Source of the DNA: Megasphaera paucivorans
GTDB taxonomy: Bacteria; Bacillota; Negativicutes; Veillonellales; Megasphaeraceae
Length of the DNA stretch: 53,527 nt
NCBI RefSeq assembly: GCF_900103535.1
Contig: NZ_FNHQ01000019.1
Coordinates: forward strand, 1-53,527
Direction of reading: 5' to 3'
The translations under genes and the position numbers were made by a program. Positions within the stretch are counted from its first letter, which is position 1; every line of letters begins with the position of its first letter. The notes beneath the pieces were generated by a model that worked only from the letters and a program-made list of their open reading frames with translations, was not told the origin of the DNA and made no database searches. Below, piece by piece: positions 1-53,527 of this stretch.

Positions 1-2
1 AA

Positions 3-119
3 ATCCAAGAAATAGAAGTATCAGAAGCATTGCTTGAAGAAGTGGATTGTAATGCCCAGTTGGAACGTATTGATGATTTGAAGGAAATGCCTTTTAATGT
101 GCAGGGCAATTTATTTTAG
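3..119 (+). CDS. C-terminal end of an unidentified protein (truncated by window edge)
   Basis: An open frame runs from the left edge to a TAG at 117-119 and gives about 38 residues, acidic and Leu/Glu-rich, ending in the sequence NVQGNLF. No motif is present that lets me name the family. It lies 80 bases before an MFS transporter of the organic-anion type, so it could be a catabolic enzyme of the same operon, but that is only positional inference. Confidence 0.5.
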   Translation: MQEIEVSEALLEEVDCNAQLERIDDLKEMPFNVQGNLF

Positions 120-200
120 TTTTATGGATAATCCCTATGTTTAATCTATATAAAATAATCAATTTTTTCTTATAAATTCATTATACAAGGAGTGGATATT

Positions 201-1502
201 ATGGAAAAATTTTTAGGAAAACCATCAAAAGTAAGATGGTATGTTTTTGCATCTTTATTGGCATTATGTACTGTAAATTATGTTGATCGGGCAGTTATTT
301 CAATTTGCATGCCAACAATCGAAGAAGATTTGCATTTTGGTCCCGCCTTAGTAGGTATTATATTGAGTGCTTTTTTTTGGGGATATACACTTATGCAAAT
401 TCCGGCGGGCTGGTTTGCCGATCACTTTGGACCTGGAAAGACAATCTTAGGATCTGGAATTTTATGGGGTATTTTTCAAATTCTGACAGGTACATTGAGC
501 AGTAGTACTGCCTTTATGGCTGTTCGTGCGTTGCTAGGGGCTTCTGAAGCCCCTATTTATCCTGCTAGCAGTAAGTTACAATCTGTTTGGCTGACTAAAC
601 ATGAACGTACACGAGGAGCTGCATTAGTGGATTGTGGATCTGCGTTGGGAACTTCTATAGGAGGGCCTTTAATTATAGCATTTTTGACTTGGTTTGGCGG
701 GTGGCGGGGAGCTCTTATTGGAGCAGGTGTATTTACAATGCTGGTTGTTTGTATTTGTTATAAATTTGTTCATACTACTCCAGATACCAATAAAATGATT
801 AATCAGGAAGAACGGGACTATATTGATAATGCTTTGAAGGAAGAATATGAAAGCGAACAAATGGCTTCTGGGGGGAAAACTTCTATTGGATTACTGCGGT
901 ATCTTAATAGTTTTACATTTTGGGGAATGGTCATTGGATTTATTTGCTATGATTGTTTTTGGTATGGATTGATGACATGGGGACCTATGTATTTATCTCA
1001 GTCTTTCCATGTTAATATTATGACGGTAGGTGGTTCCATTTTTATTATTTTTGGCTGTGGGGCTATTGGTTCTTTATTTGGAGGATCTATTGTTGATTAT
1101 TTCAATACTAAAGGCTATGATTCCAATAAGGTAGTAAAATATACGCTGGGGAGCTTAGGTATTGTTATGGCATTTTTTATGTTTATGTTAAGCGAAGCTT
1201 CTAGTATTACTATGGCTATTGTATATATGTCATTGGCTATGTTTTGTGAAAAATGGGTTGGTGCGACTTTCTGGATGATGCCAGCTGTAATTTCTCAACG
1301 TGATGATGTGGGAATTGTTGCGGGAGCTATGAATTTTATGGGTAATATTGGTGGTGCCATTGTTCCTATTATTGTAGGGATCATTGTGACGGCTACAGGA
1401 GGCGATTATTATTGGGCGATTATTTTGTTTTTAATTTTTGCTCTCGGTGTTAGTGTATTTCCTCTTATGATAAATATGAAAAAAAAGGTAGGTGCTGCTT
1501 AA
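201..1502 (+). CDS. MFS transporter, anion:cation symporter (ACS) type
   Basis: A 433-residue polytopic protein with about 12 hydrophobic segments. The early motif NYVDRAVIS, the conserved G-x-x-x-D-x-x-G type loop near residues 75-85 (WFADHFGPGK) and a GMNFMGNIGGA stretch in the C-terminal half are typical of the ACS family (ExuT, GudP, tartrate and phthalate transporters), which import sugar acids or other carboxylates with protons. I chose the ATG at 201 because AAGGAG at 187-192 lies 8 bases upstream; a GTG at 192 in the same frame would overlap that site. The substrate cannot be read from the sequence. A terminator follows, so it ends its transcription unit. Confidence 0.85.
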   Translation: MEKFLGKPSKVRWYVFASLLALCTVNYVDRAVISICMPTIEEDLHFGPALVGIILSAFFWGYTLMQIPAGWFADHFGPGKTILGSGILWGIFQILTGTLSSSTAFMAVRALLGASEAPIYPASSKLQSVWLTKHERTRGAALVDCGSALGTSIGGPLIIAFLTWFGGWRGALIGAGVFTMLVVCICYKFVHTTPDTNKMINQEERDYIDNALKEEYESEQMASGGKTSIGLLRYLNSFTFWGMVIGFICYDCFWYGLMTWGPMYLSQSFHVNIMTVGGSIFIIFGCGAIGSLFGGSIVDYFNTKGYDSNKVVKYTLGSLGIVMAFFMFMLSEASSITMAIVYMSLAMFCEKWVGATFWMMPAVISQRDDVGIVAGAMNFMGNIGGAIVPIIVGIIVTATGGDYYWAIILFLIFALGVSVFPLMINMKKKVGAA

Positions 1503-1552
1503 TTTTAGACTTTATGGTTACTATTGAAGGAAATTAATTACTGTATATTTTT

Positions 1553-1585
1553 AAAGGCACGTTCAATTGGAATGTGCCTTTTTTA
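1553..1585 (+). terminator. Rho-independent terminator after the MFS gene
   Basis: The stem AAGGCACGTTC pairs with GGAATGTGCCTT (one G-T pair) around a short AATT loop and is followed by a T run. It lies 50 bases after the MFS stop codon. Confidence 0.85.
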
Positions 1586-1659
1586 TATCTTAATTTGGTA
1601 AAAAGAAGAGCATGAAAAAAACATTAAGTAAAATAATATTTTTAAAAATACATTTATAA

Positions 1660-1687
1660 TTGCAGTGGCAGTGTATTGTGCTATAAT
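1660..1687 (+). promoter_or_regulatory. Candidate sigma-A promoter for the AEC transporter
   Basis: TTGCAG at 1660-1665 and TATAAT at 1682-1687 are separated by 16 bases. It is the best promoter match in the 388-base gap between the MFS terminator and the AEC start. Otherwise that gap holds only AT-rich sequence, about 200 bases of it between this box and the gene, in which I see no gene. Confidence 0.45.
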
Positions 1688-1890
1688 AAGCAATATGCTC
1701 TTGTCTGCAATTTATACATGCATAGTAAGATGTAAAAAATGAGATAAAATGGGTATCTTATTTTGGAGAATTTTTTTTAATAAAGATTGTGGTGTAATAT
1801 AAACAGAATGGCTTCATTTTGTTTTTTGGACTGTATGATATAGAAACTACATTTTTTACAAAGGTGATGTTGAAAAGAGGGTTTTTATAT

Positions 1891-2805
1891 ATGATAGAAA
1901 CTATTGCAAAGGCGGGTACTCTTGTCTCGTTTATTGTTTGTGGATATGTTTTAAAGCAATTAGGTTTATTTAGTAAGGAGTCTTTTAATACAATTTCGAC
2001 TATTGTATTTGATCTTACACTGCCATCCGCTATTATTGTTAACCTAAACGGCGTTCATTTTGAGAGCCGTTTATTATTTATTAGTGCATTAGCTATTCTG
2101 TTTGATTTAATTTTTATTGGTCTGGGATATGTTCTTGGCAAAAATAAAGTAGAAAAAAGTTTCTATATGCTTAATTTAAATGGATTTAATATTGGTAATT
2201 TTGCATTACCTTTTGTTTCTTATTTTTTTGATAGCGCAGCCGTGTTGATCGTGTGTCTTTTTGATGCGGGAAATTCCATTATGTGCTTGGGAATTGCTTA
2301 TGGACTAGCCTGTTGTGTCCGTGGTCATGCGGATGAAAATATTTTTCACTTGCTGGGCCGCTCTGTTCTATCTTCTGTTCCGATATTGTCTTATATTGTG
2401 ATGATTTTATTGGCAGTTTTCTCGATTACTTTACCCTCTGCATTTATCAATTGGGCAGCTATCCCGGCATCGGCTAATACTTTTTTGTCTATGATGATGA
2501 TTGGCGTTGCATTAGGTGTTTCATTAAAAAAAGACTTTATTCACGTTATTTATACGGATATAGGAGTGCGATTTACGGGATCTGCTGTTATGACCGCGGC
2601 AATTTATTTTTTTTTGGATTATCCCATGGAAATCAAACGGGTATTGATGATTTTACTTTTTTCACCTATTGCAGGAATGGCATGTTACTATACTGCTAAA
2701 TTAAAGGGAAATATTGGAGTGGCAGCATGTATTAATTCATTATATATACTTGTTTCTATAGTCATGATGTCTACTTTGATTATTTTTCTTAGTCATGGTA
2801 TTTGA
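1891..2805 (+). CDS. AEC (auxin efflux carrier) family transporter
   Basis: About 304 residues with roughly 10 hydrophobic segments. The N-terminal half carries the family's split-helix features (a VFDLTLPSAI stretch, then NLNGFNIGNFALPF), where the N-x-x-N-x-x-x-x-P pattern matches bacterial AEC/MdcF-type permeases for malonate, malate or other small carboxylates. I chose the ATG at 1891 because GAGG at 1877-1880 lies about 10 bases upstream; in-frame TTG 1819 and ATG 1867 have no well-spaced ribosome site. The next gene is a PucR-type regulator fragment, which suggests carboxylate or amino-acid catabolism, but the substrate is unknown. Confidence 0.8.
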   Translation: MIETIAKAGTLVSFIVCGYVLKQLGLFSKESFNTISTIVFDLTLPSAIIVNLNGVHFESRLLFISALAILFDLIFIGLGYVLGKNKVEKSFYMLNLNGFNIGNFALPFVSYFFDSAAVLIVCLFDAGNSIMCLGIAYGLACCVRGHADENIFHLLGRSVLSSVPILSYIVMILLAVFSITLPSAFINWAAIPASANTFLSMMMIGVALGVSLKKDFIHVIYTDIGVRFTGSAVMTAAIYFFLDYPMEIKRVLMILLFSPIAGMACYYTAKLKGNIGVAACINSLYILVSIVMMSTLIIFLSHGI

Positions 2806-2807
2806 AT

Positions 2808-2823
2808 TTTTGTAATTACAAAA
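2808..2823. promoter_or_regulatory. 16-bp perfect palindrome, candidate operator
   Basis: TTTTGTAATTACAAAA is a perfect dyad just after the AEC stop codon and about 80 bases before the PucR-type gene. A TATAAT box at 2846-2851 follows. It could be an operator for the local regulator; it is too short and has too weak a stem to be a good terminator. Confidence 0.35.
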
Positions 2824-2904
2824 TAGTATATATCATATTTTATGATATAATGAAACTACGTTGCGATAGATGTTCGGTATAGATATCTGTATGGAGGTAA
2901 TGGT

Positions 2905-3989
2905 ATGTCTTTCACTGTTCGAAAGGCACTGCAGATGGATCACATGAAAGATGCCGAATTAATCGGTGGATCCGGAGGCCTTGACAGAATTATCAGTTGT
3001 GTCGATATTTCAGAAACTCCCGATTTATATGAATGGCTGAGGCCGAATGAGTTTTTGATTACGACGGGATATTCCATACGAGATAATCTGGAATCACAGA
3101 TGAAACTGCTGCGTTCTTTATTACAAACACAGGGAGCTGTGCTGGCGGTTAAGTTTGGTCGTTTTATTGGAAGTATTCCTCAAGAACTAGTTGATTTATC
3201 TGATGAATTTGACATTCCGCTTATTTCTTTGTCCGATAATCTTCCTTTTATTGATATTACATATCCGCTAATGCAGTGTATCGTCAATAATCAGGCACGG
3301 CAGTTGGAATATTCTGAGAAAATTTATAAAATGCTGACAAAAGTCGCATTAGAAACGAATAATTTGGAAAGTATTTCTTCAGCATTAGAGTCGATACTGG
3401 ATGGAATTAAAGTTATTCAGCATGGGGCGTTGGATGGTATGACAAGAGAAGCGTTAAAAATACTGAACCGAAGGAACAGGATTGTATACTTGTAACACAC
3501 TTGTCTGAGGGGTGCAGATTGCAGAAAAATATATTTTGCCGCGGATCCAAGAACATATTAATTATTTGATAAATTATGAAGAAGTAACGGGGGGGACTTA
3601 TGCTTTGTACAGGGGAGTTTCCTTCATTTGATTGTCCTGTTCCGCTGCTATATCCACAAGTACTTTTGCAACATTTTACCATGACTGTTTTAGGTGATCG
3701 GATACTGGGCGTTTTAATTCCTGCATATGGACAAATTCGACAAGCTGGTCAGCGCTGGCATCGAAATGGAGCAGCAAAGGTCCTTGTTAATGCAGCATCT
3801 CCATATGAATCTTTTGATTTGGTAGTGGAGAAGGCCGTTGAACTTAAAAATTCAGGAGCACAATTTTTGGTCATGGATTGTATTGGGTATACGCAAGCTA
3901 TGAAGGATGCTATTCGAACTAAAACGGGTATTCCCGTTATTTTAGGAAGGACTGTTGCTGCTCATGCAGCAGCAGAACTCTTTGGTTAA
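2905..3989 (+). pseudogene. PucR N-terminal domain fused to a frameshifted AroM gene
   Basis: The ATG at 2905 opens a PucR-type sensory domain (residues 1-165, start MSFTVRKALQM; motifs VDISETPDLYEWL and LITTGYSI). Without a stop the frame then enters the AroM family at about residue 168 (KVIQHGALDGMTREAL) and terminates at 3495. AroM similarity continues in other frames: CILVTHLSEG, then QIAEKYILPRIQEHINYL, then from 3600 MLCTGEFPSF to the family's C-terminus with VMDCIGYTQ and HAAAELFG. The shifts fall in an A5 run (about 3456), a G4 run (about 3508) and a G7 run (about 3590). The GGDEF-like and HTH parts of PucR and the first 20 or so residues of AroM are missing, which indicates a deletion that joined two neighbouring genes. 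Neither product is likely to work. Confidence 0.75.
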
Positions 3990-4032
3990 ACAGAATATTT
4001 CAACATATGATATGCAGAAAGGAAGCTGGATG

Positions 4033-5316
4033 ATGACTGCAAAAATTATATCACAAGATTTACTTGAATTTTTAGGAAAATCGACGTCTCCATACCATAC
4101 AGTAGCTACCAGTGCTGATATTTTGGAATCATCAGGATTCATGGAATTAAAAGCAGGTGAAACATGGAATTTGCAAGTTGGAGGAACCTATTATATTCGT
4201 ATTTATGATTCCAGTCTTATTGCGTTTCATATTAGCGGTATACCTCGAGCCGGTTTACGTATTGCTGCAGCACATACGGACTTTCCTTGTTTGAAAATAA
4301 AACCAGCCGCTTCTATATCGATGCATGGATACGGTAAAGTAAATGTAGAAGTTTATGGGGGGATGATTCGCAGCAGTTGGCTGGATAGGCCGTTGTCTGT
4401 TGCAGGTAAGGTTGTTTTGCGGGGAGAAAATCCGTTTCATCCTGTAATAAAACTAGTTGATGCTAGACGCCCTGTAATGACGATTCCGAATTTGGCTATT
4501 CATATGAATCGTCAGATAAACGAGGGAATTGAATTAAATCCGCAAAAAGATATGCTTCCGCTTATGACGATGACGGGAGAGAAAAAGAACGAAGAGTTTT
4601 TTCTTGATTTTCTGTCATCAGAGTTTTCTTGTGAAAAAAAAGATATTTTGTCTTATGAACTTACTATATATCCCACAGAAACAGGTTGCCGTATGGGTTT
4701 GAAGAATGAATTTATTTCTTCACCGCGATTAGATAATTTGACTTCTGTTAAAGCTTGTTTGACTGGTATTATTGAAGGAAAACGAGAAGATGGGATAGAT
4801 GTTATTGCTCTTTTTGACAATGAAGAAGTAGGTAGTAGTACAAAGCAGGGAGCAGGCTCTTTTGTCCTTCCTCATGTTTTGCAGCGTGTGTATACGGCAT
4901 TAGGATTTACTGCAGAGGATTATTTGGTTGACATAGCCTGCGGATTTATGCTTTCTCTTGATGTGGCGCACGCGATGCATCCTAACGTGCCGGAGAAAAA
5001 CGATATTACTAACTTTCCGGTTCTTAATGGTGGAGTAACTCTTAAAATTGCAGCGAGTCAAGCTTATGCCGGTGATGCGGAAGCGATAGCTGTTGTTACG
5101 GCGCTTTGTCAAGATGAAAATATACCTTTTCAATATTTTGTAAATCGCTCTGATATAAAAGGCGGCTCCACGCTGGGGTCTATTTTATCAGCCAATCTTC
5201 CAATCCGAACGATGGATATAGGCGTGCCTATTTTGGCAATGCATTCCGCTAGAGAGACCATGGGGATAAAAGACCAAGAAGCAATGGAAAATCTTCTCTG
5301 CAAGTTTTTTTCATAA
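4033..5316 (+). CDS. M18 family aminopeptidase
   Basis: About 427 residues, the normal length for bacterial M18 zinc aminopeptidases, which form large dodecameric cytoplasmic particles and remove N-terminal residues, often acidic ones. The metal-binding and catalytic motifs are intact: AAHTDFPCLKIKP in the N-terminal third, DNEEVGS in the middle, SLDVAHAMHPN, then NGGVTLKI and the final MHSARETMG. GGAAG at 4021-4025 serves the tandem ATGs at 4030/4033; spacing favours 4033. It follows the decayed pucR::aroM locus by about 40 bases and is followed by a terminator, so it was probably the last gene of that former operon. Confidence 0.9.
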   Translation: MTAKIISQDLLEFLGKSTSPYHTVATSADILESSGFMELKAGETWNLQVGGTYYIRIYDSSLIAFHISGIPRAGLRIAAAHTDFPCLKIKPAASISMHGYGKVNVEVYGGMIRSSWLDRPLSVAGKVVLRGENPFHPVIKLVDARRPVMTIPNLAIHMNRQINEGIELNPQKDMLPLMTMTGEKKNEEFFLDFLSSEFSCEKKDILSYELTIYPTETGCRMGLKNEFISSPRLDNLTSVKACLTGIIEGKREDGIDVIALFDNEEVGSSTKQGAGSFVLPHVLQRVYTALGFTAEDYLVDIACGFMLSLDVAHAMHPNVPEKNDITNFPVLNGGVTLKIAASQAYAGDAEAIAVVTALCQDENIPFQYFVNRSDIKGGSTLGSILSANLPIRTMDIGVPILAMHSARETMGIKDQEAMENLLCKFFS

Positions 5317-5386
5317 ATAGAATTTAGCATATATGAACGGCATGTTTTATAACTTGTACCCAATTCCTTTGATCATTATAAATTTT

Positions 5387-5414
5387 TGAGGCATAAAAAA
5401 ATATGCCTCATTTT
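5387..5414 (+). terminator. Rho-independent terminator after the M18 peptidase gene
   Basis: TGAGGCATA pairs perfectly with TATGCCTCA around an A6 loop and is followed by TTTT. It lies 70 bases after the stop codon. Confidence 0.8.
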
Positions 5415-5474
5415 CTGCAGGAGTAGATAGTGATATCTTATTTATGATTGACCGAGGGAAATCATTTGCATTAC

Positions 5475-5498
5475 AATATAACAAAGGTAAGTTATATT
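5475..5498. promoter_or_regulatory. Inverted repeat upstream of the dioxygenase gene
   Basis: AATATAAC and GTTATATT are perfect 8-base arms separated by 8 bases, 50 bases before the ygiD-like start. It is a plausible operator, but no regulator is linked to it and no clear promoter pair could be placed. Confidence 0.3.
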
Positions 5499-5546
5499 CG
5501 TAGTTGTATAACGGCATAAAAATTTGTTTTTATTAGGAGAATACAT

Positions 5547-6314
5547 ATGAAAAAAATGCCTGTTTTATTTATCGGTCATGGCAGTCCTATGAATGCCATT
5601 GAAGAAAATGACTATGTGAAAACGTGGAGATCTATACCTTCTTTTTTTGAAAAACCAACAGCTATTCTTGCTATTTCTGCTCACTGGTATACAGCGGGCA
5701 GTTATATCAATAATTTGCTTAAACCGCAGCAAATCTATGACATGTATGGATTCCCAAAGACCTTGTATGAAGTACAATATCCTGTTTCTGGTTCTTCTGT
5801 ATTAGCGTCACAAGTACAACAAGTACTTGGTGGAGATATTGCAGTTGATAATTCCTGGGGCATTGATCATGGAATTTGGACTGTTCTTCAGGCCATGTAT
5901 CCGGAGGCAGATATTCCTGTTGTTCAGATGAGTGTTAACAGGAGCATAAGTTTGCAAAAGCAGTTTTTATTGGGACGGGCATTGCGGCCCTTGCGAAACC
6001 GTAATGTTTTAATTTTGGCCAGCGGTAATATAGTACATAATCTAGCCAGGGTAGATTGGGAAATGCAAGCGGGATTTCCTTGGGCAGATAAATTTGATAA
6101 TACTGTTCGTGACTATATTATGCAGCATGATTATGATGCCGTATTTCGCCTAATGCAGAAAAAATCTTTATTTCAACTGTCCGTGCCTTCAGCAGATCAT
6201 TTTTCTCCACTTGTATATGCGATGGGAGCATCAGTGGCCGAGGATAGTATAACTGTTTACAATGATTCCCGGACAATGGGGGCGTTATCTATGACTAGTT
6301 TTATGTTTTCCTAA
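5547..6314 (+). CDS. ygiD: LigB-type extradiol ring-cleavage dioxygenase (YgiD/DODA family)
   Basis: 255 residues, the family's usual size. The metal-site histidines are present: FIGHGSPMNA near residue 10, SAHWYT near 45, DHGIWTVLQ near 110 and ADHFSPLVYA near 215. E. coli YgiD opens the ring of catecholic substrates such as L-DOPA using Fe(II) or Zn and dioxygen. The start has the good site TTAGGAG. It is a single-gene unit between a terminator and the MarR operator region. An oxygen-using enzyme is unexpected in an anaerobe, so it may act on another substrate or in oxygen/quinone detoxification; that is inference. Confidence 0.85.
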   Translation: MKKMPVLFIGHGSPMNAIEENDYVKTWRSIPSFFEKPTAILAISAHWYTAGSYINNLLKPQQIYDMYGFPKTLYEVQYPVSGSSVLASQVQQVLGGDIAVDNSWGIDHGIWTVLQAMYPEADIPVVQMSVNRSISLQKQFLLGRALRPLRNRNVLILASGNIVHNLARVDWEMQAGFPWADKFDNTVRDYIMQHDYDAVFRLMQKKSLFQLSVPSADHFSPLVYAMGASVAEDSITVYNDSRTMGALSMTSFMFS

Positions 6315-6405
6315 TCTTTTGCATAGATACAGATGGGTATATGAATAGGAGTTCGTTTAGAAAATAACATATTAAAAAAATATAAGTAAAAAATCTAATT
6401 ATATA

Positions 6406-6434
6406 TTGACAATTTTCTATGCGATGCATATAGT
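6406..6434 (+). promoter_or_regulatory. Strong sigma-A promoter of the marR operon
   Basis: TTGACA at 6406-6411 and TATAGT at 6429-6434 are spaced by 17 bases, close to consensus. Both boxes lie inside the left arm of the large palindrome at 6409-6476, so occupancy of that site would be expected to block transcription. The leader is about 100 bases long. Confidence 0.75.
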
Positions 6435-6476
6435 TAGTATGTACAAACTAATTATATGCATCGCATAGAAAATTGT
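6409..6476. promoter_or_regulatory. 68-bp near-perfect palindrome, probable operator of the adjacent MarR protein
   Basis: The dyad is centred between 6442 and 6443. Position by position, 32 of 34 pairs match (exceptions 6439/6446 and 6433/6452). The left arm begins ACAATTTTCTATGCGATGCA and the right arm ends TGCATCGCATAGAAAATTGT. It covers the -35 and -10 boxes and ends 65 bases before the MarR start. It is far longer than an ordinary 16-20-bp MarR site, so two or more dimers could bind, or it could extrude or form a long hairpin in RNA. Confidence 0.75.
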
Positions 6477-6541
6477 ATTTAAAATGATTGTGTTAGGGTA
6501 TTTTAACCATATCTTATCAATGATGGAAAGGAGAAAAAGTA

Positions 6542-6982
6542 ATGGAAACAGAAGAATTAATTGTAAAATATATAAATATATTGTCTGAAGATATGCGGAA
6601 AACCATGAGAAACTATCATGAAAAAGCGTATTGTTCCGTTCTTTTTAATTTATCTATTACACAACTTCATTATTTGCATGCCATTCAAACGATGGAGGGA
6701 CCTACATTTACACAGCTTGCTGAAAAATTTTCTGTTCAAAAATCTACTGTAACAGAAATTATTCGAAAACTTATACAAAAAGATATTGTATTAAAAAAAC
6801 AGTCCGAAGAGGATTTAAGGGTGTTTCATGTATATTTGACAAAAAAAGGAAGTGAATTGTTGGCTATTGAAAATATGGGATATCTTGTTTTTGCAAAAAA
6901 AATGACGCAATGTTTTGATGAAAAACAAAAAAAGCAGTTTACAGAATTTTTAGAAATAATTATTAATAATATAAGAAAATAG
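6542..6982 (+). CDS. MarR family transcriptional regulator
   Basis: 146 residues with the MarR winged-helix layout: an N-terminal dimerisation helix, TFTQLAEKFSVQKSTVTEIIRKLIQKDIV as the HTH at about residues 57-85, and the wing KQSEEDLRVFHVYLTKKG. AAAGGAG lies 9 bases before the ATG. The strong promoter and giant palindrome upstream imply autorepression. The next gene, for a secreted protein, starts 46 bases downstream and the Acg-like gene follows, so these are the likely targets. The ligand is unknown. Confidence 0.85.
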   Translation: METEELIVKYINILSEDMRKTMRNYHEKAYCSVLFNLSITQLHYLHAIQTMEGPTFTQLAEKFSVQKSTVTEIIRKLIQKDIVLKKQSEEDLRVFHVYLTKKGSELLAIENMGYLVFAKKMTQCFDEKQKKQFTEFLEIIINNIRK

Positions 6983-7028
6983 TATATTATATTATATTAT
7001 ATTTAATTAAATTTTAGGAGGAATACAA

Positions 7029-7604
7029 GTGAAATATAAACTTATAGTGGAAACGGTTGTTTCTTTATGCATGTTTTCCGGTGGGGTTTTGGCATTTAAC
7101 GGAAACGGACTTTCTTCCAGCGGAATGGATTGGACATTGGCAAAAGGAACAACTATACCTGTGGAAGCAGTTAATTCAATATATTCCCAAAACTGCATAA
7201 AAGGACAGAAAGTAATATTTAAGATAAAAAAAGATATACTAAGTGAAAATGAAGTTATTATCCCTGCAAACACAATAGTAGAAGGGGTTGTAACAAAAGT
7301 AAAGAAAGCAGGTCCTTGGGGGAAACCAGGAGAAATTGATTTAGGATTTTCTGAAATAGATATAAAATCGGGACCTGTTATTCCTGTCACAGGGAGTTTG
7401 GTAGTAAAAAGGCATAATGCCAATTTCTTTGTCAGATATTCTTTGATGGGTGTGTTTATCAGAGGGAAAAATGCAGAAATAAAAAAAGGAACAGAAGTTG
7501 ATTTAGATGTAACAAAAACAGTTTCTTCGCCTGCAGAGCATAAATATACTGCGAGCAACGTTGTATTATCTGAAAGCAGTATGAAGGAAGAGATCCAAAA
7601 ATAG
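7029..7604 (+). CDS. Secreted protein of unknown function
   Basis: 191 residues beginning with GTG, chosen because AGGAGG at 7016-7021 lies 7 bases upstream. Residues 1-22 form a signal peptide (basic start, hydrophobic core, cleavage near VLAFNG). The mature part is rich in beta-type sequence: LAKGTTIPVEAVNSI near residue 40, IPANTIVEGVVTKVKKAGPWGKPGEIDLGFSEIDI in the middle. The pattern (hydrophobic strand, IPANT-x-VEG, glycine-rich turn, then a range-limited beta hairpin) recalls SH3-like or TrbI-like periplasmic modules, but I cannot assign a family. It sits between marR and an oxidoreductase gene and is probably controlled by marR. Confidence 0.75.
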   Translation: MKYKLIVETVVSLCMFSGGVLAFNGNGLSSSGMDWTLAKGTTIPVEAVNSIYSQNCIKGQKVIFKIKKDILSENEVIIPANTIVEGVVTKVKKAGPWGKPGEIDLGFSEIDIKSGPVIPVTGSLVVKRHNANFFVRYSLMGVFIRGKNAEIKKGTEVDLDVTKTVSSPAEHKYTASNVVLSESSMKEEIQK

Positions 7605-7640
7605 TTTAACCTGTCCGGTCTTAAAAGGGTGGTATATACC

Positions 7641-8815
7641 ATGTTGTTTGTTGTTTTTTACGGAGTAAGTTTTATAATTGTGTTCGGTATTTTAGTATGT
7701 GTGGCGAGTGGTTTTTTTAAAAGACACATTATTTAGATCCATGGCAGCCATCCTATTCTGATCAATTTAATGATTTGCGTATTAAACTTACATCGTTTGG
7801 ACTGCTGGCAGCTAGTAACCATAATATGCAGCCATGGAAAATTCATCTAGATACGGATCCCACTGTTTTTTATGTATTCGCAGATATCCAGCGTTTGTCC
7901 CGGGAGATGGATCCATATGCACGGCAGGTAATGATTACACAGGGAACTTTTTTGGAATATGTTACCATCGGGGCTGCGTTTTTAGGGTATCGGGCAGATA
8001 TTTACCTTTTTCCGCGTGGTGCATATGATGATAATGATCTGATAGAGAGTATGAAGATCAAGCCGGTTGCCAAAGTAAATATATTTCGAACCAATCAAAG
8101 ATGTCTTTCCTTTTATAAATATATGTTTTTACCAGGTACGGACCGAGGTCCATATAGCGCGCAAGAGTTAAAAAAGTCAGATATAGAGAAAATGCTTTCC
8201 GTGAATACGGACAAGAATATAGAAATAAAAATTTTTCAAGACGAAGAAAATAAGAAAAATATTGGACAGTATATTTTAAAAGGGGTTCAAATTGAATCGA
8301 GCATATATCGTATTTATCGAGAATCGGCAAATTGTTTTAGAAGTAATGAGTATAAAAAAAATAAGTACAGATACGGCTTTTCTTTAGAAGGGCAGCGAAT
8401 AATGGGATTAAAGAAACATATCTTGCAGGGGGTACTTACTTTTTGTCCGTGCATATTAAATGATAAGAAATCTGCCGATATATATTTAACATCCACACAG
8501 AAGGAAGTGGAGCATACACCTGCCTATGCATTAATTATTACTGCTGGAAATAGTCGAAGCAATCAAGTGAAAAGCGGTATATTGTATAGTAAATTAGTTG
8601 TAACGGCACATGATTTGGGACTAGGAATACAGCCGGTAACACAAGTTATTGAAGAATATCCGGAAATAAAAAAACAATATGAAAAAATTCATCATGAGTA
8701 TACAACGGAAGGACATGTGATACAAATGATTTTTTGTATAGGAAAGCCGATACAGAAATCTATGCTAAGTATGAGAAGAGATGTAATGGAATTAATTGAT
8801 AGGACACATGTGTAA
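7641..8815 (+). pseudogene. Acg-type nitroreductase-fold oxidoreductase with an N-terminal frameshift
   Basis: The ATG at 7641 opens a membrane-anchor segment (MLFVVFYGVSFIIVFGILV) that stops at TAG 7734-7736. The expected continuation, YLDPWQPSYSDQFNDLRIKLTSFG, is in the +1 frame and runs to 8815. Adding one base in the T7/A4 run at 7712-7722 would restore one reading frame. The body (about 346 residues) has GLLAASNHNMQPWKI (FMN-site motif of the family), the long helical middle part and GLGIQPVTQVIEEYP near the end. Acg proteins are anchored flavoproteins of uncertain substrate. The body may still be made from the in-frame TTG at 7775, but no convincing ribosome site precedes it. A sequencing error in the homopolymer is a real alternative. 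Confidence 0.7.
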
Positions 8816-8868
8816 ATAGTAATTAACTGCATTTTTCAGCAGTTGCTGAAAAAATATATGTATAGCCT

Positions 8869-8902
8869 AATCCTGTTTGCAATAAGGCAAGCAGGATTTT
8901 TT
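8869..8902 (+). terminator. Rho-independent terminator, preceded by a second small hairpin
   Basis: AATCCTGTTTGC pairs with GCAAGCAGGATT (one G-T pair) around AATAAG and is followed by a T run. A separate short hairpin, TTTTTCAGCA / TGCTGAAAAA, lies at 8832-8853 just after the stop codon of the oxidoreductase gene. Confidence 0.85.
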
Positions 8903-8999
8903 AATCCGTAAAAAATCCTTAATATAGTAAGTGATCGATATATTGACTAAGAAGTATAATAATTTTTATTAATATAAAATAATATAGATAATGCTTTTA

Positions 9000-9048
9000 T
9001 TGACATATGTCAGAAAAAAGAATAAACTAAAATAAACGACATATGTCA
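9000..9048. promoter_or_regulatory. Two copies of a TGACATATGTCA palindrome upstream of the Rrf2 gene
   Basis: TGACATATGTCA at 9001-9012 is a perfect 12-bp dyad; CGACATATGTCA at 9037-9048 is the same with one outer change. Their centres are 36 bp apart, a little over three helical turns, which suits cooperative binding. The first overlaps a TTGACA-like -35 at 9000-9005. The rest of the gap from 8903 to 9185 is AT-rich, with a TATAAT at 9148-9153 near the gene but no convincing -35, and holds no gene. Confidence 0.5.
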
Positions 9049-9185
9049 ACAACTTTGTGTGCTTTTTGTTTGGATGTAAAGACTTCAAAACATTGAAATG
9101 TCCGACACAGTTGTTGGAAATAATGCCTGCTGTTGTAAAAAAATAATTATAATGTATAGAATGGTGTTATTAAGGAGTTATTTAT

Positions 9186-9617
9186 ATGAAATTGAATCAA
9201 GCCACAGATTATGCATTCAGAATCATTTTGTATTTTTCGACGTTGCCGGAGGGAACTAAAGTCAGTGGTACAGAATTATCTCAAAGTCAACATATTCCTA
9301 AACGATTTTTATTAAAAATTATGAGAAATCTTATTGCCGCAGGAATTATAAAATCATATCGGGGCGTAGAGGGTGGTTTTGCTTTACAGCGGGCATCTTC
9401 AGAAATTACGTTATTTGATATTATTGCGGCGGTAGAGGGTGAACCTGAATTGCTGCGTTGTTTGCCGAATATGGAAAATTGTACTCGTAACTGTGCAGGT
9501 ATGTGTGCTGTATATGATGTTTTTCGGGAGATTCAACAGGAGTTGATTCAACAGTTGCAGCGTATCGATTTTGAATCTTTAGAAAAACAAGAACATATGA
9601 CTGATAGGCGTGTTTAA
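9186..9617 (+). CDS. Rrf2 family regulator with a cysteine cluster
   Basis: 143 residues. The start MKLNQATDYAFRIILYFS and the HTH (GTELSQSQHIPKRFLLKIMRNLIAAGII) followed by the wing GVEGGFAL are characteristic of Rrf2 proteins (IscR, NsrR, RsrR, CymR). Cysteines at 92, 99, 103 and 107 in the sequence CLPNMENCTRNCAGMC are the region that binds an iron-sulfur cluster in this family, so it may sense iron-sulfur status, redox or NO. AAGGAG lies 7 bases before the ATG. It is followed by a methyltransferase and the sulfur-redox operon, which are reasonable targets. Confidence 0.85.
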   Translation: MKLNQATDYAFRIILYFSTLPEGTKVSGTELSQSQHIPKRFLLKIMRNLIAAGIIKSYRGVEGGFALQRASSEITLFDIIAAVEGEPELLRCLPNMENCTRNCAGMCAVYDVFREIQQELIQQLQRIDFESLEKQEHMTDRRV

Positions 9618-9817
9618 TAAAATGTGTCAGACTATATTTCCCGTAGTATAGGCAAATTGATACGTATATTATCCTAGTTATGTAGTTTGTATTTATAGCA
9701 GTGCAATGGGGATAAGGTGTTGTTGAATATTGAATTTTGATATATTTCTTCAGGAAGAATCAATGTGTGGATAGGATACATCTTTCATTTATATTAACCA
9801 TAAAGGAGTGTATTGCA

Positions 9818-10609
9818 ATGGTATTATATGAACAGCAATTAAAAACACAAGATGCGGTACAGAAGGAGCATTGGAAACGAGCATGGGAATCATATCGGCA
9901 GCAAGAAACAGGTGAACATGACAGCACTGAAGGTGTGATAAAAAAACTCATAGAGAACGGAATGCTTAGTGGACAAAGAATTTTGGATATCGGCGGGGGG
10001 GCTGGCCGATATGCGATTCCTTTTTCTAAATATGCACAGGATGTTACGGTTACGGATATATCACCAAGAGCATTAGCGTATGCAAGACGATATGCTGAAA
10101 GAAAAGGATGTCAAAATATTCAGTATGTTGTGTTGGATTGGGATAAAATCAATATATCTACGTTGGGGTGGGACCGATATTTTGATTTCGTTTTTGCATC
10201 TATGTGCCCAGCGGTTAGAAGTAGGAAAGGGATAGACAATATGTCGGCAGTTTCAAAAGGATGGTGTCAGATTAATCAACTAATCTATATGGAGGATACT
10301 ATTTTTGAAAAAGTAAAGATGCAATTTCCCGTTCAACCAGGATATGACCCACATAATGATAGAGCGGCACTGCAAGCTTTTTTTAATATACTTTGGGAAC
10401 AGCAGTTTGATCCTGAAGTTACCTATTTACACCAGAGCGGATGCCAATCTGTTTCTGTTGATGAAGTTATTCCGTATTACCTTCGCCGACTGCAAGAAAA
10501 TGTTAGTGAACAAGAACTTAGACAATTTTTAACTGGGTATAGCGAGGAGGGGCATTTATCTGTACATCAAAATACGATACTTTCGATGATACGCTGGAAA
10601 GTATCGTAG
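9818..10609 (+). CDS. Class I SAM-dependent methyltransferase
   Basis: About 263 residues. The SAM-binding motif I, RILDIGGGAGRYAIPF, is at about residues 55-70, followed by the acidic-loop strand VTVTDISPRAL and motif IV-like YFDFVFASMCPAV. The start ATG 9818 has AAAGGAG at 9801-9807; upstream in-frame codons lack a ribosome site. The C-terminal half is helical with no further recognisable domain, so the substrate is unknown. It lies between the Rrf2 regulator and the sulfur operon and has its own strong terminator. Confidence 0.8.
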   Translation: MVLYEQQLKTQDAVQKEHWKRAWESYRQQETGEHDSTEGVIKKLIENGMLSGQRILDIGGGAGRYAIPFSKYAQDVTVTDISPRALAYARRYAERKGCQNIQYVVLDWDKINISTLGWDRYFDFVFASMCPAVRSRKGIDNMSAVSKGWCQINQLIYMEDTIFEKVKMQFPVQPGYDPHNDRAALQAFFNILWEQQFDPEVTYLHQSGCQSVSVDEVIPYYLRRLQENVSEQELRQFLTGYSEEGHLSVHQNTILSMIRWKVS

Positions 10610-10679
10610 TAATATTAAATATACAAGAGCATGATAGTATTTGCAGACATGTATTTTTACAATTACAGTTATAATACGG

Positions 10680-10740
10680 GCATAATTCCCTTTTCTTTTT
10701 TATTGTTTGATTAAATTAGAAAAGGGAATTATGCTTTTTT
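10680..10740 (+). terminator. Rho-independent terminator with a 17-bp perfect stem
   Basis: GCATAATTCCCTTTTCT (10680-10696) pairs perfectly with AGAAAAGGGAATTATGC (10718-10734) and is followed by TTTTTT. It ends the methyltransferase unit. Confidence 0.9.
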
Positions 10741-10824
10741 TAAAAGGATAGAGAAAAGACCCATGTGTTCATCGAAGGATACACAATAAACCAATTGTTT
10801 TTTATAATGACGATAAGTATTTAC

Positions 10825-10880
10825 CTATGTAATACATAGTAAAATAATATTTTACATATATTTAATATTGGACATATAAT
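10825..10880 (+). promoter_or_regulatory. Promoter of the sulfur-redox operon with two overlapping palindromes
   Basis: TTTACA at 10851-10856 and TATAAT at 10875-10880 (18-base spacing) make a good sigma-A promoter. CTATGTAATACATAG at 10825-10839 and GTAAAATAATATTTTAC at 10839-10855 are both perfect dyads; the second overlaps the -35 box. The leader to the ATG at 10971 is about 85 bases. The remainder of the 10741-10970 gap shows no gene. Confidence 0.55.
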
Positions 10881-10970
10881 AATATAAAGTAGCTTTTTGT
10901 TGTACAAAAAGGGCGATAACCTGATAAAATTTAAAATTTCGAGTATATTTCTACGAAAGGGAGAATTTCT

Positions 10971-13553
10971 ATGAAACGAGTCTTAGTTATTGGGGGCGTA
11001 GCGGCAGGAACCAAGACTGCTGCTAAATTCAAACGTCTTGATCAGCAGGCAGAGGTGATTCTTTTATCTAAGGGGCAAGATATTTCTTATGCAGGATGTG
11101 GACTGCCCTATTATATTGGCGGTGTTATCAACAGTTATAATGAACTTATCGTAAATACACCGCAGAAATATACGGCATTAACGGGTGTAACTGTTTATAC
11201 CGGCTGGGAGGCAATTGTTGTAGATGTAGAAAATAAAGTTGTTACTGCACAGAGTCAAGAGGGAATAAAACAATTTTTTTATGATCAATTAGTTATCGCG
11301 ACAGGTGCATCGGCCAGTGTCCCGTCTATTGCAGGCACCGATATGCCGGGATTTTTTACGCTGCGGACGCCAACGGATGCAGCACAGATTCTGGATTATA
11401 TAGAAAAGCAAAATGTACAGCAAGCGATTGTCATTGGTGCTGGTTTTATTGGTTTGGAGGTCGCTGAAAATCTTTTAGCTAGACATATTCAGGTACGTGT
11501 AGTTGAAGCCTTGCCGCAAATTATGGCAAATGTGTTTGATTCAGATATGGCTCTATTAGTACAACGTCACCTGCAAGAAAACGGTATACAGATTTTGACG
11601 GGTGTTAAGGCTTCGGCAATGGTAGGAGAAAAAGTTGTACAAGGTTTACAGACTGATGCGGGAGTATTGGCGGCGCAGCTTGTTATTTCTGCAGCTGGAG
11701 TGCGCCCTAATACTGATTTTTTAAAAAATACAGGGATTGCAATGGTTAAGGGTACTATTCTTGTTGATGAAACATTGCAAACGAATGTTCCGGATATTTA
11801 TGCTGTTGGTGATTGTGCTATGGTTTCCAATCGCTTGACTGGACAAGCTCAGTGGTCTCCCATGGGATCCAGTGCTAATATGGAAGGCAGGGTATTGGCG
11901 CAAATACTGCATGATGGGCAGGTACACTATCCGGGAGTATTGGGAACAGGCGTTATTAAGCTTCCGCTATTGAACTGCGGCAGAACAGGCTTAACGGAAG
12001 AAGCGGCAGTAAAAGCGGGGTTTCAGGCTTGTACTACGACGATGGTTATGGATGATAAACCCCATTATTATCCGGGTTCGGCTTCTTTTATCATAAAATT
12101 AATTGCTGATAAAAACACAAGGAAAATACTTGGAATGCAAGTTATCGGTGTGGGTGCTGTCGATAAAATTACAGATATTGCGGTAACTGCGATTTCGATG
12201 GGTGTAGCTTTGGATACTCTGGAATGTTTGGATTTAGCATATGCTCCACCTTTTTCAACGGCAATTAGTCCTTTTGTACAAGCTGTACATATCCTGCAAA
12301 ATAAAATAAACGGCTTATATCATAGTTTAACTCCGTCAGAGTATAAAAGTGGGAAAGCTAAAGATTATGAAATTATTGATGTGTCGATACAGCCGGCGAT
12401 TCCGGGAGCTCGTTATATAAATTTAACCGACGTTACCGGGCCTATTGCCGAGATTCCCTTAGATAAAAAAATTCTCCTTGTTTGTATGAAGGGAAAGCGT
12501 TCGTACTTACTGCAAACTCGGTTGCGGGCATATGGCTATACCCATACATTAGCTTTGGAAGGAGGCCTTGCTGTGAATGATGTGAAAATTTCTTTTACAG
12601 GGCGCGGTATACCTGAAGAAGAAATTAAACGAGTCAAAGGACTTGGCTTTCTTCGCGATAAGACAACACCGGATTGTTTCAATGCACGAGTGATAACACG
12701 AAATGGAAAAATTACAGCGGCGGAAAGCTACGCTATTACAAAAGCGGCTGAATTATATGGCAATGGACAAATTGCAATGACCACTCGGCTTACTATAGAA
12801 ATACAACATGTACCTTATGTTAATATCGAACCACTTTGTAATTTTTTGGCCAAAGCAGGACTGGATACAGGTGGTACAGGATCTAAAGTTCGGCCGATTG
12901 TATCTTGTAAAGGAACTACTTGTCAGTATGGATTGATAGATCCGTTTTCCTTGTCAGAAAAAATTCATGAACGTTTCTACAAGGGATATCACGACGTATT
13001 ATTGCCTCATAAATTTAAGATTGCGGTTGGTGGTTGTCCCAATAATTGTGTCAAACCGGATTTAAATGATTTAGGCATCGTGGGCCAGCGGGTGCCGCTT
13101 CTTGATAAGACACAGTGCAAGGGGTGTAAGAAATGTATTCCCAGAGACACTTGCCCTATTCATATTTTACAATGTGATGAAGCGGGAAAAATTCTTCTGG
13201 ATACAACACGCTGCAATCATTGTGGGCGATGTATAGAAACCTGTTCTTTCCATGTTTTTGATGGATATATGGAAGGATATAAAATATACATAGGAGGTCG
13301 CTGGGGGAAGCAAATTAAACATGGAATCCCTATGGAAAAGATATTTGCTACGGAAGAAGAGGTATTGGAAACAATTGAAAAAGCGATTCTTCTCTTCCGG
13401 GAACAAGGAATTACAGGAGAACGATTTGCTGATACAATCACACGACTTGGCTTTGAAAATGTACAAAAACAGCTTCTTACAAATTCTCTTCTGCAGCGTA
13501 AGACAGAAAACCTTCAAGCTCGTGTTCATCTTAAAGGAGGCGCGACTTGTTAA
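10971..13553 (+). CDS. CoA-disulfide reductase / rhodanese / sirohaem sulfite-reductase-like fusion protein
   Basis: 860 residues in three parts. Residues 1-440 are a flavin disulfide reductase: VLVIGGVAAGTKTAAKF dinucleotide fold, redox SYAGCGLPYYIGG with Cys43, second fold AIVIGAGFIGLEVAENL, and DIYAVGDCA. Residues about 450-545 are a rhodanese domain with the active loop VCMKGKRSY (Cys505). Residues 550-860 resemble the NirA/AsrC sulfite and nitrite reductases: sirohaem-cluster ligands in SCKGTTC (about 645) and GGCPNNC (about 690), then two ferredoxin-type clusters (CKGCKKC and CNHCGRC, residues 713-765). It could reduce CoA or protein persulfides and pass the sulfane sulfur on to a sirohaem centre. 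First gene of the operon with DsrE, a CxxC membrane protein, a polyferredoxin membrane protein and TlpA. Confidence 0.85.
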   Translation: MKRVLVIGGVAAGTKTAAKFKRLDQQAEVILLSKGQDISYAGCGLPYYIGGVINSYNELIVNTPQKYTALTGVTVYTGWEAIVVDVENKVVTAQSQEGIKQFFYDQLVIATGASASVPSIAGTDMPGFFTLRTPTDAAQILDYIEKQNVQQAIVIGAGFIGLEVAENLLARHIQVRVVEALPQIMANVFDSDMALLVQRHLQENGIQILTGVKASAMVGEKVVQGLQTDAGVLAAQLVISAAGVRPNTDFLKNTGIAMVKGTILVDETLQTNVPDIYAVGDCAMVSNRLTGQAQWSPMGSSANMEGRVLAQILHDGQVHYPGVLGTGVIKLPLLNCGRTGLTEEAAVKAGFQACTTTMVMDDKPHYYPGSASFIIKLIADKNTRKILGMQVIGVGAVDKITDIAVTAISMGVALDTLECLDLAYAPPFSTAISPFVQAVHILQNKINGLYHSLTPSEYKSGKAKDYEIIDVSIQPAIPGARYINLTDVTGPIAEIPLDKKILLVCMKGKRSYLLQTRLRAYGYTHTLALEGGLAVNDVKISFTGRGIPEEEIKRVKGLGFLRDKTTPDCFNARVITRNGKITAAESYAITKAAELYGNGQIAMTTRLTIEIQHVPYVNIEPLCNFLAKAGLDTGGTGSKVRPIVSCKGTTCQYGLIDPFSLSEKIHERFYKGYHDVLLPHKFKIAVGGCPNNCVKPDLNDLGIVGQRVPLLDKTQCKGCKKCIPRDTCPIHILQCDEAGKILLDTTRCNHCGRCIETCSFHVFDGYMEGYKIYIGGRWGKQIKHGIPMEKIFATEEEVLETIEKAILLFREQGITGERFADTITRLGFENVQKQLLTNSLLQRKTENLQARVHLKGGATC

Positions 13554-13604
13554 AATAAATAGAGGAAGATGTATCTATCACATGGTGAAAGGCAGGGGGA
13601 AAAG

Positions 13605-13946
13605 ATGATTTGGAATATGTTGTTTCATATTGATGAAATAAAAAAGTGGTCATTGGTCATCGGTAACATTAATAATTTTTTAAATGAGATAAAAAAACAG
13701 CCACATCATATTTATGTTATTGTAAATGCAGATGCCGTAGCGGGAATTATGGAAAAAAATCTGCGCTTACAGGAAGTGATACATGTATTAAGTACGCAAG
13801 GTGTGTATTTTGAATTTTGTAGAATAGCGTTGCGGGGGCATGCTATACAAGAGGCGGATTTGCCAATAGAAATAAAAGTTATACCCAGCGGAATTAAAAG
13901 AATAGTGGAATTGCAAATGGATGGCTATGCTTATATAAAACCATGA
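13605..13946 (+). CDS. DsrE/YchN-like sulfur-relay family protein
   Basis: About 113 residues. The pattern WSLVIGNINNFLNEI, then YVIVNADAVAGI, and a final VIPSGIKRIVELQMDGYAYIKP is that of small DsrE-fold proteins involved in sulfur relay. The ATG at 13605 is preceded by AGGGGG and gives the normal family length; an upstream in-frame start at 13569 would add a stretch without family character. Two cysteines (CRIALRGHA context near residue 78) are limited, so whether it carries a persulfide itself is unclear. It lies 50 bases after the fusion reductase gene. Confidence 0.75.
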   Translation: MIWNMLFHIDEIKKWSLVIGNINNFLNEIKKQPHHIYVIVNADAVAGIMEKNLRLQEVIHVLSTQGVYFEFCRIALRGHAIQEADLPIEIKVIPSGIKRIVELQMDGYAYIKP

Positions 13947-13970
13947 CAGCATAGTAAATCATATATTATA

Positions 13971-13999
13971 TACTTTTTACGTGTCATTATGTGTATAAT
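13971..13999 (+). promoter_or_regulatory. Possible internal promoter before the small CxxC protein gene
   Basis: TATAAT at 13994-13999 is a perfect -10 box; the matching -35 (TACTTT at 13971-13976, 17-base spacing) is weak. It would allow the membrane part of the sulfur operon to be transcribed separately. Confidence 0.3.
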
Positions 14000-14021
14000 A
14001 TGTAAGAAAGGCGGAGATACC

Positions 14022-14153
14022 ATGCATTGTAAAAACATAGGGATTTACGTTTTAGCACTGGTGCTGCTGGTTATCGGACTATACCGGCATGACTATATAT
14101 ATGTTTGGCAGAAGGCATCTACTATTTGTCTGGAGTGTATCGGTATTGGGTAA
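14022..14153 (+). CDS. 43-residue membrane protein with a C-terminal CxxC motif (CD1871A-like)
   Basis: ATG 14022 to TAA 14151-14153. The protein has one hydrophobic helix (IGIYVLALVLLVIGLY) and ends in KASTICLECIGIG. This arrangement, one helix and a terminal CLECIGIG, matches the CD1871A family of tiny CxxC proteins that, from memory, are encoded next to polyferredoxin and thioredoxin-like genes in clostridia and relatives. AGGCGG lies about 10 bases upstream. The next gene probably starts at the TTG at 14146, inside its last codons. The CxxC pair could exchange electrons with TlpA or the polyferredoxin. Confidence 0.8.
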   Translation: MHCKNIGIYVLALVLLVIGLYRHDYIYVWQKASTICLECIGIG

Positions 14154-14997
14154 GCGTGAAATTATACAGTGCATTACAGCAGCTGCTTGTAATTTTAACG
14201 TTTCTGGGTTTATGAATGGCCGTATTTTTCGAGAGGAGAGTAAGGCTGTTTGTGTACCCGGGTTAAATTGTTATTCTTGTCCGGGAGCCGTTGCGGCATG
14301 TCCGCTGGGGGCATTACAAAGTGCCTGCAGCGGTACTGTATTGCGCATACCTTTTTATGTCTTAGGTACATTATTGCTGTTTGGCATTATATTTGGGCGA
14401 TTCATTTGTGGCTGGCTTTGCCCTTTTGGTCTTATTCAAGATTTGTTATATCGCATTCCAGGACCCAAAATAGAACATGTACCGGGGTTATCTGTATTGC
14501 GCTGGTTTCGTTATATGATTGCTATTTTGTTTGTATGTATTCTGCCAGTTGCAGCTTACTTGATCAGCGGTATCGGTGAACCTGCTTTCTGTAAGTATAT
14601 CTGTCCTGCGGGAACGCTGGAAGCGGCAGTGCCGCTGTTATTTTTGGATCAGTCTCTAACGGCAGCAGTGGGATGGATAACTGGTTGGAAATTTTTCCTT
14701 TTGGGAATTTTTCTGGTTTCTATGATTTTTATTTATAGACCTTTTTGTCGATTTATTTGTCCGCTTGGCGTTTGGTATGGATTATTTAATCATCGGGCTG
14801 CGTTGGGAATTTCTGTACTTGAAGAGCATTGTACACATTGCGGTATTTGTCATCGAGTATGTCCTATGGAAGCGACTATTGCGGGTAATGCAGAATGCAT
14901 TTCTTGCGGAAAATGTACAGATAGTTGCCCCTCTTCTGCAATTTATTTTCGTAATCCTATCAGATACGGTGGACCTACGGAGGGAAAAAATAAATGA
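14146..14997 (+). CDS. Polytopic 4Fe-4S membrane protein (NapH/YccM-like)
   Basis: About 283 residues from TTG 14146; ATG 14089 is an alternative but lies deep in the preceding gene. Cysteine-rich loops alternate with membrane helices: CVPGLNCYSCPGAVAACPLGAL, then CGWLCPFGL, CKYICPAG and CRFICPLGVWYG, ending in a typical 2[4Fe-4S] ferredoxin (CTHCGICHRVC, CISCGKCTDSC). This layout is that of membrane electron-transfer proteins passing electrons between a quinone or cytoplasmic donor and an exported redox partner. Its stop overlaps the tlpA start (ATGA), so it probably supplies reducing power to the thioredoxin outside the cell membrane. Confidence 0.85.
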   Translation: MGKREIIQCITAAACNFNVSGFMNGRIFREESKAVCVPGLNCYSCPGAVAACPLGALQSACSGTVLRIPFYVLGTLLLFGIIFGRFICGWLCPFGLIQDLLYRIPGPKIEHVPGLSVLRWFRYMIAILFVCILPVAAYLISGIGEPAFCKYICPAGTLEAAVPLLFLDQSLTAAVGWITGWKFFLLGIFLVSMIFIYRPFCRFICPLGVWYGLFNHRAALGISVLEEHCTHCGICHRVCPMEATIAGNAECISCGKCTDSCPSSAIYFRNPIRYGGPTEGKNK

Positions 14998-15536
14998 AAA
15001 AGATTATTGTATTTTGTATAGCCGTTATGTTGTCGACGTCTATAATGGGCTGTGCTGCACAGGAATCTTCTCCTAAAGAAGGCAACAATTCACAGCATCA
15101 GACGGCGGTCAATACAAAAGCGGATGAGAAAGCTCCTAATTTGCAGTTGAAAACCTTGGATGGTAAAAAGACTTCAGTAAAACAATTGTATCAAGATAAA
15201 CCTGTATACTTAAATTTTTGGGCCTCATGGTGTCCGCCTTGTGTTCAAGAAATGCCGCATATTGAACATTTACAAAAAGAATATGGAAGCAAGCTTCATT
15301 TTGTGGCGGTTACTGTTGATGAGAATCCAAGTGATGCAGCTTATTTTATTAAAAAAAATAGTATAACTATGCCAGTATATACAGGAGATTTAAAAGCTAT
15401 AACACAGCAATACGGTGTATCAGCAATCCCTGTGTCAATTATTATTGATACAAATGGAAAAATTATAGCAAAACGTGTAGGAGGGATGGATGAACAAGAA
15501 CTGAAAGAATTTTTGGCACCTGTTTTAAACAAATAG
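14994..15536 (+). CDS. TlpA-family lipoprotein thioredoxin
   Basis: 180 residues. A lipoprotein signal ends at Cys20 (SIMGC), so the protein is anchored at the outer face of the inner membrane. After a polar linker the AhpC/TSA-TlpA fold starts near residue 45 (EKAPNLQLKTLDGK) with the active site FWASWCPPCVQEMPH (Cys80, Cys83) and the cis-proline region VSAIPVSIIID. The family reduces extracytoplasmic disulfides. It overlaps the preceding gene by four bases and is followed by a bidirectional terminator. Confidence 0.9.
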   Translation: MKKIIVFCIAVMLSTSIMGCAAQESSPKEGNNSQHQTAVNTKADEKAPNLQLKTLDGKKTSVKQLYQDKPVYLNFWASWCPPCVQEMPHIEHLQKEYGSKLHFVAVTVDENPSDAAYFIKKNSITMPVYTGDLKAITQQYGVSAIPVSIIIDTNGKIIAKRVGGMDEQELKEFLAPVLNK

Positions 15537-15605
15537 GATAATAAATATTTAATGTTTTATTATAAATAATACAACTTGACCATTACAGAGAACGGTGTGA
15601 TAATA

Positions 15606-15644
15606 AAAAAAGCAAAGGTGCTTGCAGGCACCTTTGCTTTTTTG
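15606..15644. terminator. Strong bidirectional terminator closing the sulfur operon
   Basis: GCAAAGGTGC pairs with GCACCTTTGC around TTGCAG, flanked by A6 on the left and T6 on the right. Confidence 0.9.
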
Positions 15645-15774
15645 CTTTTTGGCAATATGTTTTAATATTAAAATATGTAGTAAAATACACCAAAAATGCT
15701 CTTGCATTATGTATAAGAATAGAGAGCGTTAGCATAACATAGGAGATTTTGTCTTTACGGGGGGAATAATTAAT

Positions 15775-16998
15775 ATGAATATTAAACAGTGTGTACATGA
15801 TAATGTTGATGAAATCGCTGACTTACATCAGTATTTTCATATGTATCCGGAATTATCTACAGAAGAGTTTCGCACGATGGAATATATTCAAAAAAAGTTA
15901 AAAGAGTACAATATTCCATCAGTACATATAGAAAATGGCGGAATATTGGGGATTATTGATAGTGGTAAACCGGGGAAAACATTATTGTTACGAGCGGATA
16001 TAGATGCTTTGCCAATTACAGAATCAGACATTAATATATCAAAACAAAAAAAATATATATCCCAGAATAAAGGAATTATGCATGCTTGTGGGCATGATGG
16101 TCATACGGCAATGCTGTTAGTGGAGGGGAAAATATTACAAGAAAATCATAATGAATGGGAAGGTAAAGTAGTATTGATGTTTGAAGAAGGCGAAGAAAAC
16201 GGCAGCCGGTATTTGCTTCAATTTTTTGCATATTTTGAGAAGCATGCTATTCATATAGATGGATGCTACGGTACACATGTCAGATGGGATATTCCTTCGG
16301 GAAAAATAAGTATTATAACTGGGCCGGCAATGGCAGGTGTATTTGCTTTTGATATTACATTGATGGGAATTGGCGGACACGGTTCCCGGCCTGATTTGGC
16401 TGTTAATCCGATTGATTGCTTTGCAGCTATTTATAACGGAATCAATACTATCCGTATGCGGAATATATCTCCGCAGCATTGTCTGACTGTATCTATAGGA
16501 AAACTTAAAGGTGGTGATCGGATAAACGTGATATCTGATATGCTGGAATTTGGGGGAACTGTACGATATTTTAATGAAAATGATGGCCAGCAGTTTAAAG
16601 AAAATTTAGAACGCATTCTAGAAAATGAATGCAGCAATTTTGGCTGCCGATATATCGTCAATAAAAAATCCTTGAATTATGTTTTGCGCAATAATGAAGA
16701 TTGTGCCAGAATTGCTTGTAATGCAATTGCAAAGGACTTGGGAGAAGATGTTTTATATGCGGGACAGCCTTGGATGGCTTCAGAAAGCATGGCTCTTACA
16801 CTTCGGGTATATCCGGGTGTGTTTTCATTTACTGGTATTGCTAATGCGGAAATTGGCAGTGGAGCCAATCATCATACAGCCGCTTTTGATATAGATGATG
16901 CAGGATTGGCGACGGGAGTTGCTGCGGCTATTGCCTACTCTTTGGCATTTTTGGCGTATACACAGCCTATTTCTTTTACGGCGCAATCTATAGAGTAA
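15775..16998 (+). CDS. M20-family amidohydrolase (N-acyl amino acid / peptide hydrolase)
   Basis: 407 residues, normal for M20D hydrolases (hippurate, IAA-amino acid and N-acetyl-amino acid hydrolases). Metal ligands and catalytic residues are visible: HACGHDGHTAML (His103-Cys105-His107), FEEGEENGS (catalytic Glu pair), GTHVRWDIPSG, the dimerisation-domain motif GGHGSRPDLAVNPID and the final ANHHTAAFDID. The Cys in HACGHDGH is typical of the M20D subgroup. The start has GGGGGG about 11 bases upstream. It is monocistronic between two hairpins. The exact substrate cannot be inferred. Confidence 0.9.
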   Translation: MNIKQCVHDNVDEIADLHQYFHMYPELSTEEFRTMEYIQKKLKEYNIPSVHIENGGILGIIDSGKPGKTLLLRADIDALPITESDINISKQKKYISQNKGIMHACGHDGHTAMLLVEGKILQENHNEWEGKVVLMFEEGEENGSRYLLQFFAYFEKHAIHIDGCYGTHVRWDIPSGKISIITGPAMAGVFAFDITLMGIGGHGSRPDLAVNPIDCFAAIYNGINTIRMRNISPQHCLTVSIGKLKGGDRINVISDMLEFGGTVRYFNENDGQQFKENLERILENECSNFGCRYIVNKKSLNYVLRNNEDCARIACNAIAKDLGEDVLYAGQPWMASESMALTLRVYPGVFSFTGIANAEIGSGANHHTAAFDIDDAGLATGVAAAIAYSLAFLAYTQPISFTAQSIE

Positions 16999-17035
16999 GC
17001 TTGTTTTTTACCATATAGAATTTATTTATCGTCTT

Positions 17036-17109
17036 TATACGTTTTTATAATAAGGGAGGTAAGACAGATCATTATTTCTGTCTTACCTCCCTTATTATAA
17101 AAACGTATA
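17036..17109. repeat. Perfect 33-bp-arm inverted repeat, hairpin or bidirectional terminator
   Basis: Every base from 17036 to 17068 pairs with 17077 to 17109 around an 8-base loop. The core of the arm is AAGGGAGGTAAGACAGA. It lies between the M20 gene (plus) and the remnant HD gene (minus), where a bidirectional terminator is expected, but it is unusually long and lacks a clean T run. A small non-autonomous repeat element is the alternative. Confidence 0.75.
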
Positions 17110-17143
17110 TTTTAGAAATTAAAATGTTATAGGGTGCGCCCCG

Positions 17144-17710
17144 TCAAGAACAGACACATTCAGCACGGACAGAATCTTTGCAGAAACGCATAGCAGACAT
17201 TGTTTTTTGAAAGAGTGTGGATATATCCCAGACGAGTATTTCTTAAAGGTATCACGAGCACAGCCGGAAGCAAAACTTTTATCTTTAAATTTGTTATTAA
17301 TGATTTTTAGTTCCATGTCGTTTGTGCTTTTCGAGGGAATCATTTTTGCAGTGGCCCATATTAAACTGGTTAATTCATCAATTGTAAAGAGAATTTTTTC
17401 CATTTCATGCGCTGGCTTACGAATGCTGCATATGCCATATCCGTGACAACATACTGCATGAATACAAGCTGTGTCAGCATCAATTTTCTTGAGTAATTCA
17501 GGAACTTTCTGGCAATGCTGATTTGGATACATTTCAAAATCAATGTTATGCAGTAATCTGACAAGTCCCTAAAAGTCAACTTCTTCATAATATCCCATTT
17601 CATTAGCATGCCATCGCATTACACTTCCGGCGGGTAGTCCATGAAAAATATGAAACGGATCGGTATTATATTTTTTATAACCGTTACGAGTACTATAGCA
17701 TGATATAGCT
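17144..17710 (-). pseudogene. Remnant of an HD-domain phosphohydrolase
   Basis: Reading the minus strand, a continuous family match starts near 17700 (GYKKYNTDPFHIFHGL), passes MRWHANEMGYYEEVDF, reaches an in-frame TAG where the family has Trp, continues as GLVRLLHNIDFEMYPNQHC, then VPELLKKIDADTACIHAVCCHGYG, HEMEKILFTIDELTSLIWA and KFKDKSFASGCARD, and ends after another frameshift with KTMSAMRFCKDSVRAEC and TGA at 17144-17146. The catalytic HD pair of the family is HN here. The start codon region is also lost. This is a dead gene; the mutations are substitutions as well as indels, so it is not explained by sequencing error. Confidence 0.8.
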
Positions 17711-17794
17711 TGCCATTTTAGAGCCAGAATGGCACTATATGGATACTATCAGTTTTATGAAAATATTTTGGAAGTGTTATGATGAGGAGTTTGC

Positions 17795-18600
17795 ATGTTG
17801 AATTTAACCATTGATCGTAGTATTCGCATCCCTATTATTCGTCAATATTTACCATCAAATTAAGAAATTAATATTAAGTGCAGCGTTGAAAACTGGAGAT
17901 AAATTACCTTCTTCATGTATGTTGGCAAGAAATTTTCATGTTTCCAGAAATGTAGTGTGAGAAGCGTATCCGCTGTTTCTGGCAGAGGGATATATTTGTC
18001 AGCAAGTTACGCAGCGGTACATATGTATCCGGAGATATATATGTAGAAAAAGAAAGACAAGAAGTTTAAATGGTGCCGCAGATCATGAAGAATAAATTCA
18101 AAAACAACAATCTTGATTTTTTGCTGTACGAATTGAAGATGCCATTTTGTCGAGAGCATTGCAGGAATCCTTCATGGCATGTAAAAAATTATGTAAAAGG
18201 TATAGTGATTATTTTAATTCAGCATACGATCAACCTACACTAGCGTGTTTTTTGGAGTCAGGATTGATAAAAATATATTTAAAATGAAAAAAATATACTT
18301 AAAAAATGCATTTTGCGTATAGAGGCATTAAAAAAATATTTCGGTACTTGTGTTGCTGCTATAGGAGAAAATACAGGATTATATTTAATTGCGGAATTTT
18401 TGGTATAGAATTTACAAAAAAATGCATTGATTTTTTTACAAGCAATATATTCTTATTTATCCGATTTAGGAATATTCTATGTTTCCGGCATATCTTAAGA
18501 ATTAATTATTGGGTATAGTCTTCATTTGTTGGAAAATTGTATTGTACAATACGCTGAAATTTTTTATCGGATAGTGAAACAATACACGGGGGCAGGATGA
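17795..18600 (+). pseudogene. Remnant of a MocR (GntR-HTH plus aminotransferase) regulator
   Basis: From ATG 17795 the wHTH is readable: LNLTIDRSIRIPI, HQIKKLILSAALKTGDKLPSS, LARNFHVSRNVV, then a TGA, then EAYPLFLAEGYIC and SGTYVSGDIYVEKE. The aminotransferase part is mostly deleted; scraps reappear (MACKKLCKRYSDYFNSAYDQPTL near 18180; IEALKKYFGTCVAAIGENTGLYL near 18320; IIGYSLHLLENCIVQYAEIFYR near 18500-18570). At least three stops or shifts and a large internal deletion make it non-functional. MocR proteins control pyridoxal-phosphate or amino-acid genes; what this one controlled is unknown. Confidence 0.75.
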
Positions 18601-18677
18601 TTATATCCTTGTGTGTTTGCAATACACTTGTGTATGTAGTAATCTAGAATTAAATATATTTATATGAGGTGAAATAT

Positions 18678-19514
18678 ATGAAACTGACTGTTCTTGTTGA
18701 TAATAATACCCTAATTGATCGCTATTTTTTTGGAGAACCAGCTTCGTCCTATTATTTAGAAGAAGGGGACATAAAATTATTGTTTGATGTTGGATATACG
18801 GATATATTTATTAAAAATGCTCAAAAAATGAATATAAATTTAGATAATGTAAACACTCTCGTAGTGTCTCATGGGCATAATGATCATGTTGGCGGGTTGG
18901 CAGATTTAATTCGATATTATGCGGCGGCTTTTGTAGAGCGTGGAAAATATAATAAACCGCGATTGATTGCACATCCGTTGACCTTTTGTGATAAATATGA
19001 GGGAAAAAATGAAATAGGATCGGTAATTAAAGAACATACGCTGCAAAAACATTTTAATGTCACATTAAGTAAAGATGAAATATGGCTGACAGATAAGCTT
19101 GTTTTTTTGGGAGAGATTAAGCGAAGAAATAATTTTGAAAATAAGCGGCCTATAGGAACCATTATGAGTCAAAATGGCTGGGTAGATGATTTTGTGTTAG
19201 ATGATTCTGCATTAGTATATAAATCTTCTGATGGATTAGTTATTATAACAGGATGTTCACATGCGGGTATTTGCAACATTATAGAACAAGCCAAAATAAT
19301 TTGTAAGGATACAAGAATAGTCAATATCATAGGAGGATTTCATTTACTTAATCCGGATAAATACATTCTTGAGGCTACGTGTGACTATATGAAACAAAAT
19401 AATATACAAAACATCTCTCCGTGTCACTGTACTGATTTAAACTCTAAAATAGCATTATCTAGAGATATTCCTATTCATGAAGTGGGAGTAAGTACCTTGT
19501 TTGAATATAGTTAA
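18678..19514 (+). CDS. MBL-fold metallohydrolase (COG1237-like)
   Basis: 278 residues from ATG 18678, with GAGGTGA just upstream. The metallo-beta-lactamase signature SHGHNDHVGG is at residues 64-73, followed by the later metal-site motifs TGCSHAGICNII (about 205-216) and GGFHLLNP. This order, with the CSHAG motif, is typical of the COG1237 group, which includes an archaeal 7,8-dihydropterin-6-methyl-4-aminobenzene phosphate synthase and many uncharacterised bacterial hydrolases. It is a single gene flanked by a pseudogene and a terminator. Confidence 0.85.
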   Translation: MKLTVLVDNNTLIDRYFFGEPASSYYLEEGDIKLLFDVGYTDIFIKNAQKMNINLDNVNTLVVSHGHNDHVGGLADLIRYYAAAFVERGKYNKPRLIAHPLTFCDKYEGKNEIGSVIKEHTLQKHFNVTLSKDEIWLTDKLVFLGEIKRRNNFENKRPIGTIMSQNGWVDDFVLDDSALVYKSSDGLVIITGCSHAGICNIIEQAKIICKDTRIVNIIGGFHLLNPDKYILEATCDYMKQNNIQNISPCHCTDLNSKIALSRDIPIHEVGVSTLFEYS

Positions 19515-19535
19515 ATGATATTTTTACTAATGAAC

Positions 19536-19585
19536 AAAAAGCCTTTATATATCTGCGACATAGGAGATGTATAAAGGCGGTTTTT
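19536..19585. terminator. Bidirectional terminator between convergent genes
   Basis: GCCTTTATATATC (19541-19553) pairs with GATGTATAAAGGC (19566-19578), flanked by AAAAA on the left and TTTTT on the right. It serves the MBL-fold gene (plus) and the malY-like gene (minus). Confidence 0.8.
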
Positions 19586-19608
19586 ATATTGTATGTCTGT
19601 TCCTGTTA

Positions 19609-20823
19609 TCATCTATGATTTTCTAAAATTGATTTTAGGATACGTTCCATTCCCGTTTTAATAATAGAGCGCGGCATAGCGAGATTTAAGCGGACAAATC
19701 CTGCGGCATTACCAACAAACAGGGCATCACCGCCTTCCAGAAGCACACCGGCTTTATTGGCAAAAAACAACGGTACGTTTTTTTCATCGTTGAGATAGGC
19801 ATTAAAGTCGACCCAGGCTAGATATGTCGCATCAGGGATTTCAAAAACTGCTTGAGGAAGATTTGTTTCAAGGAAACGTTTGACATATTGAAAATTATCA
19901 TCTAAATATGTTTTTAATTGATCGAGCCAGTCAAGACCGTCGGTATATGCCGCTTTATGAGCAGCAATGGACAGCGGATTAACCAATCCCACATTTTTGT
20001 CATTAGACATAAATATTTTACGTATAGTAGGATCACGAATAATAATATCAGAAAACATTAACCCTGCTATATTAAATGTTTTACTGGCAGACATGCAGGT
20101 AATAAGTTTCGCATAAGCAGGCATGATTTTACCCATAGGAATATGTTTTTTTCCTTGGCGGATAAGATCACAGTGAATTTCATCAGATATAATCCAAAGG
20201 TCATATTTTTCTGCAATAGCAGCAATTTTTTTAGATTCCTCTGTAGTCCACATGCGGCCTGTTGGGTTATGCGGATTGCACCATAAGATAACCTTCATTT
20301 TGGGGTCGGATGCTTTTTTTTCAAAATCTTCAAAATCAATAGTAAAATGTCCTTTCATATCACGTTTCAGAAAAGAACGAACTAGTTCACGGCCATTATA
20401 ATCTGCAGCGTGTTTAAAATAACCATAAGCAGGTGCCGTGATTAAAATTTTTTCATTTTTTTCTGCTAAGTCCCCGAGTAATTCGTAAAGAGCAGGAATG
20501 ACACCTGCTGAAAACATCAATTCTTCTTTGGGAAATGTCCATTCGTATTGTGTTTTGCACCAATGGGAAAATGCTTCATAGTAGTCATCGGAAAACACCA
20601 TACTATAACCGAATATACGTTTATCAACCCGATCTTTGATTGCTTGGCAAATAGGGGGAGCGGTTGCAAATTCCATATCGGCAACCCACATGCGAATAAA
20701 TTCGTCATCTTTAAACGGAAATTTTTTATCAGGTCCTGCATGGAAAATATAACCGCGAAAACCATCGGTGTTCAGGGCATTCGTATGTCTTCTTTCGATT
20801 ATTTCATCAAAATTATATTTCAT
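19609..20823 (-). CDS. MalY/PatB-type PLP-dependent C-S lyase or aminotransferase
   Basis: 404 residues. The start MKYNFDEIIERRHTNALN, the RMWVADMEFATAPP motif, FGYSMV, the cofactor-binding CNPHNPTGRMWT, ISDEIHCDL and the PLP lysine in SASKTFNIAGL are diagnostic of the MalY/PatB group of cystathionine beta-lyases. These release homocysteine or sulfide from cystathionine or cysteine; some MalY proteins also have a regulatory role. I prefer the ATG at 20823 because the earlier ATG at 20835 abuts the AGGAAGG ribosome site directly. Single gene; the divergent remnant regulator upstream is dead. Confidence 0.88.
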   Translation of the reverse strand: MKYNFDEIIERRHTNALNTDGFRGYIFHAGPDKKFPFKDDEFIRMWVADMEFATAPPICQAIKDRVDKRIFGYSMVFSDDYYEAFSHWCKTQYEWTFPKEELMFSAGVIPALYELLGDLAEKNEKILITAPAYGYFKHAADYNGRELVRSFLKRDMKGHFTIDFEDFEKKASDPKMKVILWCNPHNPTGRMWTTEESKKIAAIAEKYDLWIISDEIHCDLIRQGKKHIPMGKIMPAYAKLITCMSASKTFNIAGLMFSDIIIRDPTIRKIFMSNDKNVGLVNPLSIAAHKAAYTDGLDWLDQLKTYLDDNFQYVKRFLETNLPQAVFEIPDATYLAWVDFNAYLNDEKNVPLFFANKAGVLLEGGDALFVGNAAGFVRLNLAMPRSIIKTGMERILKSILENHR

Positions 20824-20906
20824 TGTTGTCTTCATCCTTCCTGAATATAATATATTGGGTCTATATAAGGTTCGTACATTTGATTATGCGCTAAAATACG
20901 AATTTC

Positions 20907-20941
20907 GTCATACTTTCCGGATTTTACAATCATAGTATGAC
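20907..20941. promoter_or_regulatory. Spaced inverted repeat upstream of the malY-like gene
   Basis: GTCATACT (20907-20914) and AGTATGAC (20934-20941) form perfect 8-base arms about 27 bases apart, centre to centre, 90-115 bases upstream of the malY start on the minus strand. It could be a two-site operator. No clear promoter pair could be fixed. Confidence 0.3.
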
Positions 20942-21113
20942 AGAATTTTTATCAATTTTCAAATAGAATATATTTTCATTTGAAGAAACTTTTATTTAAA
21001 TATATTTCGTTTCAAGCGATTTTTATATAAAATTATTTTATAATTTTATTAATTTATCAAATGAGACGTTTTTGGGGGATTTATTTATATTAAAAAAACT
21101 ATTGAGGTAGGAT

Positions 21114-21300
21114 ATGGAAAAATTAATACAGGAAATTGGGAAAAAATTAAAGTTTATCAAAAAAGAACTTAAATCTACAGGATTTAGCCAATCGTATTTA
21201 TAAAAGCAAAGCAACAAGTTCTAAATATGAAAATGGATAAATTGTTGTTGATATTGTTACACTTTACGATATTACTTGTTACTATCCATTGCTAACTAAG
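21114..21300 (+). pseudogene. Remnant of an XRE-family regulator
   Basis: ATG 21114 opens MEKLIQEIGKKLKFIKK. After an A6 run near 21171 the helix-turn-helix continues in another frame (NLNLQDLANRIYKSKATSSKYENG), meets TAA at 21238-21240 where the family has Gln, and goes on as IVVDIVTLYDI. The rest of the gene is missing. Outside this remnant the 660-base gap from 20824 to 21484 contains the operators described separately and no intact gene. Confidence 0.75.
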
Positions 21301-21391
21301 CAATCCGTAGTGACAGGTGTTTGACGTATGTTTGAACATAACGATACATGTTTATTGTTATGATATCAACATACAATTGGAATTAATATAA

Positions 21392-21457
21392 TTAGGCACC
21401 TAATAAATACATTGACAAAAATACAGAAATTATATTATATTATATATAGGTACCTAA
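21392..21457 (+). promoter_or_regulatory. marR promoter flanked by two TTAGGNNCCTAA operators
   Basis: TTAGGCACCTAA at 21392-21403 and ATAGGTACCTAA at 21446-21457 are the same dyad with different centres. TTGACA at 21412-21417 lies between them, with AT-rich -10 candidates (for example TATTAT at 21433-21438). The arrangement, one site upstream of the -35 and one after the -10, is a standard layout for autorepression by the MarR protein encoded 28 bases downstream. Confidence 0.7.
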
Positions 21458-21484
21458 TTATATTAAATATAAGGAGAAATATGT

Positions 21485-22045
21485 ATGGAAGATAAACAAG
21501 CTATTCAACTATATCAGGCGTTGTTTCATTTAAGCCGTAAAATGCACCGCATGGATCATTGGAGCGGACATAGATGCACCACAGAACATAGGGCGTTGCA
21601 TCATAGTCAGCATCATTTGCTGGAACTTGTGTCTAACTATAATGGAACCATGCAGCAGGATCTGGCTGAAAAAATGGATATTCGCCCATCGTCTATGACC
21701 GAATTATTAGGGAAATTAGAGCAGGCAGATTATATTGTACGAAAAAAAGATGAGGAAGACCAACGTATTATGCGGGTTTTTATTACGGAAAAAGGACAAC
21801 AACATGTTGGACAGTTTCAAAAAGCGGCAGCTGAATTGACGATGAATCTTTTTGATTGTTTGACGAACGATGAACAATCTCACCTTTTGATACTCATAAA
21901 AAAGGTGAGTACTAATATTGATCGTAAGATAAAATCTTCTGCTTTACCGATGTGTCATCATCAAATAAAACATCAGGGACATGGGCAGCATAGCCGTCAT
22001 TCGGCAGTGACGGATTTTGATAAAAACCATGATCAGGGAAATTGA
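21485..22045 (+). CDS. MarR family regulator with histidine-rich ends
   Basis: 186 residues, longer than the usual 140-150. The MarR core is clear: MQQDLAEKMDIRPSSMTELLGKLEQADYI as HTH near residues 58-87 and the wing KDEEDQRIMRVFITEKG. The first helix carries many histidines (MHRMDHWSGHRC, HRALHHSQHH), and the extra C-terminal tail is again His-rich (CHHQIKHQGHGQHSRHS). Metal binding is a reasonable inference. The start has AAGGAG about 7 bases upstream. It lies 450 bases before an RND adaptor and pump on the same strand, the likely target. Confidence 0.85.
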   Translation: MEDKQAIQLYQALFHLSRKMHRMDHWSGHRCTTEHRALHHSQHHLLELVSNYNGTMQQDLAEKMDIRPSSMTELLGKLEQADYIVRKKDEEDQRIMRVFITEKGQQHVGQFQKAAAELTMNLFDCLTNDEQSHLLILIKKVSTNIDRKIKSSALPMCHHQIKHQGHGQHSRHSAVTDFDKNHDQGN

Positions 22046-22131
22046 TGGTGAGGGTGAAGCAGAAAAGATTTTTAACAGTAAATTTATTAATTGTTTTTAC
22101 TTAAATTATAAAAAGACATTAGTTTATGACG

Positions 22132-22170
22132 AAAAGACACATTACTACTATTAGGAATGTGTCTTTTATG
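22132..22170 (+). terminator. Terminator after the His-rich marR gene
   Basis: AAAAGACACATT (22132-22143) pairs with AATGTGTCTTTT (22156-22167). It separates marR from the RND genes, which therefore need their own promoter. Confidence 0.8.
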
Positions 22171-22494
22171 CTATAATCAAGCTATAATTTAAACGGATAA
22201 ATGGGTAACAAAATAATAACATTAAATAGTGTGAGTTGTAAAAAATTAACCTGCTGGCGGAAATATTACATACTTTATTAATTATGTAATATAGAAGGTA
22301 CATATATTTTGCTGTAAAAGGCTGTTGAGTATAAAGTGCAAGTAATATCATTTTATATTTCGTGTCATATAAGAGAGAAAAAAATGGCATCAATACGTTG
22401 GGAGGAGTATAAGCGGAGAAGAGTAGGCATGAAAATAAGGCAGATGGTTCTGAATAATGTGAAAGAGTAACTATATGAAAGAAGGTGTATTAGT
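22171..22494. other. Gene-free stretch upstream of the RND operon, with an inverted repeat
   Basis: AT-rich sequence with ATTACATA / TATGTAAT arms at 22265-22290, a candidate operator. A 28-codon frame at 22384-22470 ends just before the adaptor gene but has no strong ribosome site. I see no clear sigma-A promoter and no copy of the TTAGGNNCCTAA site here. Confidence 0.4.
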
Positions 22495-23718
22495 TTGGCT
22501 TTTTTAAAGAAAGCACCAATATGCTGTGTCTTAATGGGTTTGATGATAGCAGTGGGAACATTGTTGAGTGGATGTGGCAATGAACAACAGCAAACGAATG
22601 CCGCCGTGTCGGTAAAGGCTATGAAAGTGCTGCAGCAGGATACGCCGTTATCTATTGAGTACGCGTCTCAAATTAAAGGAAAAGATGAAATTAAAATTCA
22701 ACCGAAGGTTACGGGAACTATTGTTGAAAAATATATAAAAGGAGGACAATATGTACAAGCGGGGCAGCCTTTGTATAAAATTGATTCTCGGCAATATGAA
22801 TCCGCCGTGCTTTCCGCTGAAGCGGCAGTAGAACAATCAGAAGCTACACTGAATAATTCCCGCATTGATTTAAGCCGCTATACACAGCTTGTAAAAACAG
22901 GCGCTGTTTCAGAACAAACGGTAACGACGCAGGAAGCAAACGTAAAATCTTATCAAGGTGCTTATAATAATAATGTAGCTTTATTAAAGAAAGCACAGGA
23001 AAATCTTGATGACACAGTTATCTATGCACCTGTAAGCGGCAGACTTTCTGTTGATGACGTTGCTGCCGGGGGATACGCCACCGCGGGAAGTACAAGTTTA
23101 GTTACTCTTGGCACAACAAATCCTATTTATGCTCAATTTAGTATCAGTGAAAATGAATATCTTAAGTACTTAAGCTTTCGTTCGGATGAATCTGATATGT
23201 CCAATGATTGTGATGATACAAATGTGCAGGCAGCACTTATCTTAGGAAATGGAAAAGTATATCCTTATAAAACCAATATAGTAGAAATAGATCGTGCACT
23301 TTCTGATAATACAGGAACGCTTACGATTAAAGCACTTTTTGATAATCCCGAAGGAGATTTAATTCCGGGGATGTTTGCTCGTATACGGATTACAGGGACT
23401 ACGATACCTAATGCTATTTTAGTGCCGCAGCGTGCTGTACAGCAGCTTTTGGATAAATCTTTTGTTATTGTTGTGGGATCGGATAACACTTCGATTTCTA
23501 AGAACGTTACGCTAGGAAGCAAGATTGGCAGTTATTATGTGATAAAAAATGGATTATCTGCCGATGATATTGTTGTTGTCGAAGGCCTGACCAATTTACA
23601 GGAGGGCCAGTTGATGAATGTTACCATGGTTACACCGGAAGAAATGAAGTTTTCCCTGATATCGGATGCGGTAAAACCCATGGAGGGTACCACTGCTTCC
23701 TCTTCTTCAAAAATGTAA
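22495..23718 (+). CDS. RND efflux periplasmic adaptor lipoprotein (MexA/AcrA family)
   Basis: 407 residues from a TTG at 22495, chosen because AGAAGGTG lies about 8 bases upstream and it gives a proper signal peptide. The lipobox is LLSGC (Cys at about 27). The lipoyl half-motifs IQPKVTGTIVEKYIKGGQYVQAGQPLYKID and VYAPVSGRLSVDD surround an alpha-hairpin (about 95-170), followed by the beta-barrel and membrane-proximal domain (IPNAILVPQRAVQQ). It bridges the pump at 23731 and an outer-membrane channel. No TolC-type gene is adjacent, so the channel must be encoded elsewhere. Confidence 0.92.
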   Translation: MAFLKKAPICCVLMGLMIAVGTLLSGCGNEQQQTNAAVSVKAMKVLQQDTPLSIEYASQIKGKDEIKIQPKVTGTIVEKYIKGGQYVQAGQPLYKIDSRQYESAVLSAEAAVEQSEATLNNSRIDLSRYTQLVKTGAVSEQTVTTQEANVKSYQGAYNNNVALLKKAQENLDDTVIYAPVSGRLSVDDVAAGGYATAGSTSLVTLGTTNPIYAQFSISENEYLKYLSFRSDESDMSNDCDDTNVQAALILGNGKVYPYKTNIVEIDRALSDNTGTLTIKALFDNPEGDLIPGMFARIRITGTTIPNAILVPQRAVQQLLDKSFVIVVGSDNTSISKNVTLGSKIGSYYVIKNGLSADDIVVVEGLTNLQEGQLMNVTMVTPEEMKFSLISDAVKPMEGTTASSSSKM

Positions 23719-23730
23719 GGAGGGGATATT

Positions 23731-26700
23731 GTGTCCAGATTCTTTATTTATAGACCGGTATTTGCTATTGTAATTGCTATTATTATTGTGATTTTGGGAA
23801 TTGTTTCAGCTGTGCAGCTGCCTATAGCCCAATATCCACAGATTTCACCGCCGACGATTAATGTCAGTACTTTGTATACAGGCGCTAATGCCAGTGTTGT
23901 TAATGAAACGGTTGCTCAGATTATAGAACAGCAGGTCAATGGTATACAAGGCATGGATTATATGAGTTCTAATTCTGATGACACCGGTATGTACAGTTTA
24001 TACGTAACGTTTAAACTTGACACCGATGGAGATATGGACTCTGTAAAAGTTCAGAATAATGTTGCAATTGCTAATGCTAGTTTGCCTTCTGATGTACAGG
24101 AAGCGGGTGTAACTACTAGTAAGGCTTCATCAGATATGGCATATTTAGTGTCTCTGTATTCACCGAAAGGAACCTATGATACAGTATTTTTAAAAAATTA
24201 TGCAGATATTTATTTAATTGATAAAATAAAGAGAGTCAAAGGAGTTGGCGGTATTAATATTTTTGGGGCCGATTATTCCATGCGTATATGGCTGAATCCT
24301 GATAAATTAGCGGAACGGGGACTTACTGTAGCGGATGTTACGTCAGCAATCAAGGAACAAAATATACAAGCTCCGGCTGGAACTATCGGACAAATGCCGG
24401 TTCCTGCTATTCAGGAAAAACAATATACGGGGAAAGTACAAGGACGCCTTATAAAACCTGAAGAATTTGGCAATATTATAATTAAATCTGATTCTAATGG
24501 ACTTTTTGTGCGGTTGAAAGATATAGCCACCATTAAAACGGGAGCTAAAAATAACAATTATGTGTCTGAAGTAAATGGGCAGGAAGGTATTGGTTTTGGC
24601 ATACAACTTACAAACGATGCCAATGCGATAGAGACAGTCGGGCAGGTTAAGAAAATACTTAAGGAAGCATCAGCAACGTTTCCTCCTGATTTACAGTATA
24701 AAGCGATTGTCGATAGCACGGATTACATCAATGAATCTATTAAGGAAGTAATCAAGACATTTTTTGAAGCGTTGATTCTTGTTGTATTGATTATTATTTT
24801 ATTTTTACAGAGTGTTCGCGCTACCGTTATTCCTTTACTGGCTATTCCTGTATCTTTAATTGGTACGTTTGCGATGTTTACTCTTTTAAATTTTTCTATT
24901 AATACGTTGACTTTGTTTGCTATGGTCTTAGCCATAGGACTTGTTGTTGATGATGCCATCGTAGTTGTTGAAAATGTGGAACATCATATGCGCGCCGAGG
25001 GGCTGGCACCTAAAGAAGCAACGCTCGTCGCTATGGATGAAGTACAAGGACCTGTTATTGCGATTGCAGCGGTATTGGCAGCTGTATTTGTACCGGTTGC
25101 TTTTCTTGGAGGGATGATGGGAGTGCTGTACAAGCAATTTGCACTCACTATTGCTATAGCTATGGCGATATCTGCCTTTGTGGCTTTAAGTTTGACACCT
25201 GTCTTGTGCTCTTTACTGCTGAAGCCATATGACAAAGATTCCTATACAGGATTCATGGGGCGTTTTTTTTCTGGTTTTAATAATTGGTTTGATAATGTAA
25301 AAAATAATTATACCGGTAAAGTAGGCTGGTGTATAGGTCATGCTAAATTTGCCGTCGTTTTCTTGCTTATTGTTTGTGGACTTATGGGACTTTTGTACAA
25401 AATTCTGCCAACTACTTTTGTGCCGGAAGAAGATCAAGGGTATTTCATTGCCAGCGTTAATTTACCAGAAGGAACCTCTTTAAACCGTACACAGGAAACG
25501 GTAGATAAAGTGGCTGAAGATGTCAAACATATTACTGGGGTGGAAAATGTTCTGAATGTAACGGGGTATGATGTTCTCTCTTCGGCAGTTAAATCTAATT
25601 CCGGTACACTGTTTATCGGCTTGAAACCATGGCCGGACAGAACAGAGACAAAAGATAAAGTAAATGGGATTATTGGTCAAGTAAATGCAATAGGTGTACA
25701 GCGCTATCCAGAAGCGTTTACCTTGGCATTTAATATGCCGGCCCTTCCCGGATTGGGTATTGTTGGCGGCTGGACTATGGAACTTCAAGATATGACCGGA
25801 CATACGGATGAAGAATTAAATTCGATTACACAGAAATTAGTTGCAGCAGCGAATCAACGTCCTGAGTTACAAGGTGTTCGTTCTACGTTTAAAATTAATT
25901 CTCCAAATTATATTTTTGAAGTAGATCGGGAAAAGGTCAAAAATCTTGGAATTAATTTAGCAGATGTATTCACAGCACTGCAAGTAAATTATGGCGGATA
26001 CCAAGTTAATGATTTTAATCAATTTGGACGTACATACAAGGTCATGCTGCAGGCTGATACGGGATATCGGAACGAAGCGGAAACGGCAAAATTTATTTTT
26101 GTAAAAAGTTCTTACGGTACAATGGTTCCACTGGATACGATATTAAAATCAAAGATTAGTACAGCTCCTTCGATTATTTCACGGTTCAATGGGGTGCGAA
26201 GCCTTACTATTCAAGGAAATGCCAGTGCAGGATACAGTTCAGGACAAGCTATGACAGCGATGGAAGAGGTTGTAAAGCAAAATGCGCCTGCGGGGTTTAA
26301 CGTGGAATGGTCAGGACAAAGTCGAGAAGAAAAATCGGCAGGTTCATCTACTATGAAAGTTTTGGCATTGGCTCTTGTTTTTGTATTCCTTTGCTTGGCA
26401 GCTTTGTATGAAAGCTGGAGTGTTCCCTATGCAGTTTTACTTACGGTACCGACAGGAATTTTTGGAGCATTGTTTTCCGAATATGTGTTACGTAATATAG
26501 GACAACTATTCGGAGTAGTTAATGCCGGCTTACAGGATAGTGTTTATATGCAGATCGGTGTCATCATGATTATTGGACTTGCAGCTAAGAATGCAATCTT
26601 AATTGTAGAGTTTGCAAAAGTGCGTGTTGATAAAGGAATGGATCCAGTACAGGCATCTATAGAAGCAGCAGGTCTTAGACTGCGGCCTATCCTTATGACG

Positions 26701-26916
26701 TCTTTGGCCTTTATTATTGGTTGTTTGCCTTTGGCCGCAGCGACTGGGGCGGGAGCAGCAGCTCGCAGCGGTATGGGAGTGGCTGTAGTTGGAGGAACTT
26801 TGTTTGCTACAAGTCTGGGAATTTTTCTGATTCCTGTATTTTTTGTACTTGTAGAATACATGGCGAAAAAGACAGGTTTGTTAAAAGAAAAAATAAATAT
26901 AAAGAAGCAGCGATAG
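23731..26916 (+). CDS. RND multidrug efflux pump (HAE1/AcrB family)
   Basis: 1061 residues from GTG 23731 with AGGAGGGG upstream, the normal AcrB length with 12 membrane helices and two large periplasmic loops. The opening MSRFFIYRPVFAIVIAIIIV, QLPIAQYPQISPP, the proton-relay pair in GLVVDDAIVVVENVEHHM (helix 4) and the Lys in GLAAKNAILIVEFAK (helix 10) are all present, so the proton-driven export mechanism looks intact. Likely substrates are drugs, bile compounds or other amphiphiles. It follows the adaptor gene by 12 bases and ends at a strong terminator. Its presence argues for an outer membrane. Confidence 0.95.
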   Translation: MSRFFIYRPVFAIVIAIIIVILGIVSAVQLPIAQYPQISPPTINVSTLYTGANASVVNETVAQIIEQQVNGIQGMDYMSSNSDDTGMYSLYVTFKLDTDGDMDSVKVQNNVAIANASLPSDVQEAGVTTSKASSDMAYLVSLYSPKGTYDTVFLKNYADIYLIDKIKRVKGVGGINIFGADYSMRIWLNPDKLAERGLTVADVTSAIKEQNIQAPAGTIGQMPVPAIQEKQYTGKVQGRLIKPEEFGNIIIKSDSNGLFVRLKDIATIKTGAKNNNYVSEVNGQEGIGFGIQLTNDANAIETVGQVKKILKEASATFPPDLQYKAIVDSTDYINESIKEVIKTFFEALILVVLIIILFLQSVRATVIPLLAIPVSLIGTFAMFTLLNFSINTLTLFAMVLAIGLVVDDAIVVVENVEHHMRAEGLAPKEATLVAMDEVQGPVIAIAAVLAAVFVPVAFLGGMMGVLYKQFALTIAIAMAISAFVALSLTPVLCSLLLKPYDKDSYTGFMGRFFSGFNNWFDNVKNNYTGKVGWCIGHAKFAVVFLLIVCGLMGLLYKILPTTFVPEEDQGYFIASVNLPEGTSLNRTQETVDKVAEDVKHITGVENVLNVTGYDVLSSAVKSNSGTLFIGLKPWPDRTETKDKVNGIIGQVNAIGVQRYPEAFTLAFNMPALPGLGIVGGWTMELQDMTGHTDEELNSITQKLVAAANQRPELQGVRSTFKINSPNYIFEVDREKVKNLGINLADVFTALQVNYGGYQVNDFNQFGRTYKVMLQADTGYRNEAETAKFIFVKSSYGTMVPLDTILKSKISTAPSIISRFNGVRSLTIQGNASAGYSSGQAMTAMEEVVKQNAPAGFNVEWSGQSREEKSAGSSTMKVLALALVFVFLCLAALYESWSVPYAVLLTVPTGIFGALFSEYVLRNIGQLFGVVNAGLQDSVYMQIGVIMIIGLAAKNAILIVEFAKVRVDKGMDPVQASIEAAGLRLRPILMTSLAFIIGCLPLAAATGAGAAARSGMGVAVVGGTLFATSLGIFLIPVFFVLVEYMAKKTGLLKEKINIKKQR

Positions 26917-26990
26917 ATAGGCCTTGGATTTTGCAGATATTTTATCTGAATACGAAATAGGATAGTATATTCAAGCAATTAAGAAAATAT

Positions 26991-27050
26991 ATTCTAAACG
27001 ATAAAAACGAGCCAGTGATATATCAACTGACTCGTTTTATCGTTTAGAAT
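26991..27050. terminator. Long bidirectional terminator between convergent RND and alcohol dehydrogenase genes
   Basis: ATTCTAAACGATAAAA and its complement TTTTATCGTTTAGAAT enclose a further stem (CGAG-CAGT / ACTG-CTCG) with two mismatches. Confidence 0.85.
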
Positions 27051-27062
27051 TTTGAATATATA

Positions 27063-28232
27063 TTACATATAAGCTTTTTGATATATTTTAATGCAATCAT
27101 CTATCGTTAATTCCAAACGGTCACTTTGAAATAAAAATCCCATGGAAGTTTTGGCATTTTCTGCCATGGCAGGAAACTCATCAGGAGAAATTCCATAATC
27201 GGACATTTTTAAATTGGCAACACCACAATCTTGTTTCAGTTTCGTTAAGGCTGTAAGAAAATCAGATGGGTGAGATGCTTCCTGCATACCCATAATCTGA
27301 GCTAATCGGATAAAACGGTCATCACATGCATGGTGTGTAATAAACCAAGAAAAATAAGAAGTACTTAGCATAATTAATCCGGCACCATGAGGCAGCTCTT
27401 GATGATAGGCACTGAGAGCATGTTCTAAGGAATGTTGGCTTGATGTAGAACAAACGCACATTTCTATGCCGCCTAAATAATTGCCGAAGGCTATTTTTTC
27501 CCGCGCATCAATATTAGCACCATTGCGTATGGCCTCCGGTAAATTATGACTAATATGTTCAATGGCAGTTAAAGCAATCATGTCGCTCATAAGGCTGGCT
27601 TTTTTAGAGATGTATCCTTCAATATTATGGAATAAAGCGTCAAAACCTTGCAAGGCCGTGAAATGAGGAGGGACAGAAACCATAAGTTCAGGATCAACAA
27701 TTGCTAATACGGGAAATAATAGTTCATCCTTAATCGGTGTTTTTTCTTTTGTTTCTGGATTCGTGATAACACCACCCATGTCTGTTTCTGAACCAGTGCC
27801 AGCAGTTGTGGTAATAGCTACGATGGGCAGTGGTTTATTGTTGATAGGTTTGCTTTTCCCAGTACCGTTTGTGATATAGTCCCAAAGATCGCCCTCGTTT
27901 GTAGCTACGACAGCGATTCCTTTAGCGGCATCCATGCAGCTGCCGCCGCCAAGAGCTACGAGAAAATCACAGTCAGCATCTCTGGCAGCTTTGCCGCCGG
28001 CCATGACGGTTGATTTCAATGGATTAGCTTCTACTTTGTCAAATAAAATTGTTTCTATACCGGACATATGAAGCTGTTCCTCTGTTCTGGATAAATATCC
28101 ATTGACCTTGACCGATTTTCCGTTTGATGTGATAAGCATAGCTTTTTTGCCGGGCAATTGTTGCTCGTGCAGATGATTTAATTGTCCGGGTCCAAATAAC
28201 GTCTTTGTTGGTACGAACATTTTAAAATTCAT
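27063..28232 (-). CDS. Iron-containing alcohol dehydrogenase
   Basis: 389 residues, the usual length of group III dehydrogenases. The NAD(P)-binding motif GGGSCMDAAKG is near residue 96, the TTTAGTGSETD motif near 140, and the Fe/Zn ligands are seen as GFDALFHNIEG and HSLEHALSAYHQELPHGAGL. Members reduce aldehydes or oxidise alcohols in the cytoplasm; the physiological substrate is unknown. AAAGGAGG precedes the ATG. The gene is transcribed alone from the minus strand, between the RND terminator and the terminator of the MoxR/VWA operon. Confidence 0.9.
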   Translation of the reverse strand: MNFKMFVPTKTLFGPGQLNHLHEQQLPGKKAMLITSNGKSVKVNGYLSRTEEQLHMSGIETILFDKVEANPLKSTVMAGGKAARDADCDFLVALGGGSCMDAAKGIAVVATNEGDLWDYITNGTGKSKPINNKPLPIVAITTTAGTGSETDMGGVITNPETKEKTPIKDELLFPVLAIVDPELMVSVPPHFTALQGFDALFHNIEGYISKKASLMSDMIALTAIEHISHNLPEAIRNGANIDAREKIAFGNYLGGIEMCVCSTSSQHSLEHALSAYHQELPHGAGLIMLSTSYFSWFITHHACDDRFIRLAQIMGMQEASHPSDFLTALTKLKQDCGVANLKMSDYGISPDEFPAMAENAKTSMGFLFQSDRLELTIDDCIKIYQKAYM

Positions 28233-28304
28233 ATTATATACTCCTCCTTTGTTGCAGCATATGTTGTTTTTTTATTATACCGTAATACTATCAAAAAATC
28301 TTGG

Positions 28305-28333
28305 AAAAATCAGACATGAATTAACCTGATTTT
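28305..28333 (-). terminator. Terminator of the MoxR/VWA operon (minus strand)
   Basis: On the minus strand AAAATCAG pairs with CTGATTTTT across a 12-base loop and the structure ends in a T run, about 50 bases after the VWA gene stop codon. Confidence 0.65.
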
Positions 28334-28379
28334 GATTTTTTCGAAAAAAACACTTACTATATGAAAAATTATGATAAGC

Positions 28380-29795
28380 CTAATCAAATTGCATGCTTAT
28401 ACTTTCCTGGTTATTCATGGAATAACCACCTTTTTCAACATCATCAAAATCTAATATCTCGTCTTCTGCTTTCAGCGGACTTAATTTTTTTATTATTCCA
28501 TACGAGTTTTTTAGAGAGAGGTGATCCCCTTTTCCTGATAAAACCCATAACGTTTTGTATTTTTTAGGAGAGATAAGAAGCTCGTTTTCTCCTAGTCCAT
28601 CTGTAAAATATACGAGCAAATCAATTTTTTTTGTATTCGCATATTCGAATACCGGAGAGAATTTTGTTCCGCCTCTGACATTGATACGCTCTTTTAGATC
28701 TTGAATTGTTCTGACAACATAGGTTCGTCTAATTTCATCATCACATTCAACAATGGTAATTTCATGATTATAATTTTGTACAATACGTAATACTTCCTGC
28801 ATGGCTTGCTTAAATTCGCCATCACTGATACTGCCGCTAATATCAATGGCAATTATTATTTTAGCTTTATGATTTTTCAAATGACCAGGAAGGTCTAACC
28901 GTTCGGGCTGTCTCCTATTTCTTCGCGTTGTTGTTTTTTTTCGGTCACAGGTGATAGATCCCATCATTTTTTTTAAATATAAATTCCACGGCAATTCATA
29001 TAAACTTTTTTTCAATGACGCAATCATACTTTCCAGATATTTTGGGATCATCCCTTTTTGCGAAGCGTCAATATATTTCTCTGTGAATTTTTTTAATGTT
29101 TGATTATCTAACTCATCAGAGTCATTCCAAATATCATGCGTTGTTTTTGGATCATATTTTGTTTTGATTTTTTCGTTTGTTTTGCTGTCTGCATCGGGTA
29201 TGTTTTTTGTTTTTGTTAATGAATCGAGTGCGGTTTGGATATTGTCTGCATAATATTCAAAAGATTCAAACGGCAAAAGAAAAAGTGAATACGTCATGTT
29301 TATCCAGTGTAAGGTTACAGCATCGGGAGGTAAATGTGTTAAATATGTGTTTACGACAATGTCCATGGACATGTTTAATGCTAATTTGCTGTAATTATTT
29401 TTTAAATCTCTTGCCCGAAGAAGATGTAAAGATACAATATGCAATATTTCATGCTTAATGGTAGTTTCCATTTGCTCGAGTGTTAAGGTTAAAAAAATTA
29501 ATGGATTAAAGTATATTACATATTTTGCATTTTTAAAGTTTACGGCGGTGGGACTGCTGATATCAAAACGAATTTTTCTTGTCATTTGAAATAAAAAATA
29601 TCCGTAAAAATTATCCTTGTCTTCCATAAGTTTTACGTTGACTTTATCTATAAAATTAAAAAATTCTTTTTTATAATCTACTGGCACTATAATGGAAGCA
29701 GACGTATGATCTGACTGCTTTTTTTGGTAATCATCAATGAATGAATATGTTTTTTGGTATAACAGGGCAGCTTCACTGATAAAATAATTTTCCAT
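28380..29795 (-). CDS. Metallopeptidase-like plus VWA domain protein (DUF2201 type)
   Basis: 471 residues from ATG 29795; AGGTGA lies 5 bases upstream, while the GTG at 29804 overlaps it. The N-terminal half has a zinc-peptidase-like helix with HEILHIVSLHL (His115, Glu116, His119). A charged low-complexity linker spans about 195-235. The C-terminal 160 residues form a von Willebrand A domain with an intact MIDAS site (AIDISGSIS, Asp318, Ser320, Ser322) and the later YFTDGLGE. This layout is that of the VWA-like partners of MoxR ATPases. It is translationally coupled to the MoxR gene. Whether the HExxH is an active protease is not known. Confidence 0.88.
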   Translation of the reverse strand: MENYFISEAALLYQKTYSFIDDYQKKQSDHTSASIIVPVDYKKEFFNFIDKVNVKLMEDKDNFYGYFLFQMTRKIRFDISSPTAVNFKNAKYVIYFNPLIFLTLTLEQMETTIKHEILHIVSLHLLRARDLKNNYSKLALNMSMDIVVNTYLTHLPPDAVTLHWINMTYSLFLLPFESFEYYADNIQTALDSLTKTKNIPDADSKTNEKIKTKYDPKTTHDIWNDSDELDNQTLKKFTEKYIDASQKGMIPKYLESMIASLKKSLYELPWNLYLKKMMGSITCDRKKTTTRRNRRQPERLDLPGHLKNHKAKIIIAIDISGSISDGEFKQAMQEVLRIVQNYNHEITIVECDDEIRRTYVVRTIQDLKERINVRGGTKFSPVFEYANTKKIDLLVYFTDGLGENELLISPKKYKTLWVLSGKGDHLSLKNSYGIIKKLSPLKAEDEILDFDDVEKGGYSMNNQESISMQFD

Positions 29796-29800
29796 AAAAA

Positions 29801-30916
29801 TCACCTGATTGAATGATAGGTTTCAAAATATGCAGCTATAAAGGCTTCATTTTCTTTTGCATGTTTATATACTTTGGGAGCATTGTTTCGAATATCCTTC
29901 ATGATGCCAATCATTAAATCTACAGGATACATTTTCAAAAATTTCATTAAGCGATTAATATACTCCTCTGGGTGACCGTTTTCTTTATCTATATCGGTAT
30001 TTAATTGCTTTAATATGTTTTTTGCCGCTAAATATAATCGAGTGTGACTTTCTTCTGCTATTTTAGCAGGGAGGACATCGGAAATCGAATCTGTTGAGAA
30101 TACATCTGCATAGGAAATAAGCGGACGATAATCAGCTTCTACAAAATTTACAAATTCTTCGGCAATGACTTTTCCCACATTGCCGCGGATAACATTAAAA
30201 AATACAGTTCTGGGGATAGTATTTTTATTTTTCTTATAAATTGAATACACTCTTGAAATCCGCTCATAACTTCTAGGTGTTGCATTAATATCATCATCAT
30301 TGGTTTGATATAAATATTGAGGAAATGTGGAAATAAATTCCATAACCTTTTGTTCTATCCCTGTTTCTTCAGCCCAATCCAACCATTGTATATAATCGGG
30401 TTCCATATACAACCACACAAAGCGATTTTCTTGTGCAGCATCCATGTCGACCGCCTGATAATCATATGTATTGGAAGGATTCATGGCGGCAACAATTTTC
30501 ACATCTTTTTGTAATACATATCCATTGATTTCTCTATTAAGAATAAGATTCATCAATTCTTGCTGTACAGCGTGTTCACAACGATTTATTTCATCAATAA
30601 ATAAAAGGACGGTGTTTCCTTTTTCTATCTCTGAATCTATTTCCAGAAGTTTGTGATGCACGGCATATACAGTTGTTTTTTTCTTAGCGGCTAAACCGTT
30701 TTCATTGGGTTGTGTATATGTGTCGATAGTTGGCAGTCCGCCAATTTCTCCTTCTTTAAGGAGATTTCCATCAATACTAATAAGATGCCAGTTGTTTTTT
30801 TGCGCTATTTTTGCGGCTAACGCTGTTTTTCCAATGCCTGTTTCTCCGACGAGCAACGGAACTTCGCCAGCAGCTAATATTAAATCTACGCTTTTTAATG
30901 TATCTGTAAAATTCAT
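29801..30916 (-). CDS. MoxR-type AAA+ ATPase
   Basis: 371 residues from ATG 30916 (ribosome site GGTGG 8 bases upstream; an in-frame GTG at 30928 overlaps it). Walker A is VGETGIGKTALAAK (residues 23-36), Walker B is VLLFIDEINRC (near 90) and sensor 1 is VAAMNPSNTYDY. The C-terminal 150 residues are helical. MoxR ATPases remodel or activate partner complexes together with VWA proteins. It lies between the repeat protein and the VWA gene with 5-13-base spacing, so the three are one operon and probably one complex. Confidence 0.9.
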   Translation of the reverse strand: MNFTDTLKSVDLILAAGEVPLLVGETGIGKTALAAKIAQKNNWHLISIDGNLLKEGEIGGLPTIDTYTQPNENGLAAKKKTTVYAVHHKLLEIDSEIEKGNTVLLFIDEINRCEHAVQQELMNLILNREINGYVLQKDVKIVAAMNPSNTYDYQAVDMDAAQENRFVWLYMEPDYIQWLDWAEETGIEQKVMEFISTFPQYLYQTNDDDINATPRSYERISRVYSIYKKNKNTIPRTVFFNVIRGNVGKVIAEEFVNFVEADYRPLISYADVFSTDSISDVLPAKIAEESHTRLYLAAKNILKQLNTDIDKENGHPEEYINRLMKFLKMYPVDLMIGIMKDIRNNAPKVYKHAKENEAFIAAYFETYHSIR

Positions 30917-30928
30917 TGTTATGTCCAC

Positions 30929-31738
30929 CTATCTAAACTTTAATTTTTCATCAACGGTAATTTTTTTTGCTTTTTTGCTTCCATACCGATATACAAGCAT
31001 TATTTTGTCTATGGGTATGAGCGCGTTATGTTTATCGATAGCACTGCAATTTATAAAATCCCGAATATATTTTTCTTCAACATCCTCCTTTGACAAAGTA
31101 TCTTTTACTACTTGTTCGATATCCTCCTTTGACAAGTTTATTTCTTTGGGAATATATTTAATAACCAAAATATTTATTTTTAAGAACTCTAATATTTTAC
31201 TTTTATCTAAGTTTTGTATAAAACGGAGAGCCTGTTCATTATTTTTGATTGCAATGCATTCGGCTTCATGAGAAGGTGATTGTATATATCTTAATGCTTC
31301 GTAATCAATGCGTACAGCTGCTTCTTGTGCTTTTTTACATGGATTTTTAATGTATTTAACTGCATCGTAATTTTTTTGTACTGCCAGTAATTGTAATTCT
31401 TCACTGGGATTTGTGACATATTTAATAGCCCAGCCTGATTGAGAAAGTGCAAGTTTGATTAATTCTTCCGATGGATTCTTGATATACTCTAAATTATTCC
31501 AGCCATTATAAATTGCTTTTACTAATAAATCTTTTGATGGGTTTTGGATAAATTGAATAGCACGGGCGGTATTGTTTATAGCTGTTTCCTGTATTTTTTT
31601 TGTGGGTTCAGTAATGTATTGCAATACAAGACCATTTTGCTCAACCGCTAATAATTTCATTTCATCTGTGGGGTTTTCTATGTGTTTTAAAACATAGGGA
31701 TTATTTTTTATCATTTTTATATAGTTAGATTCGTCCAT
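30929..31738 (-). CDS. Protein of about nine 22-residue helical repeats (DUF4116-like), first gene of the MoxR operon
   Basis: 269 residues. Residues 5-205 are tandem units of about 22, of the form NPSEELQLLAVQKNYDAVKYIK, with a hydrophobic pattern A-V/I-x-x-x-x-x-A/V-L-x-Y/F-I and a turn N-P-S/T. Such units pack as short helical pairs and usually make an elongated binding surface. They resemble DUF4116 repeats. The last 65 residues are charged and not repetitive, with an IDKIMLVYRYGSKKAKK segment. It precedes the MoxR gene by 12 bases, so it is a plausible target- or trigger-recognition subunit. AAAGGAA is upstream. No known function. Confidence 0.85.
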   Translation of the reverse strand: MDESNYIKMIKNNPYVLKHIENPTDEMKLLAVEQNGLVLQYITEPTKKIQETAINNTARAIQFIQNPSKDLLVKAIYNGWNNLEYIKNPSEELIKLALSQSGWAIKYVTNPSEELQLLAVQKNYDAVKYIKNPCKKAQEAAVRIDYEALRYIQSPSHEAECIAIKNNEQALRFIQNLDKSKILEFLKINILVIKYIPKEINLSKEDIEQVVKDTLSKEDVEEKYIRDFINCSAIDKHNALIPIDKIMLVYRYGSKKAKKITVDEKLKFR

Positions 31739-31861
31739 ATCGTATATTTCCTTTCATACTTTATACATATAGATATTTAATTTATTATACCATAGAAATA
31801 AAATAGGCAGTATAAAATAGGTAACAGCAGATGCGGTATAGCAGTTAGTGATTTTTTTATA

Positions 31862-31890
31862 TTGTGATTCTTTCTGATAGATGCTATGAT
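31862..31890 (+). promoter_or_regulatory. Promoter of the mscS gene
   Basis: TTGTGA at 31862-31867 and TATGAT at 31885-31890 are spaced by 17 bases, 35 bases before the start. Confidence 0.6.
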
Positions 31891-31923
31891 ATAAAAAATT
31901 TTAAGACTAAGGAGAAAATCAAA

Positions 31924-32967
31924 ATGGAATTTTTTACAGAAAGTATGGATTATTTTGTTAGCCATGTCGTGCATGGTGGATTTCATGTTCATGTCGCTTC
32001 TTTGATTTTTTGTGTTATCATTGGTATTTTTCTTTTACAGACAGCATCAAAAGTTGTTTTTAGGATTATAGCAAGAAATAATGATGAATTATACAATTTG
32101 CTTCGTGAAATATGTGCGGGGACACCCACGTTGTTAGGCATTTTAGGCGGCATCTATGTAGCACAAGAATCGTTAGCAATACCACCGCATCCGGCTGCTT
32201 TTTTGGAACATATATTTCATGCGATTTTAATCATGACCATTGCTTTGGTTGTAGCACATATGGCTTCAGGATATTTGAAATACAAATTGGGAAAATCCTC
32301 GGAACAATTGGCTTCTACGTCCATTTTGGTGACCACTATTGACATAACCGTATATGCAATTGGCGGCCTGGTTTTATTAGAATCGCTGGGAGTGGCTATT
32401 TCTCCGCTGCTGACGGCTTTAGGTATTGGCGGATTAGCTACGGCACTTGCATTGCAGGATACGCTGGCAAATCTTTTTTCCGGTATTAATACATTATTAT
32501 CTAAACAAGTTAAAATAGGCGATTTTGTTAAACTGTCATCAGGAGAGGCTGGTCATATTATTGATATGAACTGGCGCAATACAACAATTAAAACTACCAC
32601 AGAAAATATGATTGTTGTGCCAAATCAAAAGATAGCATCTTCTGTTATTATTAATTATGCTCAGCCTTTTGCGGCTTGTTCTATTTTGATACCCATAGGT
32701 GTTGGATACGGCAGCGATTTAGATCATGTAGAAGCCGTTACGCTGGAGGTCGCCAAAAAAGTATTGTTAGATAATGAAGGCGGAGCAGCAGAATTTGAAC
32801 CACTTGTCCGATATCGTGATTTTGGTGATTACAGTATTCACTTTGATGTAGTTCTTCGGGTTAAAACAATTATGGATCAGAATTATATTCGTCATCAATT
32901 TATTAAAGCTATATATGACCGATATGGGAAAGAAAAAATTATGATTTCTGTAAAAAATGCTGTCTGA
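31924..32967 (+). CDS. mscS: MscS-family mechanosensitive channel
   Basis: 347 residues from ATG 31924 with AAGGAG 8 bases upstream. Three to four N-terminal helices lead into the pore helix GIGGLATALALQDTLANLFSG and the beta-domain motif QVKIGDFVKLSSGEAGHIIDMNWRNTTI, then VVPNQKIASSVIINY, as in the family. These channels open under membrane tension and release solutes during hypo-osmotic shock. It is slightly longer than E. coli MscS (286) because of an extra helix at the N-terminus. Single gene with its own promoter and terminator. Confidence 0.92.
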   Translation: MEFFTESMDYFVSHVVHGGFHVHVASLIFCVIIGIFLLQTASKVVFRIIARNNDELYNLLREICAGTPTLLGILGGIYVAQESLAIPPHPAAFLEHIFHAILIMTIALVVAHMASGYLKYKLGKSSEQLASTSILVTTIDITVYAIGGLVLLESLGVAISPLLTALGIGGLATALALQDTLANLFSGINTLLSKQVKIGDFVKLSSGEAGHIIDMNWRNTTIKTTTENMIVVPNQKIASSVIINYAQPFAACSILIPIGVGYGSDLDHVEAVTLEVAKKVLLDNEGGAAEFEPLVRYRDFGDYSIHFDVVLRVKTIMDQNYIRHQFIKAIYDRYGKEKIMISVKNAV

Positions 32968-32985
32968 TGATAGACAGCATAAAAA
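32957..32985. terminator. Terminator overlapping the mscS stop codon
   Basis: ATGCTGTCT pairs with AGACAGCAT around GATGAT and an AAAAATTT tract follows. The mscS stop codon lies inside the loop side of the stem. A T-rich flank on the opposite side makes it usable for the convergent MFS gene too. Confidence 0.7.
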
Positions 32986-32986
32986 T

Positions 32987-34381
32987 TTATATATTTTTTT
33001 TATTATTCCGGACAGAGGGAGATTTGCAGGCCGTCCCTTTAGGTGATGATCCGCGGGCTAATGAAGCAAATATTCCGATAAAACAGGTAAAAGAAAGAAT
33101 AATAAAGGACCAATGAACACCCTGCGTAATCGCTTGTTCATAACTACTCAAATACATTGTTGTATGGGAAAAAATTAAACTTACTACAGCCATACTGATC
33201 GCTTGCCCTAATATTCGCATCAGGGCTAGGACGGAAGACGCAATACTATGTTGCTTTTCTGGCGCCGCAGTTAGAATGGCACTTGTATTAGGAGTTACAA
33301 AAAGTGCGGCACCTATACCTAAAAAAATTAAAAGCAATATTGTCAAAGGAATTGAAATATTCGGTAAAAACGCAAATAAAAATAAGCAGGAAGCAGTAAG
33401 TGCCATTCCCGTGGAGGCAATATATCTAGGTTCATGTCGATCTGCTAAAGAGCCGGCTCTTGTTGAGCAGATCGACATTGTGATCGGATGAATAAGTAAA
33501 ATAAAACCGGTACTGGCTGCATTGAGATGTAATACCAGCTGCAGTTGAAAAGATAGTAAAAATGTGATTGCATAGGTAGCACTATAATGTGCTAGTGAAG
33601 CTAAATTAGACATGGAAAACGCAAGATTATGAAATAGGGATAGAGGCACAATGGGGTAGGAAATTTGTTTTTCATGCCAGAGAAATACGGTAATTAAGGC
33701 AAGGCCTGTAAAAAACATATACTTTCCTACTAATATACTGTTAAAAGCGGATAACCCATATATGGTGCAAATAATAGCAGGCATACTGAGTAGACTTCCC
33801 GTCCAATCAAACATTGTTTCTTGTTCGCCGAACCATTCTTCCTGTATGGATGCCATGCAAATATAGGCGAAAAATAACGCGAAAAATGAGAAAAAGAAGA
33901 CAGCACGCCATGATACATATTGTGTCAAAATGCCGCCGATGAAAGGACCAGCGGATAAGCCGAGATAGGTAGAAGCAGAACTGATTCCGATAACCTTGCC
34001 TTGTTCTGATGGATGACTTTCCAGCAAAAGCGGCAGATAAGAAGCGAAGACCAAAGATAATGCAATTCCTTGAAAGGCGCGAAAACCTGTTAGCAGAAAA
34101 ACTGTCGGAGAACATGCAGCACCTAATGTAAAAATGGCAAAAGCAACCACTCCAATCATAAAACTGCGGCGGCGCCCTAATGTGTCAGATAATTTGCCAC
34201 AGGGTAAAAGAGTGGCGGCGGTGCTGAGAAGGAATACCGTTATGATCCAGCTAAGCTGAGTAGCGGGTACAGCAAATTCGGAAGCCATTGTAGGAATAGC
34301 AACGTTAATAGAACTAGCCATAAAGGGACCGACGAAACAAGTGGTACAGGTTGCTATAAGGATGCGTCGGGAAGTATTCAT
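32987..34381 (-). CDS. MFS drug exporter, DHA2 (14-helix) type
   Basis: 464 residues with about 14 hydrophobic segments. The motif PCGKLSDTLGRRRSF follows helix 2, and helix 5 carries the exporter motif GLSAGPFIGGILTQYVSWRAVFF. The family (QacA, EmrB, LfrA) exports hydrophobic drugs or toxic metabolites with protons. Its ATG overlaps the kinase stop codon by four bases, so it is the third gene of a regulator-kinase-exporter operon and is probably induced by that two-component system. Confidence 0.88.
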   Translation of the reverse strand: MNTSRRILIATCTTCFVGPFMASSINVAIPTMASEFAVPATQLSWIITVFLLSTAATLLPCGKLSDTLGRRRSFMIGVVAFAIFTLGAACSPTVFLLTGFRAFQGIALSLVFASYLPLLLESHPSEQGKVIGISSASTYLGLSAGPFIGGILTQYVSWRAVFFFSFFALFFAYICMASIQEEWFGEQETMFDWTGSLLSMPAIICTIYGLSAFNSILVGKYMFFTGLALITVFLWHEKQISYPIVPLSLFHNLAFSMSNLASLAHYSATYAITFLLSFQLQLVLHLNAASTGFILLIHPITMSICSTRAGSLADRHEPRYIASTGMALTASCLFLFAFLPNISIPLTILLLIFLGIGAALFVTPNTSAILTAAPEKQHSIASSVLALMRILGQAISMAVVSLIFSHTTMYLSSYEQAITQGVHWSFIILSFTCFIGIFASLARGSSPKGTACKSPSVRNNKKNI

Positions 34382-35823
34382 ACTATAGCCTCATTTTCGG
34401 TGTAAATTGGAAAAATAGCTATCACGGTGGTGCCCTTGTGAAGCGTACTTTCTAATTGCAATTTTGCACGATTGCTCTTAGCAATGTATTTAGCAATGGA
34501 AAGTCCCAATCCAGAGCCTCCGGTTTCTTTTGTTCTGGATGAATCCACACGATAAAACCGTTCAAAAACACGATGCAAATCTTTTTTCGGAATACCAATT
34601 CCCGTATCCCGCACTTTAAAATATACCTTGTTTTCTTTGATTTCGCAGGATAAATATATGAACCCTTCAGCAGGAGTATATTTAACAGCATTATCAATAA
34701 ATATGCGCAGCATTTGTTTTACGCTGCCTGGTTCGGCATAAATTAATGCGGATTCGTTTTTTTCAAGAATAATTGCAGGGTGTTCCGATATAAGAGATGA
34801 TGCGTTATATACTTCTTGCAGCAGATCGGCGGAGTCAGTCATTACAAAGTGTTCAGATAACGTGCCGCTGTTAGAGCGAGCAAAAAATAACAAGCGTTCA
34901 ATGAGTTGTCGCATGTAGTTTGTCTCTGATTTAATTGCTTCGATACCTTCTGACAGTGTGTTAGGATCATTTTTTCCCCAGCGATCCAGTAAATCTACAT
35001 AGCCAGAAATGACTGTAATAGGCGTGCGCAGTTCGTGAGATGCATTGTTGATGAATTGCTGCTGCTGTTTATATCCATATTCAATGCGATCCAATGCTTT
35101 ATTAATAGTCAGGGCCAAATCGTAAATTTCATTTTTTTCGCTGGATAATGTAATACGTTTACCTAATTTATTTACTTCAATATTTTTTAATGTATCCCGA
35201 ATTGTATTTAGAGGAGCTAAGGATTTTTTCATGACATAAATGCCGGAAAGAATCGTTAGTACTAAACTGATAAGGATAGAAGCTAACAGCTGTTTTGATA
35301 AAAGTGTGAGAAATGCGTTTTCTCTTGCGGCCCGCCGGGAAAAACGCAGATAATATCGCTGGCCGAGGGAATCGTCCCATTGGCGGTAATAGGAAAATCG
35401 GGTAGATTCATTTCCTTGTATGGTGTCAGGCAGCGATTGGGTCGTGTTATGTTCAATATATTCATCAATATAGCGATCGCTTAATTGTTTGACTGCATAC
35501 GTGGGACTGTTGTCGAGAATCAGTTTTCCTGATGCGTCATACACTTGCAAATTAGTAAACGGCGGCAGTTTGGAATAGATAAAAATAGAGGTATCCATTT
35601 TTTTATGAGCATCTAAGTAAGATAGTGTTGTTTTGGAGCCCGATAACAAATCTTTGCCAATAGAGTCTGTTATAATGTAATGGACGCTGGTCACTGTGAT
35701 AATTGAAACAATCAGCAAAATTGAAAAAACGATGATTGAATATAATAACACCATGCGGGCAAAAATAGGTAATGGGGATATAGAAAATATACGATGCAGT
35801 TTTTCGTTAATCTTTGGCCACAT
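34378..35823 (-). CDS. Sensor histidine kinase
   Basis: 481 residues. TM1 at about 22-47 and TM2 at about 177-198 enclose a roughly 130-residue extracytoplasmic sensor. HAMP follows (200-250), then the H-box NNASHELRTPITV (His263) and the ATP-binding N, G1, F and G2 boxes (FIDNAVKYTP, DTGIGIPKKDLHRVFERFYR, GGSGLGLSIAKYI). It overlaps the end of the response-regulator gene by 17 bases. The signal is unknown; the linked MFS exporter suggests a cell-envelope or drug stress sensor. Confidence 0.93.
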   Translation of the reverse strand: MWPKINEKLHRIFSISPLPIFARMVLLYSIIVFSILLIVSIITVTSVHYIITDSIGKDLLSGSKTTLSYLDAHKKMDTSIFIYSKLPPFTNLQVYDASGKLILDNSPTYAVKQLSDRYIDEYIEHNTTQSLPDTIQGNESTRFSYYRQWDDSLGQRYYLRFSRRAARENAFLTLLSKQLLASILISLVLTILSGIYVMKKSLAPLNTIRDTLKNIEVNKLGKRITLSSEKNEIYDLALTINKALDRIEYGYKQQQQFINNASHELRTPITVISGYVDLLDRWGKNDPNTLSEGIEAIKSETNYMRQLIERLLFFARSNSGTLSEHFVMTDSADLLQEVYNASSLISEHPAIILEKNESALIYAEPGSVKQMLRIFIDNAVKYTPAEGFIYLSCEIKENKVYFKVRDTGIGIPKKDLHRVFERFYRVDSSRTKETGGSGLGLSIAKYIAKSNRAKLQLESTLHKGTTVIAIFPIYTENEAIV

Positions 35824-36490
35824 ATCCGACGCCTCGGATCGTAAATATATATTTTCGTCCTACTGTTTCATCAATTTTACTGCGAAGGTATCGAACATAG
35901 ACATCGACAACATTTGTATCACCGATATAGTCATATCCCCAAACTTCTTCTAAAATGCGGTCACGCGTCAGTACGATATTTTTGTTGCGCACTAAATAGG
36001 CTAACAGTTCAAATTCTTTTTTAGTCAGTGTAAAAACATCATTTTCTATCTGTACTTCATGTCGGTCTAAATATAAAATCATATTTTGCAGCTGGAGAAA
36101 ATTTTCACTTAATCGTTCGGAACTGCGTTTTCGCAGTAAAACCCGGATACGGGCAAATAATTCTCTGCTATTAAAGGGTTTTGTCAAATAATCGTTAGCG
36201 CCTAAATCCAGTCCAGCTACTTTTGTTTCGATATCATCTTTTGCAGAAAGAATCAGAATAGGGACGGCTGACATTTCACGAACTCGTTGACAAATACTGA
36301 GGCCGTCTATATCGGGCAGCATGATGTCTAAAAGAATTAAATCAAAATGGTCTTGGCCTATGCGATCTAAAGCGCCAGTTCCGTTGTGTTCGATAATGCA
36401 GTCATAGCCTTCGTGCTCTAATTCAAGCTGCAGAAAGCGGCCAATCCGTTTTTCGTCTTCTACAATTAATACGCGATCCTTAATATTCAT
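35807..36490 (-). CDS. OmpR/PhoB-type response regulator
   Basis: 227 residues from the ATG at 36490, which has AGGAGG 8 bases upstream. The receiver domain has the acidic pocket VEDEKR, the phosphoacceptor LILLDIMLPD (Asp55) and the Lys in YLTKPFNSRELFARI. The C-terminal half is a winged helix (LTKKEFELLAYLVRNKNIVLTRDRILEEVWG, DVYVRYLRSKID, IRGVGYVAK). It is the first gene of the operon with the kinase and the exporter. Confidence 0.93.
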   Translation of the reverse strand: MNIKDRVLIVEDEKRIGRFLQLELEHEGYDCIIEHNGTGALDRIGQDHFDLILLDIMLPDIDGLSICQRVREMSAVPILILSAKDDIETKVAGLDLGANDYLTKPFNSRELFARIRVLLRKRSSERLSENFLQLQNMILYLDRHEVQIENDVFTLTKKEFELLAYLVRNKNIVLTRDRILEEVWGYDYIGDTNVVDVYVRYLRSKIDETVGRKYIFTIRGVGYVAKD

Positions 36491-36645
36491 TAATAAAGCC
36501 TCCTGCGATATAGATATAGAATTAATCAATTATATACACCATTATACATGAAGTATGCGTTTTTTGATACTCTAATTTGCTTATTAGTAATTATAGATTG
36601 GTTAAAAATAAAAACAAATTTTAATCAAATTTTAATTTTTAAACA

Positions 36646-36674
36646 ATTTACTTTTTGAGTATTTCTGTTACAAT
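36646..36674 (+). promoter_or_regulatory. Extended -10 promoter of the candidate small RNA
   Basis: TACAAT at 36669-36674 is preceded by TG at 36666-36667 (extended -10), with TTTACT at 36647-36652 as -35 (16-base spacing). Transcription would start around 36680. The 150 bases upstream, back to the response-regulator start, are AT-rich and hold no gene. Confidence 0.55.
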
Positions 36675-36679
36675 AGACA

Positions 36680-36830
36680 CGTAGAAAGAATAATCTACGA
36701 CACGTTCAAGATATAAGTTGTTCAATACCCCTCGAACACCCCTATCTTATATCTTGCAACATTGAGGTACTGTCTTCCCCCGATAGTATCTTACATTGAA
36801 AGGATCAGCTCCCCTCGCTGGTCCTTTTTT
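36680..36830 (+). ncRNA. Candidate small RNA with four hairpins and C-rich loops
   Basis: No open frame is visible. Hairpin 1: CGTAGA / TCTACG (36680-36699). Hairpin 2: CAAGATATAAG / CTTATATCTTG (36707-36756), holding an inner stem TGTTC / GAACA with loop AATACCCCTC and a second CCCC at 36739-36742. Hairpin 3: TACTGTC / GATAGTA (36768-36788) with loop TTCCCCC. Hairpin 4, the terminator: AAGGATCAGC / GCTGGTCCTT (36800-36826) with loop TCCCCTC, then T6. The repeated exposed CCCC(U) elements resemble the anti-Shine-Dalgarno loops of trans-acting Gram-positive sRNAs such as RsaE or LhrC. It may be an Rfam class known from Negativicutes that I cannot check. Confidence 0.65.
36800..36830 (+). terminator. 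Terminator hairpin of the small RNA
   Basis: A 10-bp stem (one G-T pair) with loop TCCCCTC, followed by TTTT after the pairing T's. Confidence 0.85.
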
Positions 36831-36865
36831 CTATGGGAAGGTATAAAGTATATTTATATATAATA

Positions 36866-36927
36866 TTGACAGTACAATGCTTGTGGCTTTATACTATAAA
36901 TTAGTTGAAATATAAACTAATTTATAG
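36866..36927 (+). promoter_or_regulatory. Promoter and perfect 13-bp-arm operator of the third marR gene
   Basis: TTGACA at 36866-36871 and TATACT at 36890-36895 (18-base spacing). CTATAAATTAGTT (36894-36906) and AACTAATTTATAG (36915-36927) are perfect arms with an 8-base spacer, overlapping the end of the -10 and the start of transcription. Autorepression by the MarR protein encoded at 36942 is the simplest reading. Confidence 0.7.
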
Positions 36928-36941
36928 CGGGGAGGAAATCT

Positions 36942-37397
36942 ATGAAATTATTAGATGATACTATACTTCGTAATATTGGAGCATTGTCCCGAAGTATTCA
37001 CTCCATTAATGATATTTATTTTAAAAAATATCATTTACAGCGAAGTCAATTTATTTTTCTTACAAGAATATGTGAAAATCCGGGGATTAATCAGATTTCG
37101 CTTTCTAATATGCTGAAAGTGGATAAGGCAACGACGACCAAAGCGGTACAGAAATTGATGGCGGAAGGATATGTAACAAAAGAACGCAATGCTTTTGATA
37201 AGCGTGAATGGAACTTATATCCTTCAGAAAAGGCAAGACAGGTATATATACCTATTATTGCTGAAGAAAATCGGGATATTGCTATTTGTTTCTCCGGATT
37301 TAATGATGTTGAGCGTCAAACTGTTTGTACATTATTGGAACGAATGACAAACAATATAGGACAAGAATGGAAAAAATATAAAAGTTATAAGGTATAA
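36942..37397 (+). CDS. MarR family transcriptional regulator
   Basis: 151 residues. The HTH is INQISLSNMLKVDKATTTKAVQKLMAEGYV (about residues 45-75), followed by the wing KERNAFDKREWNLYPSEKA. The first helix contains RNIGALSRSIHSINDIYFKKYHLQRSQF, as in the family. GGGGAGGAA precedes the ATG; its GGGG core is complementary to the CCCC loops of the neighbouring small RNA. A GNAT acetyltransferase gene starts 19 bases after its stop, so the two form an operon. Confidence 0.88.
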   Translation: MKLLDDTILRNIGALSRSIHSINDIYFKKYHLQRSQFIFLTRICENPGINQISLSNMLKVDKATTTKAVQKLMAEGYVTKERNAFDKREWNLYPSEKARQVYIPIIAEENRDIAICFSGFNDVERQTVCTLLERMTNNIGQEWKKYKSYKV

Positions 37398-37415
37398 TCA
37401 GAAAGGGTTGGTATT

Positions 37416-37931
37416 ATGGAATTGCGGCTGGCACAAGCAAGCGATATAAATAGGATATATGAAATTATTATGCAGGGACGTAATTTTCTCAAAAGATGTG
37501 GTGTAAATCAATGGCAGAATGGATATCCTAATAAAGAAAATATTATGGAGGATATTGAAAGACAGACAGGGTATATGCTATGTGATGCTGAAAAAAGTGC
37601 AGCCTATGCTTGTATTGATTTTGACGGAGAGCCGGCATATGATCATTTGAGGGGTACCTGGCTAGATCAAAATGACTATGCTGTTATTCATCGCATGGCA
37701 GTGGATGATAGTTATAAGGGACAAGGGCTGGCCAAACAGTTTTTTGAAAAAATTGAGACGTTTGTATGTGCCAGAGGTATTTTATCTATTCGGGTAGATA
37801 CAGATAATGATAATAGTATTATGAAACATTTAATAGAAAAATCAGGATATGTATATTGTGGTACTATTTGGTTCGATAATAGTATAAAAATTGCATATCA
37901 AAAGCAACTGGGATTGGACAAAAGACCATGA
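37416..37931 (+). CDS. GNAT-family N-acetyltransferase
   Basis: 171 residues. The acetyl-CoA pocket is recognisable as VIHRMAVDDSYKGQGLAKQFFEKIETF (the R/Q-x-x-G-x-G/A motif near residues 107-112), followed by ILSIRVDTDNDNSIMKHLIEKSGY, a typical beta4-alpha4 segment. The substrate (amine, antibiotic or protein) cannot be told. It is co-transcribed with the MarR regulator, which probably controls it. Confidence 0.85.
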   Translation: MELRLAQASDINRIYEIIMQGRNFLKRCGVNQWQNGYPNKENIMEDIERQTGYMLCDAEKSAAYACIDFDGEPAYDHLRGTWLDQNDYAVIHRMAVDDSYKGQGLAKQFFEKIETFVCARGILSIRVDTDNDNSIMKHLIEKSGYVYCGTIWFDNSIKIAYQKQLGLDKRP

Positions 37932-37974
37932 TAATAGGTACCATTGAGGTAACAACAGTATGTATCAGAGTTCA

Positions 37975-38003
37975 TTGACTTTTTTATTATTTCGTGCCAT
38001 AAT
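37975..38003 (+). promoter_or_regulatory. Strong promoter of the ferredoxin gene
   Basis: TTGACT at 37975-37980 and CATAAT at 37998-38003, 17 bases apart; the leader is about 50 bases and ends in GGAGGTGA. Confidence 0.75.
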
Positions 38004-38062
38004 GAGAATGATCAAGGGAAGGGTAACTTTTCCTACGAAATATTTTTTGGAGGTGAAATGAA

Positions 38063-38227
38063 ATGCATGTAATTAGTGATGAATGCGTAAAATGCGGCTC
38101 TTGCGAATCCACTTGCCCAGCAGGTGCTATCGTTGAAGGCGAAGCAAAATACGAAGTAACCGATGCTTGCATCGATTGTGGTGCTTGTGAATCAGTATGT
38201 CCTACCGGTGCTATTTCTGCAGAATAA
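38063..38227 (+). CDS. fdx: 2[4Fe-4S] ferredoxin
   Basis: 54 residues, MHVISDECVKCGSCESTC then CIDCGACESVCPTGAISAE. Both CxxCxxCxxxCP clusters are complete, so it is a clostridial-type low-potential electron carrier. The sequence is very close to what I remember of Megasphaera elsdenii ferredoxin, which supports a Negativicute origin. The strong promoter, GGAGG ribosome site and own terminator indicate an abundant monocistronic product. It may serve the many iron-sulfur redox enzymes of the window, including Mop. Confidence 0.95.
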   Translation: MHVISDECVKCGSCESTCPAGAIVEGEAKYEVTDACIDCGACESVCPTGAISAE

Positions 38228-38250
38228 TAGCATAAATAAGCAACTGTGCC

Positions 38251-38282
38251 AAAGAGAGACATGTTTATGTCTCTCTTTTTCT
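38251..38282 (+). terminator. Terminator of the ferredoxin gene
   Basis: AAAGAGAGACAT pairs perfectly with ATGTCTCTCTTT around GTTT, followed by TT. Confidence 0.9.
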
Positions 38283-38308
38283 TTGCAGAGAATGTTGATT
38301 TGGCTGTA

Positions 38309-38337
38309 TTGAATTTTAAGGATAACTGTGGTAGGAT
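38309..38337 (+). promoter_or_regulatory. Promoter of the lspA-rluD-pyrR operon
   Basis: TTGAAT at 38309-38314 and TAGGAT at 38332-38337, 17 bases apart, 65 bases before the lspA start. Confidence 0.5.
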
Positions 38338-38401
38338 ATATGCGTTATATAGATTAATATGTAAACATGTAGATACTAAAGATTTTTTAGGAGGATATTC
38401 T

Positions 38402-38836
38402 GTGCCTGTTTTTTTAATAGCTTTATTTATTGTAGCCTTAGACCAAATGAGCAAGTTTGTAATTCGTCAGTTTATGGCTATGTATGAGTCGATTCCGGTC
38501 ATACCGGGATTTTTTCATATTACGTATATATTAAATAAAGGAGCCGCTTTTGGTATTCTGGAAAATCAACGCTGGTTTTTCTTAGCCATAGCCGTGGCAT
38601 TGTTTTTTATATATTTTTTGTTTAGAAAAAAGATGCCGCAGGATCTGCTTGTTCACTGGGGTGTTGGATTATTGCTGGGTGGGGCATTGGGAAATGCTTT
38701 AGATAGATTTTTTCAAGGCGCGGTTACCGACTTTTTTGATTTTCGAATCTGGCCTGTATTTAATGTTGCTGATGTGGGGATTGTCATTGGAGTGTGTTTG
38801 TTGCTATGGTATAGTTGGAATCATGGCAAGGATTAG
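38402..38836 (+). CDS. lspA: Lipoprotein signal peptidase II
   Basis: 144 residues from the GTG at 38402, fixed by AGGAGG about 6 bases upstream. Four membrane helices, the family's N-terminal DQMSKFVI, ILNKGAAFGI, and the two catalytic aspartates in GNALDRF (Asp101) and FNVADVGI (Asp124) are all present. It cleaves prolipoprotein signal peptides at the inner membrane and so matures, among others, the lipoproteins seen here (the RND adaptor, TlpA). First gene of a housekeeping operon with rluD and pyrR. Confidence 0.95.
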   Translation: MPVFLIALFIVALDQMSKFVIRQFMAMYESIPVIPGFFHITYILNKGAAFGILENQRWFFLAIAVALFFIYFLFRKKMPQDLLVHWGVGLLLGGALGNALDRFFQGAVTDFFDFRIWPVFNVADVGIVIGVCLLLWYSWNHGKD

Positions 38837-38846
38837 GAGTGTATGA

Positions 38847-40350
<1,504 letters not shown>

Positions 40351-40418
40351 GTCGTTTTTTTTATAATATTGTGAGGAAAACAGTAATATTTATTATGAAG
40401 CTACTAAGGAGGAGCGGC

Positions 40419-41363
40419 ATGCTGCGGCGGTTTGGTAAAAGGGTTTGCGCTTTTTTTTTCGTTATAACCATACTATTTATGGGAAGCGGACTGTATATAG
40501 GAAATATAGCATATGAACATTTTCTTAGTGCACACTGGGATCAGATATTGGGAGTGGAGAATCATACACAGGATATCCGTCCTATACAACGGGCAGAGCG
40601 GCGATTTGGCTGGAGAAAAACCTATGTTGCAGCTTCTGACGGAACTCTTTTGCGGGGCACGTATATTGAAGCTGAAAGAAATTCACATCGTACCGTTATT
40701 TTACTGCATGGATTATACCAGAACCGATCTATGTGTTTGCCATATGCTGAAATATATCATAATTTAGGATATAATGTTCTTCTGGTTGACCTGCGAGGGC
40801 ATGGCGAGAGTGGAGGGATGCATACAGAGTGGGGAATTCGTGAAGTCGGAGATATAGAGGCATGGGTACAATGGCTTAGAAAAGAAGATCAGTTATCAAT
40901 AATAGGACTCCATGGAATTTCTCTTGGAGGTGCGATGGCATTGCTATACGCTGGCAGCGAACAAGGTTCACAATTGGCTTTTTGTGTGTCGGACAGCTCT
41001 TATGGCAATATACTTCAATTAGGAAAAGATAAAGCGTTTGATTGGCTTCAGGATCCTAAAGCTATTTGGGGGGTAAATATAGTAGCACCTTTTTTTCAAG
41101 CGGCTATGTTTTACCATACGCATCAATTTCTTTCCGATATAGAACCGCTGCGGGCAGTTACGCATATCACTGTGCCAGTTCTTATTCTTCATGGCAGTGC
41201 GGACGAATTGATTCCCGCTGCTACGGCAGAAGATTTATATCAAATGTGTGGAAGCAATAGTAAATATATATATATTTTTAAAAAGGCACCTCATGCTGTC
41301 GCCATTGAAAAAAATTATAATGAGTATCGCCGGGTTTTAACTGATTTTTTAGAACAAAAATAA
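40419..41363 (+). CDS. Membrane-anchored alpha/beta hydrolase
   Basis: 314 residues from ATG 40419, fixed by AAGGAGG 6 bases upstream; the frame extends further 5' without a ribosome site. Residues 11-31 form one membrane anchor. The hydrolase core shows the oxyanion motif ILLHGLYQNR, VDLRGHGESGG, the nucleophile elbow GLHGISLGGAMAL (Ser168), the acid HGSADELIP and the catalytic His in KKAPHAVAIE. Related to the YqkD/FrsA-like esterase or peptidase group; substrate unknown. Single gene between two terminators. Confidence 0.85.
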   Translation: MLRRFGKRVCAFFFVITILFMGSGLYIGNIAYEHFLSAHWDQILGVENHTQDIRPIQRAERRFGWRKTYVAASDGTLLRGTYIEAERNSHRTVILLHGLYQNRSMCLPYAEIYHNLGYNVLLVDLRGHGESGGMHTEWGIREVGDIEAWVQWLRKEDQLSIIGLHGISLGGAMALLYAGSEQGSQLAFCVSDSSYGNILQLGKDKAFDWLQDPKAIWGVNIVAPFFQAAMFYHTHQFLSDIEPLRAVTHITVPVLILHGSADELIPAATAEDLYQMCGSNSKYIYIFKKAPHAVAIEKNYNEYRRVLTDFLEQK

Positions 41364-41418
41364 ACACTGTGAAAAGGATTACGATTAGTTTAACTTTTCT
41401 GCAGTGTTTATTTTTTTT
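41361..41418. terminator. Bidirectional terminator between the hydrolase and the NTP-transferase gene
   Basis: TAAACACTG (41361-41369) pairs with CAGTGTTTA (41402-41410) across a 30-base loop, with T9 on the right. The left side carries an A5 run, so it can serve both convergent genes. Confidence 0.7.
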
Positions 41419-42337
41419 TAAATATAGAATCAAAATACGGTATAAATAATTCGGCGGCTTTTTTTTGCAGTTCTATAGAAAAGTTTCTATATCGTGTTAA
41501 TAAATCTACCCCTTCCACTGTAAGTGTTGTTCGTCCCCCTTTGGTGCCTCCCTGCCAGCGTTTTACCAAAGGAAAACCTAATTCTTTTTCTGAATTATTA
41601 ATAAGATTCCAGCCAGAACTATAAGAGATTTGCATTTGTTTGCAGGCCGACAGCATGGAATGGGTATAATTGATGAGAAATAACAACATTGCAATCCGGG
41701 AATCAAAAAAATAATTTTCACCAGCTAATTTAATGTCGACAACCGGGCGTACAATTTGATGGTTATGATATGCCAGCAGCGCCTCGAAATCCTCGGGTGT
41801 ATCCATATCATAGAGAATCCCTTTATCGGGGACTTCGACATACGATATATGGCCGCATTGCTGCAAAGTTTTACGAAGACCGCCGGGGGCGTTCGTATGG
41901 CATACCTTTTGTGCCACTGTGCTGGAAATCAAAATAGGGTGTCCTGGCAGGCCTTCATATGTTGGAACAATTATATCTCCAGGGGTGATAAGTAATTCTT
42001 TTATTGTATCAGCTGTAAATAAAGGTACATCAACAGGACTAAACAGAATGCGGCTGCATTGCGGATATAAATATTTGAGACCTATAACTGCGGAGTCAAA
42101 CATTTCTGTTGATTCGGGATGATTGTTTCTTAAAAACATGACTTGATTTTGTGCGAGATGGTGTTCCAATTCGTCAGCGTGAAAACCCGTCACCACTACA
42201 ATTATTTCTGTGCCCGCTTGTTTCAGCGTAGTAATAATTCTTTGGGAAACCGAAATCGCGCCTATGTTCAGCAATGGTTTAAAATCCCCCATTCTGGAGG
42301 ACATGCCGGCAGCTGTAATAACTGCACCCAGTACCAT
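41408..42337 (-). CDS. MobA-like NTP transferase fused to a ModE/LysR-type HTH domain
   Basis: 309 residues. Residues 1-195 are a MobA-like nucleotidyltransferase: GAVITAAGMSSRMGDFKPLL (the GTP/CTP loop), ILFSPVDVPLFTADT and LPGHPILISS. Residues 200-300 are a ModE N-terminal-type winged helix (SACKQMQISYSSGWNLINNSEKELGFPLVKRWQGGTKGGRTTLT). Such fusions accompany molybdenum hydroxylases and may cytidylylate or guanylylate the molybdopterin cofactor, with a DNA-binding tail for regulation. It matches the DVU_1551 family as I remember it. It lies divergent to the mop gene, separated by the small gene at 42465. Confidence 0.85.
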   Translation of the reverse strand: MVLGAVITAAGMSSRMGDFKPLLNIGAISVSQRIITTLKQAGTEIIVVVTGFHADELEHHLAQNQVMFLRNNHPESTEMFDSAVIGLKYLYPQCSRILFSPVDVPLFTADTIKELLITPGDIIVPTYEGLPGHPILISSTVAQKVCHTNAPGGLRKTLQQCGHISYVEVPDKGILYDMDTPEDFEALLAYHNHQIVRPVVDIKLAGENYFFDSRIAMLLFLINYTHSMLSACKQMQISYSSGWNLINNSEKELGFPLVKRWQGGTKGGRTTLTVEGVDLLTRYRNFSIELQKKAAELFIPYFDSIFKKK

Positions 42338-42464
42338 TTATTCATTCCCTTCTTTCTCTTTAACATGTGCTTTTTTGAACGAAGCAAGTAATATTTAGAT
42401 ACATGTTGACGCTATGTAAAGCTGTTGGTAAAATCTAATTACAAAAATGAAACATAAATATGCG

Positions 42465-42707
42465 TTATTTGCAATTATCTTTATCGGGACCACTGCCGGT
42501 CAAGTCTTTTAGCTTGTCCACACCTTCCTTGCTGTAGAAAATCATTTCGACAGGTTTTCCATCTAACCCTTCCCCTTTTAAACGCAGACAATAGGAATTT
42601 TCATAATAGTCGATGGGAAGTTCTCTGATAAAAATTTTACCTGTTTTGGTATCTTTTATTTCTAATTTAACGGAAGAAGATGATATTTCCTTATATATAG
42701 TATCCAA
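42465..42707 (-). CDS. 80-residue protein of unknown function
   Basis: Starts at TTG 42707 with AGGGAG 8 bases upstream. The product begins MDTIYKEISSSSVKLEIKDT, is strongly charged and predicted mixed alpha/beta, with no cysteine pair and no known motif (the central part ELPIDYYENSYCLRLKGEGLDGKPVEMIFYS recalls small beta-barrel folds). It lies between the NTP-transferase gene and mop. Its charge pattern and ribosome site make it a real gene in my view, but I cannot assign a role. Confidence 0.6.
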   Translation of the reverse strand: MDTIYKEISSSSVKLEIKDTKTGKIFIRELPIDYYENSYCLRLKGEGLDGKPVEMIFYSKEGVDKLKDLTGSGPDKDNCK

Positions 42708-42824
42708 TAATAAACACTCCCTCTATATTTTATGAAGTTAAGAAGATTATACACTATTATACATAGAGGAGAAAAGCTTTATATTTGGATTTAATACTAT
42801 AGAAAAAATTGTTTTATGGAATAT

Positions 42825-42846
42825 CTGCATGATCTGATTCATGCAG
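42825..42846 (+). promoter_or_regulatory. Small hairpin in the mop leader
   Basis: CTGCATGA pairs with TCATGCAG around TCTGAT, 50 bases before the mop start and its GAGGAGG site. It has no T run, so it is not a terminator. It could be an operator for the ModE-like protein or an RNA element; it does not match the large molybdenum cofactor riboswitch. Confidence 0.3.
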
Positions 42847-42896
42847 GGGAATATGAAATTGGTATTACATAGGCATAGCATGAGGAGGAAACCTAT

Positions 42897-45650
42897 ATGA
42901 TTAAGAAACCACTTATTATTAATGGAATTCAGCGAATTATTCTGGTTGAAGAGACGGAAACACTGGCGGCGGTATTGCGTGAACGATTACTGCTTACAGG
43001 TTGTAAAATCGGTTGTGGGCAGGGGCATTGCGGGGCTTGTAACGTTATTTTAGATGGAAAAGTAACGCGTTCTTGTATCGTCAAAATGAAACGAGTGCCG
43101 GATAATGCTAACATTACAACTATTGAAGGTATCGGGACGGTAAGTCATATGCATCCGCTGCAAGTTGCTTGGATGGCTGTTGGTGCTGCACAGTGCGGCT
43201 TCTGTACACCGGGATTTATTATTAGTGCTAAAGTACTTCTGGATCAAAATAACGATCCCTCTCGGCAGGAGGTCCGTGATTGGTTTGATAAAAATCGTAA
43301 TTTGTGCCGATGTACCGGATATAAGCCGATTATTGATGCGGTTATAGAGGCGGCATCAGTTATACGTGGTGAAAAGACGAAGGAAGATTTAATTTTTAAA
43401 TCGAATGGGGAAAGTATTGTCGGTACAAAATACATCCGTCCGTCAGCTGCTCAAAAAGTAACAGGTACTTGGGACTTTGGCGCTGATGATGCACTTCACA
43501 TGCCGACAGATACATTACGATTAGCTTTAGTGCAGGCAAACGTATCTCATGCGAATATTAAAAATGTAGATACATCATCAGCAGAAACTATGCCTGGTGT
43601 ATTTCAAATTATTACAGCAAAGGATGTACCTGGAAAAAATCGTATTAACGGATTGGTCATGCTGCCATTAAATAATAAAACAGATGGATGGGAACGACCG
43701 ATTCTGTGTGATGAAAAAATTTTCCAGTTTGGTGATGCTATTGCTATTGTAGCTGCTGATACGGAAGCACATGCCAGAGCAGCAGCGGATGCTGTGAAGG
43801 TTGATATTGAAGAATTACCGGCCTATATGAGCGTTCCTGAAGCGATTGCACCGGATGCTATTGAGATTCATCCGGGAATTCCTAATGCATATTATGAAAC
43901 AAATTGCATCAAAGGTCCGGAGTTTGATTGGAATACAGTACCTGATAAAAATATGGTTGAAATCGAAAGTTATTGTTCACGGCAACCACATTTACATTTA
44001 GAACCGGATTGTGGATATGCATATATTGATGAAGACGGCATGCTTGCGATTCACTCTAAATCCATTGGTATTCATCTTCATATGCCAATGATTGCTGATG
44101 GGATTGGCATTTCTATGGATAAACTGCGTATAGTTCAGAATCATACAGGCGGGACTTTTGGATATAAATTTTCGCCGACAAATGAAGCTCTATTGGGTGT
44201 TGCTGCTTTGGTTACCCAGCATCCAGTGTCTCTTGTGTTTAATCAATTTCAAAATATTACCTATACAGGCAAACGTTCACCTGCGTTTCTTCATATTAAA
44301 TTAGCAGCTGATAATACAGGAAAGTTAAAAGCTTTATGGGGAAATAATTATGTGGATCATGGGCCGTATTCTGAATTTGGCGATTTACTGACGCATCGTT
44401 TGAGTCAATTCATCGGAGCTGGATATGGGATTGAGAGTATACGAAATAAAAATACTACTGTTTTTACCAATCATGCGTGGGGATCGGCTTTTAGAGCGTA
44501 TGGGTCTCCGCAGTCTTATATGGGATCGGAAATAGCAATAGACTGTCTGGCAGCTAAAATGGGAATTGATCCGTTTGACATGAGAGAAATGAATTGTTAT
44601 AAATCTTCCGAACATACTACAATTCCAACTGGATATGAGCCAGAGGTATATTGTGAGGAGGAACTTTTTAAAACAGCACGTCCGTTGTATGAAGCTGCTA
44701 AAAAACGGACAGCGGAAAAAAATGCTAAATCTGACGGCATGATAAAGTATGGTATTGGTGTATCTCTCGGGGTGTATGGCTGCGGTCTTGATGGGGTGGA
44801 TAGTTCTAATGCTGAAGCGGAACTTATGCCTGATGGGACGGTAACAATTTATACAGCATGGGAAGATCATGGGCAAGGTGCCGATATGGGAGCTCTCGTT
44901 TCGGCTCATGAAACGCTGCGGCAAGCGGGAATTAAACCGGAAGATGTTCATCTTGTTATGTGTGATACAAAACTTGTTCTGAATGCGGGCCCTGCAGGTG
45001 GATCTCGTTCTCAAGTCATGAGCGGCAATGCCTGTCGACTGGCGGCAGAAAATCTGCTGGCGGCAATGAGAAAGAATGATGGAACCTATCGCTCTTATGA
45101 AGAAATGAAATCGGAAGGAATTGATACAAGGGTAAAAGGAGAATGGGTAGCTACTTTTTGTTCGGCACATCCTGTTGATCAGGCTACGGCGCAAGGAGAA
45201 CCTTTCTCCGTTTATATGTATACGATTTTTTTACCGGAAGTTGCTGTTGATACAGAAACAGGTAAGGTCAAGGTGGAAAAATTTACTTGTGTTGCCGACG
45301 TAGGGACAATTATGAATCAACTGCTTGTAGAGGGGAATTTCTATGGTGGTTTGGTACAGGGTATCGGACTTGCCTTGTCAGAAGATTTTGAAGATTTAAA
45401 AGTTCATACAAGTTTGATTAAATGTGGGATTCCTTATCCAAATGATGTGCCGGATGATATAGAACTTCACTTTAATAAGACATACCGGCCTGAAGGACCG
45501 TATGGTGCGGCTGGTTGCGGCGAAGCGCCTTTAGATGCACCTCATCCAGCAATCCTTAATGCGATTTACAATGCTACTGGAGCACGTATTACCCGGGTTC
45601 CTGCAAAACCCCATGTTGTTTTGGAAGCATTGCGAAAACTGGAAAAATAA
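42897..45650 (+). CDS. mop: Molybdopterin-dependent aldehyde oxidoreductase (Mop type)
   Basis: 917 residues. Residues 1-160 hold two [2Fe-2S] clusters with cysteines at 40, 45, 48, 60 and 100, 103, 137, 139, exactly the numbering known for Desulfovibrio gigas Mop. The rest is the xanthine-oxidase-type molybdenum domain with no FAD domain, as in Mop. Recognisable parts are YIRPSAAQKVTGTWDFGADD, TGGTFGYKFSPTNEALL, GSAFRAYGSPQS and GAAGCGEAPLDAPHP with the catalytic Glu at about 876. It oxidises aldehydes (or hydroxylates a heterocycle) and passes electrons through the iron-sulfur clusters, possibly to the ferredoxin. Its terminator separates it from the following operon. Confidence 0.95.
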   Translation: MIKKPLIINGIQRIILVEETETLAAVLRERLLLTGCKIGCGQGHCGACNVILDGKVTRSCIVKMKRVPDNANITTIEGIGTVSHMHPLQVAWMAVGAAQCGFCTPGFIISAKVLLDQNNDPSRQEVRDWFDKNRNLCRCTGYKPIIDAVIEAASVIRGEKTKEDLIFKSNGESIVGTKYIRPSAAQKVTGTWDFGADDALHMPTDTLRLALVQANVSHANIKNVDTSSAETMPGVFQIITAKDVPGKNRINGLVMLPLNNKTDGWERPILCDEKIFQFGDAIAIVAADTEAHARAAADAVKVDIEELPAYMSVPEAIAPDAIEIHPGIPNAYYETNCIKGPEFDWNTVPDKNMVEIESYCSRQPHLHLEPDCGYAYIDEDGMLAIHSKSIGIHLHMPMIADGIGISMDKLRIVQNHTGGTFGYKFSPTNEALLGVAALVTQHPVSLVFNQFQNITYTGKRSPAFLHIKLAADNTGKLKALWGNNYVDHGPYSEFGDLLTHRLSQFIGAGYGIESIRNKNTTVFTNHAWGSAFRAYGSPQSYMGSEIAIDCLAAKMGIDPFDMREMNCYKSSEHTTIPTGYEPEVYCEEELFKTARPLYEAAKKRTAEKNAKSDGMIKYGIGVSLGVYGCGLDGVDSSNAEAELMPDGTVTIYTAWEDHGQGADMGALVSAHETLRQAGIKPEDVHLVMCDTKLVLNAGPAGGSRSQVMSGNACRLAAENLLAAMRKNDGTYRSYEEMKSEGIDTRVKGEWVATFCSAHPVDQATAQGEPFSVYMYTIFLPEVAVDTETGKVKVEKFTCVADVGTIMNQLLVEGNFYGGLVQGIGLALSEDFEDLKVHTSLIKCGIPYPNDVPDDIELHFNKTYRPEGPYGAAGCGEAPLDAPHPAILNAIYNATGARITRVPAKPHVVLEALRKLEK

Positions 45651-45678
45651 TGCAGAGATAAAGCGTGCATGATACAAT

Positions 45679-45714
45679 ATAGAGAGGCGTATACTGCCTC
45701 TCTATTCTCTTTTT
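45679..45714 (+). terminator. Terminator after mop
   Basis: ATAGAGAGGC pairs perfectly with GCCTCTCTAT around GTATACT, followed by a T-rich tract. Confidence 0.85.
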
Positions 45715-45744
45715 AATCGTAAGCTTAACTTGTGGAGAATCGTT

Positions 45745-48030
45745 ATGACGATAAAAGAACGGTCAACAAAAATATATCGCACAAAGACTATGTTTTCAGA
45801 AGAAGAACTCATAGAAAAAGAACGTGTGTGCATTCATGAAGAACTGCCTTATTGCAGTGCCGCCTGTCCTTTGAAGTTAGATGTGAGAACCTTAGTGGGA
45901 CAAATTGCGGCTGGAGATTTTACGGCGGCGCTGGCAGTATATACAAAAATTACCCCCTTACCGCATATTCTTTCCCAAGGTTGTGAAGCACCTTGTCAGA
46001 AATATTGCAAACTGTACGATATAGGTGAAGGTATTCGTATCACGGCATTAGAACGTACAGCCACCCAGATGGGAGAGATAAATAAAGGATCCGGTATGCT
46101 GCGGATGAAAAAGAAAAAAACGGCAGCTATCTTTGGGGAAGGATTATTTGCTGCTTTTTTTGTTGGCGAAATGGCTAGAAAAATGTATCCCGTAACGGTA
46201 TACAGTAAATATGATAATATGTATGATATGTTAAAAGCGGCAGCACCTTTTGCTGATGAAGAAGGAATCGCTGAGGATGCCGCAGTTATAGCGCATACAA
46301 ATATTATTTTTGTTCATGCCGAGGCACTTACTTCGGAATTCTTTGAACAGGAGCGGCATCATTATGATTTAATTGGAGTGTCTCCTTCTTTTCTCCAAAT
46401 TCTGGGCGGCGAAGTGGATGAAACCGTTATGCTTTGGCATGCCGAAACGGTTATTTCTGCACCCATTGAACAACAAGATGTGATAGAAAACGCGTTTAAT
46501 GCCCGAAAGGCGGCTTTGACAGCAGATCGTCTGGCCCAGAGATTGGCTCCGGAAAACAGCCGCGGAGAGGAAGGCTGCAAAGAAACTCGCTTATATACTA
46601 ATTTAAATGGTATTGCGGCAAGCGCATCTCTTCCTTGCGGCATAGATGGGCGGTACACTCGAGAGAATGCGATTAGCGAGGCAAAACGTTGTATACAGTG
46701 TCATTGTGATGAATGCGTCAGAGGGTGTGTATATTTACAGCATTACAAAAAATATCCTAAAAAACTTACGCGGGAAATCTATAATAATGCCAATATTATT
46801 ATGGGTGATCATATGATGAATAAACCAATTAATTCTTGTTCATTATGTCGGCAGTGTACGGTTACTTGTCCTAATGGATATAATATGGCCGATATTTGCT
46901 TGATTGCACGGCAGAACATGGTGACAACCGGGAAAATGCCGCTGGCACCTCATGAATTTGCTCTTATGGATATGGAATTTTCTAATACAGATGCTTTCTT
47001 GTGCAGGAAACAGGCAGGATATACGCACTGCCGGTATGTTTTTTTCCCGGGATGTCAAACTTCGGCAATTGCACCGGATACTGTATATAAAGCGTATGCT
47101 GATTTGACAAAGCGGCTTACCGGCGGCGTTGCATTGTTATTGGGGTGCTGCGGAGCTATTGCAAAATGGGCTGGGAGAGAATTAATGTATGCTGAAACCG
47201 TACGTATGTTAAATGAACATTTTGCAATATTGGGGCATCCTGTTATTATTGCCGGATGTCCTATGTGTGCAGATATGCTGAGCAAACATAGTCATGAACA
47301 GGTAATTGGCATTTGGGATATATTGGCGGAGATAGGATTTCCCGAAGGTGCGAAAGGTTTGGATTATCCGGTGGCTATGCATGATTCATGCGGAGCTCGC
47401 GGCAATATTCATATGCAGGAGACGATGCGGCTTATAGCGGAAAAATTGGGTTGTGTACTTATAGATACAGAATATTCAGGAGATTATTCACCTTGCTGCG
47501 GATATGGTGGATTAGTCATGTATGCCAACCGTGAAGTAGCACATGAAATGGCCAAAATGTGTGCGGAACGTTCTGACACACCATATATTACCTATTGTAT
47601 GGCTTGTCGTGATCGATTGGCGCGGGAGAATAAAGAATCAAGGCACCTGCTGGAGTTGATATATAATGAAAATGCAGGAGTACCTCCTGATATAAGCGAA
47701 AAAAGATATAACCGGATTCAATTAAAAGAACGGCTGCTGAGAGAAGTGTGGAAGGAGTTGGTAGAACCTGTGGAATATGGATTTAAAGTTATATTTACAC
47801 CGGAAACCCGCCGCATGATGGAGGATCGGATGATATTACGTACGGATGTTATGCAGACATTGCAATATATGCGTGAGACTAAAGAGGCTATTTTAGAAGA
47901 AAAAACAGGATTGCTCGTCACTAGGCATCGAGAGGGAAATGTTACTTTCTGGGTAAAATATGAGCAAAAAGACGATGTATATGTGGTACATTGTGCATAT
48001 AGCCACCGTATGAATATTGTTACAAGATAA
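45745..48030 (+). CDS. Pyridine-nucleotide-disulfide-oxidoreductase-like dicluster protein (DVU_1558-like)
   Basis: 761 residues from ATG 45745 with GGAGAA 5 bases upstream. An N-terminal GltD-like cysteine region (CIHEELPYCSAACPLKLDVRTL, CEAPCQKYC) precedes a degenerate dinucleotide-fold part that has lost the usual G-x-G-x-x-G, and then a ferredoxin-like block (CIQCHCDECVRGC, CSLCRQCTVTC). The C-terminal 320 residues contain two CCG domains as in HdrB/GlpC (FFPGCQTSAIAP, LLGCCGAIAKWAG, HDSCGARG, CCGYGGLVMYANRE). It is probably an electron-transfer or disulfide-type redox partner of Mop. First gene of an eight-gene operon. Confidence 0.85.
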   Translation: MTIKERSTKIYRTKTMFSEEELIEKERVCIHEELPYCSAACPLKLDVRTLVGQIAAGDFTAALAVYTKITPLPHILSQGCEAPCQKYCKLYDIGEGIRITALERTATQMGEINKGSGMLRMKKKKTAAIFGEGLFAAFFVGEMARKMYPVTVYSKYDNMYDMLKAAAPFADEEGIAEDAAVIAHTNIIFVHAEALTSEFFEQERHHYDLIGVSPSFLQILGGEVDETVMLWHAETVISAPIEQQDVIENAFNARKAALTADRLAQRLAPENSRGEEGCKETRLYTNLNGIAASASLPCGIDGRYTRENAISEAKRCIQCHCDECVRGCVYLQHYKKYPKKLTREIYNNANIIMGDHMMNKPINSCSLCRQCTVTCPNGYNMADICLIARQNMVTTGKMPLAPHEFALMDMEFSNTDAFLCRKQAGYTHCRYVFFPGCQTSAIAPDTVYKAYADLTKRLTGGVALLLGCCGAIAKWAGRELMYAETVRMLNEHFAILGHPVIIAGCPMCADMLSKHSHEQVIGIWDILAEIGFPEGAKGLDYPVAMHDSCGARGNIHMQETMRLIAEKLGCVLIDTEYSGDYSPCCGYGGLVMYANREVAHEMAKMCAERSDTPYITYCMACRDRLARENKESRHLLELIYNENAGVPPDISEKRYNRIQLKERLLREVWKELVEPVEYGFKVIFTPETRRMMEDRMILRTDVMQTLQYMRETKEAILEEKTGLLVTRHREGNVTFWVKYEQKDDVYVVHCAYSHRMNIVTR

Positions 48031-48044
48031 TCGGGGGTAAAATT

Positions 48045-48266
48045 ATGACGGCTGATAAGAACTATTATACGATGGATACGCAGGGAAATTTGAAATGTCT
48101 AAAATGCGGGGTGCCATTAGTAAAGGGAAAAGCAAAATTTATGTATTTAGATAACGGATTTCCTGTAGAACTTCCTGTATGTCCTATCTGTGGGTTTGTT
48201 TATGTTCCGGAGGAGCTGGCATTAGGAAAAGTATTGTCAGTGGAAAAGGCGTTGGAGGACAAATGA
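48045..48266 (+). CDS. Small zinc-ribbon redox protein (DVU_1557-like)
   Basis: 73 residues with two CxxC pairs, LKCLKCGVPLVKGKAKFMYL and ELPVCPICGFVYVPE, the spacing of a zinc ribbon or rubredoxin-like metal site. The family of tiny proteins next to mop-type genes is annotated as redox proteins. Its stop overlaps the next ATG (ATGA). A metal-binding or persulfide/metal transfer role is plausible; nothing proves it. Confidence 0.8.
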   Translation: MTADKNYYTMDTQGNLKCLKCGVPLVKGKAKFMYLDNGFPVELPVCPICGFVYVPEELALGKVLSVEKALEDK

Positions 48267-48793
48267 ATAGACATCCTGGCGGTGATGAACATACGAAAGA
48301 GATGTTACGCTTGGCATCCGTTACAGTACCTGCCCGTATTTTGGATATGGGAGCAGGTGATGGACAGACGGTACGATTGCTGCGAGACTTGGGATTTTAT
48401 GTACAGGGCATTGATTTAATAACAAGTACGGATGTAACATGGGGAGATTTTCTTCATACGTCATATGATGCGGAGAGTTTTGATGTTGTTTTGTCGCAAT
48501 GCAGTTTCTTCATTTCAGGCAGAATACAGGAGGCCTTTACAGAAGCATATCGCGTAGTAAAGCCTCATGGTTTTTTGTTATATTCAGATGTAGGGATTAG
48601 GAATAGTCAGAATTTGATAGATAGTGTCGTAAATGTCGGTTTTCACATTATCTGTTTTCAAGATATGACAGAGATATGGCGGCAATATTACGTTGAATGT
48701 TTATGGCGCGGAGAGGATATAAGTAAACTATATTGCCCAATACCTAAAGGAAAATACGGATATTATATGCTGATATGTCGTAAGGAGGGATAA
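48263..48793 (+). CDS. SAM-dependent methyltransferase (DVU_1556-like)
   Basis: 176 residues from ATG 48263; the open frame extends upstream without a ribosome site, whereas GGAGGA precedes this ATG. Motif I is RILDMGAGDGQTVRLLRDLGF, motif II GIDLITSTD, motif IV FDVVLSQCSFF, then the helix-strand PHGFLLYSDVGI. A class I fold of the ubiquinone/menaquinone-methylase type. Translationally coupled to both neighbours, so its substrate is probably made or bound by them. Confidence 0.85.
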   Translation: MNRHPGGDEHTKEMLRLASVTVPARILDMGAGDGQTVRLLRDLGFYVQGIDLITSTDVTWGDFLHTSYDAESFDVVLSQCSFFISGRIQEAFTEAYRVVKPHGFLLYSDVGIRNSQNLIDSVVNVGFHIICFQDMTEIWRQYYVECLWRGEDISKLYCPIPKGKYGYYMLICRKEG

Positions 48794-48794
48794 T

Positions 48795-49220
48795 ATGGAG
48801 TTATTTAGTAGAATATTAGAACTTTCCCGGCAGGGATTTTTCTGTTCGCAAATCATGATGATTTTGGCCTTGGAATCAGAAGGAAAAGAAAACCCTGATT
48901 TAATTCGGGCTATGGGAGGATTGAATGGAGGATTGGGATTTACAGGAGATGTTTGCGGTTGTTTAACAGGGGGGTGTTGTTTCCTTTCTTATTTCTTAAA
49001 CAAAGGGGAAGCAGATGAATTGGAAGACCCTGCGTTAAGAGATGCTATCGCTGATTATATCCGATGGTTTCGTGATATGACGCAATCCGCTTATCATGGG
49101 GATACCTGTTATGATATAACAAAAAATAAGGCTGTAAAACGAATTGAAAATTGCCCGTCCTTGATTGAAGCTGCCATGGAAAAATGTATGGAGCTTCTTG
49201 CTGAAAGAGGTGTTATCTAA
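48795..49220 (+). CDS. C-GCAxxG-C-C family protein (DVU_1555-like)
   Basis: 141 residues. The cysteine pattern is FCSQIMM near residue 18, then MGGLNGGLGFTGDVCGCLTGGCCFLSYF near 46-73 and a later CYDI and CPSL. This is the redox-active C-GCAxxG-C-C family of iron-sulfur or metal-carrying proteins; the usual GCA triplet reads GCL here. AAGGAGG lies 7 bases before the ATG. Its stop overlaps the next start by one base. It may donate electrons or a metal/sulfur atom within the complex. Confidence 0.85.
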   Translation: MELFSRILELSRQGFFCSQIMMILALESEGKENPDLIRAMGGLNGGLGFTGDVCGCLTGGCCFLSYFLNKGEADELEDPALRDAIADYIRWFRDMTQSAYHGDTCYDITKNKAVKRIENCPSLIEAAMEKCMELLAERGVI

Positions 49221-50341
49221 TGCAATCGCTTATTTATATGAATAATGCTGCGACCAGTTGGCCGAAACCGGGTTGTGTTGCTGACGCCGTGTCGGAGGCA
49301 TTATGCGCCCCGCCGGGATCAGCGAATCGCGGCGGTATTGAGGACTTCGATGTGTTTGAGGAAACACGAAAATCTTTGACCCAGTTGATGAAAGGACAAC
49401 ATTATAACCGTATTGCACTGGGAGCTAATTCTACATGGGGACTGAATTTGGCGATACAAGGGTTTCCTCTCAAGACAGGAGACACCGTCGTTACCACAGC
49501 GGCCGAGCATAATAGTGTGCTGCGGCCTTTGTACAAGCTTAGACGGGAGCGGCATATAAAAATTATATGGGTGCCTGTGGATGATGGCGGCCGAGTTTGT
49601 CCCGAATCTTGGGAAAAAGCTTGTTATACATATAAACCAGCATTATGCGTATTGACTCATGCATCTAATGTAACAGGTGCGGTTAACAATATTTGCTTAC
49701 TTACCCATATTGCTAAGCAGGTAAATGCGACGGTGCTGATAGATGCTTCTCAAACGCTGGGGATGGTCCCCGTGCAAATTGATGATTGGAATATTGATAT
49801 GTTAGCTTTTACGGGGCATAAATACCTGCTGGGGCCCCAAGGTACAGGCGGATTATATGTAAAGCCTGGTTTGCATCTGGAACCCTTGTTATGCGGTGGA
49901 ACCGGGATTCAAAGTGATAGGAAAGAGATGCCTCCGGAAATGCCGATTCATCTGGAAGCAGGAACAGGAAATGAACCGGCTTATTATGGGTTATTGGCAG
50001 CTCTTCGCTGGAGTGAGGAAAATCCTGCGGATATAAAACGGATAGAGTTGCTGACAGAGCATTTGAAACAAGGACTTGCCGATACAGGGGCGGCAGTTAT
50101 TGCACCGCAGGGAAAATGTACGCCTGTTGTGAGCTTTGTCATAGAGGGGAAGTCTGCTGCTGAGATAGGGTATATACTGACGGAAAGTTACGATATTGTT
50201 TGCCGCAGCGGTTTACATTGTGCTCCCCGTATTTTTACCGATCTAGGCTGTGATAGTACGGTGCGCTTGAGTCTTTCGCGATTTACTACAGAGGAAGAAA
50301 TTAAAGCAGTGATACAGGCTGTTAGTAGTATCATGAGGTAA
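49220..50341 (+). CDS. Class V aminotransferase / cysteine desulfurase-like protein
   Basis: 373 residues. The PLP site is intact: VLIDASQTLG (Asp175, Gln178) and TGHKYLLGPQGTGGLYV (Lys201). The start MNNAATSWPKP and the late CRSGLHCAPRIF are those of the SufS/CsdA-like desulfurase group, in which the mobile cysteine near the C-terminus carries the persulfide. It probably liberates sulfur from cysteine for the molybdenum enzyme, whose sulfido ligand must be added, or for the neighbouring small cysteine proteins; that link is inference. Confidence 0.88.
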   Translation: MQSLIYMNNAATSWPKPGCVADAVSEALCAPPGSANRGGIEDFDVFEETRKSLTQLMKGQHYNRIALGANSTWGLNLAIQGFPLKTGDTVVTTAAEHNSVLRPLYKLRRERHIKIIWVPVDDGGRVCPESWEKACYTYKPALCVLTHASNVTGAVNNICLLTHIAKQVNATVLIDASQTLGMVPVQIDDWNIDMLAFTGHKYLLGPQGTGGLYVKPGLHLEPLLCGGTGIQSDRKEMPPEMPIHLEAGTGNEPAYYGLLAALRWSEENPADIKRIELLTEHLKQGLADTGAAVIAPQGKCTPVVSFVIEGKSAAEIGYILTESYDIVCRSGLHCAPRIFTDLGCDSTVRLSLSRFTTEEEIKAVIQAVSSIMR

Positions 50342-50346
50342 GTCAC

Positions 50347-50625
50347 ATGGATTTTGAATGCAGAAAAACAGAAAATTGTTTAGCAGATTCTCAGATATAT
50401 GAATACAAGCTGCCTATTACCGTAAGAGAATTCAAAATACATTTGAACGGATGGACTGTAGAAGAAAATCATCGTTACCGCAGACCGATGATGATAGCGA
50501 TGAATAGAGGACTACAAATTAAAGGGATATTAGACAGATATATTATTACTGTAAGGTTTCCTGAAGATACGTATAGTGAAGCAAAAATGTTTTTTGAAGC
50601 GTGGTTAAAAAATGAGGAGAATTGA
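50347..50625 (+). CDS. 92-residue protein of unknown function in the radical-SAM operon
   Basis: ATG 50347, five bases after the desulfurase gene; its stop lies two bases before the next ATG. The sequence MDFECRKTENCLADSQIYEYK starts with two cysteines, continues with VREFKIHLNGWTVEENHRYRRPMMIAMNRGLQIKGIL and ends with VRFPEDTYSEAKMFFEAWLKNEEN. It is charged, soluble and has no familiar motif; it does not look like the DUF3343 selenium/sulfur-carrier family. The tight coupling on both sides makes it a genuine part of the system. Confidence 0.75.
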   Translation: MDFECRKTENCLADSQIYEYKLPITVREFKIHLNGWTVEENHRYRRPMMIAMNRGLQIKGILDRYIITVRFPEDTYSEAKMFFEAWLKNEEN

Positions 50626-50626
50626 C

Positions 50627-51976
50627 ATGACGAAAGACATATCAAGAACTCAAAGTGTTTGTCCTGTCTGTTTGCAAGTTGTTAACGCTAATATTCTTCA
50701 AGGCAAGGATGGAAATATTTATATGCAGAAACGTTGTCCAGAGCATGGCGTATTTACGGTACTGCTTTGGGAAGGAAGCATGGAGGAATATTTGTCTTGG
50801 GGAACATATGCAAATAACGATGATGTTATAACTGCTCCACGACCTGTTGACAAGGGCTGCCCTTATGACTGCGGTTTATGTCAGGGGCATCAATCCAATG
50901 GTTGTTGTGTTTTGCTGGAATTAACTAATCGGTGTAATTTGTCTTGTCCTGTTTGTTTTGCTGATTCCGGTTCGCAGAACGAACATGATATGACACTTCG
51001 GGAAATTAGTGATCAATATGATATGCTTATGGATCGCGGCGGGCCTTTTAACATTCAACTTTCTGGGGGAGAACCTACACTGCGTGATGATTTACCGGAA
51101 ATCATACAATTGGGACGTAAAAAAGGCTTTACATTTTTTCAGCTTAATACGAATGGAATCCGCTTGGCAGAAGAAAAAGAATATGCGCATGCACTGAAAA
51201 CAGCAGGTTTAAGTTGTGTATTTCTGCAGTTTGATGGATTTGCGAATACCACGTTTATGGTGCTCCGCGGCAAACTGCTTTTGGAAATAAAGCAACAGGC
51301 TATCGAACATTGCCGGCAAGCTGGACTGGGTGTTATTTTAGTACCGGTTATTGCACCAGGTATAAATATAAATGAGATAGGAGCATTGCTTCGATTTGCT
51401 GTTAATCAGATGCCTGTTGTCCGAGGTGTTCATTTTCAGCCGGTTAGTTATTTTGGCCGATGTGTTTTAAAAAATTCTGCGTGGCGGATTACCATTCCCC
51501 GTATGCTGCGGGAAATTGAAAAACAAACAAAGGGCTGTATGAAACAATCTGATTTTAGCGGCGGCGGAGCAGAAAATCCTTATTGCTCCTTTCATGCTAG
51601 TTATATGCGGTTCTCTGACCGCAGTTTACAAGCATTATCGCCTCGATATCATCAAGGGTGCTGCATAAAAGCTTCTGAAGCACGTGATTTTGTGGCTAGA
51701 CAATGGAGTGGCAGCAATCTGGAAGATTTGCCGATAGAAAAAAAATGTTGTAAAAATTCATCCATGGAAAATACGGATTCGCTGGATGAATTTTTGGTGC
51801 AAGCTAAGGAAAATACGTTTACTGTGTCGGGAATGTTATTTCAAGATGCTTATAATTTGGATTTGCGTCGATTGCGGCGTTGTTATATTTGTGAAGTGGA
51901 CAGCACATTTGGGATGGTTCCTTTTTGTGCATATAATATAACAGATGGCAAGGGAAAGGCTTTGTATAGAAGATGA
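50627..51976 (+). CDS. Radical SAM protein, TrsS-like (Cys version)
   Basis: 449 residues from ATG 50627 (GAGGAG 7 bases upstream). The cluster motif CNLSCPVC (Cys103, 107, 110) is preceded by a second CPYDCGLC triplet (Cys78, 82, 85) and N-terminal CPVC and CPEHG (residues 12-40). NIQLSGGEPTLRDD is the radical-SAM GGEP motif, and the C-terminal part again has cysteine pairs (CCIKAS, CYICEVDSTFGMVPFCAYNIT). The arrangement is that of TrsS-type radical SAM (seleno)proteins. No in-frame TGA suggests selenocysteine here. The reaction is unknown; a modification of a small cysteine-bearing partner or of Mop is plausible. Confidence 0.85.
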   Translation: MTKDISRTQSVCPVCLQVVNANILQGKDGNIYMQKRCPEHGVFTVLLWEGSMEEYLSWGTYANNDDVITAPRPVDKGCPYDCGLCQGHQSNGCCVLLELTNRCNLSCPVCFADSGSQNEHDMTLREISDQYDMLMDRGGPFNIQLSGGEPTLRDDLPEIIQLGRKKGFTFFQLNTNGIRLAEEKEYAHALKTAGLSCVFLQFDGFANTTFMVLRGKLLLEIKQQAIEHCRQAGLGVILVPVIAPGININEIGALLRFAVNQMPVVRGVHFQPVSYFGRCVLKNSAWRITIPRMLREIEKQTKGCMKQSDFSGGGAENPYCSFHASYMRFSDRSLQALSPRYHQGCCIKASEARDFVARQWSGSNLEDLPIEKKCCKNSSMENTDSLDEFLVQAKENTFTVSGMLFQDAYNLDLRRLRRCYICEVDSTFGMVPFCAYNITDGKGKALYRR

Positions 51977-53178
51977 AAATAACTTGTTTAGAGAACTATA
52001 TGAAGAGAATAACTCAATTAGACCGATTGTCTCGGACTAGTATAGGCACATTTCAATTGACTGCATTGAATACCGTCCTGAAGCGGGAACATGCCCGGGA
52101 CGGTTTTTATCGTATGCTGCCTTCTCATATTACCTCTTTGGAGGAATTGCAGTATTTTCCTTTTACAACATCCCGTCAGTTAATGGATAACAGCACTTCA
52201 CTGCTTCTTTGTTCGCAGGCAGAGATTCAGCGGATTATAACTGATCAGACAAGCGGCACGACAGGGGTACCGAAAAGAGTGTTTTATACAGCGGGGGATT
52301 GTAAAAATACCTTGGATTTTTTTGTCGCCGGACTTGCTGAAATGGTGTTTCCCGGAAGCCGCACAATGATTTGCATGCCCTTTTCCGGGCCGTATAGTCT
52401 GGGAAGCCTTATTTCACAAGCAATAGAGCGGCTGGGAGCCGTTCCTATCAAGGCGGGTACGGAATGTACTTTTGGGGAATATTCGACTATATTACAACAG
52501 CAAAAACCGGATACATTTATAGGAATGGCAGCTCCCTTATTATCTATATTGCGATTTTGCGGTTCCTATGCATTAAAACGGGCCTTATTGAGTGGTGATG
52601 CTTGTCCTGAAACGGTAAAATCTGCGATTGAGCATTTTGGAATTGTACTTTTTCCGCATTATGGCTCGCGGGAAATGGCTTTGGGCGGAGCTGTAACTTG
52701 TGCTGCTCATGAAGGAATGCATGTCAGGGAAAATCATGTCATTGTTGAAATTATTGGAGAAAAAGGGGAACAATTGCCGCCAGGAGAATATGGGGAATTG
52801 GTTATTACGACAATTGGAATGGAAGCGATGCCGCTTATACGTTACCGTACGGGGGATATAACACGGATTTTTCCGAATCAGTGTCCTTGTGGAAGTGAGA
52901 TTATACGACTGGATCATGTTAGAAGGAGCAATCATTACATGGAACTGTTAGATAATATTCTTTTTTCTTATGAATGGCTGGTAGATTATTGCATTACGAT
53001 AAGTGCGCAGATTGTTGATATACGGATCATTACTTTATCAAAATCAAAGTTAGAAAATACGATCAATAGCAAAATTACAGAAATTTTTCCGGGAAAAGAA
53101 ATACATCTATCTGCAACCCCTTGCGATATTTCTGATACATTATTTTATCGGGGGAAACGGGGCATACAAATCTGTTGA
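51973..53178 (+). CDS. PaaK-like AMP-dependent CoA ligase (DVU_1553-like)
   Basis: 401 residues, overlapping the radical-SAM gene by four bases. The adenylate-forming signature TDQTSGTTGVPKRVFYT lies at residues 90-106, HYGSREMAL in the middle, and ELVITTIGMEAMPLIRYRTGDI with the CPCG cysteines after it, as in the phenylacetate-CoA ligase group. At about 400 residues it is shorter than PaaK (about 430-440). It could activate an acid or a protein carboxylate or cysteine substrate of the pathway. It is the last gene before the ISLre2 element. Confidence 0.85.
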   Translation: MKITCLENYMKRITQLDRLSRTSIGTFQLTALNTVLKREHARDGFYRMLPSHITSLEELQYFPFTTSRQLMDNSTSLLLCSQAEIQRIITDQTSGTTGVPKRVFYTAGDCKNTLDFFVAGLAEMVFPGSRTMICMPFSGPYSLGSLISQAIERLGAVPIKAGTECTFGEYSTILQQQKPDTFIGMAAPLLSILRFCGSYALKRALLSGDACPETVKSAIEHFGIVLFPHYGSREMALGGAVTCAAHEGMHVRENHVIVEIIGEKGEQLPPGEYGELVITTIGMEAMPLIRYRTGDITRIFPNQCPCGSEIIRLDHVRRSNHYMELLDNILFSYEWLVDYCITISAQIVDIRIITLSKSKLENTINSKITEIFPGKEIHLSATPCDISDTLFYRGKRGIQIC

Positions 53179-53219
53179 AAAAATAAAGCTTAGTGTAAAA
53201 TAGTTCTCGGTAAGATATT

Positions 53220-53527
53220 GCAAAAAAAAGAAAAGACCTAGATAATAGATATATTGCCTAGCCAGCAAAATATATCACAACCGAAGGTCTTCTCATGGAA
53301 TATATTATAGCAGAAATTATCAAAACAATAAAGGAATCCGATACCGCGATCATACGCGAAACAAAATTATTGCAGCTGTTTATGCGGATTTTCACAGAGG
53401 CACTGGTTTGTGCGTTAGAAATCATGGATACAGAATTGGTGGAACAGTACAAGAAACAAGGATATCAGATAGAACGGCGGGATCGCCGTACGATACAAGG
53501 ACTATTCGGCACCGTTACCTATCAGCG
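53220..53527 (+). mobile_element. Left end of an ISLre2-family insertion sequence (truncated by the window)
   Basis: The transposase frame opens at 53295. An upstream inverted repeat AAGACCT / AGGTCTT (53234-53240 and 53285-53291) and an internal GATATATTGC / GCAAAATATATC hairpin lie just before it. The element end is not defined precisely; it is placed near 53220. It starts about 40 bases after the last gene of the TrsS operon and may have displaced genes downstream. Confidence 0.6.
53295..53527 (+). CDS. ISLre2-family (UPF0236) transposase, N-terminal part
   Basis: 77 codons to the window edge. The visible part, MEYIIAEIIKTIKESDTAII, then FTEALVCALEIMDTELVEQYKKQGYQIERRDRRTIQGLFGTVTYQR, has the N-terminal layout of UPF0236/ISLre2 transposases: the charged helix, then R-R-T-I-x-x-L-F-G-x-V-x-Y-x-R. 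The rest of the gene lies beyond the window. Confidence 0.75.
   Translation, partial: MEYIIAEIIKTIKESDTAIIRETKLLQLFMRIFTEALVCALEIMDTELVEQYKKQGYQIERRDRRTIQGLFGTVTYQ

Follow-up and report, generated by a model that had tools for sequence, protein, structure and literature searches.

The 53,527-nt stretch of Megasphaera paucivorans DNA analysed here (the window) carries a gene for a small RNA with a predicted transcript of about 150 nt (36680-36830, forward strand). The RNA belongs to an undescribed conserved family, of a functional kind that is already known: small RNAs with C-rich loops that are linked to a two-component system (TCS). Taking all lines of evidence together, we consider it probable that this is a stand-alone RNA that acts in trans under the control of a TCS, and that it would do so by blocking Shine-Dalgarno (SD) sites of the GGGG type. 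The view of the original prediction that the segment is a discrete small RNA gene is now strongly supported by its conservation, by covariation, by a promoter and terminator of its own, and by the lack of any Rfam match.

The segment 36680-36830 folds with a minimum free energy of -55.4 kcal/mol, compared to a mean of -34.1 kcal/mol (sd 3.9) for shuffled sequences (z = -5.46), and none of 200 shuffles folded as well. All four stable hairpins that had been predicted are present in this computed fold. Hairpin 1 (36680-36699) is formed by GTAGA and TCTAC; hairpin 2 (36704-36760) is a near-invariant core with ACCCCTC (36727-36733) inside a 10-nt loop and CCCCTAT (36739-36745) as a bulge; hairpin 3 (36763-36793) has the loop TTCCCCC (36775-36781), which is invariant, on a stem that covaries; and the terminator hairpin (36798-36830) has a 12-bp stem reaching to 36828, with TCCCCTC (36810-36816) in its loop and a T run behind it. 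The three C-rich loops are those named originally, while the number of CCCC elements had been put at five and is in fact four: stretches of at least four Cs begin at 36728, 36739, 36777 (five Cs) and 36811. Three of them lie in hairpin loops, and the one said to sit between stems (36739-36742) is found instead in the internal bulge of hairpin 2. The C-runs nevertheless exceed chance; at least four are found in only 20 of 90,586 overlapping 151-nt windows from 453 kb of the same genome, and dinucleotide shuffles of the RNA hold 1.0 on average. The redundant C-rich motifs are exposed in loops or the bulge and invariant across relatives, with the exception of the terminator-loop run, which is lost in one relative (G006).

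Judged on its sequence alone, the gene has its own promoter and an intrinsic terminator. The extended -10 element that had been noted ahead of the RNA is TGTTACAAT (36666-36674, forward strand), and its TGnTA is kept in all 13 genomes that carry the RNA; upstream of it, the alignment places a weak -35, TTTACT (36647-36652, forward strand), inside an invariant ATTTAC(T/A)TTT block. At the other end, the predicted terminator is there as a hairpin followed by a T run. A terminator in this position, together with a co-oriented ferredoxin gene downstream at 10 of 10 loci compared, could also mean that the RNA is a riboswitch-like 5' leader or attenuator, in which the terminator decides on read-through into the ferredoxin gene or into a nearby MarR-family gene. 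We regard such a role as quite unlikely, because the ferredoxin gene has a separate promoter and the terminator arm has no competing segment. The ferredoxin promoter is conserved (TTGACA-17-ATAAT; in the window TTGACT-17-CATAAT, 37975-38003, forward strand), and upstream segments pair with the 5' arm of the terminator at only -3.8 to -7.4 kcal/mol, against -15 to -21 kcal/mol for the terminator itself; since none pairs comparably, nothing points to an antiterminator. In the window, MarR and GNAT genes also stand between the RNA and the ferredoxin gene; the terminator stem has changed freely in sequence by compensation, and the invariant positions are loops, with no pocket-like junction. Neither an exclusive antiterminator nor a dependence on read-through was found at the RNA locus.

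The ferredoxin mRNA has a short leader (38005-38060 in the window, and likewise in relatives), which often contains a small G-run/C-run hairpin whose sequence varies between species, for example GGGGTCTTCCCC in M. cerevisiae. This hairpin might act as a decoy for the C-rich RNA or be its partner.

Searched for at the DNA level and then with a covariance model made from the matches, the RNA was found in 13 of 17 Megasphaeraceae genomes, the 13 being species-level; their E values of 1e-37 to 1e-44 are from a model built from the 13 sequences themselves. Family members without the RNA are G007, G009, G012 and G015. Conservation is distributed unevenly over the molecule: loop 3 (UUCCCCC) is 100% invariant, and loop 1 and the bulge reach 94-98%. 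Lower averages are seen in stems 3 and 4 (85-88%) and in the linkers (71%). The proposed check for covariation across relatives gave a clear answer, in that compensatory changes on both sides keep the pairing in 10 of 46 stem pairs (21 cells); shuffled controls averaged 4.1 pairs and 5.9 cells, with none of 500 as high, and slid controls never exceeded 4 pairs or 6 cells. Invariant loops on compensated stems indicate that the structure is kept as the stem sequence drifts, and that selection holds the C-rich letters. Such loop invariance and covariation, along with the conserved promoter and the spread over 13 genomes, essentially refute the idea that the segment is without function, a set of chance hairpins next to a bidirectional terminator of the regulator operon.

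Outside the family the RNA has no evident relatives. The suggested Rfam search (Rfam 15) gave no match at the gathering score in the window and nothing overlapping the RNA up to E = 10; phage and viral collections gave no match either. When the core was used as an exact query against one genome per species (84,980 species), nine records were obtained; eight are labelled Megasphaera (for instance M. cerevisiae DSM 20462 and M. massiliensis NP3) and the ninth Veillonellaceae bacterium Marseille-P2974. Among 300 genomes sampled from Negativicutes there were no credible homologs outside Megasphaeraceae, and weak matches only. Weak covariance-model matches were rejected where their sequence is partly that of a long protein-coding ORF, at its end (L062, L063), where a T-box leader lies next to them on the other strand (L059), where they belong to a different C-rich RNA family (L060, L061), or where they resemble the RNA only in an ACCCCU motif and the terminator (L064). 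In the literature on small RNAs in Megasphaera and Negativicutes, we found no description of a trans-acting sRNA.

Two features that the original prediction did not include, a TCS and a conserved tandem repeat upstream of the RNA, suggest how the gene may be controlled. Its divergent neighbour encodes a response regulator of the OmpR/PhoB family (35807-36493, reverse strand; Pfam Response_reg and Trans_reg_C), the proposed controller, followed by the partner sensor histidine kinase (34378-35823, reverse strand; HisKA and HATPase_c, with HAMP just below the Pfam cut-off). An ortholog of the regulator is present in 13 of 13 RNA-bearing genomes, adjoining the RNA in 11 and located elsewhere in two (G004 and G006), where TCS and RNA are unlinked and far apart, yet both still present. 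The kinase ortholog is found in 12 genomes, every one of which bears the RNA; in the thirteenth carrier, G010, the regulator is present and the kinase is lost in a run of N. On that contig (L091/L065) a long N run extends from inside the response regulator onwards, which also gives rise to a spurious open frame of 5510 aa. G010 might be mistaken for a carrier with a broken TCS; as its regulator merely runs into N, it is uninformative on TCS integrity. The four RNA-less genomes show no kinase match, and their best regulators are 50-52% identical, with no clear ortholog. The co-occurrence of TCS and RNA is significant by Fisher's test (p = 0.0004, without correction for phylogeny), with few independent events behind it, the four RNA-less genomes being small and perhaps related; because the genomes are related, we take the co-occurrence as supportive and not as proof.

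The tandem repeat, TTTAATC-N4-TTTAATT, lies at about -61 to -44 (36620-36637, forward strand) and is kept in 13 of 13 genomes, directly 5' of the ATTTAC(T/A)TTT block, with the consensus TTTAATC-N4-TTTTAAT and slight variation in the second half. Its mean column identity is 0.88, against 0.67 farther upstream. In G004 and G006, whose TCS is unlinked, it is found at the RNA promoter and is absent upstream of the regulator gene, so that the repeat belongs to the RNA. CovR sites have a tandem ATTARA-N5 arrangement (PMC8893699), and the reverse complement of the repeat, ATTAAA-N5-ATTAAA, has the same layout and spacing. We infer that the neighbouring regulator may bind the repeat, just 5' of the weak -35, and that the OmpR-type TCS, divergently encoded in most genomes, would control transcription of the RNA, most likely as an activator.

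The most serious rival to this proposal is that the RNA is indeed a C-rich trans-acting sRNA, with another factor in control: the repeat would then bind some other regulator, or be an UP-like A+T element. AT-rich repeats of this pattern are common in the source genome, where a regulon search gave 92 sites against 75 for the reversed control and the top sites formed no coherent set; the TCS is not adjacent to the RNA in G004 and G006, and the co-occurrence could stem from shared ancestry. Set against this are the 11-bp periodicity of the repeat, its CovR-like half-sites and its fixed place in 13 of 13 genomes, as well as the retention of the TCS wherever the RNA occurs, unlinked cases included, and we judge control by another factor to be unlikely, though not negligible. 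A perfect TTTAATC-N4-TTTAATC is also found at L016:1501-1518 (G000:C54:25606-25623, reverse strand), upstream of a -10 element, TGATACAAT, that precedes an AddB-like gene (identity judged from sequence); this may be a further site of the same regulator.

The combination of a TCS and C-rich motifs has precedents. The LhrC RNAs have three redundant C-rich motifs, each able to bind lapB, the SD of which is covered, and their transcription requires LisR (PMC4132741). LhrC1-5 of Listeria monocytogenes (LisRK) share with the Megasphaera RNA the link to a TCS (here a predicted one) and redundant C-rich motifs in loops, that of the terminator included, and in single-stranded segments, but they differ in being multicopy and in having two stem-loops and UCCC as their motif, whereas the Megasphaera RNA is single copy and has four hairpins and CCCC. 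The streptococcal csRNAs (CiaRH) have an OmpR-family regulator, a tandem NTTAAG-N5-TTTAAG of 11-bp period, a terminator and SD-complementary sequences, and thereby the same promoter logic as the repeat of the Megasphaera RNA (PMC3091779). Their pairing is done by an unpaired stretch complementary to the SD and AUG; the Megasphaera RNA lies divergent to its TCS and has a repeat of its own, as no CiaR-type NTTAAG-N5-TTTAAG was found in the 13 genomes, which have TTTAATC-N4-TTTTAAT instead. RsaE, RNAIII and SprD of S. aureus and FsrA of B. subtilis are UCCC-type RNAs of low-GC bacteria that bind the SD (PMC4132741); the motif here is CCCC, and cmscan detects no relationship in sequence or structure. 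The mycobacterial 6C/B11 RNAs have C-rich hairpin loops that pair with G-tracts in 5' leaders, the loops of B11 being interchangeable (PMC10470900). They share the C-rich hairpin loops with the Megasphaera RNA and differ in phylum and in having two loops, and the Rfam search gave no match here. To our knowledge, 6C/B11 has no linked TCS. By analogy with these systems, the best explanation appears to be that the Megasphaera RNA works like LhrC and the csRNAs, yet is a homolog of neither.

If transcribed, the RNA of about 150 nt would display ACCCCUC, CCCCUAU, UUCCCCC and UCCCCUC in the loops and bulge of its four hairpins, and the invariant C-runs would pair with GGGG-type SDs, not with the canonical AGGAGG, so that translation is blocked. 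The pairing of C-rich loops with G-rich ribosome sites, part of the original prediction, is plausible in the light of the known RNAs, and the sensor would then probably switch off genes with G-rich ribosome-binding sites through the RNA. Target prediction covered 453 kb of the source genome (a 400-kb sample plus the window) with 423 genes, which were named by their sequence. Among the strongest predicted duplexes are those with rel, with genes for an ammonium transporter and an RND pump, and with an M20 peptidase gene at 15775 (SD GGGGGG); the genes behind the G-rich sites at 15758 and 48032, both suggested earlier as possible targets, are in the top 20 of this sample. The third suggestion, the adjacent downstream MarR-family gene with its GGGGAGG (36942-37397, forward strand), is weak: about 40 other genes of the sample have a better predicted pairing, its SD in the sister species G001 is AAAGGAGA, and the two genomes of the window's genus are the only ones with the gene at this locus, as it was not found in the other nine neighbourhoods checked. 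For the last two reasons, we reject it as a conserved target.

The SD of rel is GGGGG in 8 of 13 RNA-bearing genomes (leader of this type: AGGGGGAA) and canonical AGGAGG in the other five, while the four RNA-less genomes all have AGGAGG and none GGGGG. Over the whole family (rel at L122:1545-3743, reverse strand; orthologs L228-L244), GGGGG is thus found in 8 of 17 genomes, the others having AGGAGG or similar. With a background of 3.9% of genes with GGGGG, a Fisher p of 0.08 for rel against RNA presence, and a choice that was ascertained because two genomes had already shown G-rich rel leaders, rel is a candidate and not a finding, and we name it as a target tentatively; no target conserved in all 13 genomes was found, the SD of rel being canonical in five. 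On a broader scale, GGGGGAA-N(2-8)-ATG occurs 29-75 times per RNA-bearing genome, above the reversed-pattern control in each, and the excess per Mb averages 14.2 in RNA-bearing against 3.7 in RNA-less family members (p = 0.006). Since some outgroups that lack the RNA (G018, G034) are likewise rich in such sites, this overlap makes the enrichment suggestive only, not proof. AGGGGTR-type SD sites, the type complementary to loop 1, showed no enrichment over control.

Identical loop motifs in repeat are also typical of RNAs that titrate proteins (CsrB-type), and the repeated motifs seen here resemble these, so that the RNA might bind a protein, or sponge another RNA, via its C-rich loops instead of blocking mRNAs. 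The known protein-titrating motif is GGA, and the loops here carry CCCC. Moreover, the C-rich loops of LhrC and B11 have proven mRNA partners (PMC4132741, PMC10470900), and G-rich SDs are abundant in the genomes with the RNA; we see little likelihood in a protein or sponge function, and favor the blocking of G-rich SDs.

An unrelated C-rich RNA of about 210 nt was observed downstream of enolase in another Negativicutes family (L104:1520-1740; G214:C16, about 92973-93193). Its loops and linkers hold six or more CCC(C) stretches that hardly vary; it also has a terminator and a conserved CRP/FNR-like palindrome, TGTGAC-N6-TACA, 5' of its -10, and is present in 14 of 14 genomes searched of its genus (g46, family f14); two loci tested gave no Rfam match.

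As two unrelated C-rich families occur in different families of Negativicutes, a general layer of control by such RNAs may exist in this group. We offer as a speculation, and a rather unlikely one, that C-rich sRNAs form such a layer and that the envelope-type TCS described here resets a regulon marked by a GGGG-type SD code, the (p)ppGpp enzyme Rel included. With the Megasphaera RNA, a design known from Listeria and Streptococcus, C-rich loops driven by a TCS, would be extended to diderm Firmicutes. The anatomy of the RNA is clear, it has a candidate regulator for which the site is defined, its target rule (the GGGGG SD) can be tested, and it is carried by culturable species, M. cerevisiae DSM 20462 and M. 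massiliensis, Megasphaera-type organisms being gut and brewery bacteria. The RNA could reveal what decides, in these cells, whether a canonical or a GGGG-type ribosome-binding site is used.
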